Below are positions 1 to 64,000 of a stretch of 64,000 bases of DNA, piece by piece. The position numbers and the translations under genes are program-made. Each line of letters starts with the position of its first letter. The stretch's first letter is position 1. The notes beneath the pieces were generated by a model, which was not told the DNA's origin, ran no database searches, and worked only from the letters and a program-made list of their open reading frames with translations. The stretch lies in the NCBI RefSeq assembly GCF_008087665.1, contig NZ_CP042912.1:5642001-5706000 (forward strand), in the 5' to 3' direction. This DNA comes from Mariniblastus fucicola. GTDB lineage: Bacteria > Planctomycetota > Planctomycetia > Pirellulales > Pirellulaceae.

Positions 1-279
1 ACATTCCTTTAGACGTTGGCTTCCGACGCCTCCGGCACCGGTGTGTTTTGGGAGCATCGGCGAGAGCAAGAACAGCTTTAAAGCGATTCGCTGTAGCACG
101 CCGACAAAATCAGCGGCCTTGCAATACAAACCGCAACAGCCGAAAAACCGTCTGGGAGGGAAACATGGCGATTGCTATACTCACCACAAAACGCCCAACC
201 CTCCCAAATGGGCAAGCGGCAAAACCAGTTCGAAACAGGCTGTTTCAGAGTCCTTCACCCAGATCCACAAGGCAACATC

Positions 280-2802
280 GTGGCGAAACGCCAGCCCAGC
301 AAGAAAAAATCGACCCGTAAAGCGACGCCCCGCCGCAGCTCCAAAAAGACGACCTCCCGAAAATCTGGTGGCGGTAACGGCAATGGATCCGGTACGCTCT
401 TCGACGACATGGACGACGATGGCGAAGACGGCCTGACGACGATCCCGCTCCGTCTCGCCGCTCAGTCGCGATATCTGAACTACTCGCTTTCGGTCATCAC
501 CAGCCGCGCTCTGCCCGACGTTCGGGACGGGCTCAAACCAGTTCAGCGCCGCATTCTGTACACGATGGGCGAGTCGCGACTGTTCCACACGGCAAAGCAT
601 CGCAAGTGTGCCAAAGTCGTCGGTGACGTGATGGGTAACCTGCACCCGCACGGCGACAGCTCGATCTATGATGCGCTCGTTCGTGTCGCTCAGCCATTCT
701 CGCTTCGCATCCCGCTCGTCGACGGCAGCGGAAACTTCGGTTCGGTCGACGGAGACAACGCGGCCGCGATGCGTTACACCGAATGTCGGCTGACCCGGAT
801 CTCCAGCGAAGTCCTGACCGATCTTTCGACGCGAACGGTCCCCTTTAAAGCTAACTACGACGGGACGCGAGAAGAACCAGTCGTCCTTCCGTCGCGAATC
901 CCGAACCTGTTGGTCAACGGAGCCACCGGAATCGCGGTCGGCATGGCGACGAACATCCCGTCGCACAACCTGAAAGAAGTCTGCAACGCGTTGCTGAAAC
1001 TTCTCAAGGATCCGGAAATCAAAGCTTACCAGCTGGTCGCCAACGACGCGGTGCACGGCCCGGACTTCCCTACCGGTGGCCAGGTGATTAACTCGAAAGA
1101 GGAACTTCGCGAAATCTACGCGACCGGACATGGCTCGTTGACCATTCGCGGCACCTCGAAAGTCGTCTCGGCGGGCAAAGGCGCCAAGGGCAAAGTCCTG
1201 CAGATCGATTCGATTCCTTACGGCGTGAACAAAGCCAACCTTGTCGAATCAATCAACCAGATGGTGTTCAGTGGCAAGCTCCCGTTGGTGGTGGAGGCTC
1301 GTGATCTTTCGACCGACGACACGCGAATCGATCTGCCGCTCAAGAAAGACGCCGATCCGGACAAAGTCCTCGCGTTCCTCTACAAGAACACAAAGTTCCA
1401 GGTCAACTTTGGCGTCAACCTGACCTGCCTGGTGCCGACCGAAAATCCGGAAGTCGGTGCTCCGGCTCGACTTGGGCTGAAGGAAATCCTCTGGTATTTC
1501 CTGCAATTCCGCCTCGACGTGATCACGAAACGGCTCGAGAACGAACTGGCCAAACTCGAAAAACGGCTGCACATTTTGCAGGGCTTTTTGACCGTCTTCG
1601 ACGCTCTCGACGAGATCATCCGCATCATTCGTCGCTCCGATGGCAAAGCGGATGCGGCGAAAAAAATCATGAAGCGTTTCCCGGTCGGCAAAGGAAAAGA
1701 CGGGCTCGACGAAGATCAAACGGAAGCCATTCTGGAGCTGAAACTCTATCGCCTGGCGAAACTTGAGATCAACCTGATCCAGGACGAATTCAACGAAAAG
1801 CAAAAACGTGCTCGGCAGATTCGCAAGCTACTCAAGGAGAACACTGACGACACGAATTCTTCTGGGCGCTGGAAGATTGTTCGCGAAGAGATCCAGACCA
1901 TCCTGACGGAGTACTGCAAGGACAAGACCGCCAAGCGACGTACGGTGATCGAAGCAGCAGAAGCCCAGGTCGAGTACAGCGAAGAAGATTTTATCGTTGC
2001 AGAAGACTGTCACATCCTGATCACCAAAGACGGATGGGTCAAACGTCAAAAACAAATCGCCGACCCCTCCAAGAGCCGCGTTCGCGGTGGCGACAGCGTG
2101 TTGGCGGTCGTCGCAGGATCGACTCGAGCGACGATCGGCTTTTTTAGCTCGATGGGGTTCTGTTACACGGCGCGGATGATCGACATTCCGGCTTCCACCG
2201 GTTTTGGTGATCCGATTCAGAAGCTTTTCAAACTCAAAGACGGCGAGAAGATCATTTCGGCGCTTTCGTTTGATACGCGAGTCATCGGCGACATTAAGGA
2301 AGATCCGAAAGATGTCTATCTGCCGGAAGTCCACGGCTTGGCCGCGTCAAGCGACGGTTACGCGCTGCGATTCAGCCTGCAGCCTCATTCGGAGGCTTCG
2401 ACAAAAAGCGGGCGCCGATTTGCACGCGTCAAAACGGGCGCTGAACTGGTCGGCGTTTATGCGATTACTGCCGACGAGACGATTCTGGCGATCACTGCCA
2501 ACTGCCGTGCGATGGTTTGCCCTTCCGAAGAGATCAACTTCCTCTCTGGTCCCGGACGTGGCGTGATGCTGATCAAAGTCGGCAAGGGCGACAAGTTGCT
2601 CGGCTTCAAGCCTTCTACCGGCGACCGTGATTTGCTGGTTGTGGAAACCAACCGCGGTGCACAAAAGACCATTTCCACCACCAAATACCGCACGACCTCG
2701 CGCGGCGGCAAAGGAAATGAGATCCAGAAGAACGGCAAGATTGCGAAGATTGTTGAGCCTCCGGTCGAGGCTCCACCGGAGTTGAAACCATTGAAAAAGT
2801 AG
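280..2802 (+). CDS. Type IIA DNA topoisomerase subunit A (GyrA/ParC-like)
   Basis: This is the DNA-cleaving subunit of a gyrase/topoisomerase IV, which passes one duplex through a transient double-strand break. The breakage-reunion domain carries the catalytic Tyr in AAMRYTE (about residue 166 from the chosen start), the [15 protein letters not shown] and NFGSVDGD motifs, and a coiled-coil segment. A C-terminal beta-pinwheel follows. A degenerate GyrA-box-like SRGGKG sits near the very C-terminus rather than in the first blade, so gyrase and Topo IV activity cannot be told apart by eye. The reading frame is open back to a TTG at 172. The GTG at 280, with AAGG about 7 nt upstream, starts a strongly basic Lys/Arg/Ser tail and is preferred. 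The protein is about 840 aa, longer than E. coli ParC. Its B subunit lies at 5278-7209. Confidence 0.93.
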
Positions 2803-3065
2803 CCATTGGTTGACTGTCAGCAGGTGAGGCGATTCAGCATTGTTCGCGCGGATCAGCCACACTGCTGTCTGTTTAGCCGGCCAGGTGCTGAGGTTCCTTC
2901 TGGTCGTGACGATTATCGGCGTTGGCCATTAGCGCAAGCGAAAATTGGGCTGGTGTCTGAAACGACTGGGTTGCGAAATTGTTTGAACATACGACGTGAA
3001 CCGAGCTAGGCTTGGCAGTGTCTTTTTAGTTGAGAGACCATCCGTCACAGAACGCGAGGACAAAG

Positions 3066-4070
3066 ATGCTAGGGTTTCGCTATCTCAAAACGACGCCGAC
3101 GACTCACGTCATGCAATACAAGAACGGCAAACTCGTTCGCCAGGGTGCAGGCCTTTCGTTTTTCTACTTCATGCCATCGAGTGTCGTGGTGCAAATCCCG
3201 CTCGCCAGCGTGGGCATTCCCTTTGTCTTCAACGAAACAACATCGGATTTCCAGGAAGCCACCATCCAGGGCGACATCACCTATCGCGTCGTCGATCCGG
3301 AAAAGCTCGCTGCGATGCTGGACCACAGCGTCGACTATCGCGGTCGATACGGCAGCGACGACCCTTCGAAGCTTAGCGAGCGAATCATCCACGCGGCTCA
3401 GATTTCTGCTCGCGAATTCACACAGCGAAACCCGCTCGGCGAACTTCTGACCAAAAGCGATGAACTGGTGGCGACTTGCGAGTCTGCTCTTAAAGAAGCG
3501 CCGGCAGTTGCGATGTTGGGAGTTGAGATTATCGGCATGTCCATCCTGTCGATCGGTGCAACGCCGGAAATGACAAAAGCCCTTCAAGCCGAAGCTCGCG
3601 AGAAGCTTTTGCAGCAGGCTGACGAAGCCGTTCACATACGCCGCAACAAAGCGATCGAACTGGAACGTGAGATCAAGGAGAACGAACTGCAGACCGAAAT
3701 CAAGGTCGAAGAGAAGAAGCGTGAAGTTCGCGAAATGCAACTGCGAGCCGACATCGCTGTCGAGCAGCAGCGTACCGAACTGGTTGACCAGCGAGTCCAG
3801 AACGAACGCAAAGAGGCTGAAGCTCGTGCCGACGGATTGCGGGCGATTCTGGAACCAATGAAAGACGTCGATTGGAAAACGCTGCTCGCGGCGTCTCCTG
3901 GCGGCATTAACTCTCAGGAAATGATCGCGATGGCGTTTCGAGATCTGGCCGACAACGCCGACAAAATCGGAACGCTCAACATGTCTCCAGATTTGCTCAA
4001 CACGCTGCTTCAATCGAACGAAAATGAGCCTGAGCCACCGAAGCCACGTCCGCGCCGAAATCGCGAATAG
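3066..4070 (+). CDS. SPFH/Band 7 domain protein
   Basis: The protein is of the stomatin/prohibitin/flotillin type. An N-terminal SPFH domain spans about residues 15-170, followed by a long charged coiled coil (about 185-265) rich in E, K and R, and a Pro/Arg-rich tail. There is no clear N-terminal membrane segment, so it may associate with membranes peripherally or through oligomerisation. The ATG at 3066 has GAGGA five bases upstream and is preferred over the in-frame TTG at 3030. The NAD-kinase-like gene starts 11 bp after its stop, so the two are probably co-transcribed. SPFH proteins scaffold membrane microdomains or protease complexes; the role here is inferred only from family. Confidence 0.85.
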   Translation: MLGFRYLKTTPTTHVMQYKNGKLVRQGAGLSFFYFMPSSVVVQIPLASVGIPFVFNETTSDFQEATIQGDITYRVVDPEKLAAMLDHSVDYRGRYGSDDPSKLSERIIHAAQISAREFTQRNPLGELLTKSDELVATCESALKEAPAVAMLGVEIIGMSILSIGATPEMTKALQAEAREKLLQQADEAVHIRRNKAIELEREIKENELQTEIKVEEKKREVREMQLRADIAVEQQRTELVDQRVQNERKEAEARADGLRAILEPMKDVDWKTLLAASPGGINSQEMIAMAFRDLADNADKIGTLNMSPDLLNTLLQSNENEPEPPKPRPRRNRE

Positions 4071-4081
4071 CAGGAGTCATC

Positions 4082-5119
4082 ATGCAGACGCTTCCCATTA
4101 TCGCCGTCGTCACACGCGAAACTCGAATGGAGAACCTGAAAAAACGCTGGGTGACGACCTCCAACGTCAAGTTCCAAATGCAGCAAGCGGCTTCGCACGA
4201 AGAACATCGGCTGAAGCGGAAACGTCGCAAGTCCATGTCGTCAATGAGCGAGGACAACTTCGACCTGATGATCGCCGCCGCGTCGGATGCTCTTTCGGAC
4301 GAAGACGAACTTCGAGAAGAAGATCAGATCTACGACGAAACGCTGAAGAGTCTGCTGTACGAAATCGATCTGGGATATCCGATCAAGGAAATCGACCGCA
4401 GCTTCATTTCGAACTTTGACTTTCAACGCTGTGTTGCCGTCATCGTGTTCGGTCAGGATGGTCTGGTCGCCAACGTTGCCAAATACGTCGGCGACGTTCC
4501 GATCATCGGCGTCAACCCGGACCCCAGCCGCAACGACGGAATCCTGCTACCTTTCGAAGTCAAACATTCACGAAATGTCTTGCAGCGAACGATTGAACAG
4601 AAATCGAAAACCCGTGACGTGACGCTGGGCGAGGTCACGACCAACAACGGCCAGCGAATGCTCGCGTTCAACGACTTCTTTATGGGCTGCAAAACTCATA
4701 CTTCGGCCAGGTACACACTCGAACAGAACCTGGCGACCGAGTCTCAATCGTCCAGCGGCATGATCGTCTCAACGGGCGCGGGATCCACCGGATGGATGTC
4801 GAGCGTCCTAAACATGGCTGGGCAAATCGGACGGATGCTGGACCGGAGCAGCACTCCGGAAAGACTCATTCATCGCATGGACTGGAGTGACCGTCATTTG
4901 ATGTGGGCGGTTCGCGAGCCATTCATCAGTCGACACAGCTCGGCCAGCATGATCGGCGGACTTCTTGATGAAGGCGAAGAACTGGTTGTCGGATCGCAGA
5001 TGGACGGAAACGGCGTGATCTTCTCCGATGGAGTCGAAAAGGACTTCATCGAATTCAATAGTGGCTCGATCGCGGCGTTTCGCGTCGCCAGCCAGAAGGC
5101 TCATCTGGTCGTCAACTGA
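4082..5119 (+). CDS. NAD-kinase-like (diacylglycerol/NAD kinase fold) protein
   Basis: The 345-aa protein has the two signatures of the NAD kinase fold. VFGQDGLVANVA (about 122-133) corresponds to GGDGT, and VSTGAGSTGW (about 229-238) corresponds to the TPTGSTAY nucleotide-binding loop. The canonical GGDG is GQDG, and an N-terminal insert of about 60 charged residues (about 40-100) separates the start from the Rossmann core, so the substrate may not be plain NAD. It follows the SPFH gene by 11 bp and precedes the topoisomerase B gene. The cell's housekeeping NAD kinase may be elsewhere; this one is best called a divergent paralogue. Confidence 0.75.
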   Translation: MQTLPIIAVVTRETRMENLKKRWVTTSNVKFQMQQAASHEEHRLKRKRRKSMSSMSEDNFDLMIAAASDALSDEDELREEDQIYDETLKSLLYEIDLGYPIKEIDRSFISNFDFQRCVAVIVFGQDGLVANVAKYVGDVPIIGVNPDPSRNDGILLPFEVKHSRNVLQRTIEQKSKTRDVTLGEVTTNNGQRMLAFNDFFMGCKTHTSARYTLEQNLATESQSSSGMIVSTGAGSTGWMSSVLNMAGQIGRMLDRSSTPERLIHRMDWSDRHLMWAVREPFISRHSSASMIGGLLDEGEELVVGSQMDGNGVIFSDGVEKDFIEFNSGSIAAFRVASQKAHLVVN

Positions 5120-5277
5120 GGCCGACATTCAACGGATTTTGGGCTGATTCCTTCGGCAAAATCGCGATTACGGTATCGGGCCATTGCCTGTAATATATGG
5201 CGACGAATCCAGTCCCCACACCAACGCCCCACGGAGCCGATTCCTGAAATCGCTCCAACGAGATACTGAAAATCGAT

Positions 5278-7209
5278 ATGGCAGCCGCATCCAAAAAAGC
5301 GAAATCCTACAAATCTGAAAACATCACCGTCCTCGAAGGTCTCGATCCGGTTCGCAAGCGGCCCGGCATGTACATCGGCGGCGTTGGCTCGGCCGGACTG
5401 CACCACCTCGTGTGGGAGATCATGGACAACTCGGTCGACGAGGCCATGAATGGTCACGCCACCGAGATCAACGTCCATCTGCATAAAAGCGGCATGACGG
5501 TCGCCGTATCAGACAACGGCCGCGGCATCCCGGTCGACATGCACAAGAAAACAAAGAAGAGCGCTCTCGAAACGGTCCTCACGGTGCTGCACGCCGGCGG
5601 AAAATTCGAGGGCGACAACTACAAGACCGCGGGTGGATTGCACGGAGTCGGTGCATCGGTTGTTAATGCTCTCTCAAAATCTCTGGTCGCGGTCGTCAAA
5701 CGGGATGGCGCCCAGTTCCGCATGGAGTTCGCCAAAGGCCAGCCGAAGACGAAGCTGCAAAAACTCAAAGGCAATGTACGGGGCACGGGGACCACGATTA
5801 CGTTCACGCCCGATCCGACGATCTTCCCGAAGACCGAGTTCAATCCGAATACAATTCGCAGCCGCATCGAGATTGTCAGCTTCCTGCATCGCGGCGTCAA
5901 AGTTAACTTCGTCGACGACGTTAACGGGAAAAAGGAAACGTTCCATCACGAAAACGGGATCGTGGACTTTCTGGGAAAGGTTTCCACGGAACGTTCCGCG
6001 ACGCCGATCCACGAACCACCATTTGCCCTCAACAGCAGCGCGTCGGACGAGCGATTCGAGCTTGTGTTGCACTGGACAGATTCAACGGACGAACACGTTC
6101 GCTCGTACGTCAACGGTATTCCAACAGGCAACGGTGGTACGCACGAAAATGGATTCCGTAGCGGGATGGTGAAGGCGGTTCGCAACTACATTGACATGCA
6201 CAACCTGATGCCGCGCGGTGTGAAGATTTCGCACGAGGATATTCGTGAAGGCATCGTGGCGATCATTTCGACGTTCATCAAAGAGCCGCAGTTTCAGGGT
6301 CAGACCAAGGACCGTTTGAACAATCCGGAAGTCGCCAGCATGATCGACAGCGAACTCCGCCCTGCCCTTGAGCAGTGGATGAACAATAACCGCAGCGTCG
6401 CCGACGGCATCGTGGCTCGCATTATCGCGGCGGCCCGAGCACGTGCTGCATCGCGTGCGGCTTCGGCGGCCGTTTCCCGCAAAGTCAGCGGCAAGCGTTC
6501 GTTGCTTCCGGGTAAGCTGAGCGATTGCATGGCCAGCGGACGCGGGCGGAGCGAACTGTTCATCGTGGAAGGCGATTCGGCGGGCGGATCGGCCAAACAG
6601 GGTCGCGACCGAAACTTTCAGGCGATCCTGCCGCTGCGAGGCAAGGTTTTGAACACGGAAAGTGCCAACCTGAAAAAGATTCTGGACAACAAGGAAATTC
6701 AGGACATGGTCGCGGCGATCGGATGCGGCCTGGGAACTTCATTCAACATCGCGAACTTGCGATACCAGAAAATCATTCTGCTGGCCGATGCGGATTCCGA
6801 CGGCCACCACATCACGACGTTGTTGCTGACGTTCTTTTTCCGTCACATGCCTCAATTAATTTCCAACGGAAACTTGTTCATCGCCGTGCCGCCGTTGTAT
6901 CGAGTCGACATCGGCAAGGAAACGCATTGGGCGGCGGACGAGGAAGACAAAGTTCGTATCATCAATGAAGCCAACGGTCGAGCGAATCCTGAGATCACCC
7001 GATTCAAAGGCCTTGGCGAAATGATGCCAAAAGTGCTCTGGGAGACGACGCTCGATCCCGACACACGTCGAATGCTGAAAGTCGAAGTCGATGATCAACT
7101 GGAAACCGATCGTGTGATTAGTGATTTGATGGGCAAGGATGCTTCGGCGCGTTTCCGCTTCATCATGGAACGTGCCGAAGATGCGGATGCGATTGAGATC
7201 GATGTTTAA
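5278..7209 (+). CDS. Type IIA DNA topoisomerase subunit B (GyrB/ParE-like)
   Basis: This is the ATPase subunit that partners the A subunit at 280-2802. A GHKL ATPase domain begins at about residue 18, with EIMDNSVDEA, DNGRGIP and GGLHGVGASVVNALS. A transducer domain with the QTKDRL motif follows, then a TOPRIM domain with EGDSAGGSAKQGRDR (about 430) and DADSDGHHI (about 503). At 643 aa it matches ParE and the short form of GyrB, without the large insert of E. coli GyrB. A 158-bp gap upstream holds TAATAT at 5191-5196, which could be part of its own promoter. The gene order A - SPFH - NADK-like - B suggests one regulated unit. Confidence 0.93.
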   Translation: MAAASKKAKSYKSENITVLEGLDPVRKRPGMYIGGVGSAGLHHLVWEIMDNSVDEAMNGHATEINVHLHKSGMTVAVSDNGRGIPVDMHKKTKKSALETVLTVLHAGGKFEGDNYKTAGGLHGVGASVVNALSKSLVAVVKRDGAQFRMEFAKGQPKTKLQKLKGNVRGTGTTITFTPDPTIFPKTEFNPNTIRSRIEIVSFLHRGVKVNFVDDVNGKKETFHHENGIVDFLGKVSTERSATPIHEPPFALNSSASDERFELVLHWTDSTDEHVRSYVNGIPTGNGGTHENGFRSGMVKAVRNYIDMHNLMPRGVKISHEDIREGIVAIISTFIKEPQFQGQTKDRLNNPEVASMIDSELRPALEQWMNNNRSVADGIVARIIAAARARAASRAASAAVSRKVSGKRSLLPGKLSDCMASGRGRSELFIVEGDSAGGSAKQGRDRNFQAILPLRGKVLNTESANLKKILDNKEIQDMVAAIGCGLGTSFNIANLRYQKIILLADADSDGHHITTLLLTFFFRHMPQLISNGNLFIAVPPLYRVDIGKETHWAADEEDKVRIINEANGRANPEITRFKGLGEMMPKVLWETTLDPDTRRMLKVEVDDQLETDRVISDLMGKDASARFRFIMERAEDADAIEIDV

Positions 7210-7217
7210 CGCATCGC

Positions 7218-8168
7218 CTAATCTGGAATCGCTTGCCAGTCTTTTGCGGCAATTCCATTTCGAAATGAACGGATCACATCGGTTACTTCGAAGAAAGATT
7301 CTGTTTCGAGAAGTCTGACAGCGTACAAGTTACGCTTCATCACCGCTTCCAACTCAAAGCTCCAATACATTGACATCAACGGGCTGATCCACAACTCGCT
7401 ACCCTTCGTTCGATCGGTGACTTGGTGATTTCCAAAGTGCCCCGCAATCGCTGAGGCAATCGAAGTGTTGACAATGCTTGGACGCGACGGAGTTCTTTGG
7501 GTCGAGTATTCGACAAGGTCAAGGTAGTGTTCTGCTTCTACCGTGTTTGGCAGTACAGAAAAGGCTCCGAGGAAACCGCCGCTTTTCGTCAGGTCGGCGA
7601 CCGCTTCAAGAAACTGCGCGTGACAGACACCATGAAAACGATCGACACCGAATCCGAGACAGGAAAGAATCTTGTACGGAAGGTCTAGCTGATTCACCGC
7701 GGTCATGCTCACCAAATCTTCGGACGGCGTCCCGAGCCCAACTTCGTCACCACGCATCAGGCTGTCGGTTCCCCCGTCGACCAGGACGATCGCATCAAGG
7801 TTCAGCTTCTCGACGAGGTGTTGATAGGATTCCAGCAAAGGCCGAGCGCCACATTGAGTAAAGGCAAAGACTGAAACGTCCTGCTCGAGCTTTTCAGCAA
7901 ACCATCGGCTAAGTACTCGTTCTGGAAAGTAAGTATCCGATCCTGCCGTATCAGCAGTAACCTCAAAACTGGCCTCGGTAAGACGATTGCCATCATCTCG
8001 CAATGAAGCGAATGACAGATTCGCAAGGTGCACCGATTTGCCTTGAGCCTTCAATGCGAGGTAGAGCGGAATGCCTGAATAGACATCAAATCCGCCGCCA
8101 GCTCCAGCGACGAGGATTCTTTCTGCGTTTGAAAGCCGATTGAATAATTGATTTGCTGCAAGTTCCAT
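7218..8168 (-). CDS. DUF1152 domain-containing protein
   Basis: The protein is about 316 aa and of unknown biochemical function. It matches DUF1152 by the Gly-rich loop VAGAGGGFDVYSGIPL near the N-terminus and the VDGGTDSLMRGDE / GLGTPSEDL region in the middle; both suggest a nucleotide- or phosphate-binding Rossmann-like fold. The frame is open upstream to 8249. The ATG at 8168 has GGAG five bases upstream on the minus strand and is clearly the better start. It lies downstream of the PQQ-propeller gene on the same strand (110-bp gap) and is convergent with the topoisomerase B gene, only 8 bp away. Confidence 0.8.
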   Translation of the reverse strand: MELAANQLFNRLSNAERILVAGAGGGFDVYSGIPLYLALKAQGKSVHLANLSFASLRDDGNRLTEASFEVTADTAGSDTYFPERVLSRWFAEKLEQDVSVFAFTQCGARPLLESYQHLVEKLNLDAIVLVDGGTDSLMRGDEVGLGTPSEDLVSMTAVNQLDLPYKILSCLGFGVDRFHGVCHAQFLEAVADLTKSGGFLGAFSVLPNTVEAEHYLDLVEYSTQRTPSRPSIVNTSIASAIAGHFGNHQVTDRTKGSELWISPLMSMYWSFELEAVMKRNLYAVRLLETESFFEVTDVIRSFRNGIAAKDWQAIPD

Positions 8169-8257
8169 CTGATCTCCGAAAATTGACTCCGTTCGGACTC
8201 GCTGGCGGCAAACAGGTTCGCTTTCCGCGGCAACGATTTGCCAAATCACGCAATCAC

Positions 8258-8270
8258 AGGCTGGGAGCCT
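8258..8270. repeat. Short inverted repeat AGGCT-GGG-AGCCT
   Basis: A perfect 5-bp stem with a 3-nt loop lies between the PQQ and DUF1152 genes. The same AGGCT/AGCCT core recurs in hairpins at 19331-19403 and 45664-45696, so it is probably a member of a dispersed intergenic repeat and not a true terminator; no T-run follows. Confidence 0.45.
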
Positions 8271-8278
8271 CCGCCACC

Positions 8279-9616
8279 CTACTCGATACAGTACAGAAAC
8301 TTCTCACCACGTAGCAGCAACTGATTGCCAACAGCGATTGGCGATGCACTGAAGCTGTCGTCAAGCAAATTCATACCAAGGACTTTCGGTAGCGCCGTAC
8401 TGTCGATCACCAATGTCGCTCCGCTGCGGCAGACGATGTAAACTCTGTTTGCGGCCGCCATCGGAGACGCATAAATCTCATTGAAGCCCTGCATGCGGAA
8501 TGGTCCCGCCGTTTCCTCACCGGTTTTCGCGTCGAGCACGCTCAGGATTCCCTGGTAGTGCCGCAGGAAAAACAGGTTGCCTTGATACAGCAGCGGCGAC
8601 GGAACGTAAGGCGTTCGCTCGGCTGTTTGCCAAACCACATTTTCGCTTCCCGTGATGTCGCCCTTTGCTCCATCGAGCTTGATCGCCAACAGAGAACGAA
8701 TTTCATAACTGCTCGCACAATACAGCATCCCATCGGCATACAGCGGTGTCGCGACGACGTTGTTCGAAAGCCCACCGCACTCCCAAATGACTTCGCCGGA
8801 CTGCGGATCGTAGCCGCGGACCCGATTCGTCCCGGCGACAACCAATTGAGTCGTCCCGTCTTGTTTGATAAAAGCCGGACTCGACCAGGAAGTCACTTCT
8901 GCGCGATCGGAACGCCATTTTTCCTCGCCCGTTTTCGCATCGAGGACCAGCAAATACGACTGAGCCTCCTGATCGCGGTTGATCGCGATCAAGCCATTGG
9001 CGAGTGCCGGAGAACTGCCTTCGCCGTGCCCGTGTTTGGAATGCATCGGCTCGAACTTGCGATCCCACACAACGTTGCCTTCGAAATCGAGGCAAAACAA
9101 ACCATGCGAGCCAAAGTAGGCGTAAACGTGCGCTCCATCGGTCACCAACGACGCCGCGGCGAGACTCGACGAATCGTGGCCTCCTTCGTGCGGCACATTT
9201 TCATTGACGGCTTTCTCCCAAAGGACTTTGCCAGATTCGCGATCGACCGCTGTGACCAGATAACGATGTCGCTGGCTGACTTTCAGGTTGTCATGCGAGC
9301 CTGGTCGGCCGTCAGCGATCGGTTCGAATTTTTCTCCAACTGGCAGGGCCGAAGTCAGAAAGATGTGGTCGTCCCAAACGACAGGCGTGGAATGCCCCAA
9401 CCCTGACACCGGTGTCTTCCACTTGATGTTCTCCGACTCGCTCCAACGTGTCGGCGGGTCAGCATTCGCGGCGGCTTCGCCGGTGCCAACAGGACCACGC
9501 CACTGAGCCCACCGATGCGCGGGGCCTGCGGACGTTTCCGAATTCTGAGCACAGAGCGAATCGGCAACCAGGCTGGCCACCATTAACACGAACAGGACTT
9601 TCGAAAGTGAATTCAT
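8279..9616 (-). CDS. Secreted PQQ-like beta-propeller repeat protein
   Basis: The 445-aa protein has an N-terminal signal peptide (hydrophobic VLFVLMVASLVADSLCA, predicted cleavage near Ala23), so it acts outside the cytoplasm. After it come repeated WD/PQQ-type blades, with WKTPV, VTAVDRESGKVLWEK, LVLDAKTGEEKW, GYDPQSGEVIWE and LSVLDAKTGEE. The AxD..tGevlWe blade pattern is that of BamB/PQQ-dehydrogenase propellers, a family greatly expanded in planctomycetes. No PQQ ligand set can be confirmed. It is divergent from the duplicated membrane protein (120-bp gap) and upstream of the DUF1152 gene. Confidence 0.85.
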   Translation of the reverse strand: MNSLSKVLFVLMVASLVADSLCAQNSETSAGPAHRWAQWRGPVGTGEAAANADPPTRWSESENIKWKTPVSGLGHSTPVVWDDHIFLTSALPVGEKFEPIADGRPGSHDNLKVSQRHRYLVTAVDRESGKVLWEKAVNENVPHEGGHDSSSLAAASLVTDGAHVYAYFGSHGLFCLDFEGNVVWDRKFEPMHSKHGHGEGSSPALANGLIAINRDQEAQSYLLVLDAKTGEEKWRSDRAEVTSWSSPAFIKQDGTTQLVVAGTNRVRGYDPQSGEVIWECGGLSNNVVATPLYADGMLYCASSYEIRSLLAIKLDGAKGDITGSENVVWQTAERTPYVPSPLLYQGNLFFLRHYQGILSVLDAKTGEETAGPFRMQGFNEIYASPMAAANRVYIVCRSGATLVIDSTALPKVLGMNLLDDSFSASPIAVGNQLLLRGEKFLYCIE

Positions 9617-9736
9617 GAACCGTTCTTCGGTGGAGCAGATGGTGATTGCCCGGTCAGCTTACATCGCCAAGGCAGTTTGTATAAAGTACGTACTGCTTTG
9701 TATTCCGTTCAACTGCAGACTCCAGCGAAAGTTCCC

Positions 9737-10852
9737 ATGAAAGGCTTCCAGTTTCTCATCTTTGTCATTTTGACGTTTTGCTGTTGGGGGCTTTACGGCC
9801 CGCTGCTGCATGTCGGGCAGGGAATCATGGGTGGCGAAGGCGGGAAGAGCATGCTCCGCCCCTTCATCTGCGTCGGAGTTGCCTATTTCGCAATCGCGGT
9901 TCTATTCCCAATTTTCATCCTGGTCACCAAGGGCGAAAAAGGACACTGGTCTGCAAACGGATTCTTCTGGTCGTTCATCGCCGGGCTCGTCGGCGCCGTA
10001 GGAGCACTTGGGATTATTCTGGCCTTCAAGTTTAACGGCAAGCCTTCATACGTCATGCCTTTGGTGTTTGGAATGGCTCCGATCGTCAACACATTTGTCA
10101 CCATGCTGATGGCTCGAACCTTCAAACAGGCGTCGGCAGTTTTCTATCTTGGGATTTTGATCGTCGCAGTCGGGGCAGCAGGTGTTTTGATTTTCAAACC
10201 ATCCAAAGCCAAACCTGCTGTCGACGAACCGCCAGCTCAAGTGGTTGTCGTCGATTCGCTAGAAAGCCAATTTGTAGCGACCACGATTGACGAAGATGCC
10301 GACACAGGCAATGAAGAAACTCCTGCCGGATCGATCCTGTGGGTCACGTTAAGCATCGCGTTGACTGCCGTTTGTTGGGGAGCCTACGGACCGGTTCTGC
10401 ACAAAGGCCAGCTTAAAATGGGCGGTAGCCGACTCAGGCCGTTTCTCTGCGTAGGATTGGCATACTTTGCGATCGCGGTCGTCGGCCCGATGCTGATGCT
10501 GTCCGGATTTCCGGAACCAGGAGGTTGGTATACGACCGGAATCATTTGGTCTCTGGGCGCCGGCGCCGCTGGTGCGATTGGAGCACTCGGGATCATCTAC
10601 GCTTTCAACTTTGGAGGCAAACCACTTTTTATCATGCCGCTGGTATTCGGTTTTGCTCCTGTGGTTAACACATTAACAACGATTTTCACCGACAATCTGT
10701 TTGGTCGCGTCAACAACATGTTCTTTGCCTCGCTGGCGATGGTGATCGTTGGCGCTGTCATGGTGCTGGTGTTCTCTCCCCGGGGCAAGCCACCTGCGAA
10801 ACCTGTCGTCAAACAGCCAGAAACGGACGAATCGGAATCAGTCGCCAGCTAG
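9737..10852 (+). CDS. Ten-helix membrane protein with internal duplication (DMT-like)
   Basis: The polytopic protein is about 371 aa, made of two similar halves joined by a hydrophilic linker rich in D and E (about residues 155-205). Each half has about five membrane segments and begins with the same sequence: FCCWGLYGPLLHVGQ in half 1 and AVCWGAYGPVLHKGQ in half 2. In both, LRPF(I/L)CVG(V/L)AYFAIAV follows, then GALGII(L/Y)AF(K/N)F and MPLVFG(M/F)AP(I/V)VNT. The 5+5 layout resembles drug/metabolite (EamA/RhaT-type) transporters, but substrate and family membership are unproven. An earlier in-frame start exists at 9677; the ATG at 9737 puts a membrane segment right after Met-Lys and is preferred. 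The next gene begins 12 bp after its stop. Confidence 0.75.
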   Translation: MKGFQFLIFVILTFCCWGLYGPLLHVGQGIMGGEGGKSMLRPFICVGVAYFAIAVLFPIFILVTKGEKGHWSANGFFWSFIAGLVGAVGALGIILAFKFNGKPSYVMPLVFGMAPIVNTFVTMLMARTFKQASAVFYLGILIVAVGAAGVLIFKPSKAKPAVDEPPAQVVVVDSLESQFVATTIDEDADTGNEETPAGSILWVTLSIALTAVCWGAYGPVLHKGQLKMGGSRLRPFLCVGLAYFAIAVVGPMLMLSGFPEPGGWYTTGIIWSLGAGAAGAIGALGIIYAFNFGGKPLFIMPLVFGFAPVVNTLTTIFTDNLFGRVNNMFFASLAMVIVGAVMVLVFSPRGKPPAKPVVKQPETDESESVAS

Positions 10853-10864
10853 GAGTTAGCTTTC

Positions 10865-11233
10865 ATGACCGAACCCATGACAGATCGACAGCGTGTTGTC
10901 GAAATCGATCAACTGCTTAGCCACGTCTGGATGGTACGCACCTTCCTCAAGCACAGCGAAGAGGCTGAGGAAGATGATGAACTGTGCGAGGTGCACCGCA
11001 CACTGTATGACTACATGCTGGCTCTCGGAGGCCCGCTCAAGGATGGCGACGACGCGAAGTATCTCAAGCAGGCAAAGAAGAAACTGAAGAAACTCCGGAA
11101 CGCGACGGAGCTGTTTCTTGAGATTCAGCCAGAGATTTCTTCGCACACAAACTTTCAGATGGCTGCTGCGTCGTTGAAGCTTGCGGTCGATCAAGTCGCA
11201 TTGCTTGTTCGTCCGCCATCGAACGAGGCGTAG
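10865..11233 (+). CDS. Conserved hypothetical small helical protein
   Basis: The 122-aa acidic, probably all-helical protein has no signal peptide or membrane segment. It is predicted to be two or three amphipathic helices, with a Lys-rich stretch KYLKQAKKKLKKLRN in the middle. I do not recognise the family. The start is supported by GGAG in the spacer after the preceding stop. It lies 12 bp downstream of the duplicated membrane protein and probably shares its mRNA. It is convergent with the site-2 protease gene. Confidence 0.7.
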   Translation: MTEPMTDRQRVVEIDQLLSHVWMVRTFLKHSEEAEEDDELCEVHRTLYDYMLALGGPLKDGDDAKYLKQAKKKLKKLRNATELFLEIQPEISSHTNFQMAAASLKLAVDQVALLVRPPSNEA

Positions 11234-11254
11234 CTCGCAGACTCGGCGACGCGA

Positions 11255-11278
11255 TTCAAGCTGCTAGTTGAGCTTGAA
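11255..11278. terminator. Hairpin between convergent genes
   Basis: TTCAAGCT and AGCTTGAA form an 8-bp perfect stem around an 8-nt loop between the small helical gene (+) and the site-2 protease gene (-), overlapping the last codons of the latter. Only AAAA follows on the plus strand and no U-run on either transcript, so terminator function is tentative. Confidence 0.35.
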
Positions 11279-12247
11279 AATCAACGGCGGGAAGCACAGG
11301 ATCGGAATCACCAGCGACGTTACTCCCAGCGTCCAACGAACCGGCCCCAGAGCCACGCGATCGTCTCGCGTGGGAGGATGGTCCGTTCCCACCAACAACA
11401 GCAGCACAACCATAATCACCAGCATGAAGCTCTGGTGGTAAACCATGAATGCGATGGCAAATACAAGCGTCAGCCTCGCGATGACGTGAGCTGTTTTTCC
11501 GAAGAGCGTGTAAGTCACGTGGCCACCGTCGAGCTGTCCGACCGGCATCATGTTCAAACCGGTAATCAGCATCCCCACCCAACCGGCCACGAACAACGGA
11601 TTGAGCTGATTCAACCAGACGACTTTACCGGCCGAATAACCTGGTACCTGTGAACTTTCGGCAAACCACTGCATCACCAACGGCAACCGAAATCCGATTC
11701 CGCCATAAGGTTGCGTGGTCAGGTCCAACTGGGCGACTCCAAACCAGGCAATGGGCACCGCGACAACCAGACCGGCGATCGGACCGGCGATGCCAATGTC
11801 GAATATCTGCTTTCGATCCGCGATGTAGCCCTGCATCCCAATCACCGCGCCGAGCGTGCCAATCGGATTGAGCGGAAACGGAAGAAAGAACGGCAGCGAA
11901 GCTGGAACTTTGTAGATCAGTGTCCCCACAAAGTGACCCATTTCGTGAACGAAGAGAATCAGCAACACGGCTGTCATATAAATCAGGCCCGAGTCCCAGT
12001 TTTCCAGGATTAAGAGTCGCAGATTCATCATCGATTCAGCAACGAAAGATTCGTCCTGCAAGAACGCACCGGCCAACTGCTCGATGGGCCCGAACGGATT
12101 CCATTTCGTCACGCCGACCCAAAACGTCGACATGCACGTCAAAAGGAAAAGAATGACGGGCAGCATTACTCTGCGGCGTCGAACTGGCGGCCAAACTCCA
12201 AAATCGCCAGGATCTTCCTGCGCATCGCTCAAATCATGTTGCCTCAT
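11264..12247 (-). CDS. Site-2 protease (M50) family membrane metalloprotease
   Basis: The protein is an intramembrane zinc protease of about 327 aa. The zinc-binding motif FVHEMGHFVG lies in a membrane segment in the first half, and the third ligand is in the MPVGQLDGGH motif of a later membrane segment. About six hydrophobic segments are visible. A cytosolic N-terminal tail precedes the first one. The frame continues upstream to a TTG at 12280; the ATG at 12247 is preferred but has no good ribosome-binding site. Family members cleave membrane-anchored anti-sigma factors or signal-peptide remnants; the substrate cannot be read from the neighbourhood. Confidence 0.85.
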   Translation of the reverse strand: MRQHDLSDAQEDPGDFGVWPPVRRRRVMLPVILFLLTCMSTFWVGVTKWNPFGPIEQLAGAFLQDESFVAESMMNLRLLILENWDSGLIYMTAVLLILFVHEMGHFVGTLIYKVPASLPFFLPFPLNPIGTLGAVIGMQGYIADRKQIFDIGIAGPIAGLVVAVPIAWFGVAQLDLTTQPYGGIGFRLPLVMQWFAESSQVPGYSAGKVVWLNQLNPLFVAGWVGMLITGLNMMPVGQLDGGHVTYTLFGKTAHVIARLTLVFAIAFMVYHQSFMLVIMVVLLLLVGTDHPPTRDDRVALGPVRWTLGVTSLVIPILCFPPLIFKLN

Positions 12248-12742
12248 GCCAAAAGGATACACGACGTACGGAACTCGCAAAGAGCCGTTTGAGCTTCGTT
12301 CCCAGAACGCTGTTGATCAGGCAACAGGTTTTAGCCTTCCGCCGAGTTTTGGTCGAATGATTGAATGGGTAAGCCAGTTGCAGCAACGCAACAATTCAGT
12401 CCGCGCATAAAAAATGCGATCGACGACGGGGATTATGTCGCGACCGCATTTGGTGGGAAATGTAAGCGGGCGTGCCCTTGAGACGGCGGATGGGATGAGA
12501 ACGCTGAGGGCAGTGTTGCCCGCTTACGTTTTTTCTTTATTGCAAAGCCTATGCCAAACCTGAAACCCTTTTCAAAAGTTTATAAACCGGGGTTTTGGGG
12601 ACGTTTTGGCTCAAGTATCAGACACTTCGCCCTGACACGATCTCGAATTGAGACAGTTCATGTCGTAACGAGACAGAATTGCTATCGAAAAGAGAGCGTG
12701 AGGCTCTTTTGCCAAGACATCGCGGGGCACATTGATGACTGG
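12248..12742. other. Intergenic region without a supported gene
   Basis: About 495 bp lie between the site-2 protease and TVP38-like genes, both on the minus strand. The only structure seen is the long hairpin at 12462-12527. ORFs crossing the region lack family similarity and overlap the neighbouring genes. The promoter of the protease gene should be here. Confidence 0.6.
12462..12536 (+). terminator. Long hairpin followed by T-run
   Basis: GTAAGCGGGC (12462-12471) pairs perfectly with GCCCGCTTAC (12518-12527). An inner pairing of GCCCT (12474-12478) with AGGGC (12507-12511) follows, and GTTTTTTC comes straight after on the plus strand. No plus-strand gene is present just upstream, so it is either the terminator of an unannotated small plus-strand RNA or a dispersed hairpin repeat. 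Confidence 0.45.
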
Positions 12743-13495
12743 CTAAGTGACCGGTTGGCTGCGAAAGATTTGTGTCAGCTTCTTCACTGCGAGAGGAAAA
12801 ACCCCCAGCAGGGCAAAAGCGATTGTCAGCTGAATGATCTGGCTGCTGGTGAAAACCGCGCCCAGACCATCCTCGCTGATCGTCTTCAGGCTCGGGATTC
12901 GCGACCCGGCATAGCAATACATTGCAGTACCGGCCAACATTCCTAACTGACTGACCCACCAAAAGGTGAACGTTTTGAGGCGCGTCAGGCCCATCACGGC
13001 GTTGATAACGAAGAATGGAACCGCCGGAACCAGCCGTAAAGTGAACAGATAGAACGCGCCTTCCTCGTCGAGTGCTTCGCTGAAGTCGGCCAGTTTCTCG
13101 CCGAACTTGGACTCGATCCAGTCCCGAAAGAGGTAGCGACTGATCAAAAATGCCATCGTTGCACCAGTCGTCGACGCGAAACTGATCAGCACCAGGCTGA
13201 TCGGAAACCCAAAGAACCAGGCGTAGACCAACGAAAGGACAACTGCGCCGGGAATCGACAGACCCGTGACGACCACATAGATCAGAAACGCGATCGCAAT
13301 TACCAATGCGGGCGAGGACTGGTAAAATGATTTCAGAGCAGATTCTTTTTCGGCCAGGAATTCGATGCTGAGATATTGCCGGCTGAACCAGAATGCCACC
13401 AGTGTGGCGAAAGCAACCACGCCCAGCAGGATCAGCTTCCGCGACGAGCCTGAATTCGCATTCAAATCATTCTTGATTGTCGGACTGGAATTCAT
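12743..13495 (-). CDS. TVP38/TMEM64 family membrane protein (VTT domain)
   Basis: The 250-aa inner-membrane protein is of the YdjX/DedA-like VTT superfamily. A single membrane segment near residues 20-38 is followed by a soluble stretch. The VTT core then shows FYQSSPALVIAIAFLIYVV, SIPGAVVLSLVYAWFFG, the STTGATMAFLISRYLFRDWI loop and the LFTLRLVPAVPFFVINAVMGL re-entrant motif, then two more helices. VTT proteins include lipid scramblases and flippases and determinants of envelope homeostasis; no exact role is assigned. It is divergent from the exported MsrB with an 80-bp gap. Confidence 0.83.
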   Translation of the reverse strand: MNSSPTIKNDLNANSGSSRKLILLGVVAFATLVAFWFSRQYLSIEFLAEKESALKSFYQSSPALVIAIAFLIYVVVTGLSIPGAVVLSLVYAWFFGFPISLVLISFASTTGATMAFLISRYLFRDWIESKFGEKLADFSEALDEEGAFYLFTLRLVPAVPFFVINAVMGLTRLKTFTFWWVSQLGMLAGTAMYCYAGSRIPSLKTISEDGLGAVFTSSQIIQLTIAFALLGVFPLAVKKLTQIFRSQPVT

Positions 13496-13574
13496 GCGGT
13501 TTACCTACAGACACATTTAAGACATTCAATTCGGTTTTGAGCCAAGCCGGGTTCCGAACCACGGAGAAACGCAC

Positions 13575-14378
13575 ATGAACAACACGAAAAGAATATTGAT
13601 TCCTCTAATTGTGATCGCCGGACTTGGTTTATTGACTTTTGTCATTGTGAATCAGGGAATTGGTCAGCAACAGGTGGAGACTCCTTCTTCGCGGCCTGCA
13701 AACACGAAACAGACTGCGACCGCGACCGACGGCGAAGCCGCAAATTCAAAAGTCGTCAAAACGGAGGCTCAATGGAAAGCTCAGCTAACTCCGCTCCAGT
13801 TTCACGTGACTCGCGAGAAAGGTACCGAACGAGCCTATACGGGAACCTCTTGGGACAACAAGAAGGAAGGAACCTACCGATGCATTTGTTGCGATCAACC
13901 GTTGTTCGCATCGTCGACGAAATTTAAATCCGGAACCGGCTGGCCGAGCTTTTACAGACCGATCGACAAAACAGCAATTGCTGACGTCGCTGACAATAGC
14001 TGGGGAATGGTTCGAACAGAAACCATTTGCAGTCGCTGTGATGCACACCTTGGGCATGTTTTCGACGACGGTCCGGCTCCCACGGGATTGCGATATTGCA
14101 TGAACTCGGCGTCCTTGAAGTTCGTCGAGAAGGGCTCCGAGGAGGAGCAGGATTCGGACGCGGACGCAACAGATTCCTCTGCGAAAGCCGGCGACATTAG
14201 CGATTCGATCATTCCGCTTGGCGCTATGCAAGGCAGTGGCTCGAAACAGCAAGGCAGTAGCTCAAAGTCGCAAGGCAGCGGCAGCAAAGTTGTTGCCCCG
14301 GAGAAAACTTCTGAAACAGATGGGAAGCCTGACGCAGGCACGGACAAAGACGTTGTCACCGAGAAAAAACCATCGTAA
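13575..14378 (+). CDS. msrB: Exported peptide-methionine (R)-S-oxide reductase
   Basis: The protein reduces methionine-R-sulfoxide in proteins. An N-terminal hydrophobic segment (about 7-27) acts as a signal or anchor, so it works outside the cytoplasm. The MsrB domain (about residues 58-180) has zinc-binding CICC and CSRC, the [11 protein letters not shown] motif, the [10 protein letters not shown] motif and the catalytic Cys in [13 protein letters not shown]. The 80-residue tail is low-complexity and hydrophilic, with repeated QGSGSK/QGSSSK units and an acidic and Lys-rich end. The tail is not part of the family and may be a linker or envelope-binding region. The gene ends in a bidirectional terminator. 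Confidence 0.93.
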
Positions 14379-14510
14379 GTTGTTCCCGAAGCCTAAATTT
14401 TGAAGCGAAATCGAAGGTTGTCGATCTGTAAAAGATGCCGCGAGAAACCTCGAAAAACCAAGGTCCGTTGATTCGGTTTAAATAATCACCCCAAACTTGC
14501 AGCGCGCAAA

Positions 14511-14550
14511 AAAACCGGAAGCCAATCAAATGGCTTCCGGTTTTGTTTTC
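14511..14550. terminator. Bidirectional rho-independent terminator
   Basis: AAAACCGGAAGCCA and TGGCTTCCGGTTTT form a perfect 14-bp stem around a 6-nt loop (14525-14530). T-rich tracts follow on both strands. It separates the convergent msrB (+) and NRDE-family (-) genes and can serve both. Confidence 0.9.
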
Positions 14551-14598
14551 GTTCGAGCTTTCGGATCAATGAGGCCGAGGCTCGAATATGATCACAAC

Positions 14599-15387
14599 CT
14601 AAACGTTTGCGGCAGCAGCATTTGCTTTCGCTCGCGCCTCACGCAATCCACGGCTGAGGATGTCACGAAGCATCGGAGAATAATCTTCGTACTTGGCTTC
14701 GTCCGGAGCACCGTTGGCGTACTGATAAATCGCATCGCGTGGCTTTTTGCCAACAGCGATCAAAGTCGAACTAACAGTGCCGAAATCTTCTTCGCGGACC
14801 ACCATACTCGGGCGATCAGGAGCAATCGGGGACCGAGCCAGGACTTTGCTGGCGATTGCCAGAAACTTCACAGGCGAATCAAGCGTCTGCAGCGTTAGCA
14901 GTCGCTGAGCCATCGAGCCACGAGCATCTTTGCGATCGTTGACGTCACGGTCGGTGACAATCGAAAGGCCTTGCTCCAACTCACAAGCGTTCAAATCGTT
15001 GCCGGCGTGAACCACCCAGCCTGACTCAGGATCGGCGATCACAAAGTTGGCTCCGCGATATTGCCCAGTATGAAGCTCGTCCATCGCAAGATTAAGTCCA
15101 TCACGAGCCGAACCTGATTTGAGGATTTCACGAACGAGTAATTTTCGTGATTTCAGATTCGATTGAGCTTCGCCACGCTTGTTGCGTGAAGTCATTCCGA
15201 CAAACAATCCGTTTTGGTTGATGCCCAGACAAGTGCCGCCGTTTTGGTCAGGACTGGCAAGAACTCTTGGTTTGCCAGACTGTATCGATGGCGATGGAAA
15301 GATTTGATCGAGCGGCGAGTCGCGGTTGAAAGCTACGAGGATTGGGGCTTCAGGAACAAGGTGATATACGATTGCCAGAAGGCTCAT
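14599..15387 (-). CDS. NRDE/TANGO2-like family protein
   Basis: The 262-aa protein is of the NRDE family (Ntn-hydrolase-like fold, named for its N-terminal Asn-Arg-Asp-Glu). The N-terminus has VAFNRDSPLDQ, in which the Glu of NRDE is replaced by Ser. The family pattern GGTCLGINQNGLFVGMTSRN follows, then FVIADPESGWVVHAG and LSIVTDRDVND. The molecular function of the family is unsettled; eukaryotic TANGO2 is linked to heme and lipid handling. A GTG at 15396 is an alternative start. It ends against the bidirectional terminator shared with msrB. Confidence 0.75.
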   Translation of the reverse strand: MSLLAIVYHLVPEAPILVAFNRDSPLDQIFPSPSIQSGKPRVLASPDQNGGTCLGINQNGLFVGMTSRNKRGEAQSNLKSRKLLVREILKSGSARDGLNLAMDELHTGQYRGANFVIADPESGWVVHAGNDLNACELEQGLSIVTDRDVNDRKDARGSMAQRLLTLQTLDSPVKFLAIASKVLARSPIAPDRPSMVVREEDFGTVSSTLIAVGKKPRDAIYQYANGAPDEAKYEDYSPMLRDILSRGLREARAKANAAAANV

Positions 15388-15758
15388 GGGCGTCACTTTT
15401 CAAAGATCGTCGTTGGTCCATTAACTCAGTTCCGGATCATGAACCGAAACTGCTACTGGTCTCCGCCAGCGGTCCGGTCAATCTATCCGAATCCCTATCA
15501 CCTGACACCCTAAAAAGCGGGGAACGAGGTCGAATCCATGCCAAATTTGCAGCGTTAACCACGAAAATCAGGGTTAATGTTGGTCCATCCCACCTAAAGT
15601 CTCACCAACTGTCGACAACTTTTGAACAAGTTTTGAACATCCAGCAAACAACTGCAGCGATGAGTCCAACAGGGTGAATCGAGCGTTGTATTGCTAGCGT
15701 GCAATACTTGCAAACATTGGCATCGAAGGATGAAGCAGATCTCGTTATCGTCCCGGTT
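15388..15758. other. Intergenic region between divergent genes
   Basis: About 370 bp lie between the NRDE-family gene and the FabH-like gene. No ORF with family similarity and no RNA motif was recognised. It must hold the divergent promoters; no convincing -35/-10 pair could be assigned. Confidence 0.5.
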
Positions 15759-16886
15759 ATGTCCAACACGATCCCACCCGACGCGGTCCACGGCCCCATC
15801 TTCCCAGTTCCACTCAGCAAGGAAGCTCTTTCCCGACGTGTGAAAGAGATTGCCGGACCGCTCGCGCGTAGAGCAGCTGCGAAACCCCGCAAATCGCTTC
15901 CCGGCATACGCGTCATGGGGACGGGAATCGCGACCGGATCGCAAAAGATAGACAACTGTCAGCTTGCAGAATTAGGCTGCGACAGCGACTGGATCGTTCA
16001 AAGAACAGGCATTCAGTCCCGCTTTCACACCGGCGAAGATCAGGCAGTAAGCGATATGTGCATCGCCGCAGCCAAACAGTGTCTGGCAAATGCGAAAGTC
16101 GACCCCAAAACAATCGATTTGATCGTGATTGGCACGATGACCGCGGATCACGCGAGCCCATCGACCGCCTGCATGGTCCAAGCGGCTTTGGATTGCCCGG
16201 CGATGGCGATGGATCTCAACGCAGCGTGCTCAGGCTTCGTCTACAGCATGATTACGGCCAGCCAATTCATTACCACCGGTAGCGCGAAACGTGCTCTGGT
16301 CGTCGGTGCGGACATGATCTCGATGCTGACTGATCCGAAAGATCTCAAAACCTATCCGCTATTCGGTGACGGAGCAGGCGCCGTTCTGCTGACGTCGGAC
16401 ACGAATCCTGATCAACACAGCGCTTCAGGAATCCTGGACTTTCATCTTGCGGCCGAAGGAAAGCTGGGCCACACGCTGCTGGTTCCGGCCGGAGGATCGC
16501 GATTGCCGCTGTCGCAGGACGTTCTCGACAATCGGATGCAGTACCTGAAGATGGATGGACGCCCTGTTTTCAAATGGGCGGTTCGCACCATTCCCGAAGC
16601 CGTGCATGGAGCATTGGATCGGACTGGGATGACGCTGGACGACATCGACGTGATCATTCCGCATCAGGCCAACATTCGCATTATCGACGCGGCGATCGAA
16701 ACGCTGGGCATTCCAAGCGAAAAAGTATTCGTGAACGTCGATCGTTACGGGAATACTTCAGCAGCAAGCATCCCGATCGCGTTGCACGAAGCGGTCGAAC
16801 AGGGACGAATCGAACGAGGCAGCAATGTTTTGCTGGTCGGATTCGGAGCCGGACTGACTTGGGGAAGCTGTTTGTTACGTTGGTAG
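15759..16886 (+). CDS. 3-oxoacyl-ACP synthase III (FabH/KASIII-type)
   Basis: The thiolase-fold condensing enzyme has a complete Cys-His-Asn set: DLNAACSGF (Cys157 from this start), PHQANIRI and YGNTSAASIP. The C-terminal G-F-GAGLTWGS motif is also intact. The normal FabH body begins at GIRVMGTGIATG. Before it lies an unusual extension of about 50 residues, proline- and basic-rich, or about 70 if the GTG at 15699 is used. Neither start has a clear ribosome-binding site. Family members condense acetyl- or acyl-CoA with malonyl-ACP to begin fatty acid synthesis. No other fab genes adjoin it, so a specialised starter role cannot be excluded. It is convergent with the OxyR-like gene, 9 bp apart. 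Confidence 0.87.
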   Translation: MSNTIPPDAVHGPIFPVPLSKEALSRRVKEIAGPLARRAAAKPRKSLPGIRVMGTGIATGSQKIDNCQLAELGCDSDWIVQRTGIQSRFHTGEDQAVSDMCIAAAKQCLANAKVDPKTIDLIVIGTMTADHASPSTACMVQAALDCPAMAMDLNAACSGFVYSMITASQFITTGSAKRALVVGADMISMLTDPKDLKTYPLFGDGAGAVLLTSDTNPDQHSASGILDFHLAAEGKLGHTLLVPAGGSRLPLSQDVLDNRMQYLKMDGRPVFKWAVRTIPEAVHGALDRTGMTLDDIDVIIPHQANIRIIDAAIETLGIPSEKVFVNVDRYGNTSAASIPIALHEAVEQGRIERGSNVLLVGFGAGLTWGSCLLRW

Positions 16887-16895
16887 CGACACGAC

Positions 16896-17822
16896 TCAGC
16901 CAGCAGCGACTTCTTCAAAGCTTGACGCAAAGTCGTAGCCTTCACAGAACTCTCGAACTGACTCGATGAAGTTCTTCTGCAGTTGCCCCTGAAAGCGGTA
17001 GGGATTCCAGCAAACAGCAACGGTACGAGTTGGCTGTTCGCCTTTGATCTTTCGATAGACCACGCGCCCATCGACGTTCTGACGCGTCGCCATGGCAGGG
17101 ACGAACGACAGCCCGTGTCCCATCGCGACGAGATTCTGTACGGTGATCAGCTGTTCGATTCGCGTGGTGCCAATCGGCTGAAAGCTTTTCCCGTTGCAAA
17201 AACTCTCGATGGAATCCGTCAGGCAATGCGTGTCGCCAAGAAACACGAACGGTTCTTCGTTGAAATCTTCAATCCTGACTTCAGGAATCTCTGCCAACCG
17301 ATGATTGGCCGGAACCGCCAGGTAAAGAGGCTCTTCGAAAAGCGGTTCGACTTTCAAATACTTGGACTTTGCCGGCATCGTCAGGAAGCCCAAATCGACT
17401 TCACCGTTGGAGACGCGTTTCATCAGGACTTCAGATGAGTCTTCCGAAACGACCATGCTGGCTTTGGGGAACTGGTCGCCGACTTTACGCAACACAATCG
17501 GCAACATGTAGGGCGCCACCGTTGGAACAGCCCCGATGCAAATCTGACCGGTTTCGCCATCGTCCGTGATCCGACGCTTGGCATCCTCAACCAAAAACAG
17601 AATTTGTTCGGCCTTGTTATGTAGCAACTGACCGGCGGGTGTGAGGCGAATCGTTCGCCCCTGTCGCTCAAAAAGTGGTTGCCCAAGCTCGCGCTCAAGC
17701 TTGCCAATCTGCTGACTTAACGCGGGCTGAGATACCAGGCAGTCCTCTGCTGCCTTTGTAAAACTGCGATGCTCGACAATCTTGCTGAAGTACCGGAGTT
17801 GACCGACGTCCATTTTCATCAC
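16896..17822 (-). CDS. LysR-family regulator, OxyR-like
   Basis: The 308-aa regulator has an N-terminal winged helix-turn-helix (about 4-65, with SFTKAAEDCLVSQPALSQQI) and a LysR substrate domain (about 95-300). In the sensor domain, Cys200 and Cys209 occur in DTHCLTD...SFC, nine residues apart. This is the spacing and context (HCLxD, FC) of the peroxide-sensing Cys199/Cys208 pair of E. coli OxyR. The MGHGLSFVPAMA motif also fits OxyR. It is therefore probably a peroxide-responsive activator. No catalase or peroxidase gene adjoins it; the nearest redox genes are msrB (13.6 kb) and the peroxiredoxin at 46 kb. Confidence 0.87.
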   Translation of the reverse strand: MMKMDVGQLRYFSKIVEHRSFTKAAEDCLVSQPALSQQIGKLERELGQPLFERQGRTIRLTPAGQLLHNKAEQILFLVEDAKRRITDDGETGQICIGAVPTVAPYMLPIVLRKVGDQFPKASMVVSEDSSEVLMKRVSNGEVDLGFLTMPAKSKYLKVEPLFEEPLYLAVPANHRLAEIPEVRIEDFNEEPFVFLGDTHCLTDSIESFCNGKSFQPIGTTRIEQLITVQNLVAMGHGLSFVPAMATRQNVDGRVVYRKIKGEQPTRTVAVCWNPYRFQGQLQKNFIESVREFCEGYDFASSFEEVAAG

Positions 17823-18012
17823 CTTGCAAGTTTAGAATGCTCAGTTTGCTTCGACGTTGAGCTGCACCTTATTCATTATGAAGGATCAGAATTCGAGATG
17901 CAAACAATCGGATGACTTTTTACCGTCTTTGTATCCAGCTAAAATGAGCCGAATGAATTACTTCCTCGCAGAGCCGAAGTTCGCCAAACTAACGATCCAA
18001 CGGTTTCTGATG

Positions 18013-18825
18013 TCAGCCCAAAATCAATCCTTTGCTTTTTCCTGACGTCTCCGCACCCATTTTCCGCGCCTTCATGCGCACGTACGGAGCGATCATGGTG
18101 CTGCGATGGCCGAAAGTTCCAGTCTGCGAATTTTGTTTCGCGTGCATCGGCTCGGTTAACGCTTCGATGACAAACCCGGATGCACACATCGCTCCGATCA
18201 GCTCTTCCCAGCGGTGCACATACTCAAGAGTCCCGTCTTCACGAATCAAATTCGGTCTGGACTCTGCGGGCAACGGATCCTTCTTGTAGTAACCGTGCTT
18301 GATTCGGTAGCTTCCCTGATGTGGTTCGATATCGGATTGCAAACTGGCCGGCTGTTTGTGTTGACTGACATAGACACCGCCGGCGACCATGATGCGGGCA
18401 ACTTCCTGATACACCGGTCGAACATCGGAAACGTAGCAGGTGCTGACGGGATGGATCACGACGTCGAAGTACGCGTTGTCGAGCATCGACAGGTTGTCCA
18501 TCGATGCTTCAACGGTGCGAATTTTCAGCTGCCGCTCCTGAGCGACTTCTCGATCCAGCTCCAACATGGCGGGGCTGAGGTCGACGACGGTTACTTCTGC
18601 ACCCGCTGCCGCGTAGATCGGCCCCTGTCTTCCGCCGCCAGCGGCCAAACAAAGCAATCTTTTTCCCCGAACGTTGCCGCCAAGCCACCCCATCGCGTCG
18701 ACGTTGGCCAAAGGGTTGTTAAAATCTTCGTCCCGTGCCGGTTTCGCCAACCGGTCCTGCATTCTTGCCAGCCGATCCCAGGCGGCTCGGTTGTGCCAAT
18801 GGTTTTCTGGCGGTTTCTCATTCAT
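18013..18825 (-). CDS. Class I SAM-dependent methyltransferase
   Basis: The 270-aa protein has SAM-binding motif I in LLCLAAGGGRQGPIYAAAG (about 57-75), the acidic motif II in VTVVDLSPAMLELDRE, and FDVVIHPVSTCYVSDV as the later strand. A long C-terminal part includes HRWEELIGAMCASGF and a cluster of basic residues at the end. The AAGGGRQG loop is typical of a planctomycete and cyanobacterial small-molecule methyltransferase subgroup; the substrate is unknown. It is divergent from the thioesterase gene with a 25-bp gap. Confidence 0.83.
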   Translation of the reverse strand: MNEKPPENHWHNRAAWDRLARMQDRLAKPARDEDFNNPLANVDAMGWLGGNVRGKRLLCLAAGGGRQGPIYAAAGAEVTVVDLSPAMLELDREVAQERQLKIRTVEASMDNLSMLDNAYFDVVIHPVSTCYVSDVRPVYQEVARIMVAGGVYVSQHKQPASLQSDIEPHQGSYRIKHGYYKKDPLPAESRPNLIREDGTLEYVHRWEELIGAMCASGFVIEALTEPMHAKQNSQTGTFGHRSTMIAPYVRMKARKMGAETSGKSKGLILG

Positions 18826-18850
18826 TCCGATTCGACCGACGCGAGTTTCT

Positions 18851-19312
18851 ATGCCATCCAGCTCTTCCGATCATTCTTCAGCCATCAACCGTTTCGAGAT
18901 TTCGAAGACGGTTCGCTGGGTCGATACGGATGCCAGTGGCATGGTACACACATCGGCGCTGATCCGCATGATGGAGGAAACCGAGTACGCGTTTCTCCGT
19001 AGCCGGGAACTGAGCGTTGTGTTGACCGACGGACGAGGCTTGATGGGGTTTCCGCGACTGTCGGCTGAAATCGAAGTCCAGAATTTCGTCGGCTTTGACA
19101 CCGAAGTCACGGTCGAGCTCTTTTTGATGCTGGTCGACGGCAAATCGATACGATACGAATTCAGGATCTCCACCGAACATGAGCCCGTCGCGACGGGAGC
19201 GTTCCGCGTCGCGGTTTGCCGGTTTCCCGCGGGCGAGCTTCCTTATGCGATTCTGACACCGGAGTACGTGATCGAACTGTTGACCAAACCTGGAGTGCGA
19301 ACGCTCGTTTGA
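18851..19312 (+). CDS. Acyl-CoA thioesterase, YbgC/4HBT hotdog family
   Basis: The 153-aa hotdog-fold enzyme contains VRWVDTDASGMVHTSALIRMMEETEYAF; the D-x-D-x-x-G-x-V-H/Y catalytic motif is that of 4-hydroxybenzoyl-CoA thioesterase/YbgC proteins. The frame extends upstream to 18674, but that stretch is the reverse complement of the methyltransferase gene. The ATG at 18851 gives the normal family length. YbgC proteins hydrolyse acyl-CoA thioesters and associate with envelope lipid systems. The next gene, ferrochelatase, is separated by a repeat cluster. Confidence 0.83.
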   Translation: MPSSSSDHSSAINRFEISKTVRWVDTDASGMVHTSALIRMMEETEYAFLRSRELSVVLTDGRGLMGFPRLSAEIEVQNFVGFDTEVTVELFLMLVDGKSIRYEFRISTEHEPVATGAFRVAVCRFPAGELPYAILTPEYVIELLTKPGVRTLV

Positions 19313-19330
19313 CAATCTGTTCGTTGACGG

Positions 19331-19403
19331 CAAGCCGAGGCTCAACAGCAAGCCGAGGCTTAGCAGCAAGCCGTAGGCTTAACGGCGAGCCGTAGGCGAC
19401 GGT
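19331..19403. repeat. Four tandem 18-19 bp palindromic units
   Basis: Four imperfect tandem units occur, of the type GCAAGCCGAGGCTTAGCA, at 19331-19348, 19349-19366, 19367-19385 and 19386-19403. Each contains the inverted pair AAGCC/GGCTT (or AGCC/GGC in the last) around GA or GTA, so each unit can form a small hairpin. They lie between the thioesterase and ferrochelatase genes. Confidence 0.8.
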
Positions 19404-19446
19404 GCCACATCCCCCCGCACAATCATTATCGGCGTGTCGTTAAACC

Positions 19447-20511
19447 ATGAACCAACCCCTAAATGCAACTCAAAACATGAACGATCAAAACTACGACGCT
19501 TTGTTTCTCGTCTCCTTCGGCGGACCGGAAGGGCCCGACGATGTAATGCCTTATCTTGAAAACGTGCTGCGAGGCAAAAACGTGCCACGGGAACGGATGT
19601 TGGAAGTTGGCGAGCACTACAACAGCTTCGGCGGCGTCAGCCCGATCAATCAACAGAATCGTGATTTATTGGAAGCGATCCGCGCCGAATTTAAACAACA
19701 CAACATCGACTTGCCGGTCTACTGGGGCAACCGCAACTGGCATCCGATGATCGTCGACACGATGCGTCAGATGAAGGACGACGGCATTCAAAAAGCGCTG
19801 GCCTTTTTCACAAACGGCTACAGTTGCTACAGCGGGTGTCGGCAGTACCGCGAGAACATCGCCGATGCACAGGCTTCGATCGGAGAGGGCGCTCCGGAAG
19901 TTCACAAGACGCGAATGTTCTTCAATCATCCATCCTACATCGAAGCCAGTGTCGATCGGGTCAGAACGGCCTTTGACAAGATTCCTCAAGAGCGACGTGC
20001 GGAAACGAAGTTCCTTTTCACGGCACACAGCATTCCGAATTCGATGGCGGACTTCTGCAAGTATTCGACTCAGTTGACCGAATCATGTCGCTTGATCATG
20101 GAAAGCATCGGCAACGAATACGATTGGGAGCTTGTGTACCAGAGTCGCTCTGGCCCGCCACAACAACCATGGCTTGAGCCGGACGTTTGTGATCGGATTA
20201 CGGAGCTAAAAAAAGAAGGCAACGTCAACGACATCGTGATGCATCCGGTCGGATTTGTGTCGGATCACATGGAAGTCCTCTACGATCTCGACACCGAGGC
20301 CAAAGATCTTTGCGATGAACTTGGCATCAACATGGAGCGTTCCCTTTCCGTCGGCGTGCACCCGAAATTCGTCACCATGATCCGCGAACTGGTTCAGGAA
20401 CGTATCGCTGGTACCGAAAGACTGGCTATCGGCGAAATGCCTGCCAATTGGGATGTTTGTCCGCAGGATTGCTGTTTGTACAAACCGCAGCGGCGACCTG
20501 CAAAGGCTTAG
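19447..20511 (+). CDS. hemH: Ferrochelatase
   Basis: The 354-aa enzyme inserts Fe2+ into a porphyrin in the last steps of heme synthesis. The N-terminus has ALFLVSFGGPEGPDDVMPYL and the VGEHYNSFGGVSPIN motif. The catalytic His194 is in FTAHSIPNSM and the metal-site Glu276 in VSDHMEVLYDLD. Cys338, Cys342 and Cys343 (CPQDCC) lie near the C-terminus and could bind a [2Fe-2S] cluster, as reported for ferrochelatases of other bacteria. Whether the substrate is protoporphyrin or coproporphyrin cannot be told. Heme demand fits the c-type heme proteins at 46.8 and 60.5 kb. Confidence 0.93.
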   Translation: MNQPLNATQNMNDQNYDALFLVSFGGPEGPDDVMPYLENVLRGKNVPRERMLEVGEHYNSFGGVSPINQQNRDLLEAIRAEFKQHNIDLPVYWGNRNWHPMIVDTMRQMKDDGIQKALAFFTNGYSCYSGCRQYRENIADAQASIGEGAPEVHKTRMFFNHPSYIEASVDRVRTAFDKIPQERRAETKFLFTAHSIPNSMADFCKYSTQLTESCRLIMESIGNEYDWELVYQSRSGPPQQPWLEPDVCDRITELKKEGNVNDIVMHPVGFVSDHMEVLYDLDTEAKDLCDELGINMERSLSVGVHPKFVTMIRELVQERIAGTERLAIGEMPANWDVCPQDCCLYKPQRRPAKA

Positions 20512-20630
20512 GCGGAGCGGCTTTCAGGCTGTGAACGCATGGTCTGATGACGAGATTGGTCACGAACAATCGCAGGTTTGCGCCGATGCGTGTTGATGCC
20601 TATTCTGAACAATCGCTGTGGCAACTGTGG

Positions 20631-21971
20631 CTAACAATCAATGCCCAGCGATTCACAAACGCTGCGTTTCGATTCTTGCTCGATCGCATCGTAGTAGTCG
20701 TACATATCAACGACGTCCTGGCCAAGCAACGTTTCGAAAGAACTCTGAGCGTCTGGCTTGGCGATCCCGACGTTGCTGACACCTTCCAGGCCAATGTTTG
20801 AGTTAAAAATGTTTGTCGCCGCCGGTCCGAAAAAGTCTTCGTATTGCTGCGGCAACAACTTCACCAAACCAGATTCTACCGCGGTCTCAAACGAGACATC
20901 TGCTGGAACCTCGACGCTGGAGTCGACGCGATACGTGAAGTAAGCCAACCCCTTGCTCCACAACTCGGCTGGATCACCTGGAAAATCGGACAGTGCTGCC
21001 TGCATCGTTTCGTAATAGTGATCCGCGTAGCCATCGTCTTTCTCGGACAGCGTCAACTGTGCCTTTCCGCTGGCGAACATTCCCTCGAACCGCACCCTGC
21101 CCTTTCGCGTGAGCGCTTGCAGGCGTTCTTCGAACTCCACAAAAGTTTCCTGATACTCAGCCGTGGTAAACGTTCCGTCGCCGTTGGGAAATTTCAGCAC
21201 CACCGGAGGCGCCAAGCAGGAAGTCTGTCGCAGGATCACGTCTTTGCCGACAGGTCCTTGCCAAACGGGAATCGTTTTGATTCCACGCCGCTGCATTTCC
21301 GCGTGAGCCGCAGGAACCGATGCCACTGATGGCGTAAGATGATTGAATGCCAACGAGTTACTGATCAACACCTGGGCGGCAACTTTATTGATCTCTCGCA
21401 GTGTTTCATACTCCGCCAAACTGACCAGCGCTTCTTCCGGACGCGTGAAAAGATCGACGCATTTGTCGACGAACCGGTTCGCCTGCTCCTGATCCAGCCC
21501 GCCGTGCTGTGCGTCAATCGCGATCAGTTCTTTGAGCTCGTCGTCGAACAGATGTCTGCGGTCAATGATCGACTGCACGAAATCCTGATGCTCTTCCGGA
21601 ATGCAATCCATCGAAAGCATGGAGCAGAAAACGCGAAAGCCATTTCGCTCGATCTCGTCGACGGCAACTGGACGAAAAGCAGTACTTTCGACTGAGACCT
21701 TCTCCCGCAGGTCGTAGTAGTTCACGGGTTCGTTTCGCATCACCGCAAACATGCCGCGAATCTGCTGCAGTTCGTCGCTCGACGCACATCGAATCGCCGC
21801 ATGCATCACACGACCCAATCGCCTGGCTTCTTCTTCGCCGGCAGCAAGATTGATATCCCGCGCGACGTTCATCATGTCTTCATAGAGCGGCAACGCATCG
21901 CGAAACCGCTGCAAAATCCTCTGGACGATTTCCGCACGAATCCAACTGGGATCGGTCATCAATTTAGACAT
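20631..21971 (-). CDS. 2-oxoadipate dioxygenase/decarboxylase-like protein (DUF1338, HglS/YdcJ)
   Basis: The 446-aa protein matches E. coli YdcJ in length and motifs. RVMHAAIR (His57) and SLAFNHLTPSV (His211), with the Glu in FVEFEERLQALT, are the expected iron ligands of this vicinal-oxygen-chelate enzyme. YYDLRE...STAFRPV and VILRQTSCLAPP are further family motifs. Characterised relatives oxidatively decarboxylate 2-oxoadipate to D-2-hydroxyglutarate in lysine breakdown. No other lysine-catabolic gene is adjacent, so the pathway role is inferred. The frame is open to 22037, but the ATG at 21971 gives the family length. Confidence 0.78.
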   Translation of the reverse strand: MSKLMTDPSWIRAEIVQRILQRFRDALPLYEDMMNVARDINLAAGEEEARRLGRVMHAAIRCASSDELQQIRGMFAVMRNEPVNYYDLREKVSVESTAFRPVAVDEIERNGFRVFCSMLSMDCIPEEHQDFVQSIIDRRHLFDDELKELIAIDAQHGGLDQEQANRFVDKCVDLFTRPEEALVSLAEYETLREINKVAAQVLISNSLAFNHLTPSVASVPAAHAEMQRRGIKTIPVWQGPVGKDVILRQTSCLAPPVVLKFPNGDGTFTTAEYQETFVEFEERLQALTRKGRVRFEGMFASGKAQLTLSEKDDGYADHYYETMQAALSDFPGDPAELWSKGLAYFTYRVDSSVEVPADVSFETAVESGLVKLLPQQYEDFFGPAATNIFNSNIGLEGVSNVGIAKPDAQSSFETLLGQDVVDMYDYYDAIEQESKRSVCESLGIDC

Positions 21972-22318
21972 TCGGTAGCTCTCGCTCACAGGTTTTCGGC
22001 ACTGTCCGGGTTCAGCCATGATCCTCGCCAGACACAATTAGGCAACCCGCGGCGGCAATCTGGCGGCGTATCACGGAGTCTGAAAATCGCCGATCCGTGG
22101 CGATCTGACCACATGTTCAGCTCAGAATCATCGATCTCCCGCCTGCCTTCGGCAAGACCACCGTTCCATGTTGTATTATCCGACCGAACCGAATCGGCTT
22201 GGCCACGTAGCAAACAGAAGGCGCATTGATTCGTGGGCAACCAGTCGACAATTCGCCGCTTTCCAAGCAAAATGTCGTTCTGTTCTACGTCCCGTTCTGA
22301 ATCCCATCCCGGCGATCG
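21972..22318. other. Intergenic region between divergent genes
   Basis: About 347 bp lie between the DUF1338 gene and the ABC ATPase gene. No gene, RNA or repeat was recognised. A long antisense ORF that crosses it continues through the whole ABC gene and is a shadow. Confidence 0.5.
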
Positions 22319-23242
22319 ATGTCCGAATCCACCTCCACCGCGGTTGCTCCCGAGAGCAACCCTGCCCCATCCACGGGCGGCGCAAGCGGTACGCCGATGA
22401 TCGAAGCAATCGGCCTGTCGAAATACTACGGCATCTTCGCCGCAACGCGTGATGTTTCCTTCACGGTCAACAAGGGCGAAGTCGTCGCTTTCCTGGGCCC
22501 CAACGGTGCCGGCAAAAGCACGACGATGAAAATGCTGACGGGCTACCTGTCGCCTTCGACCGGAGTCGCCAAAATCGCGGGCCACGACATGAGCCACGAT
22601 CGCCTGGCCGGGTCGCGAAACCTGGGCTACCTCCCGGAGACAGGACCTCTGTATCCAGAGATGACTCCTTATGGCTTGCTGGACTTCTTTGCTGAAGCCC
22701 GCGGCATGAACAAGAAAACGAAGCGAAGTCAGATCGAAAAAGTCGTCGACCTGTGTGCTCTCAGTAGCGTCATCTACAAACCGATCAACAAGCTTTCCAA
22801 AGGTTACCGCCAACGCGTCGGGATGGCTCAGGCGTTGATCCATGAGCCGGAAGTTTTGATTCTGGACGAGCCAACCTCTGGTCTGGACCCGAACCAGATC
22901 CGCGGCGTACGCCAAACGATGACTCGGCTGGGCCAGGAAAAAACCATTTTGCTGTCGACGCACATTTTGCAGGAAGTCACCGCGATGGCCAGTCGCGTCG
23001 TGATGATTAACGAGGGACGCAAGGTCTACGATGGTCCGATCGACGCAATGGATCCAGACGGCAACGGACTGGATCACGTATTCGCTGATTTGACCGGGCA
23101 CGATCCGGTGACGGGCGCAAAACTGGTCAGCGACGACGATGTGCCGAAGCGAGGGCAGACGCAGCAAGTCGACGAAGATAGCGTCGAGTCGCTCGAAAAC
23201 GAAATACTGGAAGACGAGACAACGGAAGAAGCTGATGATTAA
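22319..23242 (+). CDS. ABC transporter ATP-binding protein, GldA-like
   Basis: The 307-aa ATPase has Walker A GPNGAGKST (about 60-68), signature LSKGYRQRVGMAQ, Walker B VLILDEPTSGLD and a switch His in LLSTHIL. An N-terminal extension of about 25 residues rich in S, T and A and a C-terminal acidic tail flank it. The closest family pattern is GldA, the ATPase of the gliding-type Gld ABC system. The permease gene starts inside its last codons (ATG at 23235, stop at 23240-23242), an 8-bp overlap that implies translational coupling. Confidence 0.88.
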   Translation: MSESTSTAVAPESNPAPSTGGASGTPMIEAIGLSKYYGIFAATRDVSFTVNKGEVVAFLGPNGAGKSTTMKMLTGYLSPSTGVAKIAGHDMSHDRLAGSRNLGYLPETGPLYPEMTPYGLLDFFAEARGMNKKTKRSQIEKVVDLCALSSVIYKPINKLSKGYRQRVGMAQALIHEPEVLILDEPTSGLDPNQIRGVRQTMTRLGQEKTILLSTHILQEVTAMASRVVMINEGRKVYDGPIDAMDPDGNGLDHVFADLTGHDPVTGAKLVSDDDVPKRGQTQQVDEDSVESLENEILEDETTEEADD

Positions 23243-26153
23243 CACGATTCAGATTGTTGAATTCGTCTTCATGCTGGTGATTGACCTGTGCTTTTTGGTC
23301 GCGCTGGTACTGTTGATGTTGCCGCTGGGAATTTGGCGGCAGGCCGCGTTTGCGGTCATGAAGCGAAACTTCGTGGGCTATTTCAGCAACCCGACGGGCT
23401 ATGTGTTTCTGTGCCTGTTTGTGTTGCTGACTTCGTTTGCCGCGTTCTGGCCGCACGAATTTTTCACGACGAACCTGGCGAACTTCGACCAACTAAACAA
23501 GTTCCTGCCCTACATCATGTTGATCTTCATTCCTGCGATCACGATGAGCATCTGGGCGGAGGAGCGCCGTCAGGGGACGGACGAGTTGCTGCTGACGCTT
23601 CCGGCGAAAGACTTCGACATTGTGATCGGCAAGTACTTTGCGGCAGTTCTGGTTTTCACTGTTTCGCTGTTGTTTTCGCAGCTTTCCAACTACGCGGTGC
23701 TGCTGGCGATGACCGGTGGCGACCTGGATAACTTGCTGCTGTTTTCGACCTACGTGGGCTATTGGTTTGTCGGTATCGCAATGATTTCGCTGGGCATGGT
23801 GGCGTCGTTCCTGACGAACAACCTGACCGTCGGTTTCATTTTTGGGGCCGCATTGAATGCTCCGCTGGCGTTCTTTTCAAACTCCGACGTAATCCTGTCG
23901 AACAGCTCGTGGATTCAGCGACTGTTTGACTGGTCGCTGCTGCAACGGTTTGAGCCGTTTGGTCGCGGACTGATCAGTGCTTCGTCCATCTGCTACTTCC
24001 TGGGCATCGTCGTGATCGGAATTTACCTCAGCCTGATTTTGATCGGGCGTCGTCATTGGCTTGGCGGTCGCGACGGGACGTCGATGTTTTGGCATTTTGT
24101 TTTCCGAGCCGCTTGTCTGGTGGCCATTGCGATCGGTGCCGTTCTGATTGTCCAACACAGCCCACTAAACCGTTTGCGGATGGACATCTCGGACCAGAAG
24201 ATCAGCACGCTTTCGGAATCTACGACTTCGGTTCTGCAAGAGTTGGCAGAAAATTCGGATGGCAAACCGATCGAAATCGAAGCCTACGTCGGTAGCAGCG
24301 TTCCTACGGAATACGTGAAAACAAAATACGACCTGGTAAATTTGCTTCGTGAGTTCGACGTGATGGGCGGATCGCGAGTCAGCGTCAACGTTCACCAGGG
24401 CATTGAACCGTTCAGCGAAGAAGCCATTTTGGCTGAGAAGCGATTTGGTATTCGCCCGCAGAAAGTTCGCACGCAAAGTCGTGGTGCTCCGCGCGAAGAA
24501 GATGTCATTCTGGGCGTCGCGGTTTCCTGCGGACAGCGAAGGATCATCAACCGCTTCATGTCGTACGGCATGCCTGTGGAATACGAACTGATGCGAGCCA
24601 TCAAAACGGTCTCCCGCGAGCAGCGTAAAGTCGTTGGCGTGGTGCAGACAGATGCTTTGGTGACCGGCGCTGCGATTCGAACCGGTGATCGCGTGGCGAG
24701 AATTCCCAAGCTGAGAATCATTGAGGATCTGGAGAAGCAGTGCGATGTCGAAGTCGTTGATGCTTCCAATGAAATTTCGCTGTACCTCGATGGTGACGAA
24801 AGCAGCGAACCGAAACGACGCTACGACGTGCTGTTGGTAGTGCAACCGTCGAAGATGACTCCGTCGGAAATGGAAAATCTTCTGGCGGCGCTCAAGGCCG
24901 GACAGCCTGCTCTGGTTTTCGAAGACCCGTTCCCGGTTCAGGAAAGCTTCCCGCAAGTTGGCGGCACATTCTTCCCACGTCGATTCCAACGCAACGGAAA
25001 CCAGACCGCGAAGATCGAAGATCTCTGGGATTTGCTGGATCTCGACATCGATCGCCGCCAGCAGAAGATCGGAAACAACACGCTGACGTCTCCGTGGCTG
25101 GTTTGGCAAGCCGCGTCAGAAAATCCATATCGACTGGATCAGGAACTCAACCGGGCGGGGGAAATGTTCGTCATCCGTCAGCCAGAAGGATCGGCTGGAT
25201 CGCGATTTGACACCGAGCACCCGGCGATGAAGGGAATCGAAGAACTGTTCTTTCAATACACTGGCGACATCAAGCAAAAGCCGACATCGCGGTTGACTTT
25301 CGAAGATCTTGTGCGGACCGGACAGGCGGGGCGAATCCAGTTCCTTGAATGGGTCACACACACACAGGCTCGTCCGAACCAGAACGAACTCAACAAGGCA
25401 CGTGGGGCTGCCAATGAGAACTTCGTGCTGGCCGCTCACATCAAAGGCGATCAGTGGGAGTCAATGACGACCAAGGATGAAGGATCCAAAGACCATTTGA
25501 ATGTGGTCTACGTCGCCGACATGGATTTGCTTTCGGATTACTTCGTTGAAATGCGAAACTCACCGATTCGAAATAACGTCGAATACGTGACACAGAACAT
25601 GAGTTTCGTGCTCAACGTTTTGGATTCACTCTCTGGCGAGGACACGTTTCTGGATATCCGCAACCGTCGTGTGAGCCATGTGACGTTGGTCAAGATTGAC
25701 GAGCAGTACGAGATCGCACAAACGGAAGTCTTCAACGAGGAACAGGACATCCAGATCGACTACACGACCGAACTGAATGCTGTTCGCGAGAAACTGACTA
25801 ACAAGGTCAAGCCGCTGCAGGAACAGATTCAGAAGATGGAAGCCAAAAAGAGAGACGGCAAACCATATGACTCAGCCAAACTGGCCGCCAAGAAGGCGTT
25901 GCTGGATACCGAAGTTCGGGAGCAGCAACAGCGATTACAAACGCGGACTCAGGAGTTGAACATCGAGCGTGACGAGAAGAAGCGCCGAATCAATCTGGAC
26001 GCTGAACTGAAGATCCAGAAGATCCAACAGTTCTTCAAGCTGTGTGCGGTTGTCGTGCCTCCGATTCCTCCTCTGGTGGTTGGCATTATTGTGTTCTTCC
26101 GACGTCGATTGCGTGAACGCGAAGGAATCTCCAACGCCAGACGACTGAAATAA
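23235..26153 (+). CDS. GldF-GldG fusion: ABC permease with Gldg auxiliary domain
   Basis: The 972-aa protein joins two normally separate subunits. The N-terminal third (about 1-310) is an ABC-2 permease with roughly eight membrane segments and the IWAEERRQGTDELLLTLPAKD loop. After about residue 320 comes the large extracytoplasmic Gldg domain, beginning near RLRMDISDQKISTLSEST. A coiled coil (about 840-930) and a last membrane helix near VVVPPIPPLVVGIIVFF follow. The first ATG of the longer open frame is inside the ABC ATPase gene; ATG 23235 is used. It is the second gene of a three-gene operon with the DUF4340 protein, and the substrate is unknown. Confidence 0.87.
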   Translation: MINTIQIVEFVFMLVIDLCFLVALVLLMLPLGIWRQAAFAVMKRNFVGYFSNPTGYVFLCLFVLLTSFAAFWPHEFFTTNLANFDQLNKFLPYIMLIFIPAITMSIWAEERRQGTDELLLTLPAKDFDIVIGKYFAAVLVFTVSLLFSQLSNYAVLLAMTGGDLDNLLLFSTYVGYWFVGIAMISLGMVASFLTNNLTVGFIFGAALNAPLAFFSNSDVILSNSSWIQRLFDWSLLQRFEPFGRGLISASSICYFLGIVVIGIYLSLILIGRRHWLGGRDGTSMFWHFVFRAACLVAIAIGAVLIVQHSPLNRLRMDISDQKISTLSESTTSVLQELAENSDGKPIEIEAYVGSSVPTEYVKTKYDLVNLLREFDVMGGSRVSVNVHQGIEPFSEEAILAEKRFGIRPQKVRTQSRGAPREEDVILGVAVSCGQRRIINRFMSYGMPVEYELMRAIKTVSREQRKVVGVVQTDALVTGAAIRTGDRVARIPKLRIIEDLEKQCDVEVVDASNEISLYLDGDESSEPKRRYDVLLVVQPSKMTPSEMENLLAALKAGQPALVFEDPFPVQESFPQVGGTFFPRRFQRNGNQTAKIEDLWDLLDLDIDRRQQKIGNNTLTSPWLVWQAASENPYRLDQELNRAGEMFVIRQPEGSAGSRFDTEHPAMKGIEELFFQYTGDIKQKPTSRLTFEDLVRTGQAGRIQFLEWVTHTQARPNQNELNKARGAANENFVLAAHIKGDQWESMTTKDEGSKDHLNVVYVADMDLLSDYFVEMRNSPIRNNVEYVTQNMSFVLNVLDSLSGEDTFLDIRNRRVSHVTLVKIDEQYEIAQTEVFNEEQDIQIDYTTELNAVREKLTNKVKPLQEQIQKMEAKKRDGKPYDSAKLAAKKALLDTEVREQQQRLQTRTQELNIERDEKKRRINLDAELKIQKIQQFFKLCAVVVPPIPPLVVGIIVFFRRRLREREGISNARRLK

Positions 26154-26227
26154 GCCACAGCAAATGTACGGATGGTCCAGCGGCCATTCAGAACTGACTC
26201 AAACGAATATTTTTACTCAGGTATCCG

Positions 26228-27565
26228 ATGAACGGTGCTTTCCGAACAACTGCATTGATGGGCGTGCTGGCCGCGGCAACGATCGCGACGGCGATCTACT
26301 ACTATCCAATGCCCGCCGAAATTGTGGTCGACGCCAAGGTCAACCAGAATCTGTTTGAGACCTACGAAACGAATGACGTCCGTTCGATCTCGATTACACA
26401 GTTCAGCGATGAGTCGAATCGCCTGGAGCAGTTTCGCTTACGCCGCAAAGGTGAGCGTTGGGTAATTCCAAACGCGGGCGACTTTCCGGCGACACGTATC
26501 GCTCGAATCGGCGAAGTCGCCAAATCTTTGCTGGGTCGAAAGGTCCTTTCTTTGGCGACCGAAGACGAACAGGGACACGTCGAGTACGGAGTCGTTGATC
26601 CGACCGAAGCCGGAAATTCTCCCAACCGCTCGAGCCTTGGATTGCGAGTTGATTTGCAGGACCGAAACAAGGGTGACATCGCCAGCCTGATTATCGGCAA
26701 GGGAGTCGACGGCAGCAATGATGGCGTGCCGCGCTACTACGTTCGCGTCCCTGGCCAGCCAGCGGTCTACGAGCTGGAAGTTCCCAAAGGGATTTTCAGA
26801 ACCCGGTTTGAAGACTGGGTTGATCCAAACTTGATGGAGCTGCCGCCACCGGGATCTTCCGAAGTCTCTTTATCCGAAGTTGAAGTCGAACAGTATCGTC
26901 TGGATCCAGCCAAAATCGCAACGGCCGATCGTCAGGAGTTGTATCGAACGGAGTTTCAGATTGGCGATGCACAGCTGAAAAAACTCGTTTTTGAAACGTT
27001 TAAAGACGGAGAGTTCAACAAGCAGGAACTGACTGCGGGGCAGCAACAGGAAGTCGCCTCGACATTGGTTTCCCTGGGCAACATTCGCTTCATCGACGTT
27101 GTGGGAAAACCCAAAGCCGCAGCCAATTTGTTGCGTGATCCGGCGAAGAAAATGGACAAGGAGGCTTTCAAGCCACTGGAGCAATTCGGTTTCCGTATCG
27201 GAAAAGACGATGACTTCGAAGGGGCCAACGGCGAAGTTTCAGTCGTGACGTCTAACGGCGTCCGCGTCAGATTGCTGCTCGGTTCGATTGCGCAACGTGC
27301 CGACACGGAGAATCTTGATCTTCACTTCCATGGCATGCTGGTGGCGCAGCTGGAAGATTCCAGCTTCGAAAGCCCGACCAAACCCGAAGGCGTCGCAGAA
27401 GACTCCGAAGAGAACAAAGCGTACCTTCGCGCGATGGAAGAACTGGACCGGAAACGCAAATCCGCAAAGCTTCGAATTGCCGAACTGAATCGCAACTGGT
27501 CAAAGTGGATCTACGTGATTCCGGAATCGACCGTCAATGCCATCCGTCCCGACGTGACGCTGTAA
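26228..27565 (+). CDS. DUF4340 domain protein
   Basis: The 445-aa protein has one N-terminal membrane helix (about 6-22) and a large extracytoplasmic part. DUF4340 repeats are seen in FRLRRKGERWVIPNAGDFPA and the later LGLRVDLQDRNKGDIASLIIGK and FETFKDGEFN regions. DUF4340 proteins are regularly encoded after GldA/GldFG-type genes, as here (74-bp gap), and probably form part of the same envelope complex. A Lys/Glu-rich helix near 395-430 precedes the C-terminus. It is convergent with the zinc-ribbon gene. Confidence 0.82.
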   Translation: MNGAFRTTALMGVLAAATIATAIYYYPMPAEIVVDAKVNQNLFETYETNDVRSISITQFSDESNRLEQFRLRRKGERWVIPNAGDFPATRIARIGEVAKSLLGRKVLSLATEDEQGHVEYGVVDPTEAGNSPNRSSLGLRVDLQDRNKGDIASLIIGKGVDGSNDGVPRYYVRVPGQPAVYELEVPKGIFRTRFEDWVDPNLMELPPPGSSEVSLSEVEVEQYRLDPAKIATADRQELYRTEFQIGDAQLKKLVFETFKDGEFNKQELTAGQQQEVASTLVSLGNIRFIDVVGKPKAAANLLRDPAKKMDKEAFKPLEQFGFRIGKDDDFEGANGEVSVVTSNGVRVRLLLGSIAQRADTENLDLHFHGMLVAQLEDSSFESPTKPEGVAEDSEENKAYLRAMEELDRKRKSAKLRIAELNRNWSKWIYVIPESTVNAIRPDVTL

Positions 27566-27603
27566 GTCAACGAATCGCGACGGACAAGCCGACTCTGGTC
27601 GAT

Positions 27604-27921
27604 CTAGTCGTCCAACACGAAACGCTCTTCGAAGAACGATTCGGAGAGATCGAAGGATTGCGAAATCTGAAACTGATCTGGCATCTTGTTAACGATTTGC
27701 TCGGCCTTGCGACGAACTTTATCGTGAAATCCCGGCTTGCGTTTTTTCTGTTGAATGTAGCGAGTTGCAACCTCGAGGTTGTCCTGACGCAGGCATTCGT
27801 TCGAAAGGCAAACCGAAGCGACACGGTCTTCGTATGAGGTTGGCAGAGAGCGGCAGCTACCGCAAAGCTTGATGGCTGCGGACTTTTCCGCGCCGCAGTT
27901 AAAACATACAGCTTCAATCAT
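27604..27921 (-). CDS. Small zinc-ribbon-like protein
   Basis: The 105-aa protein starts with MIEAVCFNCGAEKSA and contains a second Cys pair in LCGSC; a further CLSNEC lies at about 38-43. The CxxC...CxxC spacing suggests a zinc ribbon, followed by a basic helical part (QQKKRKPGFHDKVRRKAEQ) and an acidic C-terminus. The family is not recognised. It is convergent with the DUF4340 gene with a 38-bp gap. Confidence 0.65.
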   Translation of the reverse strand: MIEAVCFNCGAEKSAAIKLCGSCRSLPTSYEDRVASVCLSNECLRQDNLEVATRYIQQKKRKPGFHDKVRRKAEQIVNKMPDQFQISQSFDLSESFFEERFVLDD

Positions 27922-28160
27922 GATAGGTCTCGACTTTAAAAGGGCAACGAAGGCTCAAATGAAACCTAGGTCATCACGAAAGCGCAGGCGCTCAAAATCG
28001 CACCTAAACGCAGCGGTAAAACCCGCAGTATTGGTAGACCACCACCGGGGTTTGGCCGCAAAACCGGTGCAAACGTGGTCGAGCGATGCAAGACGCCCGA
28101 ATGACGACATGTTCCTCGCGAGACTGTTTCAAGAGATGTGATCAGCCAGAGGAATCAAGA

Positions 28161-28598
28161 CTAAGTGCGACTGCCAAACACGAACCACGCGACAAGAATT
28201 CCGCGGGCTGTCCAGCTAACGGTTCGAATCCAGTTTGTATTGACGAGCCGGCGATGAACTACATCGTCAAAGGCAATGTTTAGCTTGCTGTGACACGGCA
28301 CTTGCAAGAAAGCCGTCGAAAGCCACGCAACGATCAACAGAATCAATGCGGTCCAAACCCACGCGACAGGTACGCCTTTGGGAACGAAGTTCAACAGCAG
28401 CATCGCGGTGACGATTTCGATTAGCATCGGCACGCCAACCACCGGCGTGATGTATCGCTCGTGCAACTGCTGATACGCCACATAGTTCTCCGCGGAAACT
28501 TTGGCGAACAACGGATAGTGAACGCATTGCACCATCCAGATCAGCCCGACCATGTACCAGGTGGAAAGCAGGTTCAGGCAAAGGACGAGATTGGCCAT
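28161..28598 (-). CDS. Small four-helix membrane protein
   Basis: The 145-aa protein has about four membrane segments: NLLSTWYMVGLIWMVQCVHYPLF, VVGVPMLIEIVTAMLLLNFV, WVWTALILLIVAWLSTAFL and VSWTARGILVAWFVF. Conserved-looking polar residues occur in CVHYP, HERYI and PCHSKL. I do not recognise its function, though similar small membrane proteins occur in planctomycetes and acidobacteria. It is downstream of the YhaM-like gene on the same strand with a 57-bp gap. Confidence 0.65.
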   Translation of the reverse strand: MANLVLCLNLLSTWYMVGLIWMVQCVHYPLFAKVSAENYVAYQQLHERYITPVVGVPMLIEIVTAMLLLNFVPKGVPVAWVWTALILLIVAWLSTAFLQVPCHSKLNIAFDDVVHRRLVNTNWIRTVSWTARGILVAWFVFGSRT

Positions 28599-28655
28599 GG
28601 CGGTTCAATTCCTGTTTGTCGACGACTTCATCGCAAAACCAGACCAGGGAATCTC

Positions 28656-29615
28656 CTACTTGCCTTTGTAGATCTTGCGACCGATCGAAGGGTGGTAAAC
28701 CGTCCATGCACTGTTCGGGTTAACGTCGTCTTCGATCAGCTGCTGAAAAGAATGCAGCTTTGCGTCCAGGCTGTCCAGATAATGCAGCGCGACCGCTTCC
28801 AGTGTCATCGGAACTTTCGGGCTGCCGAACTCCAGCGTTCCGTGATGCGACACGATCATGTGTCGAAGCTGATCCGCTATTTTGCCAGGGAACTCAGTGT
28901 CGGTCTGCTTTTCAACTTCCGCAATTTTCTCATCCAACATCACGACGCCCTGCACCATATGGCCAAGCAACTGCCCCTGATCGCTGTATCCGAGGTCAGG
29001 TGAATAAGTGAGCTCGCGAGTCTTTCCCAGGTCGTGAAGGAAAGCGCCGAACAGTAGCAGGTCCTGATCGAGTTCCGGATACCGTGGTGCCACCAAAAGC
29101 GAAACTTCCATCAGCGACAACATGTGATCGAGCAGTCCGCCATGGTAGGCGTGGTGATTCTTGACGCCGGCCGGAGCACGTTTGAGCGAACTCATGAAGT
29201 CTTCGTCAAGCAGAAAGCACTCCGCAAGATTACGCAGCGGTTCGCTGCTGATCGAACGCAGCATCTCTGCCAAACGGGCGACCATCGACTCCAGTTTCTG
29301 CGTCGAAAGCGTAATGAAGTCGGCTTCATCTACTTTCCCGTCCGACTTTTTGATTTCCCGGGCCAGCACCTGCATCGATCCGTTGTACACCTGAGCCGTG
29401 CCTTTGACGGTGACGTAGTCGCCATTCTCAAAGCAATCAAAGTGTTTTTGCTGGGCGTTCCACAGCATCGCAGTTAGCGATCCGGTCCGATCGCTGACTC
29501 GCAATTGCAGGTACAGATTGCCGTTGCGGTTGGTTCTGAGCTGCTTCTCACTGGCCAGAAAAACCTGATCAAGGTTTTCGCCGTCACCGAGTTCGTTGAC
29601 AAATCTTCGGGTCAT
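28656..29615 (-). CDS. 3'-5' exoribonuclease YhaM-like (OB-fold plus HD domain)
   Basis: The protein is about 319 aa. An N-terminal OB-fold (LYLQLRVSDRTGSLTAMLWN, about 30-95) binds nucleic acid. The HD domain then shows HHAYHGGLLDHMLSLMEV, LLLFGAFLHDLGKTRE and HMIVSHHG, the metal ligands of the YhaM family. This architecture fits the 3'-5' exoribonuclease YhaM/CbfA group. The open frame reaches 29666; the ATG at 29615 (MTRRFVNELG) gives the family's normal N-terminus, but no strong ribosome-binding site separates the options. Confidence 0.83.
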   Translation of the reverse strand: MTRRFVNELGDGENLDQVFLASEKQLRTNRNGNLYLQLRVSDRTGSLTAMLWNAQQKHFDCFENGDYVTVKGTAQVYNGSMQVLAREIKKSDGKVDEADFITLSTQKLESMVARLAEMLRSISSEPLRNLAECFLLDEDFMSSLKRAPAGVKNHHAYHGGLLDHMLSLMEVSLLVAPRYPELDQDLLLFGAFLHDLGKTRELTYSPDLGYSDQGQLLGHMVQGVVMLDEKIAEVEKQTDTEFPGKIADQLRHMIVSHHGTLEFGSPKVPMTLEAVALHYLDSLDAKLHSFQQLIEDDVNPNSAWTVYHPSIGRKIYKGK

Positions 29616-29897
29616 TTTTGCGTCACAGATGAAAGAAAACGTGGTTCGGGCTGGCATTCTAAGCATCGCGATTTTAACTCACAAGTGACACGCTGCGAGG
29701 ATTCCGGAAAGCCGGGAGTGCAACCGTCGTTATCGAACAAATAGCAGCCAGTCGCATCTATCCGACAGGAGAATGGCAAATGCGGGGATTGCTATTGGGA
29801 CCGAATTGTCTTCAATCCGGCTACCGGCCAGCTTCGCAAACGAATAAAATGCTGGCCCTTTTCAACATCTCAGCTTTCGCAGATCCAAACTCGGCTC

Positions 29898-31385
29898 ATG
29901 GCAAAAAACAAAACCGCGATCACCCCAACCCGCGAACAGGATTACCCGGAATGGTACCAACAGGTCGTCAAAGCTGCTGATCTTGCTGAAAACTCGCCCG
30001 TCCGCGGCTGCATGGTGATCAAGCCCTGGGGCTACGGCATCTGGGAAAACATGCAGCGTGACCTGGACAAAATGTTCAAGGACACTGGCCACGAGAACGC
30101 CTACTTCCCACTGTTCATTCCCAAAAGCTTTCTCGAAAAGGAAGCCGAACACGTCGAAGGTTTCGCCAAAGAATGTGCCGTCGTCACGCACCATCGACTT
30201 GAACCGGGACCCGACGGTGGGCTGGTTCCGGCCGGCAAACTGGAAGAACCGCTGATCGTGCGGCCGACCAGTGAGATGATCATCGGTTCGATGTTCGCCA
30301 AGTGGGTTCAGTCCTATCGTGATCTGCCGCTGAAGATCAACCAGTGGGCCAACGTCGTTCGCTGGGAATTGCGAACACGACTGTTTCTCCGCACCGCTGA
30401 GTTTCTTTGGCAGGAAGGCCACACCGCGCATGCCACAAAGGAAGAGGCTCTTGAAGAAACACGTTTGATGCTGGACGTGTACGCGGATTTTGCTGAAAAC
30501 TTTATGGCGATGCCGGTTATCAAGGGCGAAAAAACAGAAGGCGAACGATTCCCCGGCGCCGAGATGACGCTGTCCATCGAAGCCATGATGCAGGATCGCA
30601 AAGCGTTGCAGGCCGGCACGTCACACTTTCTTGGTCAGAACTTTGCCAAGGCTCAAGAGATTTCGTTCCAGGATTCCGAAGGCGGCGAGTCGCACGCGTG
30701 GACGACGTCGTGGGGTGTTTCCACACGTCTGGTCGGAGCACTTATCATGACTCACAGCGATGACGATGGCCTGGTCCTGCCGCCGAAACTTGCGCCCAAG
30801 CACGTCGTGATCATTCCGGTCCTCAAGGGAGACGACACAGAGCAGAAAGTGCTGGACTACTGCGAGTCCCTCCGCAGCGAGATCCGCGAGTTACAGTATG
30901 CGGGACGGCCAATTGAATGCTGGATCGACAAACGCGATGTTCGAGGCAAAAAGTGGGATCACGTAAAAAAAGGCGTTCCGATTCGCCTGGAAGTCGGCCC
31001 TCGCGACATCGAAAACGATGGCGTGTTCATGGCTCGCCGCGATCAGCCGAAAGCCAGCGGCGTGTCGCGTTCGGAACTGCTGGAAACGCTGCCCGATGTT
31101 TTGCAACAGATGCAGGATGGGCTGTTTGAGCGAGCGTTGCAAATGCAAAAGGACAACACGAAAGAGTTCGACAACCTGGACGATTTCAAGAAGTATTTCG
31201 AAGGCGACAAGCCCTCCGGGTTCGCGCTTTGCCACTTCACCGACGTGCCGGAGATGGAAGAGATTCTCAAGCCGCTCAAGGTCACGCCGAGATGCATTCC
31301 GCTGGCGGACAACGATACGCCAGGCAAATGTATCTTCACCGGCGCGGACACGAACAAGCGCGCGATATTTGCGAAAGCGTATTGA
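29898..31385 (+). CDS. proS: Proline--tRNA ligase, archaeal/eukaryotic type (ProS type 3)
   Basis: The 495-aa class II synthetase charges tRNA-Pro. Motif 1 is around YFPLFIPKSFL. Motif 2 includes ANVVRWELRTRLFLRTAEFLWQEGHTAHAT. Motif 3 lies after GGESHAWTTSWGVSTRLVGALIMTHSDDDGL. An anticodon-binding domain (HVVIIPVLKGDD onward) and a C-terminal zinc-like domain follow, ending in KAY, the usual C-terminal Tyr of this type. The editing insertion of the bacterial long type is absent. The DUF4416 gene begins 3 bp after its stop codon, so the two are probably co-expressed. Confidence 0.94.
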   Translation: MAKNKTAITPTREQDYPEWYQQVVKAADLAENSPVRGCMVIKPWGYGIWENMQRDLDKMFKDTGHENAYFPLFIPKSFLEKEAEHVEGFAKECAVVTHHRLEPGPDGGLVPAGKLEEPLIVRPTSEMIIGSMFAKWVQSYRDLPLKINQWANVVRWELRTRLFLRTAEFLWQEGHTAHATKEEALEETRLMLDVYADFAENFMAMPVIKGEKTEGERFPGAEMTLSIEAMMQDRKALQAGTSHFLGQNFAKAQEISFQDSEGGESHAWTTSWGVSTRLVGALIMTHSDDDGLVLPPKLAPKHVVIIPVLKGDDTEQKVLDYCESLRSEIRELQYAGRPIECWIDKRDVRGKKWDHVKKGVPIRLEVGPRDIENDGVFMARRDQPKASGVSRSELLETLPDVLQQMQDGLFERALQMQKDNTKEFDNLDDFKKYFEGDKPSGFALCHFTDVPEMEEILKPLKVTPRCIPLADNDTPGKCIFTGADTNKRAIFAKAY

Positions 31386-31388
31386 TCG

Positions 31389-31946
31389 ATGGGCGAAATC
31401 CGCGAATTTCGCCCCGTGCTTCGCGTGATGGCGGTTTCCAGTCGCCACGACGAAGCGTTTGATTGGACGATCGAAAAAGCAGTCCAACACTGGGGCCCGC
31501 TGGAAATCGCCAGCCCTCCCTTCGATTTTTCGGAAACCGGCTATTACCAGAAAACAATGGGCGAGGGGCTGAAAAAGCAACTGCTCGCGTTCACGGACTT
31601 GATTCCTCAAGACGAAGTGGTCGAATCAAAACTGGATTCGAATCAATGGGAAGAGGAATTCAAATCGCTTCGTTTCTGGGATGAGCCACGTCCGATCAAT
31701 CTCGATCCGGGCTATATCACCGAAGCCAAACTGGTCCTCGCGACGACCAAGGATCGCGACCATCGGATCTACCTTCGCAAAGGCATTTTTGCAGAGGTGA
31801 CTTTGTTTTATCAGGACCTTCGCTGGCAAAGCAGTCGTTGGACGTATCCGGATTACGAGCGGGATGACTTCCACGTGTTCTTCGATCAGTGTCGCGACTG
31901 GTTGCGGGATCGCTATGCAGAGATGGCCAGCGAACAGGATGACTGA
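31389..31946 (+). CDS. DUF4416 family protein
   Basis: The 185-aa protein matches DUF4416 by FDFSETGYYQKTMGEGLKKQ, NLDPGYITEAKLVLATTKDR, HRIYLRKGIFAEVTLFYQD and WTYPDYERDD. The biochemical role of the family is unknown. It starts 3 bp after proS. The gene is followed by the terminator of the opposite-strand FHA-like gene. Confidence 0.83.
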   Translation: MGEIREFRPVLRVMAVSSRHDEAFDWTIEKAVQHWGPLEIASPPFDFSETGYYQKTMGEGLKKQLLAFTDLIPQDEVVESKLDSNQWEEEFKSLRFWDEPRPINLDPGYITEAKLVLATTKDRDHRIYLRKGIFAEVTLFYQDLRWQSSRWTYPDYERDDFHVFFDQCRDWLRDRYAEMASEQDD

Positions 31947-31994
31947 ATCGATTCTGTTTCGATTCGTGTTGCCAGCCAACCTCGCACCAAGCGC

Positions 31995-32036
31995 AAAAAA
32001 GCCCGGCCAACATTCTTGCAAATGAAGACCGGGCTT
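31995..32036 (-). terminator. Rho-independent terminator of the FHA-like gene
   Basis: On the minus strand AAGCCCGG and CCGGGCTT form an 8-bp stem around a loop of about 22 nt, followed by a run of six U's. It lies 27 bp after the stop of the FHA-like gene. Confidence 0.8.
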
Positions 32037-32062
32037 CGACAAGGTAATCGAAAATATTTTGG

Positions 32063-34369
32063 TCAGGCGTTTACCTGAGGAGTTTCAGCAACCGGAATTG
32101 TTTTGGCGACGGTTTTCGGCAATGCGTCTTTTCGCAGGAAGCACAGAATGATGCACATCACGGCCACGAACAGGAATACTCCGGCAGGAATCATCAAGCC
32201 AAACGTAAATGCGATTCCGGCAAAGATCAGGGAAACCAGACAAGCGATCACTTTGATCAGAATGCTCTCTTTTTGAGCTTTACGAGTGCTTTGGCGAATG
32301 GCCGATCGGCTACTCGAGTTAGCGATTTCCCGAAGCGTGTCGTAGTTCTCTGGACGCGAAGCCTTGTGCGTTGGCACGAACTCTTCAGCGGAAAGTACGC
32401 CTGGAACAACCGGTGCTTCGACAACCGGTTCGGGAGTTGCTTCTGTCTCAGTTCCCGTCTGGATTGCTGGCTCAGGTTCGGGTTTGGCTCGATTCAACAG
32501 ACGGTTCATGTATGCCTGAATATCATCTTCTGCATTGCCACCAGTCGTCGCCGCCGTCGGTTCGACAGCAGTTTGGCTCTTTCCCGCCGCAGCATTTTGC
32601 ATGTTTGCGAACACTGGGGTCGCAGGAACGTTTTGCGGTGCTGCTGGAGTCGGTTCTGGTTTCGGCGCGAAAACCGGAACGGCGTGCGTTGTCTCCGCTT
32701 CTTCAGAACCGGGAACGGCCATGCCCATCGACCCAAGAATGTCGGCAACGCTTTGTGACTTTGGCGCGTCATCTTTTTCAGCAGCCGGAGCAGCGACGGT
32801 CTCGGCAGCAACCGGCGCGGCAAGCTCGACAGGATCGGCTGGCTCAACGGGAACGGCAGCTTGAATTTCCGAAGCGGCGGACGCCTCAGGCTTACCCTGA
32901 ATCGCTCGCATCGCATCTTCGAACATGTTCGAGATCGAGTCGGTTTCCTTTCGCCCGACTGGAGCGACGGTATCCGGCGGTTCAACTGGTTCAATCTGTG
33001 GCACGACAGCTGGTACTGCTGCAACAGGTTCAATCTGCGTCGCGACAGTTTCGGGCGTGACCAGGCCCGATGTGAGCGCAGTGGGTGCCGGGCTTTCGTT
33101 TTCCAGCGACGATACAAGGTCGTTCAACTGATTTCGCAAATCGTCCGGCAAGTCCGAAAGTGGATCCGCAGCACTTGTGACCGGAGATTCTGTTGGAGCC
33201 GTGGGAGCAATCGATGCTGCAGAATCTTCCACGACCTCTTGCGGAGTTTCGACAGCCGCGAGGATGGCTGGAGCAACTTCTACCGCGGACGAGTTCTCAG
33301 CAGCGGGTGAAACGTTGGCAGCAGCTTCAGCCGAAGCAGAGATTGGTGGCGTTGCCGTTTCCATGTTGGCAGGCGTTTGCACTGGCTCCGTTGGTACCAC
33401 TGGTACCGCCGCAGTTGCTGGCTCCGCTGAGTCGGTCGACGGCGTTGTCGCGAAGATGGACTCAAGTTCTTTTCGCAGGTTCGCGGCCTCATCCATCACG
33501 CTGGCGTGCGATTCCAGGACCGGGTCTGGCTCCGCAGCAGTGCTCACTGGAACGTTTTCCACGGTATTCGATTCGACCAGTGGTTCGCTGATTTGGACTG
33601 GCTGCGTCGGGACAGTTTCAACCGGAGTCATCTCAATCGAGTCCGAGTTGGATTCAACATTAGGACAAGCGATGCTTCCGACACTTGTCACGCCAAGCCG
33701 TGCGAAGATGGATTCGAGTTCGCTAGTTTGAGAATTGTCTTCAACGGCTGAGCTAGCTGCGACTGGAACTTCCTCCGATTCCGACTGCGGCCCCGGCGTG
33801 GATACGGGCGGTGCCAGAACTGAAGCAGGCTGGCTCGGCAACGTCGGTACTGGCGTCGCGGTTTCTGTTTGAGCAATCTCAGGTTGAACCATCGCGCTGG
33901 TCTTGCTGATGTCGTTGTCGCTGATGCCAGTGGAGATTGGACCAGGCAAACTTTCATCAGCCGAAACGGGAATCGCTTCTGCCGCGGTAGCCTCGGTGTT
34001 TTGTGAAACCTGGCTGTCAGGCTCTCGGCCCAGTGCGGCAAGTTGCTGGTCGATCTCCGCAGCCGATCGCGAGCGAATTGGCATAACGGGTCTGAGAAGA
34101 TTCGCCTCTTTGACCTCGATGCGCGATGCACACGGGAGCTCAATTTGATCTCCGGCGTTTAGCCATTTCGCTGCGGTTGGCTCGCCGTTGACGAGGATGC
34201 TGTCCACGCAGCTTCGAAGAGCTGTGCCGTTGGGACCGTTGTAGATCGCGCAGCAATCGATCTTTTGGTCGTTGTAGACTGTTCGAATCAGGCACTTGTC
34301 ATCACGGATCGTAATCGGTGATGGATCGCCCAATCGATGCAGAACAACTTTGAGTTTTGAATCGTTCAT
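32063..34369 (-). CDS. FHA-like protein with long disordered region and C-terminal membrane hairpin
   Basis: The protein is about 768 aa, starting at MNDSKLKVV. Residues about 1-95 look like a divergent FHA domain (ITIRDDKCLIRT..., SILVNGEPTAAKWLNAGDQIELP). Residues about 110-690 are low complexity, dominated by A, P, V, E, T and S. Short helical motifs recur in it, such as SELESIFARLG, LRKELESIFATTP, VADILGSMGMA and DDIQAYMNRLLNR. Two hydrophobic helices near the C-terminus (IKVIACLVSLIFAGIAFTFG and IPAGVFLFVAVMCIILCFL) anchor it in the membrane. FHA domains read phospho-Thr, so it may be a membrane receptor for a Ser/Thr kinase like the one at 52.7 kb; this is inference. An in-frame upstream extension to 34513 is not used. 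Confidence 0.72.
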   Translation of the reverse strand: MNDSKLKVVLHRLGDPSPITIRDDKCLIRTVYNDQKIDCCAIYNGPNGTALRSCVDSILVNGEPTAAKWLNAGDQIELPCASRIEVKEANLLRPVMPIRSRSAAEIDQQLAALGREPDSQVSQNTEATAAEAIPVSADESLPGPISTGISDNDISKTSAMVQPEIAQTETATPVPTLPSQPASVLAPPVSTPGPQSESEEVPVAASSAVEDNSQTSELESIFARLGVTSVGSIACPNVESNSDSIEMTPVETVPTQPVQISEPLVESNTVENVPVSTAAEPDPVLESHASVMDEAANLRKELESIFATTPSTDSAEPATAAVPVVPTEPVQTPANMETATPPISASAEAAANVSPAAENSSAVEVAPAILAAVETPQEVVEDSAASIAPTAPTESPVTSAADPLSDLPDDLRNQLNDLVSSLENESPAPTALTSGLVTPETVATQIEPVAAVPAVVPQIEPVEPPDTVAPVGRKETDSISNMFEDAMRAIQGKPEASAASEIQAAVPVEPADPVELAAPVAAETVAAPAAEKDDAPKSQSVADILGSMGMAVPGSEEAETTHAVPVFAPKPEPTPAAPQNVPATPVFANMQNAAAGKSQTAVEPTAATTGGNAEDDIQAYMNRLLNRAKPEPEPAIQTGTETEATPEPVVEAPVVPGVLSAEEFVPTHKASRPENYDTLREIANSSSRSAIRQSTRKAQKESILIKVIACLVSLIFAGIAFTFGLMIPAGVFLFVAVMCIILCFLRKDALPKTVAKTIPVAETPQVNA

Positions 34370-34939
34370 AGTAGTAACGCCATTGTTAACCTTGTCATTG
34401 CGTCTGGCTTTTTCGGGCCAAGCACGTTGATGTAGCTTTTGATAATCACCGGTGCAAACTTTTGTTACACATTTGCACAGGATGGGTTGGATTCGGCGAC
34501 ACAACCGGAACAACCGGTACTAACTGGCGCTGCAGCGGCCATTTTTTCTCGCATGGCATGCAGAATCTGTCGCGAGCTAAAGAATTGGCATCGGGCAAAA
34601 GTTCTTCTTGTGAAATCGCCCGATCTGAGACGTTGGACTTTTCACACAGCAGTCTTCTCACCCGCCCACATGTTCGCCCCGACGTGTTGTCTCATCCACA
34701 TGCCCATCTCACTCGCTCGACGAAACTGCTATCGATTTCGCGGCTACGCAGTCCTGTCCCCGCGGTTCGACGAAAATCAAATCGATGCCCGGATTCCTGA
34801 AACGTTTTGACAAAACTCTTTGTAAAGTTTGCCTGTTCCGGATTTTTAATAAAAAACGATTCTCCATTTAGCTGCGTACTATGGTTTCCGGAGTCCTCAT
34901 GGGGCCTGTCCAATAACCTGCCCGTTTGGGAGTTTAGGC
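34370..34939. other. Intergenic region without a supported gene
   Basis: About 570 bp lie between the divergent FHA-like and DksA-type genes. The plus-strand ORFs of 112 and 123 codons here overlap one another in different frames and have biased, unrecognisable sequences. An AT-rich stretch at about 34801-34860, with TTGACA at 34807-34812, could be part of the DksA-type promoter, but no -10 box lies at a proper distance. Confidence 0.5.
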
Positions 34940-35377
34940 GTGAAAAGAAAAGAGTTCATCGAAACCGTCAGGCGTCAGCTCATCCAGCGTCGCGCCGAAC
35001 TGCTCGACGACGTTTCGGGTGATGAGAGCCTGCTGAATTCGCTCCACATTAGTTCCGAGCCCGGCGATTCAGCTGACCATGCAACAGACAATGTGGCGGG
35101 AGAAATTTCGGCTCAACTGGCCGACGTCGAATTTCGCGAGATTGCGAACATCGACAATGCACTTTGCCGTATCAGCGACCAAACCTACGGAATTTGCGAG
35201 GGATGTCGCAAGAACATCCCACTGAATCGGCTGCGGGCAATTCTTCACGCGAGCTTTTGCATTGGCTGCAAGCGACTTGCTGAAGAGCACGATATCGAGA
35301 GCGGATCAGACACTGATTGGTCCGCAATTCTCGGAACAGATGGTTCCTTTTCAGGCCCAGACGCGAGCGTTTCCTGA
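34940..35377 (+). CDS. TraR/DksA-type zinc finger protein
   Basis: The 145-aa protein has a C4 zinc finger of the DksA/TraR type: CEGC (Cys86, Cys89) and CIGC (Cys107, Cys110), with YGICEGCRKNIPLNRLRAI between them. An N-terminal helical pair (about 1-75) could be the RNA-polymerase secondary-channel coiled coil, though the DksA-like acidic tip is not clear. The start is a GTG at 34940. It lies about 100 bp before the HtrA-like protease gene, on the same strand. Confidence 0.8.
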   Translation: MKRKEFIETVRRQLIQRRAELLDDVSGDESLLNSLHISSEPGDSADHATDNVAGEISAQLADVEFREIANIDNALCRISDQTYGICEGCRKNIPLNRLRAILHASFCIGCKRLAEEHDIESGSDTDWSAILGTDGSFSGPDASVS

Positions 35378-35479
35378 TTGGCACAACCCTACGCTGCCAA
35401 AAACAAATACTACGATTTCATTCCTTAATGCTCGAAAATTGCCGATCCATTCGCTATTCTCGACCCTGCGAACTTTAAT

Positions 35480-36703
35480 ATGCGTGACCCACAAATCGCA
35501 ATCCATTCACAGAATGTTGATCTCTTGAATCGAAAGCAAACCATCGTTCCAAAGTTTCTCCTTTGCCTCGCGGCAGCGATGGGTTCGACTTTTGCCGGCT
35601 TCAACATGGCCGACGCGCAAACGCCAACACAAGCCACGCTGACTTCAAGAACAGAACCTGTGCCATCGCGAGAGTCGATGTACAAGGACCTCGAATCGCA
35701 AGCGGCCTCTCTGGAGAAACATTACCGACACGTTAAGCGAATCGTTCGTACGGTCCAGCCAACGGTCGCTCATATTGAAGCCAAAAAACGACAGTCTGCG
35801 AATTCGTCCGGCAAAAGTTCCGGCTCAGATCAACGCGTTGTTGTAATCGAAGAAGCCGGCGCTGGAGTCGTCATTCAGTACCGCGGTCGCACGTATGTGA
35901 TTACAAACTATCACGTCATTGAGTCCTCTGGCATTAGCGACATTCGAATCGAATCGGACGGCATCGTTTACTATCCGACGCGAGCAATGCACGACCGGGC
36001 AACCGACCTGTCGGTCCTCGAAGTCGACAAACGCGGTCTCACGCCGGCCAAGCTTGGTGACAGTCGGCAGACCGAAATTGGTGACTTTGTGGTTGCCGTC
36101 GGCAGCCCCTTTGGTCTGAGTCATTCTGTCAGTTACGGAATCGTCAGTGCTCTTCATCGGCACGACCTGGAGCTTGGCCCGCAAGGCGTGAAGTATCAGG
36201 ACTTTATGCAAACCGACGCGGCTATTAACCCTGGCAACAGCGGCGGACCGTTGATGAACATTCGCGGCGAAGTCGTTGGGATCAACACTGCAATCGCAAG
36301 CAACAGCGGCGGCAACGATGGAATTGGTTTTTCGATTCCGATCAATATGGTAATGCGAATCGTCAGTGACTTGATCGATTTCGGTGAAGTCAAACGTGGC
36401 TTTCTGGGCGTTTCTCTCGATGCACGCTACGGTGCCGAACGGGCCAAGCAACTTGGTCTTGATCGCAGCTACGGCGCTTTGATCACCAGCATCACCCCCA
36501 ACTCACCTGCCGCGGTTTCCAACCTGCAAGTTGGCGACGTGGTTCTGGAATACAACAACCGCCGAATCCACAACGATTCTCACCTGGTGACTCGTGTGAG
36601 CCTGAGCACGATTGGCGAAGAAGTTCCATTGCGAGTTTTCCGCCGTGGAAACTTTCAAACGATCACGGTGAAGATCACCGATCGCAGCCAATTCAAACGC
36701 TAA
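35480..36703 (+). CDS. Secreted HtrA/Deg-like serine protease with PDZ domain
   Basis: The 407-aa protease is of the S1C type. A signal-like hydrophobic stretch (about 24-46) is followed by a linker. The protease domain has the catalytic triad His145 (ITNYHVIES), Asp176 (RATDLSVLEV) and Ser254 (NPGNSGGPLMN). A single PDZ domain follows (about 300-395, KRGFLGVSLD...ITPNSPAAVSNLQVGDVV). HtrA proteins are envelope quality-control proteases. The protein is exported, probably to the periplasm. It is convergent with the nuclease-like gene, 3 bp apart. Confidence 0.9.
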   Translation: MRDPQIAIHSQNVDLLNRKQTIVPKFLLCLAAAMGSTFAGFNMADAQTPTQATLTSRTEPVPSRESMYKDLESQAASLEKHYRHVKRIVRTVQPTVAHIEAKKRQSANSSGKSSGSDQRVVVIEEAGAGVVIQYRGRTYVITNYHVIESSGISDIRIESDGIVYYPTRAMHDRATDLSVLEVDKRGLTPAKLGDSRQTEIGDFVVAVGSPFGLSHSVSYGIVSALHRHDLELGPQGVKYQDFMQTDAAINPGNSGGPLMNIRGEVVGINTAIASNSGGNDGIGFSIPINMVMRIVSDLIDFGEVKRGFLGVSLDARYGAERAKQLGLDRSYGALITSITPNSPAAVSNLQVGDVVLEYNNRRIHNDSHLVTRVSLSTIGEEVPLRVFRRGNFQTITVKITDRSQFKR

Positions 36704-36706
36704 TTC

Positions 36707-37510
36707 TCAAGCTGTCTTTTGAGAGTTATTGGAAACGCCTGAGGACTTCCGCAGGCGTTGTTTGTGCGCCTCGACTACAGTCCGAATGTGCTTGATCGAT
36801 TTGCGTTTTGTCTTCTTCGCACTGAGCTCATCACGAGCTTCTTTCGCGCTCGCGAATCGGCATACGATCGCGTTCCCGCGTTTGCCAACTTCTTTCGCCG
36901 TACCGGTCTTTCGCAACACGTACGCAATTTTCTGAGCCTCCCAACGCGGGACCGACATCGCCTTGGCCAGTTCGCCGGTGTCCCATTCTTTGGGCAGGCC
37001 TGGCACCAGTTTTTGCAAATCGCCAACGGTAGTGAACTCGTGTGAGTCCAACACCTCAAGGATCTTGCGATCTTTCACCTGGAAGTTGCCTTTCCTTCGC
37101 CGCCGCTTTCTGCCGTGTCCCGGAAAGCGAATCTCCTCGACGGTGATCATCGGCACGATCATTTTCAAATTGGGATGCGGAAAGACTTCGGTGAAGTAAA
37201 TCAGTTCGTCAAAGAATCCAAGAATCGAGTTCTTTTTTGGGCTCCAGCGAGCATCGCTGACGCGGCCATTTTTTCGAGTCAGTTTGACCAGTTTCTTCCG
37301 AGCAACGACCGGTTTGACAACGTCGACCAGATAGCCCTGTTCGCACAAGTTGAGAATCTTTCGACGAATGGATGACAATCCGCTGCGCTGAATCTCGACG
37401 AGCCTTTTTCCATTGACGACATCAATTCGGTACCGGCCGAGTTTGACTTCGATATCCGAGCCGTCCTCCCGGTAGATCTCTTTGAGCTGGTGATGCAGCG
37501 TATTTTCCAC
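36707..37510 (-). CDS. Unknown protein with possible PD-(D/E)XK nuclease-like N-terminus
   Basis: The 267-aa basic protein is not one I can name. The first 60 residues contain DIEVKLGRYRIDVVNGKRLVEIQ-type elements. An Asp followed about ten residues later by E-x-Q resembles the core of PD-(D/E)XK nucleases such as CoiA. A middle block carries poly-Arg/Lys (GHGRKRRRRKGN), and the C-terminal half looks like a winged helix (VLDSHEFTTVGDLQKLVPG) and a Lys-rich tail, all consistent with nucleic-acid binding. Neighbours give no functional hint. Confidence 0.6.
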   Translation of the reverse strand: MENTLHHQLKEIYREDGSDIEVKLGRYRIDVVNGKRLVEIQRSGLSSIRRKILNLCEQGYLVDVVKPVVARKKLVKLTRKNGRVSDARWSPKKNSILGFFDELIYFTEVFPHPNLKMIVPMITVEEIRFPGHGRKRRRRKGNFQVKDRKILEVLDSHEFTTVGDLQKLVPGLPKEWDTGELAKAMSVPRWEAQKIAYVLRKTGTAKEVGKRGNAIVCRFASAKEARDELSAKKTKRKSIKHIRTVVEAHKQRLRKSSGVSNNSQKTA

Positions 37511-37717
37511 GGTCGCCTATTCTCCGAACTGATTCTGGGAAGCCCTGAATTCTGGAACTCCTTTTCCCGAAGTTTATCGGCCAGTACAAGCCCGATGCTT
37601 CACCTGCAAACCCGAGCCGGTCGCAGGGCACGGCGTTTCCCAAAACTGGCGTTCTTTGCGGCCGCCGTTTTTGATAGCTTTCCATTTCGCCCACATGCCG
37701 CAAATTCGCTCATCAAC

Positions 37718-39301
37718 ATGCCAACCCCGCCGCAGGATCCAAACCCGAGTCCATCTTCGCCGACCGGCACGTGGGTGCTGGTCGCGATGGCGTTCTTTCT
37801 GATTTCGCTTTCGTTTCTGATCGCGTCGCGGCGCAATGCTGTCGACATCGACCTGTTCCACGAAATGTGCCTGGCCAGACAGTTTGCGGAAGAAGGCAAG
37901 TTTCCGCAAACCGATGCTTTCGCTTACACGCCAACCGTCGATCGGGTCGTGCATCACGAGTGGGGAACTGGCGCGATTGCTTACGCCGTGATTGAACAAC
38001 TTGGATTTAAATCGCCAGGTTTGATGGGACTGAAGTATTTGCTGGTCGCGTTGATCTGTGGTTTCTGTTGTCTGTCAGCCAAACTGCGCGGTGCGACCTG
38101 GCCGTTGATCGTTCCCGGTTTCGCGTTGGCGACAATTATCGGAGGGCAAATCGGCTACACAACGATTCGTGCACAACTTTTTACGATGTTATTTCTGGCG
38201 ATTCAGTTCTGCCTTTTAGCCCTCGATCGCCAGGGCAAAAAATGGTGGATCATCCCTTGGCTGATTCTGGTCGTCGTGTGGGCAAACGTTCATGCCGGAA
38301 TCGTAGCAGGGCTGGGGATCTTTTGTTTTTACGTTCTGTTCCGCTACGTTGAGCCTTTTCTCCGCAAGCCAGATACAGCGACATTGAAGAACGATCGCTC
38401 AAATCATTTCCTGATTGCGGTTGCCATCGCTTCGATGCTGTTGCTGCTGGTGAATCCTTACGGAACCAACTACCCGTTCTATCTGTGGTACGGCACGACG
38501 CTGGACCGTCCGTTGATCAACGAGTGGAAACCATTGCTCGCAACGATCAACGATCCAGGATTCTTGACGTTGATTGGCGTGTCGTTGCTGCTGGCCCTGG
38601 TCGGATTCAAAGACTCATGGCGTGAACGTCCCTTCGAAGTTTTCGTCGTCTTACTGACGGCGTACCTGGCTTTCAAGCACGTGCGTCATCTTTCGATCTA
38701 CGCGGTGACGTGGGCGTGCGTTGTCCCACCTGGACTGATGCGAAACTCGATGGGAAGCGAGCTGGCGCGAAACGCAAAACGTCTGGCAATGCCACTTGGT
38801 ATCTTCGCGCTCGCTGCCGGTATCTACTGCATGGCCAATGCCTGGAACGCAAGGTTCTGGGAGATGCAGGTTCCAGCTTTCACCGAAGAGGAAGAGCCCT
38901 CGGGTATGCTGTACCCTGTCGGAGCTGTCGACTTCCTGAAAGAGATCGAGTTTGAAGGCAACTTGATGACGCCGTTCAGCATGGGAGCCTTCGTGTCATG
39001 GAATCTGTATCCGAATGTCAAAGTCAGCATCGACAGTCGCTATGAGGTCGCCTATCCACCTGGCTCCATTGAGGCTTCTTTCGATTTTTATGACGCGAAA
39101 GACGGTTGGCAGAAGTCGCTCGAATCAGACAAAACTGATGCGGTTCTGGTGCCAAACTTTAAGGCCGTGCGTGAGCAGCTTGATTCGCTCGAAGGCTGGC
39201 ACTTGCTTTACTCGGACAAGATGTTCTCGATTTTCACGAAACAGCCAATCACTGGCGAACCCGTGACGGTTGAATCGATCGAGTTCGATTGGGAATTCTA
39301 G
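37718..39301 (+). CDS. Polytopic membrane protein, GT-C glycosyltransferase-like
   Basis: The protein is about 527 aa. About ten membrane segments fill residues 18-410, then a soluble domain of about 115 residues follows. Early after the first helix comes DIDLFHEMCLARQFAEEGKFPQTDAF...HHEWGTGAI. An Asp in the first external loop plus a C-terminal soluble domain is the layout of GT-C transferases that use lipid-linked sugars. No catalytic residues can be assigned with certainty. The frame opens at 37490, but the ATG at 37718 leads straight into a Pro-rich tail and the first helix. It lies upstream of cysK on the same strand with a 100-bp gap. Confidence 0.68.
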   Translation: MPTPPQDPNPSPSSPTGTWVLVAMAFFLISLSFLIASRRNAVDIDLFHEMCLARQFAEEGKFPQTDAFAYTPTVDRVVHHEWGTGAIAYAVIEQLGFKSPGLMGLKYLLVALICGFCCLSAKLRGATWPLIVPGFALATIIGGQIGYTTIRAQLFTMLFLAIQFCLLALDRQGKKWWIIPWLILVVVWANVHAGIVAGLGIFCFYVLFRYVEPFLRKPDTATLKNDRSNHFLIAVAIASMLLLLVNPYGTNYPFYLWYGTTLDRPLINEWKPLLATINDPGFLTLIGVSLLLALVGFKDSWRERPFEVFVVLLTAYLAFKHVRHLSIYAVTWACVVPPGLMRNSMGSELARNAKRLAMPLGIFALAAGIYCMANAWNARFWEMQVPAFTEEEEPSGMLYPVGAVDFLKEIEFEGNLMTPFSMGAFVSWNLYPNVKVSIDSRYEVAYPPGSIEASFDFYDAKDGWQKSLESDKTDAVLVPNFKAVREQLDSLEGWHLLYSDKMFSIFTKQPITGEPVTVESIEFDWEF

Positions 39302-39349
39302 GTCCAACCGCCAGCCCCAATTGTGTCAGCAGGGACCGGGACACGATTC

Positions 39350-39364
39350 ATATCAATCTGATAT
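39350..39364. promoter_or_regulatory. Inverted repeat upstream of cysK
   Basis: ATATCA (39350-39355) and TGATAT (39359-39364) form a 6-bp inverted repeat with a 3-nt spacer, about 38 bp before the cysK start. It is of operator-like size and placement; no regulator is known from the sequence. Confidence 0.3.
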
Positions 39365-39402
39365 ATTTTCAACAGACTTTTCCTTGATCAAACACAAGTA
39401 CC

Positions 39403-40347
39403 ATGGCCAAAATCTACGACGAAATCACTGACTGCATCGGCAAAACTCCCTTGGTTCGATTGCGACGAGTCACCGAAGGATGTGTGGCGAACGTGATTGC
39501 CAAAGTTGAAAACATGAACCCGCTGTGGAGCGTGAAGGACCGTATCGGCCGCGCGATGATCGACGCAGCGGAACGCGACGGGTTGATCAAGGAAGACACG
39601 ATCATCATCGAACCCACCAGCGGCAACACGGGGATCGCGCTGGCTTACGTCTGCGCCGCGCGGGGCTATAAACTGCAAGTCACGATGCCGGATAGCATGT
39701 CGGTCGAGCGTCGTCGATTGCTGTCGGCGCTTGGCGCCGAAGTCATTCTCACACCCGGCGCCGAAGGCATGCCTGGAGCGATTCGCAAGGCGACTGAGCT
39801 TTCGGAGCAGGACGGCTATTTCATGCCGCAACAGTTTAACAATCCGGCTAACCCCGAAATCCATCGCCAAACCACGGCTCTCGAAATCTGGGAGGACTGC
39901 GGCGGCGAAATTGATCTTTTTGTTGCCGGCGTCGGAACCGGCGGAACGATCACGGGCTGCAGCGAAGTCCTCAAGGAAAAGAATCCGAATCTGAAATCGA
40001 TCGCCGTCGAACCGATCACCAGCCCGGTGATCTCGCAGCGCATATCGGGCGATCCGCTGATGCCTGGCAAGCACACAATCCAGGGAATTGGCGCTGGCTT
40101 CATTCCCGGAATTTTGAACGTGGACATCATCGATGAAGTTTTCCAGGTCAAAGACGACGACGCAGTTCAGATGGCTCGAAATCTTTCCACCAAAGAAGGT
40201 CTGTTCTGCGGCATCAGCTGCGGCGCCGCTGCCCACGCCGCGATCGAAATCGCCAAGCGCCCAGAGAACGAAGGCAAGACGATCGTTGTGATTCTGCCCG
40301 ACCTTGGAGAGCGCTACCTTTCAACGAGCCTGTATCCGTCGGCTTAG
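39403..40347 (+). CDS. cysK: Cysteine synthase A (O-acetylserine sulfhydrylase)
   Basis: The 314-aa PLP enzyme makes cysteine from O-acetylserine and sulfide. The PLP-binding Lys45 is in WSVKDRIG. The substrate loop is [13 protein letters not shown], the phosphate-binding Gly-rich loop [10 protein letters not shown], and the C-terminal [12 protein letters not shown] segment is typical. The length is normal for CysK. It is convergent with the double-helicase gene, 6 bp apart. Confidence 0.94.
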
Positions 40348-40353
40348 TTCAGA

Positions 40354-43300
40354 TCAAAGCTCTACCAATGCTGCGCACTCCTGAAGAACTTCAGCAACTT
40401 GCCGGTGAGTGCGGCCAAACGAAAACGTTGGCTTACCCGAACTTCGTGAGTTCGGGTCCATCGAGTAAATCGCCAAAATGGATCTCGCACGAGTCATCGC
40501 AACGTAGAGACTTTTGGCAAGCACCCGGTATCCGGCCCCGACGAACTGATCGGCACAAGGAATCAAAACCACTTCGGCTTCGTAACCCTTGAATGAATTC
40601 GGGGTGGTGATCAGGACGGTGTTGGAGCGACGCTGAAAGGACTGCCCAACCTGGTGTGAAAGCTCAACATCGAATGCGGCCAGTCGCGGCGTTAGAGCAT
40701 TCATGACAGCTTCAACGACGTGTTTGCCATTGTAGAGAATACAAATATCGTTCGGCGACACGGCTTCGGCAGTTAATAGATGGACAAGGTGGTCTCCGAG
40801 AACTTTCAACTGACTGTCAATATCAGGGCACGCCTGAAAATGAGGCCGTGGTCCACTGACTTGATTGAAACCGACTTGCAACCACGAATTTCCGCCGCGG
40901 ATTACTTCTTTCAGCAAACCCAGATCGACCAGTTCATGATGCTCCTCGGTTTCGCTCAGGTGATCCAACACATTAACCGCGAACTCAATGATCGGTTTGG
41001 TGGAACGAAAACTTTCCCGCATGATCGTCGAACGACCTCGCATGTCGATTCCGTAATCGGACCACTTTGGCGTCCCTGCCCCATAAATATTCTGGGCGTT
41101 GTCGTAGAAAATGTTCGCGCTGCGACTATTCGGATCGGCGACACTGGTTTGCTGCACCAAGGACAGCAACAGCCGCAACATTGACGGCCCCATGTCCTGT
41201 GCTTCGTCAATGAAAAGAGCATTGCATCGTTCTTCAATTCCCTGACCTCCATTGCGTTGCAGAAACGTTTCGGCCGCCAGGTCATACTCGAATCCAAAAT
41301 CATGCGCCGACAATCCAACCTCCGGCAGAATTGACTCCAACACATCCTTGACGTGCATCAAACTGACATTTCGCCATGGGAATGGCTTCGCCGCAAACAG
41401 TCCACCTTGTTGACGTTCTTCCCAAGCGGCAAGAATCGAATCCTGTAAAAGTTTGTGCAGCGAGCGGTTGGAATAGACGGTCCAGATTCGATATCCTTCA
41501 TCCAGCGCATTGCCGATTCCTTCTGAGATTCGAGCCACCCAGTTCGCCATTACGACCGATTTACCACTACCAGCGACTCCACGAACCAAACGCGGCTTTC
41601 CATCGAGATCCAACCCGCTCAATCGCTGTTGTTCGCGCGACAAAACTGGGTGCATCGTACGACGCGATGCGAACTGATCGCCCAAGCGGTGCTTCGGCGT
41701 CCAGTTCTCTGCCTCAGAATCACGGCCTTCCTTTTTGATTCTCGGCATTGAATGCGTTCGCGTCGTCTTTTTGGATGACGGATCGAGGGCGTAGTCAGAT
41801 CGCGCTTCGCGAACCATTGGCTGCGACAGCGTATCGGCTAAATCCTGTATGTCCTGCCAAGCGAAACCTGACTCGCTGCGTTTCAGAATCGCAGGTTTGA
41901 GCAAATGTTTCAGCGTGCGAAGATGTGGCTCATCCATTTCGCTGCGACTCGCCAACACGATCACTGCCTCACGCGCACGGCTTAGCGCCACGTTTACCAA
42001 TCGTTGCCACTCGTGGACTGGCCAAGTCACATTTCCTGCGTTCACGGTGTCGAAAATGACAATGTCCGACTCGGCACCTTGTTGGCTATGGACGGTCGAT
42101 GCCTGCCAACTGGTAGCCTTCCATTTCGCGAACAGTGCTGCAACTGAGTCCGCCTGAGCTTTGAATGGGGTGATGAACAGGCCGTGCGAACTCTTGAATT
42201 CATCCTCTTCAAACAGCTTCTGCAGAACGGCCGGCGTTGCGGCTCGAATCCAACTTTTGTTTGCCGGGCCGCGGGATGCCCGGATCTGGTCGATACCGAC
42301 TTCCTCTTCGTCCAACACGCACCAAAGGGCGCGAGCAAACGCGATAATTGAACCCGGGATTTCTGTTTTTCGTTCACGAACTGATTGCGAAGTCGTCAAC
42401 CGGCCACCGTATTGATAGCTCGAAACGATATCGCCTATTTCCTGATGCATCCGATACTGCTGCGAAAGCAAATGCACGCCGGAAACATCGGTATCGACAT
42501 CTTCCAAATGAGTCACGCCGCTACTCGAAAGCCATTTGGCTTGTCGCGACGGCAACACTCGCGCGATCCGACTGATGGGAGCCAATTGTTTCGAGTCACC
42601 CACAAGAACAACTCGATCGCTTGCCAGCAGGGACAGCGCGGCCACTGCCGATCGCGATATCAATCCGGCTTCGTCGATGATGATCGTCGTAAATGGAGCA
42701 CGTGATTCGTTCACCATCGCCGCAATAAATTCGTCCTTGATCAAGGATACCGCTTTGAACGCGGTTGCCACAACCACGCTCACGTCAGGATCAAGAAACG
42801 CTTTCTTGCTACAGTCCGAACAGTCATCGCGAAGTTGCTGAAGATGCATCCGCATCATCGCACGGTCCTGAGTAGATTCCGCAGACGCCAACTTCTTTCC
42901 AAGTTTGTCCATTTCGGCGAGCAACGCCGATTCCGTTCCGCGAAGCATGTCGGCAAGTTTTGCTTTGCGATAGGCTTGCCACGCAGCCCCTTTGCCAACT
43001 CGCTGAACCAGCCCTTCTTCAATCGCGGAAGCAGCGGAATCATGTTGCCGGATGGCGTTGCCGATCGAAATCGCCACAGCATCGGTTGCCTGATTCGTGG
43101 TGGAAACAACCAGAATCCTCTCTGCCGGATCTTCGATCGCCGCCGCGACTTGACGACCCGTCGTATACGTTTTTCCGGTTCCCGGTGGCCCCCAAAGAAC
43201 GCTCCAGGAATACTGCCACCAGTTCTCCAACTCAGGCAGACTGAATTTCGATTGCCGTCGAACAACTGGATGGATTCCACCACATGATGCGTTCAATCGG

Positions 43301-43830
43301 CGATCCAGTTCTTCGTTGCGGACTTCCGCAAAGACTTCGTCGTTGTAGATCGTGTTCAGCGTTGCCAAAAATTCGAAGGGTCGAACTGAGAACTCTCCAG
43401 GGACCGGTGTCACTTCCGGATTGTCCAGACTGATAAAGAGGCAACCGTTTTGCTCATCGACTTCCAGAATTTCCCCCGACCAGAGTGCCGTTTCGTGGAT
43501 CAGCTCTGGATCCGAATAATCTACGACGTTCACCAGTCCGGCTTCCGATTTGGGACGAAAGGCTGTCGCGCCTTCCCACGTCCAGTCAAAATCGACCGCT
43601 CCATCGACATGCACCACGTGAATAATCCCGCGCTCGCTTTCAACAACGACGCTGACTTTCTCACAAGTCATTCGTTTCCATTTGGAGCAGTCGCGATACT
43701 CCTGCCGGACGGCTCTGGCAGCCTGCTCAATCAACTCGGACGGCGCCGGCGGCAAACCCAAAGCTTCATCAAAGCTCGCAAGGCGACACGAAGAATCTTC
43801 GCTCTCAGAATTCGGGGTTGGCATTGTCAT
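40354..43830 (-). CDS. Giant protein with two SF1 helicase modules
   Basis: The protein is about 1158 aa. After an N-terminal region of about 205 residues, module 1 is an UPF1/Sen1-like SF1 helicase. It has Walker A GPPGTGKT (about 214-221), IIIDEAGLIS as Walker B, VLVGDSKQLAPI, QQYRMH and STVHSQQGAESDIVIFDTV...NVALSRAR. Module 2 (about 735-1155) is a UvrD/DUF2075-like SF1 helicase with VRGVAGSGKSVV (about 751-760), LFIDEAQDMG, TIMRESFRST and ITTPNSFKGYEAEVVLI...LYVAMTRARS. Both have intact ATPase motifs, so it is a fusion of two motors and not a degenerate repeat. It begins at ATG 43830 (ATG 43824 is an alternative) with AGG upstream. The role is unknown: DNA repair, R-loop/RNA processing or defence are all possible. 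Confidence 0.82.
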   Translation of the reverse strand: MTMPTPNSESEDSSCRLASFDEALGLPPAPSELIEQAARAVRQEYRDCSKWKRMTCEKVSVVVESERGIIHVVHVDGAVDFDWTWEGATAFRPKSEAGLVNVVDYSDPELIHETALWSGEILEVDEQNGCLFISLDNPEVTPVPGEFSVRPFEFLATLNTIYNDEVFAEVRNEELDRRLNASCGGIHPVVRRQSKFSLPELENWWQYSWSVLWGPPGTGKTYTTGRQVAAAIEDPAERILVVSTTNQATDAVAISIGNAIRQHDSAASAIEEGLVQRVGKGAAWQAYRKAKLADMLRGTESALLAEMDKLGKKLASAESTQDRAMMRMHLQQLRDDCSDCSKKAFLDPDVSVVVATAFKAVSLIKDEFIAAMVNESRAPFTTIIIDEAGLISRSAVAALSLLASDRVVLVGDSKQLAPISRIARVLPSRQAKWLSSSGVTHLEDVDTDVSGVHLLSQQYRMHQEIGDIVSSYQYGGRLTTSQSVRERKTEIPGSIIAFARALWCVLDEEEVGIDQIRASRGPANKSWIRAATPAVLQKLFEEDEFKSSHGLFITPFKAQADSVAALFAKWKATSWQASTVHSQQGAESDIVIFDTVNAGNVTWPVHEWQRLVNVALSRAREAVIVLASRSEMDEPHLRTLKHLLKPAILKRSESGFAWQDIQDLADTLSQPMVREARSDYALDPSSKKTTRTHSMPRIKKEGRDSEAENWTPKHRLGDQFASRRTMHPVLSREQQRLSGLDLDGKPRLVRGVAGSGKSVVMANWVARISEGIGNALDEGYRIWTVYSNRSLHKLLQDSILAAWEERQQGGLFAAKPFPWRNVSLMHVKDVLESILPEVGLSAHDFGFEYDLAAETFLQRNGGQGIEERCNALFIDEAQDMGPSMLRLLLSLVQQTSVADPNSRSANIFYDNAQNIYGAGTPKWSDYGIDMRGRSTIMRESFRSTKPIIEFAVNVLDHLSETEEHHELVDLGLLKEVIRGGNSWLQVGFNQVSGPRPHFQACPDIDSQLKVLGDHLVHLLTAEAVSPNDICILYNGKHVVEAVMNALTPRLAAFDVELSHQVGQSFQRRSNTVLITTPNSFKGYEAEVVLIPCADQFVGAGYRVLAKSLYVAMTRARSILAIYSMDPNSRSSGKPTFSFGRTHRQVAEVLQECAALVEL

Positions 43831-43922
43831 GAACCTATTTTCATTCAAGGCCAATCAATGGGCAATATGTTTGCCCCAAGCCGCAACCTCACGCGGACAA
43901 ATTAAGAACTCACTCATCACAT

Positions 43923-44915
43923 TCAATCCAGATACTTTCGCGTCCCGACAACGACCGTACGCCACGGCGCCGGATACCCTTCGGCGGTTTTGCTGGCGTC
44001 CTCTGGATCCAGAAACTCAGCCAGAGAGTGATAAGTCATGAACTCGGTCATGCGTTGTTCTTCCGTCGTCACCGGACAGTGCGAGACGACTTCGACGTCT
44101 TTGAATCCGGCCCGGCGAACCCAGTTTACCAGGCAATCCTGAGTCGGAACGAAGTACACGTTGCGGGCTTTCGCGTAGCGGTTTTCCGGAAACAACGCCA
44201 TCGAACCGTCGCCTGGAATGCTTTGCGATTCAACAATCGCGCGGCCACCGACGACCAGGCTGTTGCGCAGATCTCGCAAAATCTGCACCGGGTTTCGCTG
44301 GTGATAAAGTATCCCCATGCACAACGCCCAATCGAAACAGCGATCAAAGACGGGCAAATCTTCGCAGCCCAATCGCTCGTACTGCATGTTCGAAATCTGC
44401 AAAAACCGCTGCACCATTTCGAACATCAGGTAGAACGGAATCGACGGATCGAGCCCGATGATCAGCTCCGGATTCATCGCCGCGGCGCGAAACATGTAGT
44501 AGGCATTGCCGCAGCCGACGTCGAGAATTCGCTTTCTGGAAATGTCTCCCAACACCGGTGCGATGCGATCCCACTTCAAGTTCGAACGCCATTCTGCGTC
44601 GACTTCGAAGTCAAAAAACTTCCACGGGCCCTTCCGCCAGGGGTGAAACTGTCGGATCGCGGTTTCCAACAGAGCGTATTGTTCGTCGGTCAGGTCTTCG
44701 CGTTTTCCCAGCGAAACGTGGTCGCTGGAAAAGTCAAATTCCAGCGGGCCAGGAAAGTCCTCGGCAGTCGGCAGCGGTTCGATAACCTGCTTCAAATCAA
44801 CTCCGCGAGGCAAATCGAGTTCAGGAAGCCGGATTTTTCTCCGTTTGCGGACTTCTTCCATGTCCACATTTGGTAATAATTGCTCCAGCAAATCGGGGCG
44901 TTCCCAAAACAGCAT
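43923..44915 (-). CDS. cmoB: tRNA U34 carboxymethyltransferase
   Basis: The 330-aa enzyme transfers a carboxymethyl group from carboxy-SAM to 5-hydroxyuridine at tRNA position 34. CmoB motifs are present: FHPWRKGPWKFFDFEVDAEW with the substrate Lys and Arg residues, WDRIAPVLG, the SAM loop LDVGCGNAYYMFRA, and GLDPSIPFYLMFE, DLPVF, LCMGILYHQRNPV. It is divergent from cmoA, which makes the carboxy-SAM, with only 21 bp between the start codons. Confidence 0.93.
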   Translation of the reverse strand: MLFWERPDLLEQLLPNVDMEEVRKRRKIRLPELDLPRGVDLKQVIEPLPTAEDFPGPLEFDFSSDHVSLGKREDLTDEQYALLETAIRQFHPWRKGPWKFFDFEVDAEWRSNLKWDRIAPVLGDISRKRILDVGCGNAYYMFRAAAMNPELIIGLDPSIPFYLMFEMVQRFLQISNMQYERLGCEDLPVFDRCFDWALCMGILYHQRNPVQILRDLRNSLVVGGRAIVESQSIPGDGSMALFPENRYAKARNVYFVPTQDCLVNWVRRAGFKDVEVVSHCPVTTEEQRMTEFMTYHSLAEFLDPEDASKTAEGYPAPWRTVVVGTRKYLD

Positions 44916-44936
44916 TTAACTTTCCGCGGCAGACCA

Positions 44937-45665
44937 GTGGCTCAAATCGATCGACTCTTCAGCGAAATCGATCCCGACTCGGGAACGTTCTCTTTCGACG
45001 AAAACGTGGCGAGGGTGTTTGATGATATGATCTCGCGCAGCGTCCCGCTATACGCCGACGTACAACGCAGCGTGCCGATGCTGGCCGGGCTGCTAGACCA
45101 CGATCCGATTCGCGTGATCGATTTGGGTTGCTCGACAGGGACTTCGCTGATTCACCTGTCAGCGATGCTGCCGCAGCGAAATCTGGAATTGATCGGAGTC
45201 GACAATTCGCAGCCGATGTTGGACCAGTGCGAGGAGAAGCTGGAGTCGCTTGATCTGCCACACCGAATCGAAACGGTTTGCGACACGGTTCAGTCATTTG
45301 AGTTTGAGAACGCGTCGGTCGTGCTGATGAATTACACGCTGCAGTTTGTTCCCGAAGGCGACCGCCCTGCTCTGCTGAGTCGGATTCGCGATTCGATTCG
45401 GCCTGGCGGGTTCATGCTGATCAGCGAAAAGGTGGCTCACGAGCAAGCGACGATGGATGATGCACTCGTCGAGTTGTACTTTGAGTACAAGCGTCGCCAG
45501 GGCTATAGCGAGCTGGAGATTTCTCGCAAACGCGATGCGCTGGAGAACGTGCTGATTCCGCTGACGACCGATCAGAATCTGGAGCTGATTTCCGATGCGG
45601 GATTCGCCCGAGCCGAAGTGTTGTTGAAGTGGTTTAATTTTGCCACGTTTCTGTGCCGCGTTTGA
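44937..45665 (+). CDS. cmoA: Carboxy-S-adenosyl-L-methionine synthase
   Basis: The 242-aa enzyme converts SAM and prephenate to carboxy-SAM for CmoB. Family features are FSFDENVARVFDDMISRSVPLY, the SAM loop VIDLGCSTGTSLIHL, GVDNSQPMLDQC and MNYTLQFVP. The GTG at 44937 begins a normal-length protein (E. coli 247 aa). An in-frame TTG at 44880 would overlap the divergent cmoB. With 21 bp between the genes, promoters must lie partly inside the coding regions. Confidence 0.9.
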   Translation: MAQIDRLFSEIDPDSGTFSFDENVARVFDDMISRSVPLYADVQRSVPMLAGLLDHDPIRVIDLGCSTGTSLIHLSAMLPQRNLELIGVDNSQPMLDQCEEKLESLDLPHRIETVCDTVQSFEFENASVVLMNYTLQFVPEGDRPALLSRIRDSIRPGGFMLISEKVAHEQATMDDALVELYFEYKRRQGYSELEISRKRDALENVLIPLTTDQNLELISDAGFARAEVLLKWFNFATFLCRV

Positions 45666-45696
45666 GGCTGGCCTGTCGAGCAGGAGCTTCAGCCTC
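45664..45696. repeat. Stem-loop with GAGGCTG/CAGCCTC arms
   Basis: GAGGCTG (45664-45670) pairs with CAGCCTC (45690-45696), and an inner CCTG/CAGG stem (45672-45675, 45681-45684) closes a TCGAG loop. It overlaps the cmoA stop. No U-run follows, so it is probably a dispersed palindrome or a weak terminator. Confidence 0.5.
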
Positions 45697-45953
45697 GCGT
45701 GAGATGCAATGTGCCTCATGCAAAGCAGCGGAGGCGGAAGAGCTTTAACCTTGAGGACTTTGTGGCCTGGCACTATTTCACGAGGTTTTCACGCAAAATC
45801 TGAGCGGAATCAGACGGTAGAATTCGGCAGATGCCTCAACCTCCGCGGAAACGGGATTGCTTGCGAAACGAGGTTTCCAAAACGATTCTGGCGAACCTTT
45901 TCGTGCGTTGACCGGACTGTCTTGGGGGACTAAAATCCTCGTCGCTAAACACG

Positions 45954-46027
45954 GTGGCTGTAGCTCAATTGGTTAGAGTACTGGATTGTGATTCCAGGGG
46001 TTGTGGGTTCAAGTCCCATCAGCCACC
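45954..46027 (+). tRNA. tRNA-His (anticodon GTG)
   Basis: The cloverleaf is complete: acceptor GTGGCTG pairs with CAGCCAC, the D-loop has AGCTCAATTGGTTAGAG, the anticodon stem CTGGA/TCCAG surrounds TTGTGAT with anticodon GTG, and the T-loop is GGTTCAAGTCC. G at 45953 opposite C73 (46027) gives the extra G-1:C73 pair that is the identity element of tRNA-His. CCA is not encoded. Confidence 0.95.
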
Positions 46028-46076
46028 CTTCTTTTTCCCGCGGTTCCGCAAACCGCGTCATTGCCTGGCCGCGGCC

Positions 46077-46757
46077 TTAGTCGCCGATGAAGTCGAGGCA
46101 TTCCTCCGGTTCGCTGCGAAGTCGATGGTCGGCGTGGACGGATGCGAATCGAATCTCTCCGCCGCGACCGATCACAAAACGCGACGGCATCGGCAGATCC
46201 CAATGGTCGGTTCCGTTGGTTTCCGGTAGCTCCAACCCGAGCGATCTTTCGGCTTCGATTACATCCGGAGGCGTTGAAACGGTCAGGCCAAAGCTGGTCG
46301 CGATCTGATTGTTGACGTCCTGCAGAACTGGAAACCCGAGTCCCAGTTCTTTCGTGATCGACTGATTGAAATGTTGAAGCTGAGGACAAAAGGCAATCAG
46401 AGCCGCACCGCGGTCGAGAATGGTTTGAAGATTCGACTGCAGAGCTTCCAGCTCCACGATGCAGTACGGTCACCAATTGCCGCGAAACCAGGTCAAAACC
46501 AATCCGCTTTCGCCCATCAAGTCTCCAAGCGAGCAATTCCGTCCGGCAATCTGCTGCGACAACGGCGCCGCGTCACCGACTTTGAGCGCTTGATCGGCGA
46601 CGCCCGAGGCAACCATTCGTTCGACATGCGCGTTGAGAACCTGCACGATCTCAGGTGGAGTCGTGCCATTCTCAAACGCGTGTCGAATCTCGGACAAACG
46701 CGAAGCAAGGTTCTCCGTCATCGATTGGGAATCTTTGTCGCCTGCCATAAACGTCAT
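46077..46757 (-). CDS. Peroxiredoxin-like protein, candidate selenoprotein (in-frame TGA)
   Basis: Two open stretches in the same frame, divided only by TGA at 46470-46472, together give a normal protein of 226 residues in the peroxiredoxin-like FRGxWCPYC family. The family motif reads LVLTWFRGNW, then TGA, then PYCIVELEAL. The TGA thus sits exactly at the peroxidatic Cys (residue 96) and the CxxC partner Cys99 is kept. Downstream, LGLGFPVLQDVNNQIATSFGL and LPMPSRFVIGRGGEIRF are fully normal, with no frameshift or other stop. A hairpin at 46437-46464 resembles a bacterial SECIS. If Sec is inserted, this is a thiol/selenol peroxidase. The start could also be ATG 46748 or 46721. It begins 16 bp after the heme-protein gene. 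The alternative is a pseudogene with one nonsense mutation. Confidence 0.82.
46437..46464 (-). promoter_or_regulatory. SECIS-like hairpin after in-frame TGA
   Basis: On the minus strand, an outer 5-bp stem CTGCA/TGCAG and an inner 5-bp stem GAGCT/AGCTC close a GGA loop, with a five-nt bulge (TCGTG) on the 5' side. The hairpin starts 5 nt after the TGA and its loop begins 20 nt after it, with G at the first two loop positions. This agrees with the known form of bacterial SECIS elements. Confidence 0.7.
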
Positions 46758-46773
46758 CGACGGGTGCTGCGAA

Positions 46774-49230
46774 CTATTTGACCGATCGCATCCACGCGAT
46801 CAGGTCCAGGATGTCATCACGAGTCATCGTGTCGAGAAGCCCCTGCGGCATCGGTGAGGTCGCCGACGGTTTCATGGCTTCGATTTCGGCAACGTTGATT
46901 TTCACCATACGATCAGGATTGATCATATCTGGCTGGACGTGATATTGACCTCCGGCGAGATTCACAACACGCCCCGTGACGGTTCGGCCGTCTTCCATCG
47001 CAAAAATGGTGGCTTCGTACTGATCAGAAATCGACTTGCTCGGATCGACAAGCGTCTCGATAAGGTCACGAGTCGCGAATCGGTTTCCGGCTGCCGTCAA
47101 ATCCGGGCCAACGATGCCGCCCTGCCCTGCCATGCGATGGCATTTGTAGCAACTGCCGACGCCAAACATCTTCTTTCCGTTGGCCAAATCACGTGACTTC
47201 AAATCGTCATCTGTGATCGGCATCAAGTTATCGACTGTCCAATCGTTGACTTTGTCACGTGCCTTGAGATCGGCGTAGGGATCAATGCTGACGGGCTTCT
47301 TCGCCAGCAATTCAGCCAATTCGCCCTTCGTTGCCTCAGGCATGTTTCTGATTGCGAGATCGCGAACGCTTTTCACGTATCCGCCGAACGAATGCCCGCC
47401 CAGAAACTCGGTCGCACCCAAAAACCAGTTGAAATACTTCTCACGAGCCTCATTCGTCCAGCCAGATTTTGCAACAGCGAGATGCCACGCGTAGGCGACT
47501 TGCTCCTCCTGAGTATCTGCCGCGAGCAACAGGTCCAGAGTCTGGGGAACGGCCGATTCGACGTTTGCGGCGATAAGGATTTTTGAAAGTTCACGATCAA
47601 GGTCAGCATCACCGCTTGGAAACTCTGAACTGAGACTGTTCACGGCGGCAACTGCCGAAGGAAGCTGGTATTGAGACCGAATCATCATCAAACCGTAGAC
47701 TCGAAGCAGCGCCAAGCGTTGCGACTTGCTCAAGTCGTTCCACGCGAGGCGATCGAGGGCTTTGACAGCGATTTCGCGAAACCCGTTGTCCCGTCCGCAT
47801 CGTGCAACGGCAAGTGCTCCTTCGAGCAAAGCGTTGGGCCGCGTTTCGTCGCCGATTTTTGAAATCCATTTCTCTGGAGCCTGATGCTCAAGGCCGATTC
47901 GAGACGCAAAACGAATGTGCCGATCGGAGTGACCAAGATTCTCCCACAGCATGTCGACCGATACAGACGAGCCTTCGACATGAGACTCTTCAAGTTCACG
48001 ACGAAGTTTGACAAGCTCTCCCGGTTCGACTTTCGCATCTACCGCAGCGGTTGATTCGCTGCCGGTGTACGAGATTTCATAAAGAGCTGACTGACTTCGT
48101 CGGCCGCCAATCAGAAAGTACATTTTTCCGTTGACCGGATTGATCGTCACGTCGGTCACAGGAAGCGCGTTGGAACTGCAGAATACTTCTTTGGTCGCCG
48201 TCCACGAAGCGCCAGCGGGTTCCAGCTTCAAAGCGTAAATTTTCCCGTAGCTCCAATCCGAAATGAACAGAGCATTCTGATACTTGGCCGGGAACTTTGC
48301 TCCGGTCCCGAACGTGATTCCTGTTGGGCTGCCGACTCCAACTTCGTGAACTGGAGGCAAGCTGTCGGGATAGTATTTGGGCCATTTTCCGCTGCCGTTT
48401 CGCCAGCCGAATTCGCCGCCACTGACGACGTGACAGACTCGCGTCGGACGATACCAGGGCGATCCAACATCCCACTCCATGTCGGCATCGTAAGTGAATA
48501 GCTCGCCATTGGGAGCAAACGCGATGTCGTATTCATTGCGGAATCCGGCGCAAACCAGTTCGAATGACTTGCCTTCGGGATCCGTTTTGCAAACCCAACC
48601 GGCCGGAGCCATCTTGTCATTCGCGTGGCCACCCGGATCAGGCAGTCGCTCGATCAACTGGTCTTCTCCCCAATGGCGTGGCGGACGGGATGTCTCAGGT
48701 TTCGGAATTTTGGTCATGTTTCCGGCACAGATGTACAACGACTGCTTGTCCGGGCTGAGAATCACAGCATGCGGCCCGTGCTCGCTGCCGCCATCGAACT
48801 CTCGAAGCATTGTGACTTCGTCGTACTGGTCGTCGCCGTTGGTATCCTGGCAGCGAAACAGCCCCGGCGGCATGTTGTCACCACGATGCGACACGACGTA
48901 GAGGCTGTCGAAAGCACAGAGCAGTCCCTGAGCGCGGCCAATCTTTGCCGTCAGTTTCTCGACTTTCGCTTCGCCATCCCCGGTGGCCGGAGTGATCCGA
49001 TACAGTCCGCCATACTGCGAGGACGTGATCAAACGCCCTTGAGGATCAGTCGTGATCGAAACCCAGGAGCCCTGCTGTTCGACGGGTACGCCGTAGACGA
49101 CCTTGGCCGAAAAACCATCGGGCAGTGTCAGTTTCTGGGGAATGCCGCGGTCCTGAGCGACGACATTGGTTGCGGCGATTGCCAAAACCGCAATGGATGC
49201 GAAACGTATCAACGACTTAAAAACTTGCAC
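46774..49230 (-). CDS. PVC-type heme-binding secreted protein with propeller domain
   Basis: The 818-aa protein has a signal peptide (hydrophobic IRFASIAVLAIAATNVVA). A beta-propeller of the membrane-bound dehydrogenase/glucose-sorbosone type (about 30-400) shows PPGLFRCQDTNGD and GFRNEYDIAFAPNGELFTYD. A helical repeat region follows (about 420-640). The C-terminal cytochrome domain (about 680-818) has the heme motif CYKCH near residue 690, then GIVGPDLTAAGNRF, LIETLVDPSKSIS and the VEIEAMKPSATSPMPQGL-like end. This is the planctomycete/verrucomicrobial secreted heme family, thought to be redox or sugar oxidation proteins. It probably heads an operon with the peroxiredoxin. Confidence 0.88.
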   Translation of the reverse strand: MQVFKSLIRFASIAVLAIAATNVVAQDRGIPQKLTLPDGFSAKVVYGVPVEQQGSWVSITTDPQGRLITSSQYGGLYRITPATGDGEAKVEKLTAKIGRAQGLLCAFDSLYVVSHRGDNMPPGLFRCQDTNGDDQYDEVTMLREFDGGSEHGPHAVILSPDKQSLYICAGNMTKIPKPETSRPPRHWGEDQLIERLPDPGGHANDKMAPAGWVCKTDPEGKSFELVCAGFRNEYDIAFAPNGELFTYDADMEWDVGSPWYRPTRVCHVVSGGEFGWRNGSGKWPKYYPDSLPPVHEVGVGSPTGITFGTGAKFPAKYQNALFISDWSYGKIYALKLEPAGASWTATKEVFCSSNALPVTDVTINPVNGKMYFLIGGRRSQSALYEISYTGSESTAAVDAKVEPGELVKLRRELEESHVEGSSVSVDMLWENLGHSDRHIRFASRIGLEHQAPEKWISKIGDETRPNALLEGALAVARCGRDNGFREIAVKALDRLAWNDLSKSQRLALLRVYGLMMIRSQYQLPSAVAAVNSLSSEFPSGDADLDRELSKILIAANVESAVPQTLDLLLAADTQEEQVAYAWHLAVAKSGWTNEAREKYFNWFLGATEFLGGHSFGGYVKSVRDLAIRNMPEATKGELAELLAKKPVSIDPYADLKARDKVNDWTVDNLMPITDDDLKSRDLANGKKMFGVGSCYKCHRMAGQGGIVGPDLTAAGNRFATRDLIETLVDPSKSISDQYEATIFAMEDGRTVTGRVVNLAGGQYHVQPDMINPDRMVKINVAEIEAMKPSATSPMPQGLLDTMTRDDILDLIAWMRSVK

Positions 49231-49395
49231 TATTCTGCTCCCGGGAGTGTTCTCAACTTTGATCGTAGCCCAATTACTGACGTCCGGTTTGATTTTATCA
49301 AAAAACGTGGCTTGGGTTGGCTACCGCGCAAATGTTTGGACAATGGAATCGAAAACTTTTCAGCCATTATTCTGCAGCTCCACGCCGAGCCCACT

Positions 49396-50358
49396 ATGAG
49401 CGATTTTCAGGACCGTACGATTCAGGAACTTTACAAACTCAAGCGACGCGGTGCGCAGTGGCATGCCGTACTTGCCGCTGGCGAGGTCGGAATTTTTGGA
49501 GCACTTGATTCTGGTCAGAAAACGGTTGCTCAACTCGCAGAGATGTTGTCGCTCAACGAAGAGGCCGTTCGTCGACTGATGAATGTTCTGCTGCAGACCG
49601 AAATGGTGGAGCAGTACGGAGAGGATTTTGCGTTGACGACACTGGGAGGTTTGATTCCGGCGTCGTTGCGGAATTTCGGAGCTCCTTCGTGGGAACGGCT
49701 GGTGGATCATCTCAAAACGGGTGAGGGAATCGACGATTCGACCTGGGACGTTGAGCTTGATGCACGCGAGTGGACGATGACTCCGGCGGCGATCAATGCG
49801 ATGAAGTGCCTGGACATCGGAAGCACCCGGAAGGGGATTCGAATTCTCGATCTTGGTTGCGGTTCAGGCGTGTTTGGCGTCGCAATGGCTCATCGCGACC
49901 CGACTTCCCGGATCACTTTTCTGGACACCGCCAGTCAGCTCAAACGAGCCAAGGAGACGTTGGACAGCGTTGGTATTGAGGCGGAAATCAAATGGGCGGA
50001 GTGCGATCCGGCGACGGAACTACAGCTGTTCGAAGCCGGTGAACCGTTTGACTTGATCGTCGTTGCCAATCGAGTTCACCGGATGGACGTGATTGCTCAG
50101 GAAGCGATGTATATGAAGCTGCATTCGCTGCTAAAGCCAGAAGGAGAAATGGCAATCATCGATGTTTTTGCGGGTCAGGAAGCCGGCCAGGAAGATGTGG
50201 CCATTTTCGATCTGGAATCCGGGCTACGAGCCGGCGGGAAAGTTTGTGACGCACTGCGAATCGAATACTCGCTCAAAGCCAGCGGTTTCCGGCAAGTCCA
50301 GTTTGCCTGGCTGCCGTGTGAACCCCATCTGTACGGATTAATGTTGGCGACGCGCTAG
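49396..50358 (+). CDS. O-methyltransferase-like SAM-dependent enzyme
   Basis: The 320-aa protein has an N-terminal winged-helix dimerisation domain (about 15-90, AAGEVGIFGALDSGQKTVAQLAEML). A SAM domain follows with ILDLGCGSGVFGVAMAH, ITFLDTASQLKRAK and LIVVANRVHRMD. This is the layout of plant-like O-methyltransferases, with the second substrate unknown. A much longer open frame starts at 48625, but that part is antisense to the heme-protein gene. The ATG at 49396 is preferred. Confidence 0.8.
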   Translation: MSDFQDRTIQELYKLKRRGAQWHAVLAAGEVGIFGALDSGQKTVAQLAEMLSLNEEAVRRLMNVLLQTEMVEQYGEDFALTTLGGLIPASLRNFGAPSWERLVDHLKTGEGIDDSTWDVELDAREWTMTPAAINAMKCLDIGSTRKGIRILDLGCGSGVFGVAMAHRDPTSRITFLDTASQLKRAKETLDSVGIEAEIKWAECDPATELQLFEAGEPFDLIVVANRVHRMDVIAQEAMYMKLHSLLKPEGEMAIIDVFAGQEAGQEDVAIFDLESGLRAGGKVCDALRIEYSLKASGFRQVQFAWLPCEPHLYGLMLATR

Positions 50359-50506
50359 CCAGTTCAGGCAACAGCTCACGATCCAGTCGCTTTTCATCGG
50401 ATAGCTCACGCTAGAGGCGACCATGCTGGTCAATGTGGGAGCGGATTCAAGCTCAGGCTGGGATCCGGTGATACGTCGCTAACTCCACCACGCTAATTGC
50501 CCTCCG

Positions 50507-51379
50507 CTAACTGCGAAAAGCTCTACGTTGAAAGTGCGGTGCTTCGAATAGTTCGTCATTGCTTTCGATTTCAATGGACTGATCATCGAGTTCCAAGAGC
50601 TTGTCGACGAGCAGTTGCGTGTCGTGCTGCGTTTTTTCCAACAGCACCATGCCGAACGACTTTGGCAGCCCTAGCGAGTCGAATCGGTCCGATGGAAAAC
50701 AGGCCAACAACGAGCTGGAGATCTTCCGATTGAGCTCCGGATTCGCAGCCCATTGCGACTGGAACTGCTGCAACTCAGCCGCGAACGATGCGATCAGAAC
50801 CTGGTTCCGGCGTGCCTGCAAAACCGGCGAAGTCTCTTCGTCTTCTTCATGAAAATCGGAAACGCGGCTTTCGTCGAAAGCAAACATTTTTGCGATTTCA
50901 ACATCGGTGACCCGTACCAAAAACAGATCCGTCCAACGTTCAACTTTGCGACGCAGCAGATTCAGCCGATCGAACTCCGGTTCGTTCATCGCCTGAGTTC
51001 CCAGCAGCAAACGCATGGCACGATTGCGAGCTTCGATGTGGCTGATGTGAACCGAATGAGCCAGACCAAACAGTTCGTCGGATTCCTGATAGGTATCGTG
51101 AGCCAAAACAGCGGCGGACCAGACTCGCGTCAGAAACTCGGAAACAAAAATCTCCTCGACGACGGTTGTGATCGCTGGCCAGGGATTGTGTGAGTTTTCC
51201 ACATCCCGCAAGTCTTCCTCGAACACCTGCAGAGCCGCGTTCCATCGCTGCAATCTGCACTTTGATGCAGTCCAGTAATCCACCGAAACGAGTTCCTGAG
51301 GTTCACTGTTTCCAAAAATGAGTGTTGGGGCGTGGACTGCGATCCAGCTTCCGATTTGAGCGAGTTGGCTTGCGTGCAT
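50507..51379 (-). CDS. Hypothetical protein of unknown family
   Basis: The protein is about 290 aa, probably helical and cytosolic, with no recognised domain. Regions such as FGLAHSVHISHIEARNRAMRLLLG, EPEFDRLNLLRRKVERWTDLFL and ELQQFQSQWAANPELNRK are amphipathic. The open frame extends to a TTG at 51550 through a stretch with a tandem ETNE/AETNE repeat; the ATG at 51379 is the more likely start, but no strong ribosome-binding site was seen. It is divergent from the deoxyhypusine-synthase-family gene. Confidence 0.6.
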   Translation of the reverse strand: MHASQLAQIGSWIAVHAPTLIFGNSEPQELVSVDYWTASKCRLQRWNAALQVFEEDLRDVENSHNPWPAITTVVEEIFVSEFLTRVWSAAVLAHDTYQESDELFGLAHSVHISHIEARNRAMRLLLGTQAMNEPEFDRLNLLRRKVERWTDLFLVRVTDVEIAKMFAFDESRVSDFHEEDEETSPVLQARRNQVLIASFAAELQQFQSQWAANPELNRKISSSLLACFPSDRFDSLGLPKSFGMVLLEKTQHDTQLLVDKLLELDDQSIEIESNDELFEAPHFQRRAFRS

Positions 51380-51400
51380 GTTGTTTGACTGGCGTAAGTT

Positions 51401-51441
51401 TTCGTTTGTTTCAGCTTCTGTTTCGTTTGTTTCAGCTTCTG
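51401..51441. repeat. Tandem duplication of a 20-bp unit
   Basis: Two consecutive copies of TTCGTTTGTTTCAGCTTCTG, separated by one T, lie 22-62 bp upstream of the minus-strand ATG at 51379. They sit in the leader if that start is correct, or encode ETNE-type repeats if translation begins at 51550. Confidence 0.7.
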
Positions 51442-51635
51442 AAAAGCAAGCCGGGTGCCAGGCAAGCGAAAGTTCACCAAACGTGGCGAAAGCGTTGTTT
51501 TGCGTTCCAATTTCTGCCAAAATCTGCGGCGCGATGATGCCAGAACCCAACGTGTGGAATCAACGCATCATCAGGACGTTTCGAATTCGCCACAAGGCGC
51601 TAATCTCTGGGCAGCCAACAAAACGCTGAGAATCC

Positions 51636-52604
51636 ATGACCGGACCAGTTTCCAAATTTCTGGAGCAAAATTTCAGGCATTTCAACGCACGCGAGACACT
51701 CGACACAGCAAAATCGTGGTGCCAATTCCTGGAAGATGGAGGGAAGGTGCTGGTTAGTCTGGCGGGCGCGATGAGCACCGCTGAACTTGGCGTCTCGCTG
51801 GCGCGAATGATCCGCGAAGACAAAGTCCACGCGATCTCATGCACCGGCGCGAATCTGGAAGAAGACGTATTCAACCTCGTCGCCCGGGACGAATACCACA
51901 TGGTGCCGAACTATCGCGATCTGTCGCCCGACGACGAATACGATCTGTTGCAGAAAGGATTCAATCGCGTCACCGACACTTGCATTCCGGAAACCGTGAT
52001 GCGGCACGTCGAACACAACTTCATCGCAGTCTGCGCTGAAAACGAAAAGTCGGGAACCCGGATGCTGCCGGCCGAGATCTATTTCGAACTGTTTCGTCAG
52101 GGCGTTCTCGAGCCGCACTTTCAGATTCCGCGTGAAGATTCGTGGTTGCTGGCCGCGTGGGAAAAGGACATTCCGGTTTACACGCCCGGGTTCGAAGATT
52201 CGACGCTGGGCAACATCTTTGCGGCTCGAGTCATCGAAAACAAACTTTCAACGCACGATTCGATCAAATCAGGAACGGCTCAGATGCAAGAGCTTGTTAA
52301 CTGGTACCTGAAAACGGATGCCGAATCCAAAATTGGATTCTTTCAAATCGGCGGCGGCATCGCAGGCGATTTTGCAATTTGCGCCGTGCCGCTGATCATT
52401 CAGGATTTACAGAAAGATATCCGACTGTGGTCGTGGTTCGCCCAAATCTCGGATTCGACAACGTCGTACGGTGGATACTCTGGAGCTGTACCCAACGAGA
52501 AGATTACCTGGTGCAAACTTTCAAAAGAATGCCCGCGTTTCATGATTAATTCGGATGCCTCGATCGTCGCGCCGCTAATTTTTGGCTACGTTTTGGGCGA
52601 TTGA
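51636..52604 (+). CDS. Deoxyhypusine synthase family protein
   Basis: The 322-aa NAD-dependent enzyme is of the deoxyhypusine/homospermidine synthase fold. VSLAGAMSTAELGVSLARMI and ISCTGANLEEDVFNL are at the N-terminus, and IPVYTPGFEDSTLG and GFFQIGGGIAGDFA are in the middle. YSGAVPNEKITWCKL carries Lys294 at the position of the catalytic Lys (the WGK of eukaryotic enzymes). Bacteria lack eIF5A, so the natural reaction is more likely polyamine formation or modification than deoxyhypusine synthesis. Confidence 0.85.
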   Translation: MTGPVSKFLEQNFRHFNARETLDTAKSWCQFLEDGGKVLVSLAGAMSTAELGVSLARMIREDKVHAISCTGANLEEDVFNLVARDEYHMVPNYRDLSPDDEYDLLQKGFNRVTDTCIPETVMRHVEHNFIAVCAENEKSGTRMLPAEIYFELFRQGVLEPHFQIPREDSWLLAAWEKDIPVYTPGFEDSTLGNIFAARVIENKLSTHDSIKSGTAQMQELVNWYLKTDAESKIGFFQIGGGIAGDFAICAVPLIIQDLQKDIRLWSWFAQISDSTTSYGGYSGAVPNEKITWCKLSKECPRFMINSDASIVAPLIFGYVLGD

Positions 52605-52653
52605 GCTCGAGCTTTTCGCAGCAACGCGAATTAGCTGCCGAGCGATCTGCGAC

Positions 52654-55600
52654 TTACAGCAAATCATCCAGACTGGTCCAGTCAATATCGTCGCGAGTGT
52701 GAATCCGTTTCACCAGTTCCACCGCGTCGGGCCGTTTTACCAACAGGCGAAACGCGACCGCGGCCAACGAGACATCGTCGGCTTCGAAACAGATTGCAAC
52801 CTTACCGTCGGTTCCGTTGACGACTGTATTCTTCAGTCGACAATTGACTTCAATCAATTGCGGCAGACGAGTCTCGCCGGATTGTGTCGGCATCCCCAGT
52901 AGCAGTCTCATTTGCCCGCCACAGTCGTTGACCAGCGGTTTGGCCTCGTTGATCAAACCGGTCATCCACTGGAATAACTGCTCCGGTGCGATATCGTGCT
53001 CGCGAATCATTTCTTCAACCGAAAGCCGTTCGTTGACGCTGCAGATCACCTGCTGAGCCGCGGCACGCATCTGATTCGGAAGGTTGTATCGCAGAATGGA
53101 ATAGTCAGTCAGGACGTGCTGAAATCCACCTTCCGGGCTAATCAGCGAATGGAAAATACTTCGCTCGACCTTCTCAGCCATCACGTCGAGTTTTGCTTCG
53201 ACCTGATCCAACAACAGCCGCTGGGGGTCGAAAGTATTCGTGCCGTGTTCCAGATCGAATGCGTCGCTAGTATCGAAGTACTCACTGGCGACCATCTGCA
53301 GATTCATTTTGACCTGCGCCACAACGGTATCGATGGGCTGTAGGTCGTTGAGAATAATCTGTACAAATTCTCGGGAGATCCGTTTTACAAACTCGGTTTC
53401 GCGTTCGGCACAAAGCTGCACGAGGTGCCGTTCCAGAAAATCCTCGCTTTGATCCATTTCCGCGTCCGGCGACTGGCAATGGGCGATGACTTCAACCAGC
53501 GAATTGATTCGGTTTCTGGTTTCATCCAGATCGCGTGCAATGTTTGTCAGCCACCCACGAAAGCGATGTCCCAGGTTGGCAGCTGTTGCTTCGACAGCAC
53601 CCAGGCACAGGTTGTCGAGATTCAACATTCTATAGCAGGCCTTGGTAACCATGAACTCGCCAGCAACCGGGTCGATGGTCAGAAACTGATCCATCGCCTT
53701 TCGCAATTCTGTTGTATTGGCGCCCGAGATCCCAACGGTGTCCTCCGACCAATCGCCATAGACTCCGTCGAGCATCCGGTTCAGTTCGGCTGAATCGTGA
53801 GCAGATTCTCGAGCAGCCTGCAAAATCTGCTGTTGGTCTTCGATGCGAAACCGAACGACTTCGGCCTGCACACGTTTGCGAATGCCGGACTCCTCAACGT
53901 CCAGTTGCGAAAGAATCGCTTCGGCAAGCATCGCCGGATCGTCTTCCTCGTCGTTGCCAACGCCGCTCCATCGCTGGATCAGTTTTTGACAGAGTTTTCC
54001 GACAAGAGCCTCTCGCTGCTTTTCATCACCGGCCATGGTTGTGGCGACGCCCATCGTCCGCAACGCAAAGTGATTCATTTCGAGTTCACTGGCTCTACAG
54101 GCTTCAAAGAATTCGCTGCAACGGGTTGTTGCAGCCAGTGAAATGTATTCTGCAACCTCATCGAGCTTGGCATCAAAATCTGACTGGTTCAGGTCGTCGC
54201 CCAACTCGGTATAGTATGTATGCTGAAACGGACCTTCCTCGTCAAACTCGGGAATTCCGAGGTTCGAGTCTCCCGGATAACCCTGCTCGTTGAAATGTCG
54301 CATCTCGGTCAGGAACGCAAACGCGTTGGCTGACGACAGGCCTGGATCACGAGTTCGCTGATACGTTGAATGCAACAAAACACCCGTAACGTGATCGTGC
54401 TTGATGCCCTTCTCGGCCAACAACAGCTTCACGGTGTAGGCCAGATCCAGCATCATCCCGCTTCCCACACCGCCGCTGATCGACGACACGATATAGACGC
54501 GTGGCGATTCCACGTCGCCCGGATTCATGCTTAGCTTGTCCGCTGTCCGGGCAAGGTTCTCGGCCTTTGTAAATTCGTCAATCACCTCCTCCAGCCGATC
54601 GCAGATGGTGGAAAAGTAGTCGGCGAACACAAGTCGACCGAGCGGACGGAGCCCTTCGGTTTGCAATGTTCGTGGTACGTTGTAGATCCAACGACGACTG
54701 AGCCAACCCAGATGAACTTCCGCACGTGCCCGGTAGTCTTCCGGTTTGCGGAGCGGAGTTTCGATCGTCTCGAGCGAGCTTACGGAATCGTTACTCGCTG
54801 CCTCCAGACGAGCCAGATCTTTGCGATCGGAGTCGATAAACAGCGATCGAATCGAGGGAGCGGCTTCGTTGTCGCCGGTCCGCATCAGCAATTTTGCCTT
54901 AAATTTTTGGCCAACGCGATTTGCCGTCTGCCCGATCGTAATCACGAGCGTGGGATGGATTTTCGAACTCGAACCGTCACAGTTCGGCGGCTCAATCGCA
55001 ACCATGCTGTCTGACTGGAACGGTAGCGCCCCGTCTGAGACCATCTCGGTCATATCCAAACGGCTTGAATCTTCGTTGGAGTAAATCAGCGTCTCAGAAC
55101 CGCCGCCGTTGCGAGATTCAGTGCGCCTTCTGGCGATTCGAACAGTCCGGCGTTGCTTCCTCAGGTCATCAACAAACGCCATGCAGGATGGATAACGGAC
55201 GTTGGGATCCTTGGACAACGCGCGAGCGACTGCCGCATGATCACCGCGAGGAATCGGACGCAAATTCGGTTTGCCATGTACATGCTGGGCCGCAAGTTGG
55301 GCGGGAGTCGTGCCTGGAAACGGACGTACTCCGGAAATCATTTCACAGTACATGATCGCCAGCGAATACTGGTCGCTGCTGGGCGCAGGAGCACCATCGA
55401 AGAGTTCTGGCGCTGCATAGGCCGGCGTCATGCCTTGCATCAACGATTGCGACGCAGCCTTGAGATCTTTCATCAAACCAAAGTCAGCGACTTTGACATG
55501 GCTTCCGACGAGCAACAGGTTTTCCGGTTTGACGTCGAGATGTTGCAGTGATTTTTCGTTGGACAGAAAATCGAGAGCTTCAGCCGCGTTGGCCATGAAC

Positions 55601-55953
55601 CGCAGCATCTCATCGCGAGGAATGCCCGGCTCGCCCCTGGAAACATACGAGTTGAAATGATCGGCCAGGCTGGCATCGGCAAGCTCGGTGACAACGATCA
55701 ACTGACCTTCGAAAACTTCGATACGCTCCAGAGACAGCAAAAACGGATGGCGCAGTGACTTGACACGATCGAGGGCTTTCAGTTCCGCCTGAGCCCGTTT
55801 CTCGTCATGAAATCCATAGACGATCTTGAGCGCCTTCTTGAGTCCGCCCGGCCCTTCGACCGACCAGACCTCGCCGAAACCGCCGGATCCGATTCGTTGT
55901 TCAAGTTTGTAGCCGAGAATTTCTGCGGCGGGTTCTTTTGGTTTGGTTGACAC
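52654..55953 (-). CDS. Ser/Thr protein kinase fused to tubulin-like domain
   Basis: The 1099-aa protein has a Hanks-type kinase at residues about 14-275: GSGGFGEV, Lys43 in ALKIV, HLDVKPEN (Asp140), DFG (157-159), APE (181-183). After a linker comes a tubulin-like domain (about 334-1090) that begins TLVITIGQTANRVGQKFK. Its nucleotide loop is VSSISGGVGSGMMLD (about 489-503), matching the GGGTGSG of tubulin/FtsZ. The HRD motif is HLD, as seen in some active kinases. No membrane segment is evident. A kinase joined to a tubulin/FtsZ-superfamily domain suggests a phospho-controlled filament or scaffold. It is co-oriented with the AAA ATPase gene upstream (89-bp gap). Confidence 0.87.
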   Translation of the reverse strand: MSTKPKEPAAEILGYKLEQRIGSGGFGEVWSVEGPGGLKKALKIVYGFHDEKRAQAELKALDRVKSLRHPFLLSLERIEVFEGQLIVVTELADASLADHFNSYVSRGEPGIPRDEMLRFMANAAEALDFLSNEKSLQHLDVKPENLLLVGSHVKVADFGLMKDLKAASQSLMQGMTPAYAAPELFDGAPAPSSDQYSLAIMYCEMISGVRPFPGTTPAQLAAQHVHGKPNLRPIPRGDHAAVARALSKDPNVRYPSCMAFVDDLRKQRRTVRIARRRTESRNGGGSETLIYSNEDSSRLDMTEMVSDGALPFQSDSMVAIEPPNCDGSSSKIHPTLVITIGQTANRVGQKFKAKLLMRTGDNEAAPSIRSLFIDSDRKDLARLEAASNDSVSSLETIETPLRKPEDYRARAEVHLGWLSRRWIYNVPRTLQTEGLRPLGRLVFADYFSTICDRLEEVIDEFTKAENLARTADKLSMNPGDVESPRVYIVSSISGGVGSGMMLDLAYTVKLLLAEKGIKHDHVTGVLLHSTYQRTRDPGLSSANAFAFLTEMRHFNEQGYPGDSNLGIPEFDEEGPFQHTYYTELGDDLNQSDFDAKLDEVAEYISLAATTRCSEFFEACRASELEMNHFALRTMGVATTMAGDEKQREALVGKLCQKLIQRWSGVGNDEEDDPAMLAEAILSQLDVEESGIRKRVQAEVVRFRIEDQQQILQAARESAHDSAELNRMLDGVYGDWSEDTVGISGANTTELRKAMDQFLTIDPVAGEFMVTKACYRMLNLDNLCLGAVEATAANLGHRFRGWLTNIARDLDETRNRINSLVEVIAHCQSPDAEMDQSEDFLERHLVQLCAERETEFVKRISREFVQIILNDLQPIDTVVAQVKMNLQMVASEYFDTSDAFDLEHGTNTFDPQRLLLDQVEAKLDVMAEKVERSIFHSLISPEGGFQHVLTDYSILRYNLPNQMRAAAQQVICSVNERLSVEEMIREHDIAPEQLFQWMTGLINEAKPLVNDCGGQMRLLLGMPTQSGETRLPQLIEVNCRLKNTVVNGTDGKVAICFEADDVSLAAVAFRLLVKRPDAVELVKRIHTRDDIDWTSLDDLL

Positions 55954-56042
55954 TTCGATTGCCTTCTAACCACATCTGGAAGCTGGGGATGGTGATTTGT
56001 AAAAGTGGAGCCCTTCGACTCCTCGCGGTTTCTAGCCAGGTC

Positions 56043-57407
56043 CTACTGAGGCCCGACGGCTTTCGCCAATGTTCGCGGTGCTCCTTCGAGCACGTCTGTG
56101 AAATAGCTCTTGGCGACCCGATCAAAAAACTCTGGTCGAAGCTCCATCGGTATATCGTTGTAGACACAAAAGTTTCGAATCTGGCTGAGCAGATCACGAG
56201 GGTGACAGCGTCTCAGTCGTCGATTTTTGGGGATGTAATGAGTCTGTAACAGATAGTCGACGACTCGCTCTTCATACTGGCACTTGAATTTTTCGCAGTA
56301 GATTCGGAACAGCAAGTGAAACTCCTTCGTCGACGGGTCCGCAATTTCGATCTTGTACGGAATGCGACGCATAAATGCTTCGTCGACAAGCTGTGACGGT
56401 TCGAGGTTGGTCGAAAAAATGATCAGCTGTTCAAACGGAACCTGAATCTTCTTTCCAGTAGAAAGCTGCAGGAAGTCGATGCGACTTTCGAGCGGAACGA
56501 TCCACCGGTTCAACAGCTCCTGCGGTTCGATTCGCTGACGCCCAAAGTCATCGATCAACAAACATCCACAGTTGCTTTTCATTTGCAACGAAGCTTCACT
56601 GACATTGCTGTTGGGGTCGTGTCGAATTTCGAGTGAGTCCATGGTCATCTCGCCACCGACGACAACCGTCGGTCGCTTGATCTTGACCCAGCGACGATCA
56701 TGAGCGTACGCACTCATCAAACTGTCACCATCGTCTTGAGCACGATGATGGTAGGCGGCATCGAACAGTTTGATGATTTGCCCGTCTTCGTAGATCGCGT
56801 GCGGGATCCAGATTTCCTGGCCGAAACACTGAGTGATTCTTTGGGCCAGCGTTGACTTTCCGTTTCCCGGTTCGCCATACAGGAAAAGCCCGGCGCCTGA
56901 GTTAATCGCCGGTCCAAGGCTTTCGAACAGCGTTTCGTTGATCGAAATGTCACGGAACGCATTGCGAAGCTGGCTGCGTTTGGGGGATTCGGCACGGATC
57001 GATTGCGCTTCAGCGCTCAACACATAATCCATTAGCGGCACCGGTGCTGGTCCCACGTAAGAGCAGGACTGGGAATAGACAATTGCCCGGTCGCGGCCAT
57101 CTTCAGTCAGTGAGTAGTTGTAATCGTTGAGTGGAGCCGAGCCCTTATGAACAATGAACTTTCGCAGACGAAGCGTTTGATAGAGTTCTTCAAGAATTGA
57201 AAACGGCAAGCAAAGATCGTTGGCCAGCTGCCGACCGCTGCTGACTCCGATGTTCGAGAGTCGTTTGACGATCAGTGACTCGACCAGTGAGATCGGCAAA
57301 CCGGTATCGGACAACGAAGATGGCTCGTTAGGACGAAACGATTCGTCAGCCATAATCGTCGCCAAAAGGCTGTTGCTCAGCGAGGCGTTGGAAAGTGTGT
57401 CAGACAT
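56043..57407 (-). CDS. AAA-family ATPase with N-terminal winged-helix region
   Basis: The protein is about 454 aa. Residues about 35-110 resemble a winged helix (LIVKRLSNIGVSSGRQLANDL). The ATPase core has Walker A GEPGNGKST (about 178-186) and Walker B CLLIDDFG, with the arginine-finger region in VDEAFMRRIPYKI, followed by a helical lid. The family resembles planctomycete AAA proteins near signalling genes, with no known function. The open frame reaches 57533 but ATG 57407 is preferred. It is probably transcribed with the kinase-tubulin gene and is divergent from the FHA-EAL gene. Confidence 0.78.
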   Translation of the reverse strand: MSDTLSNASLSNSLLATIMADESFRPNEPSSLSDTGLPISLVESLIVKRLSNIGVSSGRQLANDLCLPFSILEELYQTLRLRKFIVHKGSAPLNDYNYSLTEDGRDRAIVYSQSCSYVGPAPVPLMDYVLSAEAQSIRAESPKRSQLRNAFRDISINETLFESLGPAINSGAGLFLYGEPGNGKSTLAQRITQCFGQEIWIPHAIYEDGQIIKLFDAAYHHRAQDDGDSLMSAYAHDRRWVKIKRPTVVVGGEMTMDSLEIRHDPNSNVSEASLQMKSNCGCLLIDDFGRQRIEPQELLNRWIVPLESRIDFLQLSTGKKIQVPFEQLIIFSTNLEPSQLVDEAFMRRIPYKIEIADPSTKEFHLLFRIYCEKFKCQYEERVVDYLLQTHYIPKNRRLRRCHPRDLLSQIRNFCVYNDIPMELRPEFFDRVAKSYFTDVLEGAPRTLAKAVGPQ

Positions 57408-57727
57408 GATGGACGTTGCAGATTCTGCGAAGGGACAATTTGAAGTCAGTAAACGTAGATCACAAAAAGCGACGTTTAGGTCAAAAATACGGTCTTTCGG
57501 GCGGAAGGTGAAATCACTCCCATCGCTTTCCAATCGTCACGACCCTCAAAGTCGCGCAGAGGCTTGCCCTACTGAACATGGAACAGACGAAATCTGAAAT
57601 CCCCAGAAAATCGCACGACGCATCCTTACAAGGAACGTAGAAACTTCTGCGGATTCGCCTGATCGCAGTCTGCACCTTGTTGAACCCCGGTAAATTTCAA
57701 GCAGTCACTTCCTGTTGACGATTTTCA
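57408..57727. other. Divergent promoter region of the signalling block
   Basis: The 320-bp gap between the AAA and FHA-EAL genes holds no supported gene or RNA. It must carry promoters for both directions, but no clear consensus boxes were found. Confidence 0.5.
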
Positions 57728-58924
57728 ATGACCACCAGCAAACAACTTCAATCGGCCAATCCAACTCCTGAGGTTTTCTCAGGATGGTTCCTGTCTGGAC
57801 AAGTCGACGAGTCCGAGCCACTTCGGAAGTTTCCAGTTCACTCCGATCCCTTTACCGTCGGCCGTCAGTCTGACTCTTCGCTTTGCCTGCCAACGGGCTG
57901 CATCTCCAAGAACCATGCAGAACTCACGTTCCGCGATGACGGAACGTTGATCCTGAGAGATCTCGGCAGCACCAATGGGACTTATGTAAACGGCGAAGTA
58001 ATTACAGGCGACACCGTTGTTAACGAAGACGACATCATTCAGTTCGCAACGATCGTTTTCCGAATTGGCAGCGACGACGTTGAGTCCGTTGGCAACACAA
58101 TCGCCGAAGACGTTTGCGATCAGGCGCTGGCGATCATCCAGTTCGAACGGTTGATCAGCGACGGAGGTCTTTATCCTCACTTTCAACCGATCGTGACGCT
58201 CGCCGACCAGAAACGAATCGGCTATGAAGTCCTCGGCCGAAGCCGACTGTTCGGTTTGCAGTCGCCTCATGAAATGTTTACCGCTGCTTCACAGCTGAAT
58301 ATGGAAGCTCAACTTAGTGAAGCTTTCCGTCAGCGTGGCGTTGAAATCGGCACAGCGTTTGGCTCTGACTGCAACCTGTTCGTCAACACTCATCCGAAAG
58401 AGCTGGACCGAACAGAGTTCTACGAATCACTGAAGACTCTACGTGAATCTGCTCCTGACCAGGCAATCACCCTGGAGATCCACGAAGCCGCGTCGACCAA
58501 TCTGACGATGATGCGAGAGCTTTGTGCGTTTCTTAAAGACTACGAAATTCACCTGGCGTTTGACGACTTCGGAGTCGGCCGCGCAAGACTGGTCGAGCTT
58601 GGAGAAGTCCGTCCGGACTACCTGAAGTTCGACATGAAGCTGACCAAGAACATCGAAATGGCACCTCCAAGCCGACAGGAGCTGGTGGCACTATTTGCGA
58701 ACATGGTCAACAGCTTGGGGATCAAGACGCTCGCAGAAGGCGTTGAGACCCGGGAATGTCACGAAATTCTGGTCGAAATGGGGTTCCAGCTTGGTCAGGG
58801 TTACTACTACGGTCGCCCGTCACCGATCTCGAAGTACACCAAATCCGACTCAGACCCGCAAACTGACCCGGATCTGATCGATGGAGGCCAATCCACCGGC
58901 CCCATTAAAATCGAAGAAATCTAG
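57728..58924 (+). CDS. FHA-EAL protein, probable c-di-GMP phosphodiesterase
   Basis: The 398-aa cytosolic protein has an N-terminal FHA domain (about 40-112, with GRQ, SKNH and DLGSTNGTYVNG) and an EAL domain (about 138-370). The EAL motif reads EVL (167-169). The other metal and catalytic residues are present: Asn220 (VNTHP), Glu250, Asp279/Asp280 (DDFGVG), Lys300 (KFD), Glu337 (EGVET) and Gln357. It is therefore likely an active phosphodiesterase that reads phospho-Thr through the FHA domain. The adjacent kinase is a natural candidate for its phosphorylated partner; that link is inference. Confidence 0.88.
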   Translation: MTTSKQLQSANPTPEVFSGWFLSGQVDESEPLRKFPVHSDPFTVGRQSDSSLCLPTGCISKNHAELTFRDDGTLILRDLGSTNGTYVNGEVITGDTVVNEDDIIQFATIVFRIGSDDVESVGNTIAEDVCDQALAIIQFERLISDGGLYPHFQPIVTLADQKRIGYEVLGRSRLFGLQSPHEMFTAASQLNMEAQLSEAFRQRGVEIGTAFGSDCNLFVNTHPKELDRTEFYESLKTLRESAPDQAITLEIHEAASTNLTMMRELCAFLKDYEIHLAFDDFGVGRARLVELGEVRPDYLKFDMKLTKNIEMAPPSRQELVALFANMVNSLGIKTLAEGVETRECHEILVEMGFQLGQGYYYGRPSPISKYTKSDSDPQTDPDLIDGGQSTGPIKIEEI

Positions 58925-59170
58925 GACTTTTCGATTCCCTGAGCCAGCGACAGCCGTAAATTGCTGGAGCCAAACCCGCTTTCGGGCCGATACGCTGACG
59001 AGCAGAGAGCTTTGTGGCCAGCAGCGCCACCGACGTGCATGCAAAACTGGCTGGAATCCTTGGGATTTCCGCATGAATCACGTTTTATCGCCTTAACGGG
59101 CAGTTTCAGCTCTGTTAAACTCTGCCGCTCGAAAAAGATCCTGTATTGCTCGCATCTGGCGGGAAGAAAA

Positions 59171-59335
59171 ATGGCTAAAAGCAAGAAGAAACTCGAAGTC
59201 GTGCACCTCGTTTGTGAAGAAACAGGCGACTACAACTACACGCTCCGCCGCAAGTCTGGTGGCGAGAAGCTGAAGCTCAAGAAGTACAGCCCGCGTCTGC
59301 GCCGTCGTACGCTTCACGTTGAAAAGAAAAAGTAG
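59171..59335 (+). CDS. rpmG: 50S ribosomal protein L33
   Basis: The 54-aa basic protein starts MAKSKKKLEVVHLVCEETG and contains YNYTLRRKSGGEKLKLKKYS, the L33 pattern. Only one Cys is present, so it is the zinc-free form. The ATG has GGGAAG a few bases upstream. It is followed directly by a terminator hairpin, so it is transcribed as its own short unit. Confidence 0.93.
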   Translation: MAKSKKKLEVVHLVCEETGDYNYTLRRKSGGEKLKLKKYSPRLRRRTLHVEKKK

Positions 59336-59362
59336 GTTCTGCCCAGAACCTGACTTCTTTTT
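59334..59362 (+). terminator. Rho-independent terminator after rpmG
   Basis: AGGTTCTG and CAGAACCT form an 8-bp stem with a 2-nt turn beginning in the rpmG stop codon, followed by TTCTTTTT. It ends just before the methyltransferase start codon. Confidence 0.75.
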
Positions 59363-59365
59363 GCC

Positions 59366-60091
59366 ATGCTCAAACGAACGCTCGAACCGGAAGTCATGGA
59401 CTCTGCGCAGGATGCGCTTGAGTACAACCGGATGGACCATGGCGCCGTCAACGTTAATTTCGTTGACGACTTTCTGCAGTTTCTCTCTGCTCACGGCAAG
59501 CGCCTGAGGCTTGCTGATGACCCGTCGTTTGACGATCTGGAAGACGACTATCCGGACGTCATTGCCAGTTTCCTGGACGTTGGCACTGGAACCGCGCTGA
59601 TCCCGATCGAACTCTGTAAACGCAATCCGGAGATTCGCATCATGGCGATCGACCTTGCGACCAGCATGCTGGATCTCGCGATTCAAAACGTGGATATCGC
59701 CAGCTTTCGCAACCAGATCCAGTTGGCTCAGGTCGACGCAAAAGATTCCGGCTACGAAGACGGGATGTTCGACGCCACGATCTCGAACAGCATTATCCAT
59801 CACATTCCCGAACCTTCGATGACGGCTTCGGAGATGATTCGCACGACGCGAAGCGGCGGCGTGATCTTCGTCCGCGACCTGATGCGTCCCGATTCGGCAC
59901 AATCCGTTGACTCGTTGGTCGAAACCTGGGCGGGCGAAGAGAGCGATTATTCCCGGCGGCTGTTTGGTGAATCTTTACACGCTTCATTGTCACTGAACGA
60001 AATGAAAGAATTGGTCGCTGAGTTCGGTGCCTCGCCCGACACCGTTACGGCGACTTCTGACCGGCATTGGACGTGGGCGATGGTTCGATGA
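59366..60091 (+). CDS. Class I SAM-dependent methyltransferase
   Basis: The 241-aa protein has SAM motifs FLDVGTGTALIPIELCK (about 68-85) and IMAIDLATSMLDLA, with FDATISNSIIHHIPEP as the later strand. The motifs fit the small-molecule (UbiE/COQ5-like) group and the substrate is unknown. Its ATGA stop/start overlap with the PII gene indicates translational coupling. Confidence 0.82.
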   Translation: MLKRTLEPEVMDSAQDALEYNRMDHGAVNVNFVDDFLQFLSAHGKRLRLADDPSFDDLEDDYPDVIASFLDVGTGTALIPIELCKRNPEIRIMAIDLATSMLDLAIQNVDIASFRNQIQLAQVDAKDSGYEDGMFDATISNSIIHHIPEPSMTASEMIRTTRSGGVIFVRDLMRPDSAQSVDSLVETWAGEESDYSRRLFGESLHASLSLNEMKELVAEFGASPDTVTATSDRHWTWAMVR

Positions 60092-60405
60092 AGCAAATTC
60101 TGGCCGTCATCAAGCCCTATCTCGTTGAGAAAGTCATTGCTGAACTGGCCGGTTTCCCGATTGAGGAAATTGCTATTCGCGAAGTAAAAGGCTTCGGCCG
60201 TCAAAAAAATTACCTCGACCTATATCTCGAAAATGAGTATTCGGGGGCGTTCATTCCGAAAGTCGAACTGTCAATTTGGTGCAGCGATCAGGATGCCGAA
60301 TCAATCGTTGATGCAATGGTGAAGGTATCCCGAACAGGCAGAATGGGTGATGGCAAGATCCTGATAATGCCCGTTTTTGAGCAGCGAATTGTCGGGGAAA
60401 AATAG
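60088..60405 (+). CDS. PII-family nitrogen regulatory protein (GlnB/GlnK-like)
   Basis: The 105-aa protein starts MKQILAVIKPYLVEKVIAEL. The T-loop GFGRQKNYLDLYLENEYSG has the same length as E. coli GlnB and keeps the Tyr residues equivalent to Tyr46 and Tyr51. FIPKVEL and the ATP-binding GRMGDGKILIMPV follow. It senses 2-oxoglutarate and ATP/ADP. No amtB or glnA lies in the window, so its targets are not visible. It overlaps the methyltransferase by ATGA, an unusual partner. Confidence 0.9.
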   Translation: MKQILAVIKPYLVEKVIAELAGFPIEEIAIREVKGFGRQKNYLDLYLENEYSGAFIPKVELSIWCSDQDAESIVDAMVKVSRTGRMGDGKILIMPVFEQRIVGEK

Positions 60406-60484
60406 TGCAACGCCGTGCATTTGCTTGCGACCTCATTTAGAATGACGCCTTCGTTTATAGTCACTTGTTTTGATGTATTCGGCC

Positions 60485-61474
60485 ATGAGTCATCGTTTTC
60501 GATCTAGCGTTCTGTTCACAATCTTCTGCTTTGTTCTGCCAGGCACGGCGTTTGGGCAAATCGATTTTGAGTCGGACATCAAACCGATCTTTGAGAATCA
60601 CTGTATTGCCTGCCATGGCGGCGATGATCCGGCTGATTTCAGTATCGCCGACAAAGACGGCACGCTGTCGTATGTGATCGAAGAAGACGCGGAAAGCAGT
60701 GATCTATATACCGTATTGATCGCTGAAGATGAGTCCCATCGGATGCCGCCACCGAACACGGCCAAGCCTCTGTCGGAAGTGCAAATCGAGTTGGTGAAAG
60801 CGTGGATTAACGAGGGAGCCATCTGGCCTGATGAACTTGAATCCGAGTGGGAGCAAGTTCCGCTTCCTCCCGCCGAAGATTCCCAGCTGCCGTACCGAGC
60901 TGCCGGTTCGCTGCATCCGGCACTGGTTCACTTGCCAATCGGTTTGTTGTTGGCTTCGGGACTGTTTGCGTTTCTGAGCCTGCGTGGCAACTTCGTGATG
61001 AGCGATTGCGCCTATTACTGTTTGTGGCTCGGCGCGATCGGGTCTGTCTTTGCCTGTGCTTCCGGTTGGTTCTTTTCTGAAATGGAAGGATACGGAACCG
61101 TCAAAGAAGTCGCCGACGTTCTCGACCAGGACAACGCCATGTTCTGGCACCGAATTACCGGGTTGGGAGCTTCTGTGTTTGCAGTAATCCTGGCTCTGTT
61201 CGCTGCGAGTTCACGTAACAAGGATCCGGACGATGGAATCATGTGGAAGCTGGCTGCGATTCTGTTGGCTTGCGGCATCGGCTATGTAGGCCATGAGGGT
61301 GGAGAACTTCACTACGGCGAAGATCACTACAAAGACGCCAATGCTCTCATTGAATCATTCTTCCCCAGCAACGCCAAGGAAGATGGAGACCGGACGATCG
61401 ACGAAGACGCTGATTCGGGCGATGACGCTCCAGTGAGCGAAGACGGCACTGAGATTCAGCCACTTTCAACGTAG
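60485..61474 (+). CDS. Secreted membrane cytochrome, c-type heme plus DUF2231-like membrane part
   Basis: The protein is about 329 aa. A signal sequence (hydrophobic SVLFTIFCFVLPGTAFG) is followed by the planctomycete cytochrome motif IFENHCIACHGG (Cys40, Cys43, His44) and HRMPPPNTAKPLSE. The second half has about four membrane segments, beginning LHPALVHLPIGLLLASGLF, the DUF2231-like pattern. It ends in an acidic tail. It may pass electrons between envelope partners. ATG 60473 is an alternative start. Confidence 0.8.
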   Translation: MSHRFRSSVLFTIFCFVLPGTAFGQIDFESDIKPIFENHCIACHGGDDPADFSIADKDGTLSYVIEEDAESSDLYTVLIAEDESHRMPPPNTAKPLSEVQIELVKAWINEGAIWPDELESEWEQVPLPPAEDSQLPYRAAGSLHPALVHLPIGLLLASGLFAFLSLRGNFVMSDCAYYCLWLGAIGSVFACASGWFFSEMEGYGTVKEVADVLDQDNAMFWHRITGLGASVFAVILALFAASSRNKDPDDGIMWKLAAILLACGIGYVGHEGGELHYGEDHYKDANALIESFFPSNAKEDGDRTIDEDADSGDDAPVSEDGTEIQPLST

Positions 61475-61919
61475 TCGAACACTCAATGAAACCCGATGGG
61501 ATACCTCGCTGAGACTCGTCTCAACGTTTCGCTGCAACGCGGTGGGATGCTCCGCTCACGAATTGGGTCATGTTATTCGCCCAAAGTGAACTTGGGCTAA
61601 CTGGCAGGAGCGCTGCGCGTCGGATCTGCTACGACGCTCCAAATGTTGGATTTGGTCCGGGAAACTTGCTCTTTTGGCGCGACAGTTGCGCGCTATCTTC
61701 GACGCGGAACAGGAACGACAGTTTGGGGATTTTTGTCGTTTTTGAGCGTTTCTTGTGGAGGGTTTTGCAGAATATGCACCCTTTAATTACTTTAGAGTAT
61801 CTATCCATCTGACTTATTGCAGTCGCTCGTTCTTATTGCGGCCTGTTAATTACTTATTCCGATTCATCCGCGCACCATCGGTTCCGCCGATTGGCAACTG
61901 TACGACCAAGGAACATCTA
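61475..61919. other. Intergenic region before the LEPR gene
   Basis: The 445-bp region includes a perfect short palindrome, TGAGAC (61510-61515) / GTCTCA (61518-61523) with a 2-nt spacer. An 80-codon ORF at 61570-61812 has no recognisable sequence and lacks support. The leader of the next gene has AAGGA about 7 bp before its ATG. Confidence 0.5.
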
Positions 61920-64000
61920 ATGAGTTCTAAACGCACTCGCTCTCTTCCACGATTTTCCAAAACCAATCTGCGAAAGGTACTCCACGCAAAATCGATGCGG
62001 CGATCACCAGCTCAGAAGCATTCCTACGAGAGCCTTGAGCCACGCCAGTTGTTGACCGCAGATATCGGGATCAACTTCACGTCCGCGAACGACGGAAGCG
62101 GAGTTTCCAGCAACGCCAACCCACCGAACATTTCCGCAGCGGTTGGAGAGAATCACGTTGTTCAATTCCTCAACAGCGGTTTTTCGATCTACGAGAAAGA
62201 CGCCGGCGCGGCGCTGCTGCAAAGTGGAACGCTGGAAGATTTCTACACTGCCGCCAACAATGGTGTTGCTCCTGTTGATGACGACGGAAACGCGGTCTCA
62301 TTCGATACTCCACGGCTTGTCTTCGATTCCGGTTTCGATCGTTGGTATGTGGTTGCAGTCGACAACCAGGATCTCAACGACGATCTGCCGCTGCTCCAGG
62401 GGAACCGCATTTGGATCGCTGCCTCAAACACGCCGGATCCAACCGGTTCGTGGAAATCGGGAAGCATTCAACTGGACACGGGAACCTTTGACGAAGATGG
62501 AAATCTCGTCTACCTGTTCGGTACAGAGCGTATCACGATGTCCATGGATGAAGTCGGCATGTCGATGTCGGCGCAAGAGTTCACGTTCACGCTATTCGGC
62601 AAAACACCGGTCGGCAGCGCTGTTGTGGGCCTCCCTCAAGTCGCACTTTTCGGTGGAGACATTGAAACGGGACGCCAGGAAAACATCCGCGGAATCACCA
62701 ACAATCCTGACGATGCGGACGGGGACGGAATTCCAGACGGTATCGGATTCGAGATCCAGTTCGGACTCGACACGACGATTGATCCGCAAACGTTCCCTGT
62801 CACTTCGACTCAATCGTTCTTTGGATTGGCGATCGATGGTGAAGGCGACGGCGATACGTTCCCGACCGGACGTCAGGGCGATGAGTTGGTTTTGACTGAG
62901 TTCACTCGTGAAGGAACGCCAAACGTCGATCTCAATCTCACGCAAGGTGAATCGGCCGTCATTCCAATCGACTTCTATCGCGAGCCAGATGTTGTACGTC
63001 AACCGACTGACATTATCCGTGATCGTGACTCGACTCTGTTCAACGCGTCGGTTGCCCAGGAAGGCGACTTTCTCTATGCCGTGCACTCAGTTCGGGCTGT
63101 CGTGACTCTTGATGACGGGACTCAGGCAGAAGGACCGAATGCGGTTCTGCGATGGTACAAAGTCGACACAACTCCGGAAACAGATCCAGACACCGGCGAG
63201 CTGATCTACCTGGTCGACCACGGAACCATCGAAGCCGCCACCAATGACATCGACTACATCGACCCGTCTATCGACGTCAGCCCCAACGGTACAGTTGCGA
63301 TTGGATACACCGCGACAGGCCTGAATCTTTTCCCAAGCTCCTACATCAGCATTGCGGTTCCGTCATCGGGCGTCGACTCGCCTTTGGCTTTCAATGACCC
63401 AACTGAACTCAAGGCCGGAGCGTCAACGTATATCGACTTGGCCAATGGCGGATTGCCAAACCACTTCTGGGGACGATACACAACGACCGTCAACGATCCG
63501 TACGACCCAAACAGCTTCTGGACTTTTCAGCAATACACGGACGCCAGCAACAACTGGGCGATTCAAGCGACTCAGGTTGGCGCGACTGACACCAATCCGG
63601 TGATCGATGTCACGCCTCCCGATCTCGACAACATCATCGAAGTTAATCAGGTTGGCGATCTTATTCAGGTCGTTGTCGACGGCACGATCGTCGGCGAGTA
63701 CGACTCCGACGGGATTGGTACGCTAACAGTTAACGGTAACGGCGGGATGGACCAGTTCATCGTCAACGTTCCCGACCTCGATGCTGCCGAAATCTCGGGA
63801 TCGTACATTCTTGTCGGTGACGGCGACGACAAGCTTCAACTTGACGTTTCCAGCGATACCGTTTGGCAGTTTGACGGCGGCAATGGCGTCAACATCAACA
63901 GCGGCCGAATTCTTGCTGATGGCATGATCGAATTCCGCAGCGGAGATGGAAATGATCGCTTTAACATCCCGACTTCAAACTACGACTTCCCGATTTACGC
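61920..64000 (+). CDS. LEPR-XLL extracellular protein (3' end outside window)
   Basis: The frame is open from ATG 61920 to the window end with no stop (more than 690 aa). The basic N-terminus leads to YESLEPRQLLTADI (LEPR motif at about 39-46), the export-related motif of large planctomycete secreted proteins. Beyond it are Asp/Asn-rich repeats, including NPDDADGDGIPDGIGFEIQF and GDGDDKLQLDVSSD, which look like calcium-binding and beta-solenoid elements. Such proteins are envelope or extracellular giants. The C-terminal part and any sorting or adhesion domains lie beyond 64000. Confidence 0.85.
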   Translation, partial: MSSKRTRSLPRFSKTNLRKVLHAKSMRRSPAQKHSYESLEPRQLLTADIGINFTSANDGSGVSSNANPPNISAAVGENHVVQFLNSGFSIYEKDAGAALLQSGTLEDFYTAANNGVAPVDDDGNAVSFDTPRLVFDSGFDRWYVVAVDNQDLNDDLPLLQGNRIWIAASNTPDPTGSWKSGSIQLDTGTFDEDGNLVYLFGTERITMSMDEVGMSMSAQEFTFTLFGKTPVGSAVVGLPQVALFGGDIETGRQENIRGITNNPDDADGDGIPDGIGFEIQFGLDTTIDPQTFPVTSTQSFFGLAIDGEGDGDTFPTGRQGDELVLTEFTREGTPNVDLNLTQGESAVIPIDFYREPDVVRQPTDIIRDRDSTLFNASVAQEGDFLYAVHSVRAVVTLDDGTQAEGPNAVLRWYKVDTTPETDPDTGELIYLVDHGTIEAATNDIDYIDPSIDVSPNGTVAIGYTATGLNLFPSSYISIAVPSSGVDSPLAFNDPTELKAGASTYIDLANGGLPNHFWGRYTTTVNDPYDPNSFWTFQQYTDASNNWAIQATQVGATDTNPVIDVTPPDLDNIIEVNQVGDLIQVVVDGTIVGEYDSDGIGTLTVNGNGGMDQFIVNVPDLDAAEISGSYILVGDGDDKLQLDVSSDTVWQFDGGNGVNINSGRILADGMIEFRSGDGNDRFNIPTSNYDFPIY

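Follow-up and report, generated by a model that had tools for sequence, protein, structure and literature searches.

Peroxiredoxin-like (Prx-like) thiol:disulfide oxidoreductases (PF00578) with a UxxC active site are among the selenoproteins listed in the available portions of PMC1794560, PMC1088965, PMC2398784, PMC9312934 and PMC13188914. Use of selenocysteine (Sec) in planctomycetes is described in the available part of PMC4807772, where the planctomycetes P1 and P2 possess all the genes for Sec insertion along with stress-related selenoproteins, those named in that part being fdhA and fmdB; an excerpt of PMC1242214 tabulates a Pirellula sp. peroxiredoxin among homologs of proteins predicted to be recoded. 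Our literature search found no paper joining selenoprotein, peroxiredoxin-like and Planctomycetota, and a search on WUPYC-type motif strings gave nothing relevant among the matches listed. The gene described here, likewise from a planctomycete, is Prx-like and almost certainly encodes a selenoprotein in which TGA is read as Sec, a reading made from sequence because the Sec-decoding set of the genome is complete, the TGA lies in the catalytic Cys column and is kept in an ortholog, and the downstream hairpin is selected synonymously. Both the Prx-like UxxC family and planctomycete Sec use are already published; what is new is an additional member, unsurprising to a specialist.

The window, i.e. 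the whole stretch of DNA analyzed, comprises 64,000 nt of the Mariniblastus fucicola assembly (one contig, 6.57 Mb). The gene lies on the minus strand at 46757..46077 and has 226 codons, with TGA read as Sec and a terminal TAA (46079-46077). An initial annotation, from which the strand was absent, gave the range 46437-46757, which holds the 5' part of the gene through the end of the hairpin, but the gene runs on to 46077. The TGA that it reported within FRGNW-TGA-PYC at the active-site Cys is there, at 46472-46470 (minus) in a conserved redox Cys column, and corresponds to Sec96, the first position of UxxC (LTWFRGNW-U-PYCIVELEAL), with Cys99 (46461..46463, minus) at the second. Other disabling mutations were looked for and no further stop was found in frame, the single TGA being followed by an open frame until the TAA. 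An alternative start at ATG 46721 (minus, residue 13), giving 214 codons, may be the true one, since it is the sole ATG common to the window gene and its same-genus ortholog.

The window protein matches the Pfam models AhpC-TSA (PF00578; 60 bits, cut-off 26) and Redoxin (40.3 bits, cut-off 26.6), and with this domain, the UxxC motif (U96-P-Y-C99) and a SECIS-type hairpin after the UGA it shares the features of the Prx-like thiol:disulfide oxidoreductase selenoproteins. Its family, for which WP_010940744.1 is the reference, is probably 'Prx-like 1' of the GOS survey, as far as the available portions of PMC2398784, PMC9312934 and PMC13188914 describe it, and the protein was placed by domain, motif and hairpin; thiol:disulfide oxidoreductase activity is putative, by family. 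Upstream lies a gene for an 818-aa PVC-type heme-binding CxxCH protein (46774..49230, minus; TIGR02603 above cut-off, and TIGR02604, a Pirellula/Verrucomicrobium N-terminal domain, below cut-off), which ends 17 nt ahead of the first ATG of the window gene. A tRNA-His gene is located at window positions 45954-46028 on the plus strand, just beyond the 3' end of the gene and on the opposite strand.

The genome was searched for selA, selB, selC and selD, whose presence had been proposed as a check on Sec insertion, and all four were found above their cut-offs: tRNA-Sec (selC; 70.1 bits, cut-off 47; ARAGORN anticodon TCA), SelB (355.7 bits, cut-off 242.25; the SelB winged helix is present at its C-terminus), SelA (555.4 bits, cut-off 267.9) and SelD (265.1 bits, cut-off 125). 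SelD (L069:355-2547, plus, 730 aa) is fused behind a pyridine-nucleotide oxidoreductase domain and is without an in-frame TGA; Ndh-SelD fusions are described in the available part of PMC2398784. An AhpC-TSA search of the genome gave 29 matches, four of which (including the window gene) have a single TGA and none of which has another stop. The other three are two proteins resembling ResA/TlpA in which TGA takes the place of the first CxxC cysteine (L205:631-1959, plus, GDWUGPC; L212:1288-1905, plus, GDWUPSC) and a SelL-related redox protein (NF040769) with TGA in HLGULAC (L208:1279-1851, minus; 154.7 bits, cut-off 120). A formate dehydrogenase alpha subunit, a molybdopterin enzyme (TIGR01591, 807 bits, cut-off 666.25), is encoded at L224:133-2901 (minus; contig G000:C1, about 3928420-3931188) with an in-frame TGA in HQCAATUHAPTVAG, in which CAATUHAP is what we take to be the classical Sec site of formate dehydrogenase. 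At least five candidate selenoproteins, the window gene included, are thus encoded in the genome. FmdB (TIGR03129) was considered as a further one and rejected: its best match is below cut-off and has no stop, and the TGA-bearing match is FdhA.

The frame that stays open beyond the TGA would also fit a genome in which UGA is reassigned or generally read through, e.g. as Trp, and not as Sec. We regard this as extremely improbable, because, of 38 long stop-to-stop frames without overlap in the window (a mechanical set, not a curated one), 12 end in TGA and UGA is thus in use as a stop, because the TGA occupies the Cys column of the alignment directly after a TGG Trp codon, and because there is a SelB-type system and the hairpin downstream is conserved.

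The genus was searched across 28 genomes (own genome included), of which 23 have a match, and among the 35 matches listed 24 carry one TGA and the others no stop. The ortholog (L226, genome G317) is 65% identical to the window protein, has TGA at the same codon and is open in frame on both sides; it is the one close ortholog found, as the 27 genomes of the genus other than the own one give no further match above 37% identity among the matches listed, and identity to the window protein does not exceed 37% for the Cys forms within the genus either. The upstream neighbor of the ortholog is 80% identical (351 aa) to the CxxCH protein upstream of the window gene, so the locus is syntenic by its homologous upstream neighbors, with one small ORF between. 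Downstream of the TGA, 87 of 124 residues are identical and the codons disagree at 64 of 124 third positions (NG86 dN 0.23, dS 1.71; upstream of the TGA dN 0.44, dS not computable), and this part is under purifying selection, in line with the initial description of an intact, in-frame downstream half. The closest relative, same-genus, syntenic and 65% identical, therefore has the TGA and, as shown below, the apical hairpin rather than Cys, which is the outcome that the suggested comparison of relatives was to look for under Sec insertion.

If the active-site Cys codon had been hit by a random nonsense mutation, the gene would be a pseudogene; a single substitution turns TGC into TGA, and the two Cys paralogs of the genome have no stop. 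Against this stand the TGA kept in the 65%-identical ortholog while the sequence after it diverged at third positions more than in residues, the presence in the genome of Sec machinery and of further redox genes that carry a TGA, the synonymous-site selection on the hairpin, and the fact that, if codon 96 was TGC, just 1 of the 73 single-base changes able to create a nonsense codon in the ORF would hit codon 96. The pseudogene reading is very unlikely, and the earlier judgment that Sec insertion is likelier than chance nonsense is borne out by the machinery, the conserved TGA and the hairpin's synonymous sites.

The hairpin of bSECIS type lies inside the coding sequence at 46437..46464 (minus), where, as had been described, two 5-bp stems and a GGA loop begin 5 nt past the TGA: the sequence 3' of the TGA is CCGTA, then CTGCA-TCGTG-GAGCT-GGA-AGCTC-TGCAG. 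Its lower stem pairs 46464-46460 with 46441-46437, a 5-nt bulge lies on the 5' side, the apical stem pairs 46454-46450 with 46446-46442, and the loop occupies 46449-46447 (all minus). Bacterial SECIS elements are modeled in Fig. 2A of PMC13188914, in the part of that paper available, with a loop of 3-9 nt that has G in its first two positions, a stem of 4-16 bp, a distance of 16-37 nt from the UGA and an MFE of at most -7.5. The hairpin folds as drawn with an MFE of -14.0 kcal/mol and agrees with this model (the GGA loop has 3 nt, the stem 5 bp, and the distance to the UGA is 20 nt), and the bacterial SECIS form claimed for it is thus borne out by the published model, though shuffling makes the lone fold unremarkable: against dinucleotide shuffles z = -1.27, with 19 of 200 folding equally well, and 5 of 200 codon shuffles equal it under the SECIS-like rule. 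The hairpin by itself is weak evidence and not exceptional, and the case is carried by conservation rather than by a single fold.

Between the window gene and the ortholog, codons 98-107, which span the hairpin, agree at all 10 third positions, versus 77 of 199 elsewhere (Fisher p = 1.1e-4, a comparison that omits codons 96, 97 and 108 and whose window 98-107 was picked with the alignment in view). These 10 positions form the longest identical run of the gene, equalled in 64 of 5,000 permutations. The ortholog retains the apical stem and the GGA loop (constrained fold -13.3); its unconstrained best 50-nt fold keeps the apical hairpin and pairs the lower part differently.

Across the family, a model-conforming hairpin of at most -10 kcal/mol occurs at 51 of 57 Sec loci versus 18 of 48 Cys loci (Mann-Whitney p = 5e-7), and the complete 5-bp apical helix in 21 of 57 distinct Sec sequences, the window gene among them, versus 0 of 47 distinct Cys sequences. 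Pairing in the lower stem was considered as a Sec-specific feature and rejected, as Cys relatives are at least as well paired (200 of 235 cells, versus 220 of 285 in Sec relatives); the apical part alone is specific to Sec forms. Of 56 distinct Sec relatives, 40 have the core GAGCTG(G/T)nnGCT at an unchanged offset, versus 0 of 47 Cys relatives, a contrast owed in part to protein sequence, residue 102 being Glu in Sec forms and mostly Gln in Cys forms. Codon choice within 38 GTDB Sec genes was compared at two residues, codons 102 and 105 lying beyond the reach of the pattern by which the genes were fetched. Ala105 is GCT in 30 of 36 cases versus 83 of 816 other Ala codons of these genes (p = 1.2e-22), and all 32 of 32 Glu102 codons are GAG versus 279 of 524 elsewhere (p = 4e-9), both p-values being inexact and overstating independence because the homologs are related. 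Since this codon test sidesteps the protein-level contrast, the large codon bias indicates selection on the RNA and a functional hairpin.

In the order (296 genomes) the best homologs are Cys forms (YRGGWCPYC and like) of about 30-38% identity, and two Cys paralogs (L065 and L066) without a stop are encoded in the window's own genome. Among 14 TGA-flagged loci of the order, ten have a tblastn row and four (L055, L059, L062 and L064) have none; of the ten, the TGA is at column 96 in eight and at column 99 in L061, and the last (L051, G050:C290) is a Cys homolog split over two frames, by frameshift or assembly error. A pattern allowing TGA or TAA gave five matches over the 296 genomes, with TGA in all; the match in G035, a genome with no listed tRNA-Sec, lacks the stricter motif and may be due to chance. 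Across the phylum (392 genomes), 40 genomes have a match at E <= 1e-12, and one TGA occurs in 16 of the 50 matches listed. Internal TAA or TAG was absent among the matches listed in the order, genus and phylum searches.

A GTDB scan for RGxxWUP[FY]C gave at least 119 stretches; with four loci from the order pattern, including the window gene, these make 123 motif loci, about a dozen of which run off the locus end, and all 123 align to the window protein by blastp (weakest E = 0.001). Their titles point to Acidobacteria, Desulfobacterales, alpha-, beta- and gammaproteobacteria, Chloroflexi, Planctomycetota and others. Of 106 loci strongly aligned over the site, 57 have TGA at column 96, 48 have Cys and one has GCC, the last a frameshifted row that was dropped; 38 of the 57 TGA loci came via the TGA-demanding pattern, one (L053) as TGA-flagged, and 18 from TGA-blind searches, and the 48 Cys relatives with CxxC were not fetched by the motif pattern. 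The UxxC columns are invariant in a 33-row alignment, but by construction, as 32 rows were fetched with the motif-demanding pattern; these 32 Sec homologs are 26-40% identical to the window protein. A scan of the contig collection with the window protein and six peptide patterns found no relative, one pattern holding the active-site Cys and being blind to TGA forms.

One base decides between Cys and stop, and a single-base sequencing or assembly error would create the TGA, yet the same TGA occurs in the second genome (G317) and in homologs of other phyla. In addition, tRNA-Sec is found in 10 of the 11 order genomes with a TGA-flagged match among the matches listed, for which the TGA position was checked in part, versus 75 of 296 overall, the exception (G073) being 80% complete. 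There is next to no chance that such an error explains the TGA, and Sec remains the reading adopted here.

In a quick tree with the active-site Cys masked where it stands in WCP.C (40 of 103 inner branches open), a group of 47 rows (SH-aLRT 89) unites the window gene and its ortholog with others, 44 being Sec rows, these two included, and three Cys rows, the excess of Sec rows being partly owed to the fetching method. The Cys paralogs L065 and L066 of the same genome lie away from the Sec group. The same-genus Cys forms L227 and L228 are inside the Sec group and the same-genus Sec form L230 is inside the Cys group, and the three Cys rows (L227, L228 and one other) within the Sec group mean that Sec is not indispensable in the family. 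The Sec label changes 11 times on the tree versus 35.2 times in shuffles, and because well-supported branches force at least five changes, Sec and Cys are deduced to have switched several times. Rows from the same phylum interleave with a named Phycisphaerae row, which together with the CxxCH neighbor points to a planctomycete host. A Sec form on a contig titled as a Klebsiella pneumoniae MAG (L128) groups with a Gammaproteobacteria MAG row (L172; support 87), the two standing among alpha- and gammaproteobacterial rows; the title is possibly a binning or labelling error.

The initial annotation placed Sec at the peroxidatic Cys, which has to be corrected: Sec96 is rather the N-terminal Cys of CxxC, equivalent to the Thr of TxxC, and the peroxidatic position is Cys99. 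The peroxiredoxin fold and a TGA within the active-site loop, both shared with PrxU (TxxU), speak for a TxxU-type peroxiredoxin with Sec at the peroxidatic position. However, the peroxidatic residue of the genome's own AhpC-type proteins (L194 and L195, TPVC) aligns with column 99 and not 96, as does that of L061 (G073), a Bcp-type homolog from the same order with TGA at its peroxidatic Cys (FTGGU, a TxxU form). In terms of PxxxTxxC/U, the T column of true peroxiredoxins is Sec96 in the window protein and residue 99 is Cys, so that Sec stands three residues earlier than in PrxU, and a TxxU-type enzyme is unlikely. The model for SelL-related redox proteins (NF040769) is matched by 31 of the 33 members of the family alignment at E <= 0.001 (an E-value, not the curated cut-off), whereas the window protein does not match at E <= 0.001 and L208 of the same genome matches above cut-off; the model may be too narrow.

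With Sec96 at the first position of UxxC, SelB bound to the hairpin would bring Sec-tRNA to the UGA and the ribosome would read on, giving a peroxiredoxin-fold protein of 226 (or 214) residues with an active site U96-P-Y-C99 predicted at the start of helix 97-108. By analogy with thioredoxin-like CxxC proteins, in which the first Cys attacks, Sec96 is the probable nucleophile, which would resolve via a selenenylsulfide with Cys99 and let the protein act on hydroperoxides or disulfides as a thiol-dependent reductase or peroxidase.

Gene callers that treat TGA as a stop would cut the gene at codon 96 or start it late, and would thus overlook the protein or label it a pseudogene; the finding is sound and useful for annotation, and adds a well-supported selenoprotein to a lineage for which we found few described. 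More tentatively, the family may carry one near-verbatim SECIS, with the core GAGCTG(G/T)nnGCT at a fixed distance from the UGA, in many phyla and so amount to a portable Sec cassette, toggled when one UGA is lost or gained along with the hairpin codons, although we consider this only a possibility of the less likely kind. If true, gene and SECIS would move between lineages, Sec and Cys would switch within one genus, and Sec at the Thr position would mean a peroxidase chemistry distinct from that of TxxU peroxiredoxins. The conserved hairpin and the Sec/Cys switches in one genus offer a clean setting for the question of how Sec is retained or lost.
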